33,474 nucleotides of DNA from Chloroflexota bacterium (lineage in GTDB: Bacteria > Chloroflexota > Anaerolineae > CG2-30-64-16): assembly GCA_029555885.1 (NCBI GenBank), contig JAKPQT010000209.1, positions 1-33,474 on the forward strand, written 5' to 3'. The stretch's first letter is position 1. Each line of letters begins with the position of its first letter. The position numbers and the translations under genes were made by a program. The notes under the pieces were generated by a model. The model ran no database searches. It saw nothing but the letters and a program-made list of their open reading frames with translations, and was not told the DNA's origin. Positions 1 to 33,474 of the stretch are shown here, one piece after another.

Positions 1-2
1 CC

Positions 3-341
3 GTGCTGGGCAGCCTGGAATTCGCCGTAGAATCCTTCGGCGTCGGTCTCATCGTCGTCCTCGGCCATACTCGCTGCGGCGCAGTCCAAGCTGCTGTCGA
101 AGGCGACGCATACGAGGGCGCCCTCGCGCGCGTCGTCGAGGCCATCCTGCCAGCCGTGGAGCTGGCCAGACCCCAACCAGGCTCCCCAATCGATAATACG
201 GTACGCGCCAACGTGGTCCGCACGGTCGAGCGGTTGCGCTCGGCGGAGCCGGTGCTTGCGGCCGCCGTGAACCAGGGACGTCTGCAGATCCGCGGCGCCA
301 TCTACGATCTAGCCACCGGCATTGTGCAGCAGGTCAAGTAG
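3..341 (+). CDS. Beta-class carbonic anhydrase, C-terminal part (5' truncated by window edge)
   Basis: Interconverts CO2 and bicarbonate with a zinc ion; cytoplasmic. The visible 112 residues contain the stretch LIVVLGHTRCGAVQAA, whose H-x-x-C supplies two of the zinc ligands of beta-carbonic anhydrases, preceded by the typical GSLEFAV helix. The first ligand motif (C-x-D-S-R) would lie upstream of the window. The frame is open from the first bases, so the GTG at 3 is probably internal rather than the start. The stop is TAG at 339-341. The next gene has its own promoter, so this looks like the end of a separate transcription unit. The family assignment is firm; the subclass and role (carboxylation supply, pH) cannot be read. 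Confidence 0.9.
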   Translation: MLGSLEFAVESFGVGLIVVLGHTRCGAVQAAVEGDAYEGALARVVEAILPAVELARPQPGSPIDNTVRANVVRTVERLRSAEPVLAAAVNQGRLQIRGAIYDLATGIVQQVK

Positions 342-383
342 AAAACCGATTTAATGATTCGTTTAACATGGACATTATCCAGC

Positions 384-412
384 TTGACTATGGAAGCAAC
401 CGTTGATATCAT
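384..412 (+). promoter_or_regulatory. Sigma70-type promoter of the ABC importer operon
   Basis: TTGACT at 384-389 and TATCAT at 407-412 are separated by exactly 17 bases, and the surrounding DNA is much more AT-rich than the genes. Transcription would start near 419, giving a leader of about 107 nt before the ATG at 526. The leader contains a GGGAGG at 440-445 with no usable start codon at the right distance. No terminator or riboswitch fold was recognised in it. Confidence 0.7.
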
Positions 413-525
413 ACCGTACAAGTTGCACGAATGTGCGAAGGGAGGTGGCATAACAACCCTACAAAGTCCATCCGTTGTCCAAACTCAAAGATGCGTTTCA
501 TATTGACATCAGGAGGAAAGCCCCA

Positions 526-2640
526 ATGCGTAAGTTGCAACTGATCCTGGCACTGCTGATCGTGTTCACCATGCTGGTAAGCGCCTGCGGCGGCCGCGCC
601 ACACCCACGCCGGAGCCTGCAGCACCGGCGGCTGAACAGCCGGCAGCCGAAGAGCCCGCCGCAGAAGAACCTGCTGCAGAAGAACCCGCAGCCGAAGAGC
701 CTGCTGCCGAAGAACCGGCTGCTGCGCCCTTCACCTACAAGGAAGCCCCTGAGTTAGCCGAGCAGGTCGCGGCCGGCACGTTGCCCCCCGTGGACCAGCG
801 CCTGCCCGTCAACCCGCTCGTGACCACCCCGGTCGAGTCCGTCGGCAAGTACGGCGGCACGCTGTTAACGGCCACCTGGTGGCCGGAAGCCGGCAACGTC
901 CAGCTCTACTTCGCAGTGGACGCGCCTGTCAAGTGGAAGGCCGACCTGACCGGCTACGAGCCCGCGCTGGTCGAGAGCTATGAGTTCTCCGAAGATGGCC
1001 ACACCTTTACCATGCACATGCGCGAAGGCCTGAAGTGGTCGGATGGCGAGCCGTACACCTCGGCGGATTGGAAGTTCATGTGGGAAGATGTTCTGAACAA
1101 CCCGAACCAGAAGATCTTCACCGTCCCTGCGTACCTGCGCAACACCGATGGCACGCCTCTCACCATGGAATTCCCGGATGACTACACCGTCGTCTGGAAG
1201 GCCGATAAGTCCCTGGGCGTCAGCGCCAATTACATGGCGCAGGGCTACTGGGAGTTCGCCAAGAACATGATGAAGCCGGCGCACTACCTCAAGCAGTTCC
1301 ATCCCGAGTTCACTGACGGTGCTGCCTGGGAGGACTTTGAAAAAGCTGACAAATGGTGGCAGACCGCCGGCTACCCCTGCCTCTTCGCCTGGTGCAACAG
1401 CGCGGTTTCCGAGGATGGCACCCGCTATACCTATAGCCGCAACCCGTACTACTGGCGCGTCGACACCGAGGGCAACCAGTTGCCCTACATCAACGCGATC
1501 GAGGTTGAAATCGTGGCCGATGAGCAGGTCCGCCTGCTGAACGTCACCCAGGGCAAGTACGACACCGCGTTCCGCGTGGTCGGCAACCCGAACGACATCC
1601 CGCTGTTGCTCGAAAACGCCGCGGCCGGCAACTACAAGCTGCTGGACGGCTGGATGAACGGCGCAGGCGCGTGGCCGGGCTACATGGTCAACTCCTATTA
1701 TGTCGAGGGTGGCAAAAACTACGAGAACGACACGCCGGAGAAGGCCACCGAAATCCGCAACGTGCTGCGCGACAAGCGCTTCCGCCAGGCCCTGTCCCTC
1801 GGCATCGACCGCCAGCGCATGATCGACGTCGCCTGGAACGGCATCGGCGAGGCCAAGCAGGCCACTCTGAGCCCGCAATCGCCGCACTTCGCCGGCGACA
1901 AGGGCCAGGAGGTCTACCAGGCCTGGGCCAACGCCTACACCGAATTCGACGCTGATGCGGCCAACGCGCTGCTGGATGAGATGGGCATGGCCAAGGGTGC
2001 GGACGGCTTCCGCACGCTGCCCAGCGGCGAACCGTTCATCCTGACGCTGGACATCTCGGACTGGGGCGGCAGCCTCAAGGTGCAAACCGACGCGGCAGCC
2101 GAGGCCGAGAAGCAGTGGGAAACCAACCTGGGCATCAACGTCGACGTCAAGAACCTGCAGGGCCAGCCGGACCTGGACATCCGCACCAACAGCGGCTACT
2201 TCATGCTGCGTGCGGCCCACGTCTCCGAGCTGGACATCTGGACCTACCCGGACTGGCTGTTCCCCATCGTCAACCGCTACTACATGCCGCTGGAAGGCAA
2301 GTGGTATGCCAAGGGCAAGGACACCTGCGTGCCCGATCCGGCCATCCCGTATGACTGCGGCGTGAAGCCCGAGGACGGCAGCCCGGCCCAGCGCCTGCAG
2401 GCGCTCTACGAGCAGGGCGTGAACGAGCCCGACGAGGCCAAGCGCAACGAGCTGGTCTGGGAAGCTATCCAGATCAACATCGACGAAGGCCCCTTCATCA
2501 TCGGTATCTCCGGCGACCAGGCCATGCCTGTCGTCGTGAAGAACTACATGCGCAATATCCCGAACTACGGCGTCGTCGGCCCGTGGGCTCCGGCTACCCC
2601 GGGCAACACGGTCGCTGCGCAGTGGTGGATGGACAAGTAA
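526..2640 (+). CDS. ABC transporter substrate-binding lipoprotein, family 5 (Dpp/Opp type)
   Basis: Extracytoplasmic solute receptor of a peptide/nickel/oligosaccharide ABC importer, 704 aa. The frame is open from 475, but ATG 526 follows AGGAGG (511-516) at 9 nt and begins directly with a signal peptide: MRKLQ, a hydrophobic core and the lipobox VSAC with the lipidated cysteine at residue 21. A low-complexity Pro/Ala/Glu linker (EEPAA units, about residues 25-65) tethers the SBP_bac_5 domain, which has the characteristic LVESYEFSEDGHTFTMHMRE and RQALSLGIDRQRM segments. At about 640 mature residues it is longer than E. coli DppA/OppA, like the large receptors of Thermotogae and Chloroflexota, some of which bind oligosaccharides. 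It is first in an operon with two permeases and two ATPases. The substrate is not determinable here; the downstream glucosidases make a sugar plausible. Confidence 0.93.
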   Translation: MRKLQLILALLIVFTMLVSACGGRATPTPEPAAPAAEQPAAEEPAAEEPAAEEPAAEEPAAEEPAAAPFTYKEAPELAEQVAAGTLPPVDQRLPVNPLVTTPVESVGKYGGTLLTATWWPEAGNVQLYFAVDAPVKWKADLTGYEPALVESYEFSEDGHTFTMHMREGLKWSDGEPYTSADWKFMWEDVLNNPNQKIFTVPAYLRNTDGTPLTMEFPDDYTVVWKADKSLGVSANYMAQGYWEFAKNMMKPAHYLKQFHPEFTDGAAWEDFEKADKWWQTAGYPCLFAWCNSAVSEDGTRYTYSRNPYYWRVDTEGNQLPYINAIEVEIVADEQVRLLNVTQGKYDTAFRVVGNPNDIPLLLENAAAGNYKLLDGWMNGAGAWPGYMVNSYYVEGGKNYENDTPEKATEIRNVLRDKRFRQALSLGIDRQRMIDVAWNGIGEAKQATLSPQSPHFAGDKGQEVYQAWANAYTEFDADAANALLDEMGMAKGADGFRTLPSGEPFILTLDISDWGGSLKVQTDAAAEAEKQWETNLGINVDVKNLQGQPDLDIRTNSGYFMLRAAHVSELDIWTYPDWLFPIVNRYYMPLEGKWYAKGKDTCVPDPAIPYDCGVKPEDGSPAQRLQALYEQGVNEPDEAKRNELVWEAIQINIDEGPFIIGISGDQAMPVVVKNYMRNIPNYGVVGPWAPATPGNTVAAQWWMDK

Positions 2641-2654
2641 ACCGGTGCTTGTGC

Positions 2655-2694
2655 GCCAGGGCGCCAGGCTGCAACGACAGCCTGGCACCCTGGC
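2655..2694 (+). terminator. Long hairpin behind the binding-protein gene (attenuator or mRNA 3' end)
   Basis: Arms 2655-2671 and 2678-2694 pair over 16 of 17 positions: 7 bp, one C/A mismatch, then 9 bp GCCAGGCTG/CAGCCTGGC, with loop CAACGA. It begins 14 nt after the stop codon. No T-run follows, so it is more likely a partial terminator or a 3' stabiliser than a full intrinsic terminator. In ABC importers such hairpins commonly let the receptor be made in excess over the membrane subunits. Confidence 0.6.
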
Positions 2695-3010
2695 CCGACA
2701 CGCCGGCAGCCTCGGAGCCATGCTCCAGGCTGCGTTGAACGCAATCCTTACGGTGGCGGGCAGATTAATCCGCCCGCCACGCCACCAACCGAGTTGACAC
2801 AACCTTGCGGCAGGCAATGGTGCACGGGCGCGGTCTTCACCGCGTTGCTGCCGACCCCGTTCTCCATCCTGCCGTCACTTGCACTGAGCCAGATACGCAG
2901 CGCCACCGCGCAGCCATGCACCCCTGATTGTCCTGGCGGTTTGCTTTCCTCTCCTGTGCGAACAGCGTGCGCTGCGTTCGAAGAAACAGTCTCAGGCCAA
3001 GGAGGCGTTC
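2695..3010 (+). other. Spacer between binding protein and permease genes
   Basis: No credible gene is seen. A second perfect hairpin lies at 2753-2780 (9 bp, GTGGCGGGC/GCCCGCCAC, loop of 10). A TTGACA at 2794-2799 has no -10 box at 16-18 nt. The Shine-Dalgarno sequence of the permease (AAGGAGG, 2999-3005) ends the spacer. Open frames through it have no recognisable protein character. Confidence 0.5.
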
Positions 3011-3997
3011 ATGTTGAGCTTCATCGTCCGGCGACTTGGCTACGCGCTGATCATGGTTGTGCTGGTATCCTTCGTCAGCTTCGTGATCATCAAGTTGCCC
3101 CCCGGAGACTTTCTCACCCAGAAAATGGAACAGCTGCGCTCCCGTGGCGACCGCAGCGCAGAGGCGCGCATCGACCAGTACCGTATCAGGTATGGTCTGG
3201 ATAGGCCCTTCATCGAGCAGTACACCGGCTGGGTCACCAACTTCGTCAAGGGCGACTTCGGCGAGTCGTTCGAGTACGAGCGTCCGGTTAAGGACCTGCT
3301 GGGCGAGCGCCTCCTGTTCACCATCATCCTATCCGTCGCCACGCTGATTCTCACCTGGGCCCTGGCGATACCGCTCGGGGTCTACTCAGCGGTCAGACAA
3401 TACTCCGTGGGGGATCAGATCATCTCCGTCATCAGCTTCATCGGCCTGGGCATGCCCGGCTTCCTGCTGGCGCTGATTATTTTGTATTTCGCCGTGGTGG
3501 TGCTGGGCCAGGAAGCCACCGGCCTCTTCTCGCAGGAGTTCGTGAATGCGCCGTGGAGCTTCGCCCGGGTGGTTGACCTGCTGAAGCACCTCTGGATCCC
3601 CGCCCTGGTCAGCGCCGTCACCGGCACGGGCGGCCTGATCCGCATCATGCGCGGCAACCTGCTCGAGACGCTAGGCCAGCCCTTCATCGAAGCAGCCCGC
3701 GCCCGCGGCCTGAAGAACAGCACCGTCATCTGGAAGCACGCCGTGCGCATGGCCATCAACCCGCTGATCGTGATCCTGGGATCCGAGGCCATTCCGAATA
3801 TTTTCGTCGGCAACGCGCTGGTTTCCATCGTGTTGAACCTGCCCACTATCGGCCCGCTATTCGTGGAGTCGCTACGCAAGCTGGACATGTACATGGCCGG
3901 CACATGCCTTGTGTTCTTCACGCTGCTGTTGCTCATCGGCAACCTGCTGGCTGACTTGATGCTGGCGTGGGTCGACCCCCGCATCCGGCTGGACTGA
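3011..3997 (+). CDS. ABC transporter permease, DppB/OppB type
   Basis: First membrane subunit of the importer, 328 aa, about six transmembrane helices. ATG 3011 follows AAGGAGG (2999-3005) by 5 nt. The N-terminus (SFIVRRLGYALIMV, then KLPPGDF) is typical of DppB proteins. The cytoplasmic EAA loop that docks on the ATPase is seen as EAARARGLKNSTVIWKHAVR near residues 227-246. A short periplasmic segment after helix 1 contains RYGLDRPFIEQY and the GDFGESF motif usual in this family. The gene ends 11 nt before the next permease, so the two are surely co-translated. No oddities were seen. Confidence 0.95.
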   Translation: MLSFIVRRLGYALIMVVLVSFVSFVIIKLPPGDFLTQKMEQLRSRGDRSAEARIDQYRIRYGLDRPFIEQYTGWVTNFVKGDFGESFEYERPVKDLLGERLLFTIILSVATLILTWALAIPLGVYSAVRQYSVGDQIISVISFIGLGMPGFLLALIILYFAVVVLGQEATGLFSQEFVNAPWSFARVVDLLKHLWIPALVSAVTGTGGLIRIMRGNLLETLGQPFIEAARARGLKNSTVIWKHAVRMAINPLIVILGSEAIPNIFVGNALVSIVLNLPTIGPLFVESLRKLDMYMAGTCLVFFTLLLLIGNLLADLMLAWVDPRIRLD

Positions 3998-4008
3998 GGA
4001 GGACTGAC

Positions 4009-5142
4009 ATGGCTACCACAGCGGTTGCACCCACCAAGCAGGCCCAGAAGAAACCCGTCAGCCAGAGCTATTGGAGCCTGGTATGGTGGAAGTTCAAGAA
4101 GAACAAGCTGGCCATCGTCGGCGGCATCATCCTCATCGTGATGTACTTCACGATGGTGGTGATACCCGAGTTCATCTCCCCTTACGCGCTCGAACGGTCC
4201 TCGGAATACACCGCGGCCAAACCGCAGGCCATCCGGTTCGTGGATTCCGAGGGCAAATGGCAGGCGCCCTTCGTCTACGGGCTGGAGCGCAAGGTCGACA
4301 CCAAGACCCGCACGCGCTTCTACGTGGACGATACCACGCGGAAGTATCCCGTGCGACTCTTCGTCAAGGGCGATCCTTACAAGCTGCTCGGGCTGATCCC
4401 GATGAACATCCATCTGTTCGGCACCACCTCGGATGACCCGAAGGCCTCGGTGTTCATCATGGGTACCGATTCGCTGGGCCGCGACTACTTCTCGCGCATC
4501 ATCTACGGCGGGCGCCTGTCCCTGATGATCGGTCTCATCGGCCAGTTCCTGACCCTGGTCCTGGGCAGCGTGTTGGGCGCCATCTCCGGCTACTACGGCG
4601 GCACAGTGGATGTCATCATCCAGCGTGTTACGGAGTTCCTGGCCGCCTTCCCGGATATTCCGCTGTTCATGGCGCTGGCCGCGGCCATTCCCAAGTTCTG
4701 GTCGCCCATTCTGGTGTACTTCATGCTCACAGTCATCCTGGCGTTCGTGCGCTGGGGCGGCCTGGCAAGGCAAGTGCGCGGCCTGATCCTGTCGCTGCGT
4801 GAGCGTGAATACGTCCTGGCAGCCAAGAGCTTCGGCGCGGAGGACTCGCGACTGATGTTTCAGCATCTCCTGCCGGGCACCATGAGCCACGTCATCGTCA
4901 TCGCCACGCTGTCGATTCCGGGCATGATCCTGGCCGAGACCGCGCTGAGCTGGCTGGGGCTGGGGCTGCGCCCCCCGCTGACAAGCTGGGGGGTGCTCCT
5001 GCAGGAAGCCGGCAACGTCAGCGCCATCCGGTTCTACCCGTGGCTGCTGTTGACCATCCCCTTCCTGTTGCTCGTCATCCTGGCCTACAACATGTTGGGC
5101 GACGGCCTGCGCGATGCGCTCGACCCGTACGGCGGACGGTAG
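4009..5142 (+). CDS. ABC transporter permease, DppC/OppC type
   Basis: Second membrane subunit, 377 aa. The frame is open from 3967, but ATG 4009 is preceded by GAGGAGG (3996-4002, overlapping the upstream stop) at 6 nt and gives a normal cytoplasmic N-terminus. Helix 1 (about residues 37-57) is followed by a long extracytoplasmic stretch of roughly 90 residues before the hallmark FIMGTDSLGRDYFSRIIYGG. The permease domain then follows, with the EAA-type loop around REREYVLAAKSFGAEDSRLMF and the conserved SWLGLGLRPPLTSWG near the C-terminus. The extra segment between helix 1 and the domain is longer than in E. coli DppC. A 12-nt gap separates it from the ATPase gene. Confidence 0.95.
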   Translation: MATTAVAPTKQAQKKPVSQSYWSLVWWKFKKNKLAIVGGIILIVMYFTMVVIPEFISPYALERSSEYTAAKPQAIRFVDSEGKWQAPFVYGLERKVDTKTRTRFYVDDTTRKYPVRLFVKGDPYKLLGLIPMNIHLFGTTSDDPKASVFIMGTDSLGRDYFSRIIYGGRLSLMIGLIGQFLTLVLGSVLGAISGYYGGTVDVIIQRVTEFLAAFPDIPLFMALAAAIPKFWSPILVYFMLTVILAFVRWGGLARQVRGLILSLREREYVLAAKSFGAEDSRLMFQHLLPGTMSHVIVIATLSIPGMILAETALSWLGLGLRPPLTSWGVLLQEAGNVSAIRFYPWLLLTIPFLLLVILAYNMLGDGLRDALDPYGGR

Positions 5143-5154
5143 GAGGCGACTAAC

Positions 5155-6237
5155 ATGAACCAGACCAAGAGCGATGTGCTGATCGAAATTCAAGACCTCC
5201 GCGTCGAGTTCGATGTCCGGGCAGGTATCGTCAAGGCGGTCGATGGTGTATCGTTCAACATCAACCGCGGGGAGACGCTGGGCGTCATCGGTGAGAGCGG
5301 CTGCGGCAAATCCATCACGGCCCGCGCCATCCTGCAGATGGTCCCCAAACCCGGCCGCATTGCGAACGGGCAGGTCATCTATCACCGGCGGGCCAAAGGC
5401 TCCACCCACACCGATGTCGTCAACATCAGCAAGCTCGATCCCGACGGGCAAACCATCCGCGAGATTCGCGGCGGCGAAATCGGCATGATCTTCCAGGAGC
5501 CGATGAGCTCGCTGACGCCGGTATACACGGCCGGCGTCCACATCAACGAAGCCATCTCGCTCCACAACCTGACGCCTTTCCGCAAGGTCGGCGACCAGTT
5601 GGCAGAGACGATCCAGGCGCACAAGAACATCACCAAGCAGGAAGCGCGCGAGTACGCCATCGACATGCTGCGCCGCGTCGGCATTCCGAAGCCGCAGCAG
5701 CGTGTGGACAGCTACCCGCACCAGCTCTCCGGCGGCCAGCGGCAGCGCGTGATGATCGCTATCGCGCTCTCCTGCGGGCCGGACATGCTGATTGCGGACG
5801 AGCCGACGACCGCGCTCGACGTCTCCATCGAGGCGCAAATCCTGGACATCATGCGCGAGATGCAGGAACAGGAGAACATGGCCATCATGTTCATCACGCA
5901 CAACCTGGGCGTCATCGCGGAGATGGCCAAGGAAATCGTCGTGATGTACATGGGCAAGCAAGTGGAACGGGCCTCGACTGTCGACCTGTTCTACCAACCC
6001 AAGCACCCGTACACCAAGGCACTGCTCCAATCGATCCCGAAGGTCGGCCGCAAGACCGGCGCGCGGCTGGCCTCCATCGAGGGCATGGTGCCCGACCCGT
6101 TCAACCTGCCGACCGGCTGCGTCTTCCATCCGCGCTGCCCATCGTTCATGCCCGGCAAGTGCGATAAGATCGTGCCGACATGGCATCCAGTCGTAGGCGA
6201 CCAGTGGGTTAGCTGCCTGCTGTACGAGGAGGTGTGA
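5155..6237 (+). CDS. ABC transporter ATP-binding protein, DppD/OppD type
   Basis: One of two nucleotide-binding subunits, 360 aa, cytoplasmic face. ATG 5155 has AGGAGG (5141-5146) 8 nt upstream. All ABC motifs are present: Walker [10 protein letters not shown]-loop [10 protein letters not shown], signature LSGGQRQRV, Walker B MLIADEP with the D-loop TTALD, and the switch His in FITHNLG. The C-terminal oligopeptide-type extension carries the cysteine set (GCVFHPRC, then KC and VSC) known in DppD homologues to hold an iron-sulfur cluster. The stop overlaps the Shine-Dalgarno region of the next ATPase gene, so the two are translationally linked. Confidence 0.96.
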
Positions 6238-6239
6238 GC

Positions 6240-7304
6240 ATGGATGCACGCACGATCCAGTCGAGTCCGGCGGTCACGTCGGAAAACCATCTGCTAGAGG
6301 TCAAAGGCCTCAAGAAGTTCTTCCCCATCCACAAGGGCTTCTTGCGCAAGGTTGTGGGGTACGTGAGGGCGGTCGACGACGTCAGCTTCTACGTGCGTGA
6401 AGGAGAGACGCTTGGCCTGGTGGGCGAGAGCGGCTGCGGCAAGACCACTGCGGGCCGCACCATCCTCCGCCTGTACGAGCCGACCGGCGGGCAGGTGCTC
6501 TGGAGAAGCAAGCTACTGGCCAAGGGCGGCGAGGAAGAGGTGCAGGTCGACATGGCGGAGATGGATCACGGCCAGATGAAGCTGATCCGTCGGGAGATCG
6601 CGATGATCTTCCAGGACCCCATCAACTCGCTGAACCCGCGCATGACCGTCGGCGACATCATCGCCGAGCCAATGGTCATCCACGGCCAGTACCAGCAGGA
6701 GCGCAGCGAGGCCATCATCGTGAACCTGCTCACGCGCGTCGGCCTGCGGCCCGACCATCTGCGCCGCTATCCGCACGAGTTCTCCGGCGGCCAGCGCCAG
6801 CGCATCGGCATCGCCCGCGCGCTGTCGCTCAACCCGCGGCTGGTCATCTGCGACGAGCCGGTGTCTGCGCTCGACGTCTCGATTCAGGCCCAGACGCTGA
6901 ACCTGCTCCAGGACTTGCAGCGGGACTTCAACCTGGCCTACATCTTCGTCGCACACGACCTGAGCGTTGTACAGCACATCTCGAACCGTGTGGCGGTCAT
7001 GTACGTGGGCAAGATGGCCGAGATGGCGGATGCGGAGGAACTTTACATGGCGCCGCTGCACCCGTACACCGAGGCCCTGATGTCAGCCGTACCGAAGGCC
7101 GATCCCAAGTACCAGTCGGAACGCATCATCATGCAGGGCGACGTAGCCGACCCATCTAACCCGCCGCCCGGCTGTTACTTCCATCCGCGCTGCCGCTACG
7201 CGGTCGACCGCTGCAAAGAGGAGACGCCGGCCTTCCGCGAGCTGAAACACGACCACTTCGTCGCGTGTCACCGGGCCGAAGAACTGAAACTGCGAGGCGT
7301 GTAG
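6240..7304 (+). CDS. ABC transporter ATP-binding protein, DppF/OppF type
   Basis: Second nucleotide-binding subunit, 354 aa. A GTG at 6234 is in frame, but it lies directly against GAGGAGG (6227-6233). ATG 6240, 6 nt from it, is the better start. Motifs: Walker [11 protein letters not shown]-loop [11 protein letters not shown], signature [15 protein letters not shown], Walker [15 protein letters not shown], and switch FVAHDLSVV. The C-terminus has the [18 protein letters not shown] extension found in this family. It pairs with the preceding DppD-like protein as a heterodimer. It is the last gene of the operon and is followed by a hairpin at 7309-7368. Confidence 0.96.
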
Positions 7305-7308
7305 GAGA

Positions 7309-7368
7309 GGCAAGCGAGCATCCTGTGGCAGGTCTCGGATATGCGGGGCCCACCACAGGATGCTTGCC
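7309..7368 (+). terminator. Hairpin closing the importer operon
   Basis: An 11-bp perfect stem, GCATCCTGTGG (7318-7328) with CCACAGGATGC (7353-7363), is extended by GGCAA/TTGCC (7309-7313 with 7364-7368) around a 4-nt bulge. The loop is 24 nt. It starts 4 nt after the last stop codon. There is no T-run, so it may be factor-dependent or serve as a 3' stabiliser. Confidence 0.55.
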
Positions 7369-7524
7369 GTTAGCCGGCCTGCTGCGCATCCAGTTTACGC
7401 TGGCAATGCGCTGCCGGCCATCCTCCAGCCATGCAACCTAGGTCTGTACGCTGCGTAGAAGAGGGCGAAGCGCATCCGCGCTGACCCGCATATCGGCAAT
7501 CGCCGCGTTGGCTGGAGGCATACT

Positions 7525-7854
7525 GTGACACAAGCTAACACACTTTTCAACCGGGTGGTGACGCTGCTCCTGTGGCTGGCGAGCATCGCCCTGCTCATCG
7601 CAGATATCTATTTCGTGCGCGAGCTCTTCTTCGTCATCTATGCGCGGTTCTCGACTGACGCTGCCGTGGCGTTGCTGTGGGGCAACATCATTGTCGTGGT
7701 CGCGGCCATCCTGGCCGTCGGCTTCATCATTGCATCGGGCGAATATCATCGCAAGCACCACGGCAAGCCGCGGTCATGGCGGCTGTTCGCCTGGACGTTC
7801 GGTGTTGGACTGGCGATTCCGGTGCTCGCGCTGCTCCTGGGAGGGTCGGCGTGA
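7525..7854 (+). CDS. Small membrane protein of unknown function, three predicted helices
   Basis: 109 aa. GTG 7525 is preceded by GGAGG (7514-7518) at 6 nt. Three hydrophobic segments are visible: about residues 9-37 (long, starting VVTLLLWLASIALLIADIYF), 46-70 (AALLWGNIIVVVAAILAVGF region) and 87-106 (FAWTFGVGLAIPVLALLLG). A short basic loop (EYHRKHHGKPRSW) lies between the last two. No known domain was recognised. The stop overlaps the start of the alpha-glucosidase gene (GTGA, 7851-7854), so the two are translationally coupled. A role linked to sugar handling is only positional inference. Confidence 0.75.
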   Translation: MTQANTLFNRVVTLLLWLASIALLIADIYFVRELFFVIYARFSTDAAVALLWGNIIVVVAAILAVGFIIASGEYHRKHHGKPRSWRLFAWTFGVGLAIPVLALLLGGSA

Positions 7855-9581
7855 CCGAACTTAAGTGGTGGCAGCAGGCGGTCTTTTACCAGATTTATCC
7901 GCGCAGCTTCGCCGATGGCAATGGCGACGGCATCGGCGACTTTCGCGGCATCACGGCACGACTGGACTACCTGCAAGACCTGGGGATCGACGCCATCTGG
8001 CTTTCGCCCCACTTTCCCTCGCCGCAGGCCGATTGCGGCTATGACATTGCGGACTACACCGATGTCGCGCCGGAATACGGCACGCTCGACGACTTCCGCA
8101 CTTTTCTGACTGAGGCGCACCGCCGCGGCATCCGCGTCATCCTTGACCTCGTGCTCAACCATACATCGGACCAGCACCGCTGGTTCATCGAGTCCCGCAC
8201 CACCCGCGAAAATCCGAAGCGCGATTGGTACATCTGGCGCGATGGTCGGGACGGCGGACCGCCCAACAATTGGGAATCTGCCTTCGGCGGCTCCGCGTGG
8301 GAGTATGACCAGCGCACCGGCCAGTACTACTATCATTACTTCCTGAGGGAGCAGCCTGACCTCAACTGGCGCAACCCGGAGGTCAAGCAGGCCATGTGGG
8401 ATGCCGTGCGGTTCTGGCTGGACATGGGCGTGGATGGCTTCCGGCTGGATGCCATCGGCACCATCTACGAGCGGCCCGATCTGCCCGACCATACTGCGAC
8501 AAAGACCCTGATCGAGCTGACCGCGGCGCGCGAAGTGCCGGCCGGCCCACTCGAGGCCGGAGAGTTCCTGGCCGAATGGCAGGCTCTGATCAAACACCAG
8601 GTGGACCAGCCCGGCGTCCACGAACTGATGCAGGAGTTGCGAGGCATCCTGGACGAGTACGATGGGGATCGGGTCCTGATTGGCGAGAGCGAAGACACGA
8701 GCTATCACGGCGACGGCGATAACGAGCTGCACCTCGTGTTCAACTTCCCGATGATGCGGCCGCGCCGGCTGACGCCCGCGAGCATTCGTGCCAACCAGGC
8801 GGAACGGCTGGCCGAGCTGGCCGCCATCTCGCCCGACCTGTGGCCCTGCAACACGCTCGGCAACCATGACTCACCGCGGGTCAAGAGCCGCTACGGCGAC
8901 GGGGTTCACGACGATGCGCTGGCCCGGCTGCACCTCGTCCTGCTCCTGACGCTGCGGGGCACGCCCTTCCTCTACAACGGGGAAGAAATCGGCATGACGG
9001 ACTACCGCCTCACCGATATCGCACAATTCCGCGACCTGTGGGGCGTGCGGGCCTACTATGCCGTACGCGACGAACTTGGGGCCACCCCCGAAGCTGCGCT
9101 GGCGCGGGCCGCGGAAATCACGCGCGATGCCGTCCGCACCCCGCACCAATGGGAAAACGCGGCCAACGCGGGCTTCAGCCCACCCGGCGTGGAGACATGG
9201 CTGCCCGTCAATCCGAACTATGCGGAGGGCGTCAATGTAGCCGAGCAGCGTGAGAACCCTGATTCGTTGCTCAACTTCTATCGCCGGATGCTGCGAGTGC
9301 GCCGGGAGACACCGGCCCTCATCGCCGGGCGCTACGTGCCCCTGCACGAAGAAGCGCCGGACTACCTGGCATTCCTGCGCCAGCTCGATACGGATTCGGC
9401 GGGCCGCGCGGGCCAGACTTGCCTGGTCGTGTTGAACTTTTCCGACCGGCCGCAGCGTCTGTGCTTCGACCTGGCCGTCACCGCGGTGCGCCCTATCCTG
9501 GCCGCCCGGGCCCAGCCGCTGCGAGACCTGTCCGATTTCATTCTCGAACCGTATGAGGCATTCATCGGCGAACTCGCCTGA
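7851..9581 (+). CDS. GH13 alpha-glucosidase (oligo-1,6-/alpha-1,4-glucosidase type)
   Basis: Hydrolyses non-reducing terminal alpha-glucosyl residues of malto- or isomalto-oligosaccharides; no signal peptide, so cytoplasmic. 576 aa. The frame is open far upstream, but GTG 7851, with GGGAGGG (7840-7846) before it, gives the family-typical start ELKWWQQAVFYQIYPRSF. The GH13 regions are intact: DLVLNHTSDQH, GFRLDAIG with nucleophile Asp200, LIGESED with acid/base Glu279, and LGNHDSPR with Asp340. The segment NNWESAFGGSAWEYD and the phrase QPDLNWRNPEV favour alpha-glucosidase over trehalose synthase. It overlaps the preceding gene by 4 nt. Exact linkage preference cannot be read. Confidence 0.93.
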   Translation: MTELKWWQQAVFYQIYPRSFADGNGDGIGDFRGITARLDYLQDLGIDAIWLSPHFPSPQADCGYDIADYTDVAPEYGTLDDFRTFLTEAHRRGIRVILDLVLNHTSDQHRWFIESRTTRENPKRDWYIWRDGRDGGPPNNWESAFGGSAWEYDQRTGQYYYHYFLREQPDLNWRNPEVKQAMWDAVRFWLDMGVDGFRLDAIGTIYERPDLPDHTATKTLIELTAAREVPAGPLEAGEFLAEWQALIKHQVDQPGVHELMQELRGILDEYDGDRVLIGESEDTSYHGDGDNELHLVFNFPMMRPRRLTPASIRANQAERLAELAAISPDLWPCNTLGNHDSPRVKSRYGDGVHDDALARLHLVLLLTLRGTPFLYNGEEIGMTDYRLTDIAQFRDLWGVRAYYAVRDELGATPEAALARAAEITRDAVRTPHQWENAANAGFSPPGVETWLPVNPNYAEGVNVAEQRENPDSLLNFYRRMLRVRRETPALIAGRYVPLHEEAPDYLAFLRQLDTDSAGRAGQTCLVVLNFSDRPQRLCFDLAVTAVRPILAARAQPLRDLSDFILEPYEAFIGELA

Positions 9582-9597
9582 CCTTAAGGAGGATTCC

Positions 9598-10035
9598 ATG
9601 GCTCAAGCAACAGACACGATCCGATTTCTGCAGCGTGTTCCGCTGTTCCACGGTTTGAACGACCGCCAGCTCCGCAAGCTGGCCGTGCGCTGCGTCGAAC
9701 GCAAATACGCGGCGGGCCAATCCATCGTTGCCCAGGGCCAGGGCGGCGAAGGCTTCTTCGTGATCGTCACAGGTCAGGCGAAGGCCATGCGCCATCGCAG
9801 CGACGGATCAGAAGTCCTGGTCAACACATTCGGCCCGACCGATTTTTTCGGTGAACTGGCGCTGCTGTACGACGGGGCGCGCACCGCCACCGTGATTGCC
9901 ACTGAACCGACCGAATGCCTGGCACTGACGCGCTGGGACTTCATCGGTACCCTCAAAGAAGATGCGGAGATGGCCGTCGTCATTGCCCAGGCCCTGGCGG
10001 AACGTTTCCACCGGGCCCTGGATGCATTGCAGTAA
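9598..10035 (+). CDS. Stand-alone cyclic nucleotide-binding domain protein (CRP/FNR fold, no DNA-binding domain)
   Basis: 145 aa. ATG 9598 follows AAGGAGG (9587-9593 region) at about 5 nt and lies 16 nt behind the glucosidase stop. The whole protein is one cNMP-binding domain: an N-terminal helix (FLQRVPLFHGLNDRQLRKLA), the beta-barrel (GQSIVAQGQGGEGFFVIVTG) and an intact phosphate-binding cassette, FGELALLYDGARTATV. The cassette's Glu and Arg are the residues that hold the cyclic phosphate and ribose in CRP and PKA. There is no helix-turn-helix and no fused effector. It therefore either acts as a regulatory subunit for a partner or as a nucleotide buffer. The next gene encodes a cyclase-domain protein, a suggestive pairing. 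Confidence 0.88.
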   Translation: MAQATDTIRFLQRVPLFHGLNDRQLRKLAVRCVERKYAAGQSIVAQGQGGEGFFVIVTGQAKAMRHRSDGSEVLVNTFGPTDFFGELALLYDGARTATVIATEPTECLALTRWDFIGTLKEDAEMAVVIAQALAERFHRALDALQ

Positions 10036-10139
10036 GTATCCGGCGACTGTTGTAGTGTGATCATTTAGCTCGGTAGTGGCGCCCGAGTTCTTCTTCACGG
10101 TTCTCTCCCACATCGGGCTGGAAGAGGGGAGTCCCAGAA

Positions 10140-10176
10140 TGGAGGTTTTGGGCCGCAAGGCGGCCTAAAACCTCCA
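10140..10176. repeat. Perfect palindrome / strong hairpin between cNMP-binding and cyclase genes
   Basis: Arms 10140-10156 and 10160-10176 pair over all 17 positions (one G-T wobble) around a 3-base AAG loop. The arm starts TGGAGGTTTT. It resembles a REP-type palindromic unit or a bidirectional terminator without a T-run. The rest of 10036-10319 holds no gene and no promoter I trust. A GGGGGAG at 10301-10307 is the nearest ribosome-binding candidate for the cyclase gene. Confidence 0.65.
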
Positions 10177-10319
10177 CACAATAGGATTTCCCCGCCTCTG
10201 CAAGTGGGGGCGGCGCCACGAGTGGGGCGCAGACTACCAAACCATTCTGTCAAGTACATCAACCGATAGTACCTGCGCAGGCCGCGCCATGCGGCACCCA
10301 GGGGGAGACAGTATACCCG

Positions 10320-13300
10320 ATGAAGTGTCCCAACTGTGGCTTCGAGAGCCACGCCGGGATGAGATTCTGCGGGCAATGCGGCGCGCCATTGGGCAGCCCA
10401 TGCCCCAATTGCGCCTTTGTCAATCCCCTCACCTACCGGTTCTGCGGCATGTGCGGCCTCTCCCTGACGGAAGCCTCTGCCGCGGCGAGTGTCGCGCAGT
10501 TACCGCTCCCGCTGGACGCCCCAGCCCCACCGCTCCTGCCTGGCCTGCACGCCGACGAGACGCTGCCCCAGGTTCAACACCCTGGCCCGCCTTCCATGCG
10601 CACGGAAACCCCGACGCCGGGGCTCCCCGCCCCAGGGCTCACTGCCCCACTCGCCGGCGAACGCCGCATCGCGACCATCATCCTGGCCGATGTGTGCAAC
10701 TCCACTGACCTGATGGAGCACCTGGGCACCGAAACCTGGGTAGAGATGATGAACCAGGTGTTGCAACTGCTGGCCGCCGAGGTCTATCGTTTCGGGGGCC
10801 ATGTGGACCAGTTCCGCGGGGATGGGCTGGTTGCGTTCTTCGGCGCGACGCACTCGCATGAGGATGACCCGGAGCGCGCAATCCTCGCGGCACTGGCGAT
10901 GCACGAGGCCCTCCGGCCCTTTGCCGAAGAGATGCTCGCTAAGGACATCAGTCTGAAGGTGCGCGTGGGCGTCAATACCGGCGAGGTCATCGTGGGCAGC
11001 GTGGGGGAGGCCGGCCAGCATCGCGAAGACACGGCGATGGGCGAGGGTGTGGCGCTGGCCGCGCGCATGGAGTCCTCCGCCGAACCGGGCACAGTGCTCG
11101 TCAGCGCACACACCTATCATCTGGTCGAGTCCCGGTTCGAATGGCAGCCGCTGGGCGAGATATCGGTCAAGGGCGTCAGCCGGCCCATCGCGGTCTACCG
11201 GCCGCTGCGCCTCCGCTCGCTGACCGAGGCGCGCCAGGCACGCGACCTGAGCTTACCGCTCGTCGCGGGCCGGGATGCGCCTCTGGAAGCGCTCAGGGGG
11301 TGTGTGACAGCCGTGCAGCAAGGGCGCGGGGGCATCTCGGTGGTGACCGGTGCCAAGGGCATGGGCAAGACCCAGCTCATCAACCACGTCCGGCGGCAGT
11401 TCGAGCAAGCCGCCGAACCGCCCGCCGAGCCTGTCGCACCAGAAAAACCCGGTCCGGCGACTCCACCAATGACCTGGCTGCTCGGTCACTGCCAGTCCTA
11501 TGACCAGTCTACACCCTACTCGCTATGGCTGGGACTGCTCCACAACTGGTTAGAGGCCGCCGACTCGGACGCGACGGCAGCGTCTTCCGACATGGCGGGA
11601 CTGTTGTACCAACAGTCGGAGCTGCTATGGGGCGATGATGTCGAGCGCTACTACCCTTACCTGGCGATGCTGCTGTCGCTGCCCGTCGAAGGCCCCCAGG
11701 CCCGGCGCATCACGTATCTCAAGGCCGAGGGACTGCAGAAGCAGATTTTCAGCACGGTCTACAGTTGGGTGGAAGCCCTGGCGCAGCGCGGCCCGCTGGT
11801 CATGACGCTCACCGACCTGCAGTTCGCGGACACCAGTTCTCTGGAACTGCTCCAGCACTGCCTGCCCATCTGCGAGAGCGCGCCGGTGTTGTGGCTGGCG
11901 AGCTTTCGGCCCGAGCGCACCTCGCCTGTCTGGCAGTTCCGCCATTATGTCGAGACCGAATACCCGCACCGGCTGACCGCGATTGACCTGCCGCCGCTCA
12001 CGCCCAGCGAGACCCGTGCGCTGATCGAGCAAATGCTCGGCCGGGGCACGCTGGCGGATGCCACGACGGCCTTGCTCATCGAAAAAGCTGAGGGTAATCC
12101 CTATTATGCGCGGGAGCTGGTCTACGCGCTGATCGATCAGGGACTCGTGCAGCAGGATGCGGCTGGCGTCTGGCGGCAGATGCAGCCCATCCAGAACGTC
12201 AACCTGCCAGGCAGCCTGCGCGGCCTGCTGCTCACCCGCATCGACCATCTCAGCGTCGAGGAGCGCCACGTGCTCCAGATTGCGGCGGTCATCGGCCCGC
12301 TGTTCTGGCGCAGCGTCCTCGAAGGCCTGATCCGCGACCCCGCGCAACTTAAGCGTGCGCTCACCAATCTCCAGCGCGCGCAGCTCATCCACGAGCAGAA
12401 CGTCGAGCCGGAGCTGGGAATCGCCTATGCGTTCACGCCCTCTCTGGTGCGCGATGTCGTGTACGAAAGCCTCCTGAACGCGCAGCGGACGGCCTACCAC
12501 CTGCAGATAGGCGAGCAAATCGAACAGATCATCAGCCCGGAGAGCATTTCCATTTATCACGGGCTGCTGGCCTATCATTATCATCAGGCCGGCAACTATC
12601 GGCGCGAGCTCTACCATGCGCTCGGCGCAGCGGCTGAGATGCGCCGCGTCTACGCCAACAGCGACGCCCTGGCCCACTACACCCGCGTGCTGGAGTTGTT
12701 GGAGCAAATCGAGGCGCGCGGCGCGGACGAAGATCAGCTCCATTCCATCCGCGAGATGCGTTTCGAGGCGCTCGAAGGCCGCGCCCAGGTCCTGGCGCGC
12801 ATGGGGCACATTGAGGCGGGCCAGGCCGATGCCCGGGCGCTCCTGCCGCTGGCCCGGCTGTTGACCGATGACCCGATATTCATGCTCGACGCCCTCCTGT
12901 CGCAGCCGGAGGTCAGCGACCCCAACACCCCCGAAGAGCTGACGACCGGACTCCAGATGGCGCAGCAGGCGCTCGCGCTCGCGCAGCAGGCCGGCGACAA
13001 ACACCGCGAGATGCATAGCCTGCTCGCCGTCGGCCACCTACAGCAATTGCACCGCGACCCCGCGTGGCACGAGCTGCGGGCCCGCGCGCTCGAACTCTCA
13101 CGGCAGTTGGGCGACCTGCGCACCGAAGTTGGGCTATTGCTGGGCATCGGCGGCGCCTACAGCATGGACAATCTGGAGCGCAACGCCGAGTACGTCCAGG
13201 CGGCCCTCTCCATCTCGCAGCGCCTGGAAGACCGGGAGACCGAGGCCTGGCTGCTGGCCGCGCTCAGCCCGGAACATGAGCGCCGCGGCGACTACTACCG

Positions 13301-14114
13301 CCAGTTGACCGAGTTCGAGCAGAAGCGAGTCCAAATCTATCGCGAGGTCGGGAACCGCCTCGGCGAAGGCCATGCGCTGGTCTTTGCCGGCCAGATCCAG
13401 GCCATCTACTTGGGCGACTACGAGGGTGGGCTGGCCGTCCTCGAAGAGGCGCTCGATCGCTGGAGCGAATCGAGCGACAAGATTTTCGCGCTGTTGCGCA
13501 TCGCCCAGATTCAGGGCGAGCTGGGCCAGTTCGACGCAGCCTGGGCCACGATTGCACAGGCACGCACCGTCACCGAGCGCGTGCTGTTCAGCCTGGGCCA
13601 CGCCGGGCTCCGCTTGGTGGAGGCCATCCTGCACAACGCGCAGGGCGGCCCGGAGCACTGGCAGCAGGCCCTGAACCTCCAGGCGCAGGTCCGGCAGATG
13701 GTGGCCGAGGGGCAGGTCTCGCGGCAGTATCAGATGGTCGCCGCGTGTGAGACCGCCGCCGCACACCTGGGTCTGGCGAGCGTGCCAGATATGGCCGCGC
13801 CGGAGCGGGACGAACACCTGCGCTATGCGCTCGAAGCGTCGGGCAACGCCCTGGACATTTACCGGCAGTTCGGCTTCACACAGATCACCGAATGCACGGG
13901 CGAAGAAATCATGTACCGGCACAGCCTCGCGCTGGCCGCGAACGGCCGGCACGAGGAGGCGCAGGACATGCTCAAAAGCGCGTACCGGGAAATGATGCGC
14001 AAGCACGGCATGATCCCGGCAGACAGCCCGTTCCGCCGCACGTTCCTGGAAAACATCAAGCTGCACCGCCAGATTCGCGCAGCCTATGAGGCTGCGTTCC
14101 GCAACCAGCCCTGA
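10320..14114 (+). CDS. Zinc-ribbon / class III nucleotidyl cyclase / AAA-type ATPase / TPR signalling protein
   Basis: 1264 aa, cytoplasmic. Order: two zinc ribbons in residues 1-47 (CPNC, CGQC, CPNC, CGMC), a Pro-rich linker (about 60-112), a class III cyclase homology domain (about 114-296), a P-loop ATPase (Walker A GAKGMGKT at 344-351, Walker B VMTLTDLQFAD), then a long helical TPR-like half with an STAND-type layout. In the cyclase domain both metal-binding Asp (D124 in ILADVCNSTD, D168 in RGDG) and the transition-state Arg (R249 in AARM) are present. The catalytic Asn four residues before that Arg is Ala245, and the purine-selecting Lys position is Gln164. Activity is therefore uncertain. 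Such giant proteins are common in Chloroflexota. A weakly spaced GGGGGAG precedes ATG 10320. Confidence 0.9.
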   Translation: MKCPNCGFESHAGMRFCGQCGAPLGSPCPNCAFVNPLTYRFCGMCGLSLTEASAAASVAQLPLPLDAPAPPLLPGLHADETLPQVQHPGPPSMRTETPTPGLPAPGLTAPLAGERRIATIILADVCNSTDLMEHLGTETWVEMMNQVLQLLAAEVYRFGGHVDQFRGDGLVAFFGATHSHEDDPERAILAALAMHEALRPFAEEMLAKDISLKVRVGVNTGEVIVGSVGEAGQHREDTAMGEGVALAARMESSAEPGTVLVSAHTYHLVESRFEWQPLGEISVKGVSRPIAVYRPLRLRSLTEARQARDLSLPLVAGRDAPLEALRGCVTAVQQGRGGISVVTGAKGMGKTQLINHVRRQFEQAAEPPAEPVAPEKPGPATPPMTWLLGHCQSYDQSTPYSLWLGLLHNWLEAADSDATAASSDMAGLLYQQSELLWGDDVERYYPYLAMLLSLPVEGPQARRITYLKAEGLQKQIFSTVYSWVEALAQRGPLVMTLTDLQFADTSSLELLQHCLPICESAPVLWLASFRPERTSPVWQFRHYVETEYPHRLTAIDLPPLTPSETRALIEQMLGRGTLADATTALLIEKAEGNPYYARELVYALIDQGLVQQDAAGVWRQMQPIQNVNLPGSLRGLLLTRIDHLSVEERHVLQIAAVIGPLFWRSVLEGLIRDPAQLKRALTNLQRAQLIHEQNVEPELGIAYAFTPSLVRDVVYESLLNAQRTAYHLQIGEQIEQIISPESISIYHGLLAYHYHQAGNYRRELYHALGAAAEMRRVYANSDALAHYTRVLELLEQIEARGADEDQLHSIREMRFEALEGRAQVLARMGHIEAGQADARALLPLARLLTDDPIFMLDALLSQPEVSDPNTPEELTTGLQMAQQALALAQQAGDKHREMHSLLAVGHLQQLHRDPAWHELRARALELSRQLGDLRTEVGLLLGIGGAYSMDNLERNAEYVQAALSISQRLEDRETEAWLLAALSPEHERRGDYYRQLTEFEQKRVQIYREVGNRLGEGHALVFAGQIQAIYLGDYEGGLAVLEEALDRWSESSDKIFALLRIAQIQGELGQFDAAWATIAQARTVTERVLFSLGHAGLRLVEAILHNAQGGPEHWQQALNLQAQVRQMVAEGQVSRQYQMVAACETAAAHLGLASVPDMAAPERDEHLRYALEASGNALDIYRQFGFTQITECTGEEIMYRHSLALAANGRHEEAQDMLKSAYREMMRKHGMIPADSPFRRTFLENIKLHRQIRAAYEAAFRNQP

Positions 14115-14182
14115 GCAGGCGCTGCCCGACAGGCCGCGCTTACTATGAGGCTGGCATCACCATAACAGACCTGAGGAGAGAC

Positions 14183-16621
14183 ATGCCCCAAATCACAATT
14201 CCCACCGAATTTCCCTCGCGCGCCGAACCCGCTGCCGTGGTCACCGGCGAGCACGTCCGCTTCACCGTACTGACCTCGCGCATGATTCGGATGGAGTACA
14301 GCCAGCACAACCGTTTCGAAGACCGCGCCAGCCAGGCGTTCTGGTATCGCCAGCAGCCCGTGCCGGACTTCCAGCTCACCCAGACGCCGGACCAGATCGA
14401 CATCGAGACGGAGCACCTGCATCTGTGCTACAAAATCTCCGATGCGGGCTTTACCATGAACACGCTGTCGATCGAATTGAAGGGCAGCGGCGTCACCTGG
14501 CGCTTCGGCGACCGCGACCACCACAACCTGCGCGGCACCGCGCGGACACTGGACGGCGCCAACGGCGAGATCGACCTGGAACCAGGGCTGATGTCGCGCG
14601 CCGGCTGGTCGCTGGTGGACGACTCGCAGAGCCTCGTGTTCAACCAATCCGGCTGGCTGGAACAGCGCCCGCCCGCCCGCACCGCAGAATATCGCGACCT
14701 CTACTTCCTCGGATACGGCCAGGACTACATCGGCTGCCTGCAGGAATACACGCGCGTCTCCGGCCGCGTGCCGCTGGTGCCCCGCTACGCGCTGGGCAAC
14801 TGGTGGAGCCGCTACTGGGACTACAAGCAGGACGAACTGCGCGACCTGATGGTCGAGTTCCGCGAGCGCGAGGTGCCGCTGTCCGTGTGCATCATCGACA
14901 TGGACTGGCACATCACCAAGACCGGCAACGCGTCATCGGGCTGGACCGGGTACACCTGGAACCATGAGCAGTGGCCCGATCCCTACGGCTTCATCGCCTG
15001 GCTGCACGAGCAGGGCCTGCGCACCGCCATGAACCTGCACCCGGCGGACGGCATCTGGCCGCACGAAGCGCAGTACGAGGAGATGGCCCGCTTCATGGGC
15101 CAAGACCCCGCGACCCAGGAGCCGGTTCCGTTCGACCTGGCCGACCCGCACTTCGTCGAAGGGTACTTCAAGATTCTGCACCATCCGATGGAAGCCGAGG
15201 GCGTGGACTTCTGGTGGCTGGACTGGCAGCAGGGGCAGCGCATGGTGCACTCCACGCAGCCGGTTGCAGAGGTCATGGACCCCTTGTGGTGGCTCAATCA
15301 CCTGCACTTCTATGACCTGGGCCGCGACGGCACGAAGCGCCCGTTCATCTTCTCGCGCTGGGGCGGCCTGGGCAACCAGCGGTACCCCATCGGGTTCTCC
15401 GGCGATAGCTGGGTGACGTGGGCCACGCTGGCATTCCAGCCCTACTTCACCGCGACGGCTTCCAATGTCGCGTTCGGCTGGTGGAGCCATGACATCGGCG
15501 GCCATTGCGCGGGCGTCGAAGAGCCGGAGTTGTACGCGCGCTGGGTGCAGCTCGGCGCGTTCAGCCCCATCCTGCGGCTGCACAGCACCAACAATCCGTT
15601 CCACGACCGCCGGCCCTGGGGCAACGGCGCAGACGCGTTCCGCGTCGCGCGCGCGGCCATGCAGTTGCGCCATGCGCTGATTCCGTATATTTACAGCATG
15701 GCCTGGCGCATGACGCAGCAGAGCATCCCGCTGGTGACGCCGCTCTACTACTGGCACGGCAGCCGCGAGGAAGCTTACCTGTGCCGGAACCAATTCTACT
15801 TCGGCAGTGAGCTGATGGTTGCGCCGTACGTCTCTCCGCGCCACCCCGAAACCAATCTCAGCCGCCACACCGTGTGGCTGCCGACGGGCGATTGGTTCGA
15901 CTTCACGACGGGCGAGCACTTCGCGGGCGACCAGACGGTCTCGCTCTACGGCACGCTGGATGACATCCCCGTGTTCGCGCGCGCGGGCAGCATCGTGCCC
16001 CTGGGCCCGCGCGTTGGTTGGGGCGGCGTGGACAACCCGGAGGAACTGACGGTCTATGTCTTCCCTGGTGCCGACGACCGGTTCACCCTGTACGAGGACG
16101 ACGGCAACTCGACCGGCTATCTCCAGGGTGACTATGCTCTGACCGAGCTATCGCAGAGATGGGGCGGCAGCGAACTCAGCTTCACGGTCGCAAAGGCCGC
16201 GGGCAACCCGGCCCATATCCCGGCGAATCGCCGGTACAGCGTCGTCCTGCGGGGGGTGCGCAACCCGGACGCAGTACGGCTGACCGTCAACGGCGCGGTG
16301 CAGGAAGTGCAGGGGCAGTACGACGCGGCCACCGAATCGCTGACCCTGCCGTTCGTGCCCTGCGGCCCGGCGGACGAGCTCACGCTGACCGTCAGCGGGA
16401 CGGAAGGTACGTTGCTGTCGAAGCGCGACCGCCGCGTGGAGACCTGCCGCGCGATGCTGTGGGCCTTCAAGCTCGACTCGCTGGCCAAGATGGCGCTGGA
16501 CCGGGCACTGCCGCAGCTGGCAGAGAACCCGGACAGCCTGGGGCAATACGGCGGTGAGATCGACCGCGTCAGCGAGGCGCAGTTGATGGCGCTGCGCAAT
16601 GTGCTGGAACGCCGGCAATAG
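14183..16621 (+). CDS. GH31 family glycosidase (alpha-glucosidase/alpha-xylosidase type) with C-terminal DUF5110-like domain
   Basis: 812 aa, no signal peptide. ATG 14183 is preceded by GAGGAGAG (14173-14180). N-terminal beta-sandwich (residues 1 to about 190, with YFLGYGQDYIGCL), then the TIM barrel starting PLVPRYALGNWWSRYWDY. The nucleophile is Asp347 in GVDFWWLDWQQG, a WLDWQ variant of the usual W-x-D-M-N-E. The acid/base is Asp408 in IGFSGDSWVTW. C-terminal beta domains include TVYVFPGADDRFTLYEDDG, the DUF5110 signature, which often binds calcium. An extra tail of about 70 residues after it (from KRDRRVETCRAM) is helical and unrecognised. The neighbouring maltokinase and GlgE suggest alpha-glucan substrates, but the WLDWQ form means specificity should not be assumed. 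Confidence 0.9.
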   Translation: MPQITIPTEFPSRAEPAAVVTGEHVRFTVLTSRMIRMEYSQHNRFEDRASQAFWYRQQPVPDFQLTQTPDQIDIETEHLHLCYKISDAGFTMNTLSIELKGSGVTWRFGDRDHHNLRGTARTLDGANGEIDLEPGLMSRAGWSLVDDSQSLVFNQSGWLEQRPPARTAEYRDLYFLGYGQDYIGCLQEYTRVSGRVPLVPRYALGNWWSRYWDYKQDELRDLMVEFREREVPLSVCIIDMDWHITKTGNASSGWTGYTWNHEQWPDPYGFIAWLHEQGLRTAMNLHPADGIWPHEAQYEEMARFMGQDPATQEPVPFDLADPHFVEGYFKILHHPMEAEGVDFWWLDWQQGQRMVHSTQPVAEVMDPLWWLNHLHFYDLGRDGTKRPFIFSRWGGLGNQRYPIGFSGDSWVTWATLAFQPYFTATASNVAFGWWSHDIGGHCAGVEEPELYARWVQLGAFSPILRLHSTNNPFHDRRPWGNGADAFRVARAAMQLRHALIPYIYSMAWRMTQQSIPLVTPLYYWHGSREEAYLCRNQFYFGSELMVAPYVSPRHPETNLSRHTVWLPTGDWFDFTTGEHFAGDQTVSLYGTLDDIPVFARAGSIVPLGPRVGWGGVDNPEELTVYVFPGADDRFTLYEDDGNSTGYLQGDYALTELSQRWGGSELSFTVAKAAGNPAHIPANRRYSVVLRGVRNPDAVRLTVNGAVQEVQGQYDAATESLTLPFVPCGPADELTLTVSGTEGTLLSKRDRRVETCRAMLWAFKLDSLAKMALDRALPQLAENPDSLGQYGGEIDRVSEAQLMALRNVLERRQ

Positions 16622-16655
16622 GCGTCGCATAGGGCCTCGCGCCCGTCGGGACGCC
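16621..16655 (+). terminator. Weak hairpin after the GH31 gene
   Basis: GGCGTC (16621-16626) pairs with GACGCC (16650-16655), enclosing GGGC/GCCC (16632-16635 with 16641-16644) across an internal loop. No T-run follows. It may only moderate read-through into the maltokinase gene. Confidence 0.3.
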
Positions 16656-16696
16656 CACAAGGGGCTGTACTACCCTCCTGAAAAGGAGACTGGCTG

Positions 16697-18370
16697 ATGT
16701 CGCATTCTGCACACGACGCCGCTGACCTGTCCGCCGTTGCTGCACTGCGGACGGCCGGGCCGTGGGAATCGGTGTTCCATGGCCCGGCCCGCGAGGCGCT
16801 GGAGGCAGTGCTGCCCGGCTATGTCGCGCCGCGGCGCTGGTTCGGCGCGAAGGCGCGCACGATCCGCGCGATCCGGATACAGGAGGCCGTCCCGATTCTG
16901 CCGGCCGCGGTGCTCGCCCTGCTGCGGGTGGAGTACGCCGAGGGCGCACCGGACCGGTACGCGCTGCCTATCGGCTTCCTGTCCGGCGCGGCCGGTCAAG
17001 CCCTGCAAGGGGAGCGGCCCGCAGCCGTGATCGCCAGCCTGCAAGCAGGAGGCGAAACGGGCGTGCTGCACGACGCCGTCTGGGACCCGGCCTTCTGCGC
17101 CGCGCTGCTCGCAGCCATCGACGAGCAGCGGCAGTATGCGGGGATCAGCGGCGACGTGGTCGCCACGGCATCCAGCGCGTTCCCGCGGCTGCGCGGCGCG
17201 GGCACCGCTTCGCTCCCGCCCGTACTGCTGGGCGTGGAGCAGAGCAACACCTCGATCCGGTACGGCGAACGCTTCATCCTGAAGCTGTACCGGCGGCTCG
17301 AAGCGGGCGCCAACCCGGACCAGGAGATCGGCCTGTTCCTTACGGAGCAGGCCGCATTCGCCAACGTGCCGGCGGTGGCCGGGGTGCTCGAATACCGCCC
17401 CCACCCGCCTGCGACCGGTGAGCCGGTGACGCTCGCGCTCCTGCAGGAGTTCGTGACCAACCGGGGCGACGCGTGGCACTACACGCTCGATGCCCTGGCC
17501 GGCTACTATCGGACCGCCCAGCACCCGCTCGGCCCCAGAAGTTTCGACCTGGCGCTGCCCCAGACGCCGCTCCTCGAACTGGTCCGAGACCCGCTCCCTA
17601 CACAGGCAGAACAGCTCATCGGCCCATACCTTGATTCGGCGCGACTGCTCGGCCGGCGCACCGGAGAACTGCACCTGGCGCTGGCGTCCGATCCGGACCA
17701 ACCGGCCTTCGCACCGGAGCCGTTCACGCCCGAGTTCCAGGCCTACCTGCAGCGCAGCATGCGCGAGCTGGTGGATCACAACATGCAGCTCTTGCGGTCA
17801 CGTCTCACGGACCTGCCGGCGTCCGGCAAGGATGACGCACGGGCGGTGCTGGCGCGGGAAGCCGAGATTGCCGGGCGGTTCGATGCCCTGCTGGCGCGAC
17901 CCATCCGCGCGCTGCGCACGCGCATCCACGGCGACTACCACCTCGGCCAGGTGCTCTACACGGGCGACGACTTCATGATCATCGACTTCGAAGGGGAGCC
18001 GGCACGCCCCCTGAGCGAACGCCGGATGAAGCGCTCACCCCTGCAGGACGTGGCCGGGATGCTGCGGTCGTTCCACTATGCAGCCTACGCGGCCTACTTC
18101 GCGCAGGGGCAGGACGGCCAGCCCGCGCCGGAACTGGAAGCGTGGGCGCCCTTCTGGCACCTCTGGGTGTCCGTGGCGTATCTTCAGAGCTATCTGGCCG
18201 TAGCGGATGGCGCGGCTTTCATGCCAGATGAGCCGGAAGACCTCAGACTATTGTTGGATGTCTATCTTGTCGAAAAGGCAGTCTATGAGCTAGGCTATGA
18301 GTTGAACAACCGGCCCGGCTGGGTGCAGATTCCGCTGCAGGGCATCTTGCAGACGGTGCGGGCCGGCTGA
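16697..18370 (+). CDS. mak: Maltokinase
   Basis: Phosphorylates maltose with ATP to maltose 1-phosphate, the donor for GlgE; cytoplasmic. 557 aa. ATG 16697 has AAGGAG (16683-16688) 8 nt upstream. The N-terminal cap shows the family mark PRRWFGAKARTI (about residues 48-59). The aminoglycoside-phosphotransferase-like kinase fold follows, with FILKLYRRLEAGANPDQEIG (ATP-site lysine). The catalytic loop is IHGDYHLGQV (His411, Asp413), and the metal-binding IIDFEGEP has Asp430. RRMKRSPLQDVAGMLRSF after it is highly characteristic of maltokinases. It ends 20 nt before GlgE, as in the Mak-GlgE pairs of actinobacteria and others. No fusion to trehalose synthase is present. Confidence 0.93.
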   Translation: MSHSAHDAADLSAVAALRTAGPWESVFHGPAREALEAVLPGYVAPRRWFGAKARTIRAIRIQEAVPILPAAVLALLRVEYAEGAPDRYALPIGFLSGAAGQALQGERPAAVIASLQAGGETGVLHDAVWDPAFCAALLAAIDEQRQYAGISGDVVATASSAFPRLRGAGTASLPPVLLGVEQSNTSIRYGERFILKLYRRLEAGANPDQEIGLFLTEQAAFANVPAVAGVLEYRPHPPATGEPVTLALLQEFVTNRGDAWHYTLDALAGYYRTAQHPLGPRSFDLALPQTPLLELVRDPLPTQAEQLIGPYLDSARLLGRRTGELHLALASDPDQPAFAPEPFTPEFQAYLQRSMRELVDHNMQLLRSRLTDLPASGKDDARAVLAREAEIAGRFDALLARPIRALRTRIHGDYHLGQVLYTGDDFMIIDFEGEPARPLSERRMKRSPLQDVAGMLRSFHYAAYAAYFAQGQDGQPAPELEAWAPFWHLWVSVAYLQSYLAVADGAAFMPDEPEDLRLLLDVYLVEKAVYELGYELNNRPGWVQIPLQGILQTVRAG

Positions 18371-18390
18371 CCTGGATGAAGGAGGAAGCA

Positions 18391-20376
18391 GTGCTACCGG
18401 AGGAAGGCAGAAATCGCGTCATCATCGAAAGCGTGACCCCCGCAATCGACGGGGGCCGGTTTCCGATCAAACGGATTGTGGGCGACGAAACGACGGTCGA
18501 AGCGATCGCGCTGACCGACGGCCACGATGCGCTCTCGTGTGCGGTGATCTACCGGAAGGAGGGTGCAGCGGAGTGGACCGAGGTCCCGATGACGTTCCTC
18601 ATCAACGACCGCTGGCAGGCCACGTTCACCGTGCAGGAACTCGGCGTGTACAAGTATACGGTGCAGGGCTGGGTGGACCACTTCAAGACCTGGGTGCGCG
18701 ACTTCGCCAAGCGCGTGCAGGCCGGGCAAGACGTCACCGTGGACCTGCAGATCGGCGCGCAACTCGTCGAGGCCGCTGCCGCGCAGGCAACCGGCACTAT
18801 CAAGGACGCGCTGGCGACCTATGCCCAGGCGCTCGCGGCAGGCGGGGAAGAGGGCACGCGCCAGGCGTTATCGGACGAGCTGGCGCAACTGATGGCACGG
18901 CACGGCGTGCGGCAGTTCATCACGACCTATCGGCAGGAGCTGACCATCGTCGTCGATCGCGAACGCGCGCGGTTCGGCGCGTGGTACGAGCTCTTCCCGC
19001 GCTCGACCGCACCGGTGCCCGGCCAGCACGGGACATTCCGGGACGTGGAGGCGCGGCTGCCCTACGTGGCATCGATGGGCTTCGACGTGCTCTACCTACC
19101 GCCCATCCACCCCATCGGCACGGCCTTCCGTAAGGGCCGCAACAACACCACCACCCCGGCCCCGGATGACCCCGGGAGCCCGTGGGCCATCGGCTCCGCC
19201 GAGGGCGGGCACAAGAGCATCCACCCGCAACTGGGCACACTGGATGATTTCCGCCACCTCGTATCCGCGGCCGCGGCCCACGGCCTCGAAATCGCGATGG
19301 ACATTGCCTTCCAGTGCTCGCCGGATCACCCTTATGTCAAAGAGCACCCTCAATGGTTCCGGCAGCGCCCCGACGGCACGATCCAGTACGCCGAGAACCC
19401 GCCCAAGAAATACCAGGACATCTATCCCTTCGATTTCGAGACCGAAGACTGGCGCGCGCTGTGGATGGAACTGAAGAGCATCTTCGAGTTCTGGATTGCC
19501 CAGGGGGTGCGCATCTTCCGGGTGGATAACCCGCACACCAAGCCCTTCGCCTTCTGGGAATGGCTCATCACCGAGGTCAAGCGTGACGCGCCGGATGCCA
19601 TCTTCCTGGCCGAGGCGTTCACGCGGCCCGCGGCCCTCTACGGGCTGGCGAAGCGCGGGTTCACCCAGTCGTACAATTACTTCCCCTGGCGCAACACCAA
19701 GTGGGAGCTGACGCAGTATCTCACCGAGCTGACCCAGACCGAGGTGAAGGACTTCTGCGGCCCGAATTTCTGGCCCAATACGCCGGACATCCTGACCGAG
19801 TATCTCCAGTATGGCGGGCGGGCTGCGCACATCACGCGGCTCGTGCTCGCGGCCACGCTGGGACCGAGTTACGGCATCTACGGCGCGGCCTTCGAGCTCT
19901 GTGAAAACCGCCCCCTCGCTCCGGGCCGCGAGGAATACCTTGATTCGGAGAAGTACGAGATCAAGGCGTGGGACATCCACCGACCGGACAGCTTGCGTGG
20001 GCTGATCGGCCGCGTGAATCAGATCCGCCACGAGAACCCGGCGTTCCATGCCAACCGCAACCTGCGCTTCCACGACATCGACAACGACCAGCTCATCGCG
20101 TTCACCAAGAGCAACGAAGATCGCACGAACGAGGTCCTCGTCGTCGTGAATCTCGACCCGCGCTACCGGCAGTCGGGTTTCATCCACCTCCCGCTGGAGG
20201 ACCTGGGGCTGGACCACCATCAGCCTTTCCAGGTACACGACCTGCTGACGGATGCCCGCTACATCTGGCACGGCCCACACAACTACATCGAGCTCGACCC
20301 GCGCCACCTGCCCGCGCACATCTTCGTCATCCGGCGCAGGGTGCGCACAGAGCACGACTTCGACTATTACCTGTGA
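18391..20376 (+). CDS. glgE: Alpha-1,4-glucan:maltose-1-phosphate maltosyltransferase
   Basis: Transfers maltosyl units from maltose 1-phosphate to the non-reducing end of alpha-1,4-glucan (GH13_3). The first ATG in frame is 18376, but the only Shine-Dalgarno (AAGGAGG, 18379-18385) lies inside that reading. It sits 5 nt before GTG 18391, which I take as the start (661 aa). The N-terminal beta domain (VIIESVTPAIDGGRFPIKR, GWVDHFKTWVRDF) is followed by ARFGAWYELFPRS and the catalytic barrel. Nucleophile Asp379 lies in FRVDNPHTKP and acid/base Glu408 in FLAEAFTRP, 29 residues apart as in characterised GlgE. The LGPSYGIYGAAFELCEN segment is typical. It is co-operonic with maltokinase and is the last gene before the tRNA region. 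Confidence 0.95.
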   Translation: MLPEEGRNRVIIESVTPAIDGGRFPIKRIVGDETTVEAIALTDGHDALSCAVIYRKEGAAEWTEVPMTFLINDRWQATFTVQELGVYKYTVQGWVDHFKTWVRDFAKRVQAGQDVTVDLQIGAQLVEAAAAQATGTIKDALATYAQALAAGGEEGTRQALSDELAQLMARHGVRQFITTYRQELTIVVDRERARFGAWYELFPRSTAPVPGQHGTFRDVEARLPYVASMGFDVLYLPPIHPIGTAFRKGRNNTTTPAPDDPGSPWAIGSAEGGHKSIHPQLGTLDDFRHLVSAAAAHGLEIAMDIAFQCSPDHPYVKEHPQWFRQRPDGTIQYAENPPKKYQDIYPFDFETEDWRALWMELKSIFEFWIAQGVRIFRVDNPHTKPFAFWEWLITEVKRDAPDAIFLAEAFTRPAALYGLAKRGFTQSYNYFPWRNTKWELTQYLTELTQTEVKDFCGPNFWPNTPDILTEYLQYGGRAAHITRLVLAATLGPSYGIYGAAFELCENRPLAPGREEYLDSEKYEIKAWDIHRPDSLRGLIGRVNQIRHENPAFHANRNLRFHDIDNDQLIAFTKSNEDRTNEVLVVVNLDPRYRQSGFIHLPLEDLGLDHHQPFQVHDLLTDARYIWHGPHNYIELDPRHLPAHIFVIRRRVRTEHDFDYYL

Positions 20377-20412
20377 GGGTAAAGGAGAGTAGTCACCAAT
20401 TTCAAACATAGC

Positions 20413-20484
20413 TGGAGTCGAGGCTTCAACCGGTCTGGGCGTGCGAGTGCGTAGCTGACCTAACCGGCTGAAGCCGCGACTCCA
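20413..20484. repeat. Imperfect inverted repeat downstream of glgE
   Basis: Arms 20413-20434 and 20463-20484 match at 20 of 22 positions (arm begins TGGAGTCGAGGCTTCAACCG), with a 28-nt spacer. It lies 36 nt behind the glgE stop and could end that transcript, but no T-run follows. It abuts a 27-nt direct repeat and looks like one unit of a dispersed intergenic element. Confidence 0.7.
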
Positions 20485-20565
20485 ATTGCGTTCGGGGTTC
20501 CCGGACGGCCGGCCATTCGGCTATCCCGAGAACGACCTCGACTCCAATTGCGTTCGGGGTTCCCG
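20477..20565. repeat. 27-nt direct repeat, two copies 62 nt apart
   Basis: The same 27 bases, starting CGACTCCAATTGCG, occur at 20477-20503 and 20539-20565. Between them are GTTC/GAAC-bounded imperfect palindromic sequences (about 20498-20534). The first copy overlaps the right arm of the inverted repeat at 20463-20484. The second copy ends 7 nt upstream of the tRNA promoter. Confidence 0.75.
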
Positions 20566-20572
20566 AATAAGC

Positions 20573-20601
20573 TTGCCAAAGAACGCGTATGCTGGTATAC
20601 T
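20573..20601 (+). promoter_or_regulatory. Promoter of the tRNA gene
   Basis: TTGCCA (20573-20578) and TATACT (20596-20601) with exactly 17 nt between them. Initiation near 20608 would place the mature tRNA 5' end (20615) about 7 nt into the transcript. Confidence 0.75.
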
Positions 20602-20614
20602 GGCAGGCGTCTGA

Positions 20615-21041
20615 GGGCCCCTAGCTCAGCGGTTAGAGCGGCCGGCTCGTGGCGGTCCCGGTGGCGGATGACAGCAATGTCCTCCGTCGCACATCGTCAA
20701 GGGCTGCCCGGCGGGAGACTGCCGGGTGATACCTGCCAAACTCGGGGAAGCCTACGTCATGAAGACATGGTGATCCCGAGCCAAGCCCCGAACTCGTTCG
20801 TGGGGAAGGTGTAGAGACTAGACGGCGGGCACCCGACGGGGACGGCTGCGCAGATCGCATGGCGACCGGCAACCCGATCCTCAGGGTGAAGGGATAGTCC
20901 AGCCCACAAACCCGTCTCCGGGTGCGTCCAGGTCGACAGGCATCAGGCCTGAGAGCCTGGGCGGGCGGAGGTCGCGGGGCGGCGAAAGCCGCAGTGGGAA
21001 GCATAACCGGTTGGTCCTGGGTTCGAATCCCGGGGGGCCCA
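20615..21041 (+). tRNA. tRNA-Ile(CAU) type, interrupted by a group I intron (exons 20615-20647 and 21002-21041)
   Basis: Joining the exons gives a 73-nt cloverleaf without encoded CCA. The acceptor stem GGGCCCC/GGGGCCC is a perfect 7 bp. The D arm is GCTC-AGCGGTTA-GAGC, the anticodon stem GCCGG/CCGGT, the loop CTCATAA (anticodon CAT), the variable loop TGGTC and the T arm CTGGG-TTCGAAT-CCCGG. The D arm, loop and TGGTC variable loop match bacterial tRNA-Ile2, whose C34 is modified to lysidine so that it reads AUA. C4-G69 and C5-G68, as in E. coli tRNA-Ile2, also favour Ile over elongator Met, which remains the alternative. Discriminator A is at 21041. Confidence 0.88.
20648..21001 (+). ncRNA. 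Self-splicing group I intron (IC3-like, tRNA-Ile type), 354 nt, no ORF
   Basis: Boundaries follow the group I rule: the 5' exon ends in T (20647, tRNA position 33) and the intron ends in G (21001). P1 is GGCT/GGTC (20644-20647 with 20654-20657) with the T-G wobble at the splice site. P2 is 20663-20688 with a GCAA tetraloop. P3 is 20724-20728 plus 20732-20737 with 20824-20834. P4 is CTCGGG/CCCGAG (20741-20746 with 20775-20780), followed by CCAAGC. P7 is GACTA/TAGTC (20816-20820 with 20895-20899). P9 is CCCAC/GTGGG (20903-20907 with 20994-20998), enclosing GCGGC-GAAA-GCCGC (20979-20992). The core phrases GTGTAGAGACTAGACGG and GGTGAAGG-ATAGTCCAG are those of the Azoarcus tRNA-Ile and Anabaena tRNA-Leu introns. 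No homing endonuclease is encoded. Confidence 0.93.
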
Positions 21042-21046
21042 TTCAC

Positions 21047-21081
21047 GAAGCGAAGCTGCATCTGCACTTCGCTTCCTTTTT
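21047..21081 (+). terminator. Intrinsic terminator of the tRNA gene
   Basis: GAAGCGAAG (21047-21055) pairs perfectly with CTTCGCTTC (21067-21075), with a small TGC/GCA inner stem, and is followed by CTTTTT. It begins 6 nt after the tRNA 3' end. Together with the promoter at 20573-20601 it makes the tRNA an independent transcription unit. Confidence 0.88.
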
Positions 21082-21099
21082 GTTGAGGAGTTGCGTTCG

Positions 21100-22374
21100 T
21101 TGAGCAAAAGCAAAGTCGCGATCCTGCGCACATCCCCGCGCACGGTCCTGGCCGATTACCATCGCCTGCTGAACCTGGCAGGCTACCAGGATGTCCTGGC
21201 GAAGGATGCGGACACCGCGCTGAAGGTCAACATCTCGTGGCACTTCTTCTATCCCGGCAGTTCCACGACGCCGTGGCAGCTCGAAGGCGTCATCCGCGCG
21301 CTCAAGGCCGACGGCTATGCCCCAAACCTCATCCACGCGTGCCACAACCGCACGGTCGTCATCGACGCGCACCTGGGCGAGCGCGAGAACAAGCAGGTCA
21401 ACGTCGTGGAGGCCCACGGGCTGCGCAACGTGCACCTGTACGAGGGCGAGGAGTGGCTGCCCATCGGGGATGCGGTGGGCGACCTGACGAAAAAGTTCCT
21501 CGTGCTCAACGATGTCTATCCCGACGGGTTCATGATTCCTCGCCGGTTCATCGGCGAGAACATCATCCACCTGCCGACGGTCAAGACGCACATCTTCACG
21601 ACGACGACTGGCGCGATGAAGAACGCTTTCGGCGGGCTGCTCAACGAGCGGCGCCACTGGACGCACCCGGTCATTCACGAAACGCTGGTGGACCTGCTGA
21701 TGATCCAGAAGCGCATCCACCGGGGCGTGTTTGCGGTCATGGACGGCACGTTCGCAGGCGACGGACCCGGGCCGCGCTGCATGATTCCCTACGCCAAGAG
21801 CGTCATCCTGGCGTCGAGCGACCAGGTCGCGATCGACGCGCTGGCCGCCAAGCTGATGGGGTTCGACCCGCTGTCCATCAAGTACATCCGCCTGGCGCAT
21901 GACCTGGGCCTGGGCTGCGGCGACCCGCGGGAGATCGAGCTGGTGGGCGACGTGGACGCAGCCGCGGAGAACTGGCATTTCACCGGCCCGTTCGAGAAGA
22001 TGACGTTCGCGTCGCGGATGCAGCACAAGATTTACTGGGGCCCGCTGAAGAAGCCGATCGAGTGGTCGCTCAAGACCGTGCTTGCGCCATGGAGCTACCT
22101 GGCCTCGGTCGCGTACCACGACACCATCTGGTATCCCTTCATCGGCGCGAAGCGCGTGCGTGCTGCGCTGAGCAGCGACTGGGGGCGGCTCTTCCGCAAC
22201 TGGGAGACGCTGACGCCGGACGAGCAGGGCTTCCCGTCCGTCGGGGATAAGGTGTTGGAGTTGCAGCGGACAGGGGCTTCTGCGTTCCTGCGGTCGTTCG
22301 GCGTCCTGGGCATGGCCGTCAAGGAAGCGCCGGAGTTTGCCGCCAGCCGTCGCCGCAGAGCTGCAAGCCGATAG
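21100..22374 (+). CDS. DUF362 domain protein
   Basis: 424 aa, cytoplasmic, function unknown. A TTG at 21091 is in frame but touches GAGGAG (21085-21090). TTG 21100, 9 nt from that site, is the better start (SKSKVAILRTSP). The DUF362 character is seen in the start KVAILRTSP, in KVNISWHFFYPGSSTTPWQLEGVI (residues about 42-65), in the block IHLPTVKTHIFTTTTGAMKN, and in AVMDGTFAGDGPGPR near residue 215. The typical ASSDQVAIDALAAKLMGFDP follows. The family is often fused to ferredoxin-like Cys motifs, but none is present here. A helical C-terminal third (from FEKMTFASRM) is extra. It follows the tRNA terminator directly and faces the NamZ gene tail to tail. Confidence 0.85.
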   Translation: MSKSKVAILRTSPRTVLADYHRLLNLAGYQDVLAKDADTALKVNISWHFFYPGSSTTPWQLEGVIRALKADGYAPNLIHACHNRTVVIDAHLGERENKQVNVVEAHGLRNVHLYEGEEWLPIGDAVGDLTKKFLVLNDVYPDGFMIPRRFIGENIIHLPTVKTHIFTTTTGAMKNAFGGLLNERRHWTHPVIHETLVDLLMIQKRIHRGVFAVMDGTFAGDGPGPRCMIPYAKSVILASSDQVAIDALAAKLMGFDPLSIKYIRLAHDLGLGCGDPREIELVGDVDAAAENWHFTGPFEKMTFASRMQHKIYWGPLKKPIEWSLKTVLAPWSYLASVAYHDTIWYPFIGAKRVRAALSSDWGRLFRNWETLTPDEQGFPSVGDKVLELQRTGASAFLRSFGVLGMAVKEAPEFAASRRRRAASR

Positions 22375-22463
22375 AACGCTGATGAACGCTGATGGTCATG
22401 ATTTACATGATAGATGCTTTTTGATCTTGAACATCATGATTATCAGCGTCCATCGGCGTTCTA
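22372..22463. terminator. Shared palindromic element between convergent genes
   Basis: Arms 22372-22393 and 22442-22463 match at 20 of 22 positions (arm begins TAGAACGCTGATGAACGCTG). Inside, TCATGAT and ATCATGA extend the pairing. The left arm includes the stop codon of the DUF362 gene, and the right arm touches the stop of the minus-strand gene, so it can act as a bidirectional terminator. It is AT-rich inside and contains a CTTTTT at 22417-22422. Confidence 0.65.
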
Positions 22464-23621
22464 TTATCTGTAGAGCAAGTAGGGTGCGCACTCGCGCCGG
22501 AACTCGCGCTGGGACTCGGCCCAGCCTGCCGCCAGCTCTGCGACGGGCACGCCGGCGGCTAACCCCTCACGTATCGCCGCGTCACCCGTCAACAAGTCGA
22601 AATGCGGCGGATGGCCTTCCCAACTCGACGGCAGGAACGCGCACCGGTCCGGCCCATCGGCCAGGAACGCAGCCACGACGTGCAGCCCCGTCTCCACGGG
22701 TCGAAACATATCCCGGCTGGTCACATGAACCTGCACACCGTGACAGGTCACGCCCATATGCTTGCTGGCCGACGGTACGAAGTGCGCGGGCCGGAAGCGC
22801 ACGCCCGGCAGGTCGAGCGCGTTGAGGCGCCGAGCGATGGCGTACCCGTCGCACCACGGCGCGCCCACCACCTCGAACGGCAGCGCAGTTCCCCGTCCCT
22901 CGGACAGATTCGTCCCCTCGATCAGGCACATTCCTGGATAAACCGTCGCAGTGCTCAGGTGCGGCATGGCCGGTGAAGGCGGCGCCCACGGCAGCCCGGT
23001 GTCATCGAACCACATATGCCGCTGCCAGCCCGCCAGCGGGACGACGTCCAGCTCTGCGCCGAGTGCGCAGCGGTCGTTCATGTAGCGCGCCAATTCGCCG
23101 GTCGTCAGGCCGTGGCGGATGGGGATGGGCAGGATGCCGACGAAAGACTCGAGCCCACGCCGGATACGCGGCCCTTCCACCGCTGCGCCGCCGATGGGGT
23201 TGGGCCGGTCCAGCACGACCACGCGGCAGCCTGCGCGGGCCGCGCCGCGCAGCAGGTAGTACAGGGTGCTGATGAAGGTGTAGAAGCGCGCGCCGACATC
23301 CTGCATGTCGAACAGCAGGACATCCACCCCGTCGAGCATCGCCGGGGTGGGCTCTTTGGCGGACCCGTAGAGGCTGAACACCGGCAGGCCGGTGCGAGGC
23401 TGCACGGCATCGGCCACCGCTGCGCCGTCGGCGGCAGAGCCGTCGAAGCCGTGCTCCGGGCCGTACAGCGCGGTCAGCCGCACGCCCGCGTCCAGCAGCG
23501 CATCGAGCGTGGACGTCAGGTCAGGCAGCACGGCGGCCAGGTGCGACACCAGGCCGATGCGTGCCTGCCGGAGCCAGGCCGGAGACTCGCGCAACAGCCG
23601 GACGATGCCCGTTTCGATCAT
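22464..23621 (-). CDS. namZ: Exo-beta-N-acetylmuramidase NamZ family (DUF1343, GH171)
   Basis: Removes N-acetylmuramic acid from the non-reducing end of peptidoglycan fragments, by similarity to B. subtilis NamZ; used in cell-wall recycling. 385 aa. The frame is open to 23726, but ATG at 23621, with AAGGAGG (complement of 23628-23634) 6 nt upstream, gives the expected start IETGIVRLL. Family marks: LVSHLAAVLPDL, TALYGPEHGFDG (about residues 56-67), LYGSAKEPTPAMLDGVDVLL, LLFDMQDVGARFYTFISTLYY, VVLDRPNPIGG, and MCLIEGTNLSEGRGTALPFE near residue 235. No signal peptide is seen, so it likely acts on imported fragments in the cytoplasm. It stands alone on this strand, with no other wall-recycling gene nearby. 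Confidence 0.9.
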   Translation of the reverse strand: MIETGIVRLLRESPAWLRQARIGLVSHLAAVLPDLTSTLDALLDAGVRLTALYGPEHGFDGSAADGAAVADAVQPRTGLPVFSLYGSAKEPTPAMLDGVDVLLFDMQDVGARFYTFISTLYYLLRGAARAGCRVVVLDRPNPIGGAAVEGPRIRRGLESFVGILPIPIRHGLTTGELARYMNDRCALGAELDVVPLAGWQRHMWFDDTGLPWAPPSPAMPHLSTATVYPGMCLIEGTNLSEGRGTALPFEVVGAPWCDGYAIARRLNALDLPGVRFRPAHFVPSASKHMGVTCHGVQVHVTSRDMFRPVETGLHVVAAFLADGPDRCAFLPSSWEGHPPHFDLLTGDAAIREGLAAGVPVAELAAGWAESQREFRRECAPYLLYR

Positions 23622-23681
23622 GGATGCCCTCCTTGCGGCCGGATTGGCCGAGTGGGTGCCCACCGGTCCGATTGACTGTGG

Positions 23682-23696
23682 ATTCCGCACCGGAAT
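23682..23696. promoter_or_regulatory. Perfect small palindrome in the divergent NamZ/DUF302 spacer
   Basis: ATTCCG-CAC-CGGAAT at 23682-23696 lies midway between two divergent start codons (23621 on the minus strand, 23784 on the plus strand). A TTGACT at 23672-23677 has no fitting -10 box. The palindrome has the form of a small operator; no regulator can be named. Confidence 0.35.
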
Positions 23697-23783
23697 GAGT
23701 CTAGCATCGCGGGGCCTGCCGGTCAATCAGCCCTGCGCTGTAACCACAACCCTCCTGCTGCATCTACATGTGTGGGAGGCAAG

Positions 23784-24170
23784 ATGAGCTACTATTTCAC
23801 CAAAACCGTGCAGATGACATTCGATGAGGCGATCGCCAGGGTGACGGAGGAACTCAAACGGCAGGGGTTCGGCATTCTGACTGAGATCGATGTCAAGGCG
23901 ACGCTCAAGAAGAAGCTCGATGTGGATTTCCGCAACTATCGTATCCTGGGCGCGTGCAACCCGCCCTTTGCGCACCAGGCGTTGCTGGCCGAGGACAAGA
24001 TCGGCACGATGCTGCCGTGCAACGTGATCGTGCAGGAGCACGCACCGGGCCAGATCGAGGTGTCTGCGGTCGACCCGGTCGCCTCCATGGCGGCAGTCGA
24101 GAACAGCCAGTTGGGCGAGGTGGCCGGCGAGGTGCGCGGCCGACTGCAGCGGGTCATTGAGAACGTTTGA
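23784..24170 (+). CDS. DUF302 domain protein
   Basis: 128 aa, cytoplasmic, function unknown. ATG 23784 has GGGAGG (23774-23779) 4 nt upstream; a GTG at 23772 overlaps that site and is unlikely. The full length is one DUF302 domain: MTFDEAIARVTEELKRQGFG, the turn ILTEIDVKATLKKKLDVDF, then RNYRILGACNPPFAHQALLA (about residues 51-70), the diagnostic block, and LLPCNVIV-like strand MLPCNVIVQEH. The Cys in GACNPP and that in LPCNV are conserved in many members. It is a monocistronic gene, divergent from namZ and followed by a multi-hairpin repeat. It has been linked to redox or metal stress in some bacteria, which this sequence neither supports nor excludes. Confidence 0.88.
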   Translation: MSYYFTKTVQMTFDEAIARVTEELKRQGFGILTEIDVKATLKKKLDVDFRNYRILGACNPPFAHQALLAEDKIGTMLPCNVIVQEHAPGQIEVSAVDPVASMAAVENSQLGEVAGEVRGRLQRVIENV

Positions 24171-24190
24171 TCATCTTGGTTTGTAGTTGG

Positions 24191-24307
24191 GCCTGCGGTT
24201 GCAAACCGCAGGCTGCCAGGCCAAGCGTGCCGAGGCACGCTACGAGCCCCGCTGGGCCAACCTGCTTCAGCAGGTTTCGGGTATCAGGCTGCGGTTTGCA
24301 ACCGCAG
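24191..24307. repeat. Four-hairpin repeat element
   Basis: Four perfect hairpins follow each other: 24191-24213 (10 bp, loop GCA), 24224-24241 (AGCGTGCC/GGCACGCT, loop GA), 24259-24276 (AACCTGCT/AGCAGGTT, loop TC) and 24289-24307 (8 bp, loop TGC). The outer two, CTGCGGTTGCAAACCGCAG and CTGCGGTTTGCAACCGCAG, are exact reverse complements of each other, so the element is bounded by 19-bp inverted repeats. It fills the space between the DUF302 gene and the minus-strand CPBP gene and encodes nothing visible. Confidence 0.8.
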
Positions 24308-24359
24308 TCGTGGGCGGCACAGGTTGCTGGACTGATTTGTTAATGTCCATAAGTGCCTG

Positions 24360-25232
24360 CTACGAACGACCCCGCGTATACCCCCGCACCGCCAGCGTGC
24401 CGAGCGCAAGCGCGGGGAGCAGAATCAGCCCCGCCTCCGGGCCGAACGGGCCGCCCGTCCACAGCTCCGGGCCGAGCGCCGTCTGGCGGATGAGCGTGGC
24501 GGTCGTCAGCCCGCTGACCGGGAAACCGAACACCACCCCCTCGAAGATATTCCAGCCGATGTGCGCGCCGACGGGCAGCCATAGCCCGCGGGATGCAAAG
24601 GCCGTGTACGCGAACCAAAGCCCGCTGACGAACAGGCCGGCGGTGCTGGCGAAGGACGCGGATGGGTTGTTGGCATGCAACAGGGCAAAGGCTATACTGG
24701 TAATGAGCGCCGCCAGGACGCGATTCAGCCCTTCCGACAAATTGACCAGCCAGTAGCCTCGGTTGAGCAGTTCCTCGTACCAGCCCACCATCAGGAAGAC
24801 AGCCACCCAATCAAGGATATCGGGCACCCAGTCGGTCGCGGGTGCCTGCCACGCATATCCCTCAAGACGTATCCACCCGAGCGCCAGCCCGCTGACATAG
24901 ATGAACGCCATCATTGCGCCGGCGATGCCGATGCCGAAAAGCAGATCGCGGCCTGCCCGTTCGCGCTGCAAGCCCAGCCCGGCCAGGCTCCGCCGGTCGA
25001 CAAAGCGCCGTGCCAGTTGCACAGAGAACGTCGTCGCCAATAGCACGGACGCGGCCTGAAGTACCTGGCCCTGCATACTCTCGACGCCGCCGCGCGTCGC
25101 GACGATCAGCAGGACCGCGGCAAACTCGAAGAGCAATACGAACGCGACCAGCAGGATAAGGTGCAGCGCCAGCCGCACGCCGGCCCGCGGCCGCTGCTCC
25201 GCAGAGTTGATCAAGACGTCTCGCAGCTTCAT
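24360..25232 (-). CDS. CPBP-family intramembrane metalloprotease homologue
   Basis: 290 aa, multi-pass membrane protein (Abi/Rce1 type). The frame is open to 25334, but ATG at 25232 (MKLRDVLINSAEQ) starts 16 nt after the stop of the upstream MATE gene and gives a normal N-terminus; GAAGG lies just before it. Catalytic motifs are intact: EELLNR (Glu153, Glu154, Arg158), the F-x-x-x-H motif with His186 in FALLHANNP, and H-x-x-x-N with His224 and Asn228 in HIGWNIFEG. About seven hydrophobic segments are visible. Bacterial members act in peptide processing or self-immunity; the substrate here is unknown. It is probably transcribed with the MATE exporter. Confidence 0.88.
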   Translation of the reverse strand: MKLRDVLINSAEQRPRAGVRLALHLILLVAFVLLFEFAAVLLIVATRGGVESMQGQVLQAASVLLATTFSVQLARRFVDRRSLAGLGLQRERAGRDLLFGIGIAGAMMAFIYVSGLALGWIRLEGYAWQAPATDWVPDILDWVAVFLMVGWYEELLNRGYWLVNLSEGLNRVLAALITSIAFALLHANNPSASFASTAGLFVSGLWFAYTAFASRGLWLPVGAHIGWNIFEGVVFGFPVSGLTTATLIRQTALGPELWTGGPFGPEAGLILLPALALGTLAVRGYTRGRS

Positions 25233-25248
25233 ATTTACACCTTCATCC

Positions 25249-26613
25249 TCAGACCTTGATCCTCGCCCACCTGCCGCTACGGAAACGCAGAAAGACGGCA
25301 GTGCCGCGCAGTTGCAGGTCGAGGCCCATCGCAATCCACGCGCCGAGTAGGCCCAACGGCCCAGTCAGCAGCATGGCCAGCGGCAGCCGAACGAGCCACA
25401 GGCCTCCCGAGGTGATGACCATCGTGGCGCGCGTGTCGCCGGCCCCGCGCAGGCCGCCGGAGAGCACCATGCTGGTTGCGAGGGCAGGCTGCGAAAACGC
25501 GACCAGGCGCAGGGGCCAGACGCCCAGTTGCACGACTTCCGGGTCATTGATGAACAGGTCGAGGATGGGCGCGGCAAAGATGAAGAAGACGACGCCCATT
25601 GCGCTCATGAAGAGAATCGCCATGCGCTGAGCCAGGTAACCGTCCGCGCGCGCCTGGTCGGGCCGCCGCGCGCCCAGGCCCTGGCCTACCATCGTCGTTG
25701 CCGCGATCGCGAACCCGAAGCCGGGCATGAAAGCGATAGATTCGCCCTGCAAGGCCAGTTGGTGCGCGGCATAGGCCTTCGTGCCGAGCGCCGCGACAGT
25801 GGTCACGTACGCGGTCATGCCGAAGCGCATCAGCAATTGCTCTGCACCCGCGGGGACGCCGATGTTGGCAATGCGCTTGATCTGCAACATGTCTGGCAGC
25901 AGGCCGGAGAGCTTCAGCCGCAGGCCGCCGCGCCCCCTCAGCAGCAGTGCCAGGACCAACAGCCCGCCTACCCCGCGACCCGCGGCCGCGCCCATCGCGG
26001 ACCCCGCAACGCCCATCTCGGGGAGCGGGCCGATGCCGTAAATGAAGGCATAGGCCACTACGATGTTCACGATGTTGACGAAGAACATGACCATCATGGG
26101 CGAGCGGGTGTCGCCTGCCCCGCGCAGCGCCGCATTGCCGATGAAGAGCCACGAAGTGAGGATGAACGGAACCGCGGCGATGCGCAGGTAGGCCGTGCCG
26201 GGTGTAACCACATCCGCCGGAGCGCGCAGGAGGTGCATCATCGGCTCGGCAAACGCGATGCTCAGTACTGTCCCTGCAATGCCCATGAGCACGCCCAGCA
26301 GATAGCCCTGATGCAGGACGTGGTTCGCATCCTCCGGCTCGCGCGCACCGGTGTGTCGCGCGACGAGTGCGGTGACGCCGGTCGCGACCGCGGCGAAGAA
26401 GGTCGTCACGATCATGACGGCCTGGTTGGACAGGCCGACAGCCGCGACGGCACTCGCACCGATATGGCCGACCATGAACGTATCGGCCAGCCCGACAGTC
26501 ATGTTGAGCAGTTGTTCACCGACGGCAGGCAGCGCCAGGGCGAAGACACGGCGATAGTCGCCTGCGCCCAGCAGCCTTTTGAGACCTTTTGCGGCCACGG
26601 ACGTATAGGACAT
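25249..26613 (-). CDS. MATE-family multidrug/metabolite exporter
   Basis: Na+ or H+ coupled efflux pump, 454 aa, about 12 transmembrane helices in two similar halves. The first half begins FALALPAVGEQLLNMTVGLADTFMVGHIG and the second ANIGVPAGAEQLLMRFGM. The duplicated family motifs NAALRGAGDTRSPM and SGGLRGAGDTRATM occur at matching points of the halves, and FAIAATTMVGQGLGAR precedes helix 8. ATG 26613 has only a weak GAG upstream. A strong promoter (TTGCCG-17-TATAAT, complement of 26690-26662) and a short leader hairpin (26637-26653) precede it. Substrate not predictable. Confidence 0.93.
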   Translation of the reverse strand: MSYTSVAAKGLKRLLGAGDYRRVFALALPAVGEQLLNMTVGLADTFMVGHIGASAVAAVGLSNQAVMIVTTFFAAVATGVTALVARHTGAREPEDANHVLHQGYLLGVLMGIAGTVLSIAFAEPMMHLLRAPADVVTPGTAYLRIAAVPFILTSWLFIGNAALRGAGDTRSPMMVMFFVNIVNIVVAYAFIYGIGPLPEMGVAGSAMGAAAGRGVGGLLVLALLLRGRGGLRLKLSGLLPDMLQIKRIANIGVPAGAEQLLMRFGMTAYVTTVAALGTKAYAAHQLALQGESIAFMPGFGFAIAATTMVGQGLGARRPDQARADGYLAQRMAILFMSAMGVVFFIFAAPILDLFINDPEVVQLGVWPLRLVAFSQPALATSMVLSGGLRGAGDTRATMVITSGGLWLVRLPLAMLLTGPLGLLGAWIAMGLDLQLRGTAVFLRFRSGRWARIKV

Positions 26614-26636
26614 GGAGCTCGTTTTCTGGCGTAGTA

Positions 26637-26653
26637 CCCAGTTGCAAACTGGG
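26637..26653 (-). promoter_or_regulatory. Hairpin at the 5' end of the MATE transcript
   Basis: CCCAGTT-GCA-AACTGGG is a perfect 7-bp stem with a 3-nt loop. With a start site near 26655 it would form the extreme 5' end of the mRNA, 24 nt before the start codon. It could stabilise the leader or be a DNA operator; it shares the GTT-GCA-AAC core with the hairpin at 24191-24213. Confidence 0.5.
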
Positions 26654-26661
26654 GAGAGTTC

Positions 26662-26690
26662 ATTATAGGCCCGATGAGATTGTACGGCAA
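26662..26690 (-). promoter_or_regulatory. Promoter of the MATE/CPBP operon
   Basis: Read on the minus strand, TTGCCG (26690-26685) and the consensus TATAAT (26667-26662) are 17 nt apart. The predicted start is near 26655, giving a 40-nt leader. Confidence 0.8.
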
Positions 26691-26720
26691 GTCACGATGA
26701 GGTGGCCCAGGAACTCCCAA

Positions 26721-26839
26721 TGTAGGCGGCAAGGCATCCTGAGCGGAGGCCCGGAGGGCCGTAGTCGAAGGATGTAGGCCGTGCAGGCGTTCTTCGACTG
26801 CGCTGCGCTCCGCTCAGAATGCCCGCGCTCTCGCTTACA
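26721..26839. repeat. Large palindromic repeat element in the divergent MATE/MFS spacer
   Basis: Nested inverted arms: TGTAGGCG/CGCTTACA (26721-26728 with 26832-26839), GGCATCCTGAGCGGAG (26733-26748) with CTCCGCTCAGAATGCC (26808-26823), and AGTCGAAG/CTTCGACT (26763-26770 with 26792-26799). Such CATCCTGAGCGGAG...CTTCGACT palindromes recur in many environmental genomes. The 379-nt spacer 26614-26992 holds only this element and two divergent promoters, with no gene. Confidence 0.75.
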
Positions 26840-26934
26840 TTTGGAATGGCTGGAGGTGGCCAGCAGTTCCAGAGGCACGACATTTCGACTACTCAATAAA
26901 ATCAAACTGAATATGAAATACCGCAAAATGAGGA

Positions 26935-26963
26935 TTGACAATATTGACATTGGGTGCTATCTT
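26935..26963 (+). promoter_or_regulatory. Promoter of the first MFS exporter gene
   Basis: TTGACA (26935-26940) and TATCTT (26958-26963) lie 17 nt apart in AT-rich DNA. A second TTGACA overlaps the spacer (26944-26949), forming a 9-nt direct repeat of ATTGACA; CAATATTG between them is palindromic. Start expected near 26970, leader about 23 nt. Confidence 0.75.
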
Positions 26964-26992
26964 GACCGTGATACAGGCTGTTGGGAGGACCG

Positions 26993-28309
26993 ATGACCCC
27001 AAACGAGGATACCCAATCGCGCCGATGGGCGCGGAAATTCTTCACCATCTGGGGCGGGCAGAGCGTCTCTCTGCTGGGCAGCAATCTCGTCCAGTTTGCC
27101 CTTGTCTGGTGGCTCACCAGCACGACCGGCTCGGCAACCGTGCTCGCGACGGCCAGCCTGGCGGGCATCCTGCCTCAGGTGATCATCGGCCCGTTCGCCG
27201 GTGCGCTGGTGGACCGCTGGAACCGCCGGCTCGTGATGATCGTTGCCGATGCGCTCATTGCCCTGTCTACGCTGGTGCTGATCGTGCTGTACATGCTGGG
27301 GCAGATGGAAATCTGGCACATCTACGTCGTCATGTTCTGGCGCTCGGCGCTCGGCGCCTTCCACTGGACCGCGATGCAGGCCTCCACATCGCTGATGGTG
27401 CCGCAGGCCCAGCTTGCGCGCGTAGCCGGGCTGAACCAGATGCTCCACGGTGCGATGGGCATCATTGCGCCGCCGCTCGGCGCGCTGCTGATGACGCTCA
27501 TGCCCCTGCACCTCATCCTTTCTATCGACATCGTGACCGCGAGCGTCGCGGTCCTGCCGCTGCTCTTCATCGGCATCCCGCAGCCGGACCGGAGCCATGA
27601 GCTGGCCTCGGCCAGTGCGCCGCCTTCGATGCTGGCCGACATGCGGGCTGGTCTCCGCTATGTGCGCGCTTGGCCCGGCCTGCTGATGATCCTAGTCCTG
27701 GCGATGATCCTGAACTTCGTCATCAGCCCGGCCTTCTCGCTCATGCCGATCCTGGTGACCAAACATTTTGCCGGGGGCGCGCTGCAACTCGGCACGCTCC
27801 AATCCGCCTGGGCCATCGGCATTGTCGCCGGTGGGCTGGTGCTAGGCGCCTGGGGCGGCTTCAAGAAGCGGGCAATGACCTCGCTGCTGGGCATCGTGGG
27901 CATGGGGATCGGGATCCTCGGCATTGCGGCTGCGCCGTCCAATCTGTTCGCGCTGGCTGTAGCCGGGATGCTCTTCGGCGGGTTCATGAACCCCATGGCG
28001 AACGGGCCGCTCTTCGCTATGCTGCAGACGATCGTGGCGCCCGAGATGCAGGGCCGCGTCATGTCGCTGATGGGCAGCGGGTCCGCCGCAATGATGCCGC
28101 TGAGCCTCCTGCTGGCCGGCCCGATTGCGGACCTGATCGGCGTGCGTGTCTGGTATGTGGCAGCCGGCATCACGTGCGTCTTCATGGGGCTGCTGGCGCT
28201 CAACATCCCGGCGATCATGAATGCCGAACACAACGGCCAGCATCAGCCGCAGGTCGTGTCGGTCGCGGTGCAAGAGGCGGAGGCAGTCGCTCCGGCCACA
28301 TTGGAATAA
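26993..28309 (+). CDS. MFS exporter, DHA3/MefA-like
   Basis: Proton-coupled drug or metabolite exporter of the inner membrane, 438 aa, about 12 helices. The frame is open from TTG 26981, but ATG 26993 has GGGAGG (26983-26988) 4 nt upstream. The N-terminus FFTIWGGQSVSLLGSNLVQF and the loop 2-3 motif A in GALVDRWNRR are typical of the DHA3 macrolide-efflux subgroup, as is FHWTAMQASTSLMVPQAQLAR. A cytoplasmic loop near residue 205 joins the halves. The tail after NIPAIMNAEHNG is hydrophilic and variable. The gene has its own promoter and is followed by a hairpin with a T-run (28348-28379). Substrate unknown. Confidence 0.92.
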   Translation: MTPNEDTQSRRWARKFFTIWGGQSVSLLGSNLVQFALVWWLTSTTGSATVLATASLAGILPQVIIGPFAGALVDRWNRRLVMIVADALIALSTLVLIVLYMLGQMEIWHIYVVMFWRSALGAFHWTAMQASTSLMVPQAQLARVAGLNQMLHGAMGIIAPPLGALLMTLMPLHLILSIDIVTASVAVLPLLFIGIPQPDRSHELASASAPPSMLADMRAGLRYVRAWPGLLMILVLAMILNFVISPAFSLMPILVTKHFAGGALQLGTLQSAWAIGIVAGGLVLGAWGGFKKRAMTSLLGIVGMGIGILGIAAAPSNLFALAVAGMLFGGFMNPMANGPLFAMLQTIVAPEMQGRVMSLMGSGSAAMMPLSLLLAGPIADLIGVRVWYVAAGITCVFMGLLALNIPAIMNAEHNGQHQPQVVSVAVQEAEAVAPATLE

Positions 28310-28318
28310 GCGATACGC

Positions 28319-28347
28319 TTGCCCGCCAAGCTGAGTGGTGCTACGAT
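28319..28347 (+). promoter_or_regulatory. Candidate promoter of the second MFS gene
   Basis: TTGCCC (28319-28324) and TACGAT (28342-28347) are 17 nt apart. Initiation near 28354 would fall within the left arm of the terminator at 28348-28379, so transcripts from here would lose most of that arm and escape termination. Confidence 0.45.
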
Positions 28348-28379
28348 AGGGACAGGCCCCCGCGGACCTGTCCCTTTTC
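28348..28379 (+). terminator. Intrinsic terminator of the first MFS gene
   Basis: AGGGACAGG (28348-28356) pairs perfectly with CCTGTCCCT (28367-28375), loop of 10, followed by TTTTCTATT. It lies 38 nt after the stop codon. Confidence 0.85.
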
Positions 28380-28397
28380 TATTGGAGGCACATCACG

Positions 28398-29639
28398 ATT
28401 CAGCGTCTGCGCCGCACAAGCGCGGCATACCCGCGCCAATTCTGGATTCTCATCTTTGCCCTGTTGATCAACGGCATCGGCAGCAGCATGGTCTGGCCGT
28501 TCCTGACCATCTTCATGCGCGAGCGGCTGAACGTCCCGCTGACGCTCGTCACGCTGCTCTTCAGCCTCAATTCGATCGCCACGCTGGTTGCCGTATCGGT
28601 CGTCGGCCCCCTCGTGGACCGGTTCGGCCGCAAGCGCGCCATGTTGTTCGGCCTGGTGCTGCACAGCCTCACGCTCGTCGGGATGGTCTTCGCCACCGGG
28701 CTGCCCGCGTGGGCGCTCATCATGATCCTGCAGGGTATCTCCACCCCGGTCTATCGCGTCGCGGTCGACGCGATGGTGGCAGACCTCATCGAGCCGCAGC
28801 GCCGCGTCGCTGCTTATGCGGCCCTGCGCATGAGCAGCAACCTGGCGTTGACCATCGGCCCGGCGGTCGGCGGCTTCGTCAGTGCGATCTCCTACAGCCT
28901 GGCCTTCTTCGCGGCCGCGGGAGCCAACCTCTTCTTTGCATTCCTGGTCGTCGTGGCCATACGGGAGACGCTGCAACGCGGAGCGCAGGATATTCAGGCC
29001 CCGGCCGCAGCCGGCTACGGCCCTGTCCTGCGGGACCGGCGCTTCCTGGCCTTCTCCGTCACCACCATCGTTGCGACCATGCCCGCCGCGTTGATGATGA
29101 TGCTGCTGCCCGTCTACGCGAAAGAGAACTTCGGCGTCGTGGAGGCGCAATACGGCTTCATCATGGCGACCAACGCAGCCATGGTCGTGCTCTTCCAGAT
29201 GGCCGTCACGCGCGTGAGCCAGCGGTTTGCGCCGCTCCTGGTGATGACACTGGGCGGGGTGCTGTATGCGCTCGGCACTGGCAGCGTTGCGCTGGGCCAG
29301 GGATTCTGGGCCTTCTGGCTGAGCATGGTCGTGATGACATCGGGCGAACTCCTGCTCGTGCCGACGGCCACGGCCTTCGCCGCCAACATGGCCCCGGCAG
29401 ATATGCGCGGCCGCTATATGGGCGTCTACAGCCTCGGCTGGGGGATCGCCTCCGGCATCGGGCCGGTCATCGGCGGCATGCTCAACGACTCGGTTGCCCC
29501 CGCAGCAACATGGCTGGCAGGGTTGGGCTTCGGGCTGCTCTCCGCCGCAGGTTTCATGTGGATGGCCCTGCGGCATCCTGCGCCCGCCGCAGTACACACG
29601 GGGCGAGTCACCGCGGAATTCGCAGAACACGCTGAATAG
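28398..29639 (+). CDS. MFS exporter, DHA1-like, with probable non-standard start codon
   Basis: Inner-membrane major facilitator, about 413 aa, 12 helices. The first ATG/GTG/TTG in frame is TTG 28464, which cuts the first helix in half. Upstream in the same frame the sequence reads YPRQFWILIFALLINGIGSS, a proper MFS helix 1, with a basic leader RLRRTSA. The only Shine-Dalgarno (GGAGG, 28384-28388) lies 9 nt before ATT 28398 and 6 nt before ACG 28395, so I mark ATT as the tentative start. Motif A is seen as GPLVDRFGRKRAM, and FAANMAPADMRGRYMGVYSLGWG in the second half is typical. The last 20 residues (ending TAEFAEHAE) look like translated repeat DNA. Substrate unknown. Confidence 0.85.
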   Translation: MQRLRRTSAAYPRQFWILIFALLINGIGSSMVWPFLTIFMRERLNVPLTLVTLLFSLNSIATLVAVSVVGPLVDRFGRKRAMLFGLVLHSLTLVGMVFATGLPAWALIMILQGISTPVYRVAVDAMVADLIEPQRRVAAYAALRMSSNLALTIGPAVGGFVSAISYSLAFFAAAGANLFFAFLVVVAIRETLQRGAQDIQAPAAAGYGPVLRDRRFLAFSVTTIVATMPAALMMMLLPVYAKENFGVVEAQYGFIMATNAAMVVLFQMAVTRVSQRFAPLLVMTLGGVLYALGTGSVALGQGFWAFWLSMVVMTSGELLLVPTATAFAANMAPADMRGRYMGVYSLGWGIASGIGPVIGGMLNDSVAPAATWLAGLGFGLLSAAGFMWMALRHPAPAAVHTGRVTAEFAEHAE

Positions 29640-29692
29640 CGAACGCAGTTTCGACTCATGGAAGTTTCCGTGTGCTCCGTATGTTCCGTGGT
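29610..29692. repeat. Degenerate inverted repeat across the MFS stop codon
   Basis: Arms 29610-29636 and 29666-29692 are about 70 percent complementary (ACCGCGGAA at the left end, TTCCGTGGT at the right). The right arm contains tandem TCCGTG-like hexamers (TTCCGTG, CTCCGTA, TTCCGTG). The left arm is translated as the end of the MFS protein. No T-run; it could act as a weak terminator. Confidence 0.5.
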
Positions 29693-29710
29693 TAGCAATC
29701 TGGAGCAATC

Positions 29711-30808
29711 ATGCCTGAACTGAAGGCGGTCTTCTTCGATGCCGGTGACACGCTCATGCACGTCTTCCCCTACAGCGGGCGCATGGTGGACTGGCCCGAG
29801 GTCGCGACGGTGGATGGCGCGGCCGAGGCCCTGATGCAGCTCCGCCGCCGGTATGGGCTGGCCGTGCTGACCAACGCACAGGAGAGCAGCGCGGACGACG
29901 TGGCCGCGGCCATGCGCCGCGTGGGGCTGGATGTCTACATCGCAATCTACATCACCTCGCGCGACATCGGCGTGCTCAAGCCGGACCCTGCCTTCTTTCA
30001 TGCAGGCCTGCGGGCCCTCGATGTGGACGCGAGCCAGGCGGTCATGGTGGGCGACTCCTACGACGCGGATGTCCTCGGCGCGCGGCGCGCCGGGCTGCAT
30101 GCGGTCTGGTATAACCCGCGGCGCGCCCCCTGTCCATCGGCACACCCGGCGTACGATGCGGCGGTATCGGACCTGCGCGACCTGCCGGCGGTCCTGGCGG
30201 CGCCGTTCCTGCCCGATGTGCCGACGTGCCTCGCCTGGCTGGCGGAACAGAATGTCACGGGGGATCTACTTCCGCACGTCCGTCTCGTCGCAGCAGTCGC
30301 CTTCCGCCTGGCGGAGCGGCTCGCGGCCGTGGGCGAGGCTGTGAATCCCCTGCTGGCTCATCGCGGCGGGCTGCTGCACGACCTGGCAAAGGCGAGCGCC
30401 CGGCAGCGAGGCGTCTCGCATGAACTGGAGGCCGGCCGTCTGCTGCGCGAGCGCGGGCTGCCTGCACTGGCGCGCATCGCGGAGCGCCACCCGGTATGGG
30501 CTCCGCTGACGCCCGGCCAGGAACCTCAAACATGGGAAGAAAAGCTGGTCTACTACGCCGACCGGATCTCTGAACCGGTGGGCATCGTCTCTATCGATGA
30601 ACGTATGGCCGCCATGCTGGCGCGGCGCAGGGAACAGACCTCAGCCGTGGCTGAGACCTCCTCCACAGACGAGGCCTCATCCACAGATGAGGCAGCCTAC
30701 CGGGCCGCTGCACGTTCGATGGAGCAGGAAATCGCCGGCCGGCTGGGCATGACGAGCGGTGATATAATGGCCTGGCTGAGAGGTGTTAGCGACGATCGTG
30801 CGGGTTGA
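29711..30808 (+). CDS. HAD hydrolase - HD domain phosphohydrolase fusion
   Basis: 365 aa, cytoplasmic. ATG 29711 follows TGGAGC at about 6 nt. Residues 1-165 are a HAD-IA phosphatase: FFDAGDTL with nucleophile Asp10, LTNAQ (Thr54), Lys90 in VLKPDP, and VMVGDSYDADV (Asp115, Asp120). Residues about 170-290 form an HD domain with a full metal set: His189, His223-Asp224 in LLHDLAK, His237, His260 and Asp284 in YYADRIS. In motif I the usual second Asp position is Gly12, with Asp13 next to it. The linker at 311-329 (ETSSTDEASSTDEA) is encoded by palindromic DNA. The combination suggests sequential removal of phosphates from one metabolite; substrate unknown. A 14-nt gap leads to the secreted protein gene. 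Confidence 0.85.
   Translation: MPELKAVFFDAGDTLMHVFPYSGRMVDWPEVATVDGAAEALMQLRRRYGLAVLTNAQESSADDVAAAMRRVGLDVYIAIYITSRDIGVLKPDPAFFHAGLRALDVDASQAVMVGDSYDADVLGARRAGLHAVWYNPRRAPCPSAHPAYDAAVSDLRDLPAVLAAPFLPDVPTCLAWLAEQNVTGDLLPHVRLVAAVAFRLAERLAAVGEAVNPLLAHRGGLLHDLAKASARQRGVSHELEAGRLLRERGLPALARIAERHPVWAPLTPGQEPQTWEEKLVYYADRISEPVGIVSIDERMAAMLARRREQTSAVAETSSTDEASSTDEAAYRAAARSMEQEIAGRLGMTSGDIMAWLRGVSDDRAG
30640..30692. repeat. Palindromes inside the HAD-HD gene
   Basis: CTCAGCC-GT-GGCTGAG (30640-30655), an imperfect CCTC...GAGG hairpin (30657-30674) and CCTCAT-CCACAG-ATGAGG (30675-30692) lie end to end within the coding sequence and encode the low-complexity Ser/Thr/Asp/Glu linker. The last two share the CTCCACAGA/CATCCACAGA core. 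Confidence 0.65.
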
Positions 30809-30822
30809 GTCGGAGGCAGAGT

Positions 30823-33474
30823 ATGCAGATGCGGCGTTCCGTTTTCCTGGTGATCCTGATCCTGGCCCTGGTCGGGCCGAGGGCGTCGGCGGGCGAGGCT
30901 GCCCGCCAGACGCCGGTCGTCCCACCCCAAGAAGCGGCGACGTTCAATATCGGGGTGCCCGCAGGCGACGCCTACCACCCGTTGAGCGCGGTCGTGGATG
31001 CGGCGCGCGGCAGAGCGTACGTCTATCATGCCGACTCCGCGGAGCGCCGCCCCGTCATCTCGGTCATCGATCTGGCTGATGGACAGGTGCTGCGCGTCAT
31101 CCGGCTCAATGCGGCTACCGCCGGAGGGCTGGGCCGGCTGCTCCTCCCTGCGTCCGGCCAGCTTCTGCTCGTGGATGCCGAGCGCCGGGAGCTGTGGAGC
31201 GTGGACCCTGACCAGGGGGTGCTCGCCCCGCTCCTGTCCGATGCGCAGGATGCGACGCTGAGCCCCGATGGCCGCACGCTCTACATTACCGGGCCGTGGG
31301 GACTGGCCGCATATGGACTGGCGGACCTGACGGCCCGCCGCGCCCCGATGTGGGAGGCGGCCGGCCAGTTTGATCGCCTCGCGGCCAATAAAACGCAGGT
31401 TGTCGCGCTGAATCACGGCGACGGCCCGCAGCGCGACCTGGTGGCCCTGGATGCTGCGACCGGCGACGAGACCGCACGCGCCACCTTGCCTGATTATCCC
31501 AACACGCTGGTAGCGGGGCCTGACGGCACCTGGGCCGTGACTACGACCGGCGAAAAACCCCTGCTGCACGTGCTCGATGCCGCGCTGGAGCCGACCCACG
31601 AGGTCACGATCCCTTACACGGATGGCCTGTCCTACGACGCCCCACGCAACCGCTACCTGCTGGCCGGTTTCCGCTCGACCGCGGGCGGCGGCGAGAGCGT
31701 CATCCTCGGCTTCGCGGCGCATGATCTCGCGCCCGATGGCGAGCGCGTCTGGCCCGGCATCAGCACGCCAAACCAGTTCCTGAGCTGGGGCGAGGACCGG
31801 CTGCTCGGCTACACGCGCTACGGCAGCGCGCGGCTGGATGTCCTGGACGCCGACCTGAAACCTACCGGACGCATGATTACCGGTGTGCGCGCGATGGACA
31901 TGGTGCTTGACGATGCCGCGGGCCGCCTCTACGTGGCCGATGACCATGATCGGGTGCACGTCATCGGGCTGCCTGATGGGCAGGCGCTCGGCGTGTGGGA
32001 TGGCGGCGCACCCCTGGCGCTGGACGCCGCGAATAAACGCCTGTATGTCAACCTGACGGACGGCGTGGCTGCGCTGGACGATAAGGGCACAGTTGTGGCC
32101 CGCTTCCCGCAGCGCGGCTACCCGGCGCCCGACCCCCGGCGCGACCTCGTATACATCGTCGCCAACGGCGTGACCATGTATGACCGCGCGGGCAAGAAGC
32201 TCGGCACGCTGCCGAGCACCTTCCCGGAGGCGGGCGGCTTCGTCCCCAACATCTACGCACAGGCCGCGCGCGTCAACCCTGCCAGCGGCTACCTGGCCGT
32301 CATCGTGAACAACGGCGTGCCCGGCTCCAACAACGGTACGTTCCTGCGCATCTATCCGCCGAAGGCGGACATGCCGATTGTGCCGCCCGGCGTCGTCAGC
32401 TTTGTCACCGATATCGCCTTCGACCCGTCCGGCAACACCTACGTTACCTACAGCCCGGCGAAGAACATGGAGGCCGTCCAGCGGCTCAATCGCGCGGGCC
32501 GGGAGCAGCGCCGGTTGGCCGGGCGGACAGGCCAGATTGCGCTCGACCCGGCTGCGGGCGGCGTCTATCTGCTGACCGAGGGCCTCGTCACGCGCATCGA
32601 CCCGCAAACGTTGACGCCCGTCGAGTTCTGGCAAGGGCCGGACGACCTGAGCCGGATGGTGTTCAGCCCCCGGCGCGCTGTATTTTATGTCTACGGTAGC
32701 ACCCCGACCATTCGCGCGCTTCCGCTGGCCGATCTGGCGCCCGTCGACATGGCACCCCGGCCAGGGGCGCCGCCCAGAAACGCCATGCTCGAGTCGCTGG
32801 CAGTGACAAGCGATGCACAGGGCGCCTGGCTCATCGCGGATTACAGCAACGGTCTCTATCGCACGCGCGATGGCCGGCGCTGGGAGCAACTGCCCGTCGG
32901 CACCATCGAAGGCTGGGGTTATGTGACCGTCGCTGACAAGGGCGTGCTCTTCTGGACGAGCCAGGGTTCATCCGGCGCAGATGGTGTCTGGCGGAGCACC
33001 GACGCGGGCAACACATGGCAGTTCCTGGGCGACGGCCTGAGCGACCTCCGCCCCTATGGCAGCGTCGCGGCGGACCGCGCGGACCGTGCCTACATTGCCA
33101 ACCGTACGTCCGGCCTGCTCCGGTGGGAGCCTGCACGAGAGCGGTGGGAGCAGATGGCGTGGCAGCCGGGAACTATCAACGACGTCGGAGAGCTCAAGCT
33201 GGCCCCCGGCGGGCAGCAGCTCTTCCACAGCGCGTGGGAGACGCTGCGCAAGAGCACGGACGGCGGCGCCACCTGGGAGGATCTCCAGCCGCCGGCCCGC
33301 TCCGGCAACATCATCGGTTTCTCGGGTTTCTACACCGTCACCGAGACGCTGTTCGGCATGTGGGGCGACATGAGCCTGGCGCTGATGCGCTCGACCGACG
33401 GAGGGGTGAGCTGGTCGCCTCTCGATGTGGGGCTCGACCTCAGCCGCGACTACTACACGCCCGATATCGTGTCC
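30823..33474 (+). CDS. Large secreted beta-propeller / BNR-repeat protein (3' truncated by window edge)
   Basis: At least 884 residues; the frame is open to the last base, so the C-terminus is outside the window. ATG 30823 has GGAGG (30812-30816) 6 nt upstream. A signal peptide is clear: MQMRRS, hydrophobic VFLVILILALVG, cleavage after PRASA. The first 600 residues contain YVTN/NHL-like propeller blades (AYVYHADS, TLYITGPWGL, RLYVADDHDRVHVI, RLYVNLTDGVAALD). The last 250 carry sortilin/BNR Asp-boxes: STDAGNTWQFLG, STDGGATWEDL and STDGGVSWSPL. It is probably an exported surface protein, possibly anchored by its unseen C-terminus. A long antisense frame (30697-32889) is its shadow. Ligand unknown. 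Confidence 0.87.
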   Translation, partial: MQMRRSVFLVILILALVGPRASAGEAARQTPVVPPQEAATFNIGVPAGDAYHPLSAVVDAARGRAYVYHADSAERRPVISVIDLADGQVLRVIRLNAATAGGLGRLLLPASGQLLLVDAERRELWSVDPDQGVLAPLLSDAQDATLSPDGRTLYITGPWGLAAYGLADLTARRAPMWEAAGQFDRLAANKTQVVALNHGDGPQRDLVALDAATGDETARATLPDYPNTLVAGPDGTWAVTTTGEKPLLHVLDAALEPTHEVTIPYTDGLSYDAPRNRYLLAGFRSTAGGGESVILGFAAHDLAPDGERVWPGISTPNQFLSWGEDRLLGYTRYGSARLDVLDADLKPTGRMITGVRAMDMVLDDAAGRLYVADDHDRVHVIGLPDGQALGVWDGGAPLALDAANKRLYVNLTDGVAALDDKGTVVARFPQRGYPAPDPRRDLVYIVANGVTMYDRAGKKLGTLPSTFPEAGGFVPNIYAQAARVNPASGYLAVIVNNGVPGSNNGTFLRIYPPKADMPIVPPGVVSFVTDIAFDPSGNTYVTYSPAKNMEAVQRLNRAGREQRRLAGRTGQIALDPAAGGVYLLTEGLVTRIDPQTLTPVEFWQGPDDLSRMVFSPRRAVFYVYGSTPTIRALPLADLAPVDMAPRPGAPPRNAMLESLAVTSDAQGAWLIADYSNGLYRTRDGRRWEQLPVGTIEGWGYVTVADKGVLFWTSQGSSGADGVWRSTDAGNTWQFLGDGLSDLRPYGSVAADRADRAYIANRTSGLLRWEPARERWEQMAWQPGTINDVGELKLAPGGQQLFHSAWETLRKSTDGGATWEDLQPPARSGNIIGFSGFYTVTETLFGMWGDMSLALMRSTDGGVSWSPLDVGLDLSRDYYTPDIVS

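Follow-up and report, generated by a model that had tools for sequence, protein, structure and literature searches.

Default scans of a stretch of DNA can report neither a tRNA gene nor a group I intron in a place that holds both, one inside the other, which raises the questions of what kind of tRNA it is, at which bond it is split, and to what family the insert belongs. Such a locus lies in the window, that is, the whole 33,474-nt stretch of DNA that was analysed. We conclude that it is very probably a tRNA-Ile2(CAU) gene split by a group I intron at U33|C34, which would be spliced by the standard two-step reaction to restore the tRNA, and which belongs to a mobile lineage.

A tRNA-Ile2 gene split before its anticodon

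The two exons (33 and 40 nt, Table 1) join to a clean 73-nt cloverleaf with anticodon CAT when submitted to ARAGORN, as the initial annotation had proposed, and the coordinates, lengths and U|...G junction that it gave are correct as read from the sequence. At its default settings, ARAGORN calls no tRNA anywhere in the window, and its intron modes recover the outer bounds (20615-21041) with the anticodon misread as CGT or GTG. Rfam at gathering thresholds likewise reports nothing in the window. The group I model RF00028 does match at 20685-20917 (E 9.5e-10 for 551 bases searched, model positions 1-253), but its 43.2 bits fall short of the gathering score of 50, which is why intron and tRNA are missed by default scans; a relative at the same site (L090) scores 77.6.

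The joined molecule is labelled tRNA-Met by ARAGORN, which takes the label from the anticodon, and the locus might accordingly be read as an elongator tRNA-Met(CAU) gene. The body of the tRNA argues otherwise, since it is identical to E. coli ileX at 59 of 73 positions, against 51 for both metT and metU and 49 for metZ. The elongator reading is therefore very unlikely, and from its CAU anticodon and Ile2-type body we assign the spliced tRNA to the Ile2 type, in line with the tRNA-Ile(CAU) identity first given to it. tRNA-Ile2 reads AUA, and TilS converts its C34 to lysidine. The TilS family (TIGR02432) scored above its curated cut-off in all 15 genomes searched, relatives and others, five of them Chloroflexota; at a looser E-value it also matched all 14 control genomes, exceeding the cut-off in 10.

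The sigma-70-like promoter ends 13 bases 5' of the tRNA and is the sole one in 751 bases (shuffle mean 0.0). Downstream lies a terminator-like hairpin, and a scan for consensus terminators around the tRNA found none. Just 5' of the promoter there is a direct repeat of 30 bases (20474-20503 and 20536-20565), 97% identical and 62 bases apart from start to start.

Table 1. Features predicted at the split tRNA locus (positions in the window)
Feature	Position	Strand	Remarks
Sigma-70-like promoter TTGCCA-17-TATACT	20573..20601	+	10/12 match; TG before second hexamer
tRNA-Ile2(CAU) 5' exon	20615..20647	+	tRNA positions 1-33, last base U33
Group I intron, 354 nt	20648..21001	+	First base C, last base G
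GCAA-capped hairpin	20663..20688	+	Inside 53-nt P1 loop; endonuclease frame occupies that loop in longer relatives
Internal guide sequence GGGCUG (P1 3' strand)	20701..20706	+	First four letters invariant in 27 introns
P2, 8 bp, GAGA tetraloop	20707..20726	+	Two-sided changes in 8/8 pairs
P3 5' strand	20732..20737	+	Partner 20824-20829
P4 5' strand	20741..20746	+	Partner 20775-20780
P5 5' strand, two scored pairs	20751..20752	+	Partner 20769-20770; both invariant, uninformative
P6 and P6a	20781..20809	+	P6 20781-20782/20808-20809, invariant; P6a 20786-20789/20802-20805
P7 5' strand	20816..20820	+	Partner 20895-20899; 100% paired; two-sided changes in 2/5 pairs
P3 3' strand	20824..20829	+	Partner 20732-20737
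P8	20831..20887	+	20831-20834/20884-20887; long loop, also in L178 and L083
P7 3' strand	20895..20899	+	Partner 20816-20820
P9 domain	20903..20998	+	P9.0 20903-20907/20994-20998; extended P9.1 20911-20913/20976-20978; GAAA-capped P9.2 20979-20992
Terminal G of intron	21001..21001	+	From ARAGORN exon joining
tRNA-Ile2(CAU) 3' exon	21002..21041	+	C34 to discriminator A; CCA not encoded
Terminator-like hairpin and short U run	21047..21085	+	-17.5 kcal/mol, z -4.13

The insert compared with 26 introns at the same site

What decides that the insert is a group I intron is its comparison with 26 others that share its insertion site, of which 17 lie in Ile2-like and nine in fMet-like tRNAs (sorted by eye from their exons), in an alignment that starts at the guide sequence and takes in the first seven 3' exon bases. 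A 50-pair structure was drawn by hand on the window sequence, which favours it in the count of cells paired: standard pairs fill 98.4% of 1348 cells (shuffle mean 86.0%) and all 50 scored positions of the window copy. Two-sided changes occur in 26 pairs (182 cells, against 50.6 in shuffles), not one of 500 shuffles reaches any of five measures, and sliding the partners by 1-3 columns lowers pairing to 30-47%. At least two pairs with two-sided changes are seen in each of P2, P6a, P7, P8 and the three P9 helices (the names P9.0, P9.1 and P9.2 being assigned in the present analysis), and one each in P3 and P4; P5 and P6 are invariant across the 27 introns and carry no covariation information. The comparison thus brings out a predicted P3-P8 core with the P3/P7 pseudoknot, by which group I introns are recognised, together with two further marks of the group, a 5' exon U opposite a guide G and a G at the end of the intron. 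P7 is the guanosine-binding helix of group I introns.

Most of what had been claimed for the fold holds in this comparison, including the group I assignment itself, the pairing of P4 and P7 (both in the 50-pair structure) and the GAAA-capped 3' hairpin. The hairpin with a GCAA loop that had been named P2 exists, but it sits in the P1 loop, 5' of the guide, and P2 is the GAGA-capped hairpin that follows. P3 does pair, but the bulge ascribed to it is dispensable, as six contiguous pairs can be drawn.

The splice register

Intron and 3' exon both start with C, so that a junction one base later, after C34, would yield an identical joined sequence and a register other than 33/34. This placement is extremely improbable, since exon and intron would then each have C as their last base, in breach of the U|...G rule, and since the first intron base is T in many relatives, whose tRNA would be altered by the shift. 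It is also contradicted by the pairing of exon and guide, which sets U33 opposite G in 14 of the 16 same-site introns examined in detail. Across all 27 aligned introns the exon ends in GGCU and the guide starts with GGGC, and position 31 faces the guide as G31-C in seven of the 16, as A31-U in six and as G31-U in one (L303). This co-change between exon and intron places U33 opposite G and the cut after U33. The A31-U form is present in the Acidobacteria-titled phylum discussed below and in virus contigs, with the guide one base off the model start in one case (L283); in two virus contigs (L281, L286), exon and guide fail to pair at the position given by the model. Taken together, the U|...G rule and exon-guide pairing indicate that the register is U33|C34, the insertion point after U33 that had been read at the outset.

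Relatives, empty sites and the likely host

Group I introns are common in the class Anaerolineae, in which RF00028 matches (E <=1e-3) were found in 79 of 396 genomes, or about one in five, 51 of them above the gathering score; here as in all searches of more than 40 genomes, stricter filters make the counts lower bounds. A split tRNA could be made out at 65 of the 119 matches in the class (50 genomes), with junctions placed by the U|...G rule, so that their agreement with it is not independent. They comprise CAU after 33 (26), UAA after 34 (11), GUU after 35 (eight), CAU after 36 (four), GUA after 35 (four), UCU after 34 (four) and eight others, three with two possible junctions; the anticodons also include CUU and UAC. 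Among the 65, one (L122) was mis-anchored by ARAGORN and two (L159, L166) are doubtful. The 54 matches without a resolved split tRNA were inspected in part, and one of them (L084) has a flank that presumably belongs to 23S rRNA, judging by a motif as we remember it. Introns of the window type reside in Ile2-like tRNAs in 17 genomes of the class, and at the same site in fMet-like tRNAs in nine.

Beyond the class (groups of sampled genomes are named by the NCBI titles of their centre genomes), 33 of 301 genomes of the wider phylum match, and 10 of 24 loci inspected there gave junction candidates: seven fMet-like after 33, one Ile2-like after 33 (L227) and two others. At four other Chloroflexota matches (L226, L236, L244, L248), no tRNA was resolved and the flanks look protein-coding by eye. 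In the Acidobacteria-titled phylum of L002, model R1 matches 15 of 247 genomes, and the 20 loci inspected include splits after U33 in two Ile2-like genes, from two genomes, and in two fMet-like genes. No CAU junction was resolved in the R1-matching genomes of a phylum with a Phycisphaerales-titled centre (G398; 8 of 246) or of a Polyangium-titled one (G405; 5 of 235). Blastn against phage and plasmid collections returned only short core matches, two records in each.

A counterpart of the locus is found in G103, a genome of the sampled class, which has a GlgE protein 92.5% identical over 348 residues encoded directly 5' of a tRNA-Ile2 with the same intron, 84% nucleotide identity over 501 bases around the tRNA, and the same gene order. 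Because of this GlgE synteny and shared intron, the host is most likely a member of the Chloroflexota, class Anaerolineae. As for the surroundings, alpha-amylase, GH31, maltokinase-cap and GlgE genes (Pfam) lie near one another at 7677-20376 of the window and likely form a GlgE-type alpha-glucan pathway. A DUF362 protein is encoded at 21091-22374; its best 80 loci, at 73-91% identity, are titled Chloroflexi, Acidobacteria, Planctomycetes, Myxococcales and others, a spread over many phyla that makes this protein unsuited to placing the host.

Among 10 genomes from the order that includes G103, the tRNA is split in four (G103, G142, G001, G201), intact in three (G043, G189, G174), present as a 3' exon only in one (G076) and not found at E 1e-4 in two (G159, G123). 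In G076 the intron core and the 3' exon of tRNA-Ile2 are found at L092 ~562-845, most of the 5' exon being gone, which makes this either a broken copy or an assembly fault. An intron-less copy, 97% identical, is present in G010. Such sporadic presence with empty sites in relatives, in the order of G103 as well as in G010, is what a mobile intron leaves behind.

Could the window copy nonetheless be a real intron that has decayed, leaving a dead gene while another tRNA decodes AUA? It has no endonuclease frame; its long P8 and P9.1 inserts are shared, among the 27 aligned introns, only with L178 and L083; G076 illustrates that broken copies or assembly faults occur; and a tRNA-Ile(TAT), a 77% match, is found in G008. 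We nevertheless consider decay highly improbable, because the window copy keeps all its scored pairs standard, the promoter and the terminator-like hairpin are in place, and none of the 17 intron-bearing relatives (drafts) has a full match to the spliced tRNA. This last test is of limited reach, since diverged tRNA copies can escape it: the five other genomes searched include, besides G010 and G008, three with no detected intron (G003, G005, G009), which have no full-length match either. Partial matches at the 15 loci checked are, outside G010 and G008, mostly tRNA-Asn, plus Val, Lys and Arg.

Two registers in one tRNA

An intron in the same tRNA at another register, as had been suspected for a Chloroflexota host, is seen within this one class. 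Four loci (L113, L115, L128, L160) have their intron after U36 in genes with 54-60 positions identical to ileX against 51-53 to metT, narrowly so in L160 (54 against 52). Comparison of insertion sites therefore indicates that Ile2-like genes of the class carry introns either at 33/34 (17 genomes) or at 36/37 (these four loci), and that 33/34 is not unique to Ile2, since fMet-like tRNAs of the class use it too.

On a tree of the introns, from which three second hits were dropped beforehand and whose bootstrap has not settled, the 36/37 set (the four loci and L122) forms a single clade with support 100/97, distinct from the U33 introns. Introns with one site label tend to group together (17 label changes against a shuffled mean of 61.8, with none of 200 shuffles as low), and AU tests of five groupings by site, with L274 left out, rejected none (p 0.10-0.23).

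Virus contigs and predicted endonucleases in the P1 loop

An 18-base junction pattern matched 26 stretches of IMG/VR, on which the viral nature of these contigs rests. In 16 of them an R1 match ends at the pattern (one is cut at a contig edge), and 10 are without an intron match. The intron mode of ARAGORN spans the junction in 14 stretches, with the 5' splice site misplaced in eight, and the U33 junction was read directly in seven (L281, L283, L286, L287, L288, L291, L303). Scores sort the virus introns into eight kinds, of which two recur in several copies. Two of ten stretches scanned for tRNAs hold eight and 10 intact tRNA genes, and the 1.8 kb at L303:5438-7214 has three R1 matches, one of them read as a split tRNA, surrounded by ten intact tRNA genes. 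Among 20 proteins encoded nearby on three of the contigs, some match RNA ligase, DNA methyltransferase or HNH proteins, and none is a structural virus protein.

Ten introns at the site were examined for the content of their long P1 loop, and in nine of these the loop holds homologous antisense frames, mutually 46-81% identical, from six Chloroflexota loci (L082, L090, L118, L119, L124, L227), two Acidobacteria-titled ones (L257, L258) and the virus contig L303, in which the tRNA type is not settled; the long P1 loop of L281 has no homologous antisense frame. PHROGs places the L082 protein among the HNH endonucleases (E 1.8e-22). A Pfam search with the antisense protein turned up no HNH family, and a PDB search gave no match. 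Among the 455 relatives that came back from a protein search, the 120 listed are mostly ~124 aa and unnamed.

A second kind of frame is found in fMet-like tRNAs, where five introns of 637-653 nt after U33 (L139, L142, L147, L150, L157) carry a frame of 150-166 residues on the sense strand. The sole protein of the five tested, that of L147, matches Pfam PDDEXK_5 and PDB 2OST (E 3.2e-55), and by these matches is of the I-Ssp6803I type, which to our knowledge was hitherto known from cyanobacteria.

The window copy encodes no endonuclease of its own, such as homing would call for, and its P1 loop is too small for an HNH or PD-(D/E)XK frame. A minus-strand open reading frame over the tRNA gene (20633-21133) matches no Pfam family and was set aside.

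Comparison with known introns

The Azoarcus pre-tRNA-Ile(CAU) intron is small and without an ORF, is inserted after U36, and has a GNRA-capped P2 and a GAAA-capped 3' hairpin. The window intron resembles it in the kind of host tRNA, in being small and ORF-less, and in both capped hairpins, but it is inserted after U33, and the after-U36 introns of its class form a clade of their own. Crystal structures of the Azoarcus pre-tRNA-Ile are mentioned in the accessible part of PMC3984707.

According to the available portion of PMC3073962, the tRNA-fMet intron of Synechocystis PCC 6803 encodes I-Ssp6803I, a PD-(D/E)XK endonuclease, in P1. It shares with the window intron a CAU anticodon loop as insertion target, and with the fMet intron of L147 the type of enzyme; it differs in that the window host is Ile2-like and that same-site relatives of the window intron encode the antisense HNH-type protein. 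The tRNA-Ile2 genes of Acidovorax and Burkholderia also contain group I introns, which, in the text accessible of PMC8450103, were found by hand after a gene finder had missed the gene; the tRNA and the miss are the same, but the bacteria are others. Group I introns in the T-loop of tmRNA include, in the accessible sections of PMC11915505, a subsite confined to Anaerolineae with one exception; they share with the present intron the bacterial class, a structural-RNA host and the -1 U rule, but not the site, which here is the anticodon loop. A table in a 2014 review lists, in its accessible part, bacterial group I tRNA introns from cyanobacteria and from alpha- and beta-proteobacteria (PMC4033280). 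In a literature search to which most subscription papers were out of reach, we found no report of an intron at U33|C34 in tRNA-Ile2. The splicing reaction would hold nothing unusual. The apparent novelties are the tRNA-Ile2 site, the hosts, the presence of two registers in a single class and the HNH-type companion on the antisense strand.

Mechanism and outlook

In the mechanism that we propose, the intron would fold (P2-P9) after transcription and its guide GGGCUG would pair with the exon end to form P1, with U33 opposite G; a guanosine bound in P7 would bring about the cut after U33, and ligation of U33 to C34 at the terminal G would follow. The CAU anticodon loop would be available to TilS, for lysidine formation and AUA decoding, in the spliced tRNA only. 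The intron would be a member of a mobile, site-locked lineage whose longer relatives have an antisense HNH-type frame in the P1 loop, and it may have lost an endonuclease or never had one.

A broader reading, which we offer tentatively and would not yet defend as the probable one, is that a mobile element specialised for tRNA-Ile2(CAU) is common to at least two bacterial phyla and to large tRNA-rich viruses. In this reading, (i) the intron would be locked to U33|C34, (ii) the antisense frames of the P1 loop would be an unnamed family of HNH homing endonucleases that cut the anticodon arm of intron-less Ile2 genes, (iii) the ribozyme would have set the site and taken up two endonucleases, since the fMet intron has core and guide in common with it but an unrelated enzyme, of the PD-(D/E)XK kind, and (iv) AUA decoding would have been made dependent on splicing by a split just before the base that TilS modifies.

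One class of Chloroflexota thus proves rich in group I tRNA introns, inserted after U33, U34, U35 or U36 in many tRNAs, which amounts to a natural experiment on what ties a ribozyme to its insertion site, on the origin of two registers in a single tRNA and on the exchange of endonucleases between introns with the same core. That default scans miss the tRNA that would decode AUA in the window also means that such introns can distort tRNA-based estimates of completeness and what is deduced about codon reading in uncultured bacteria.
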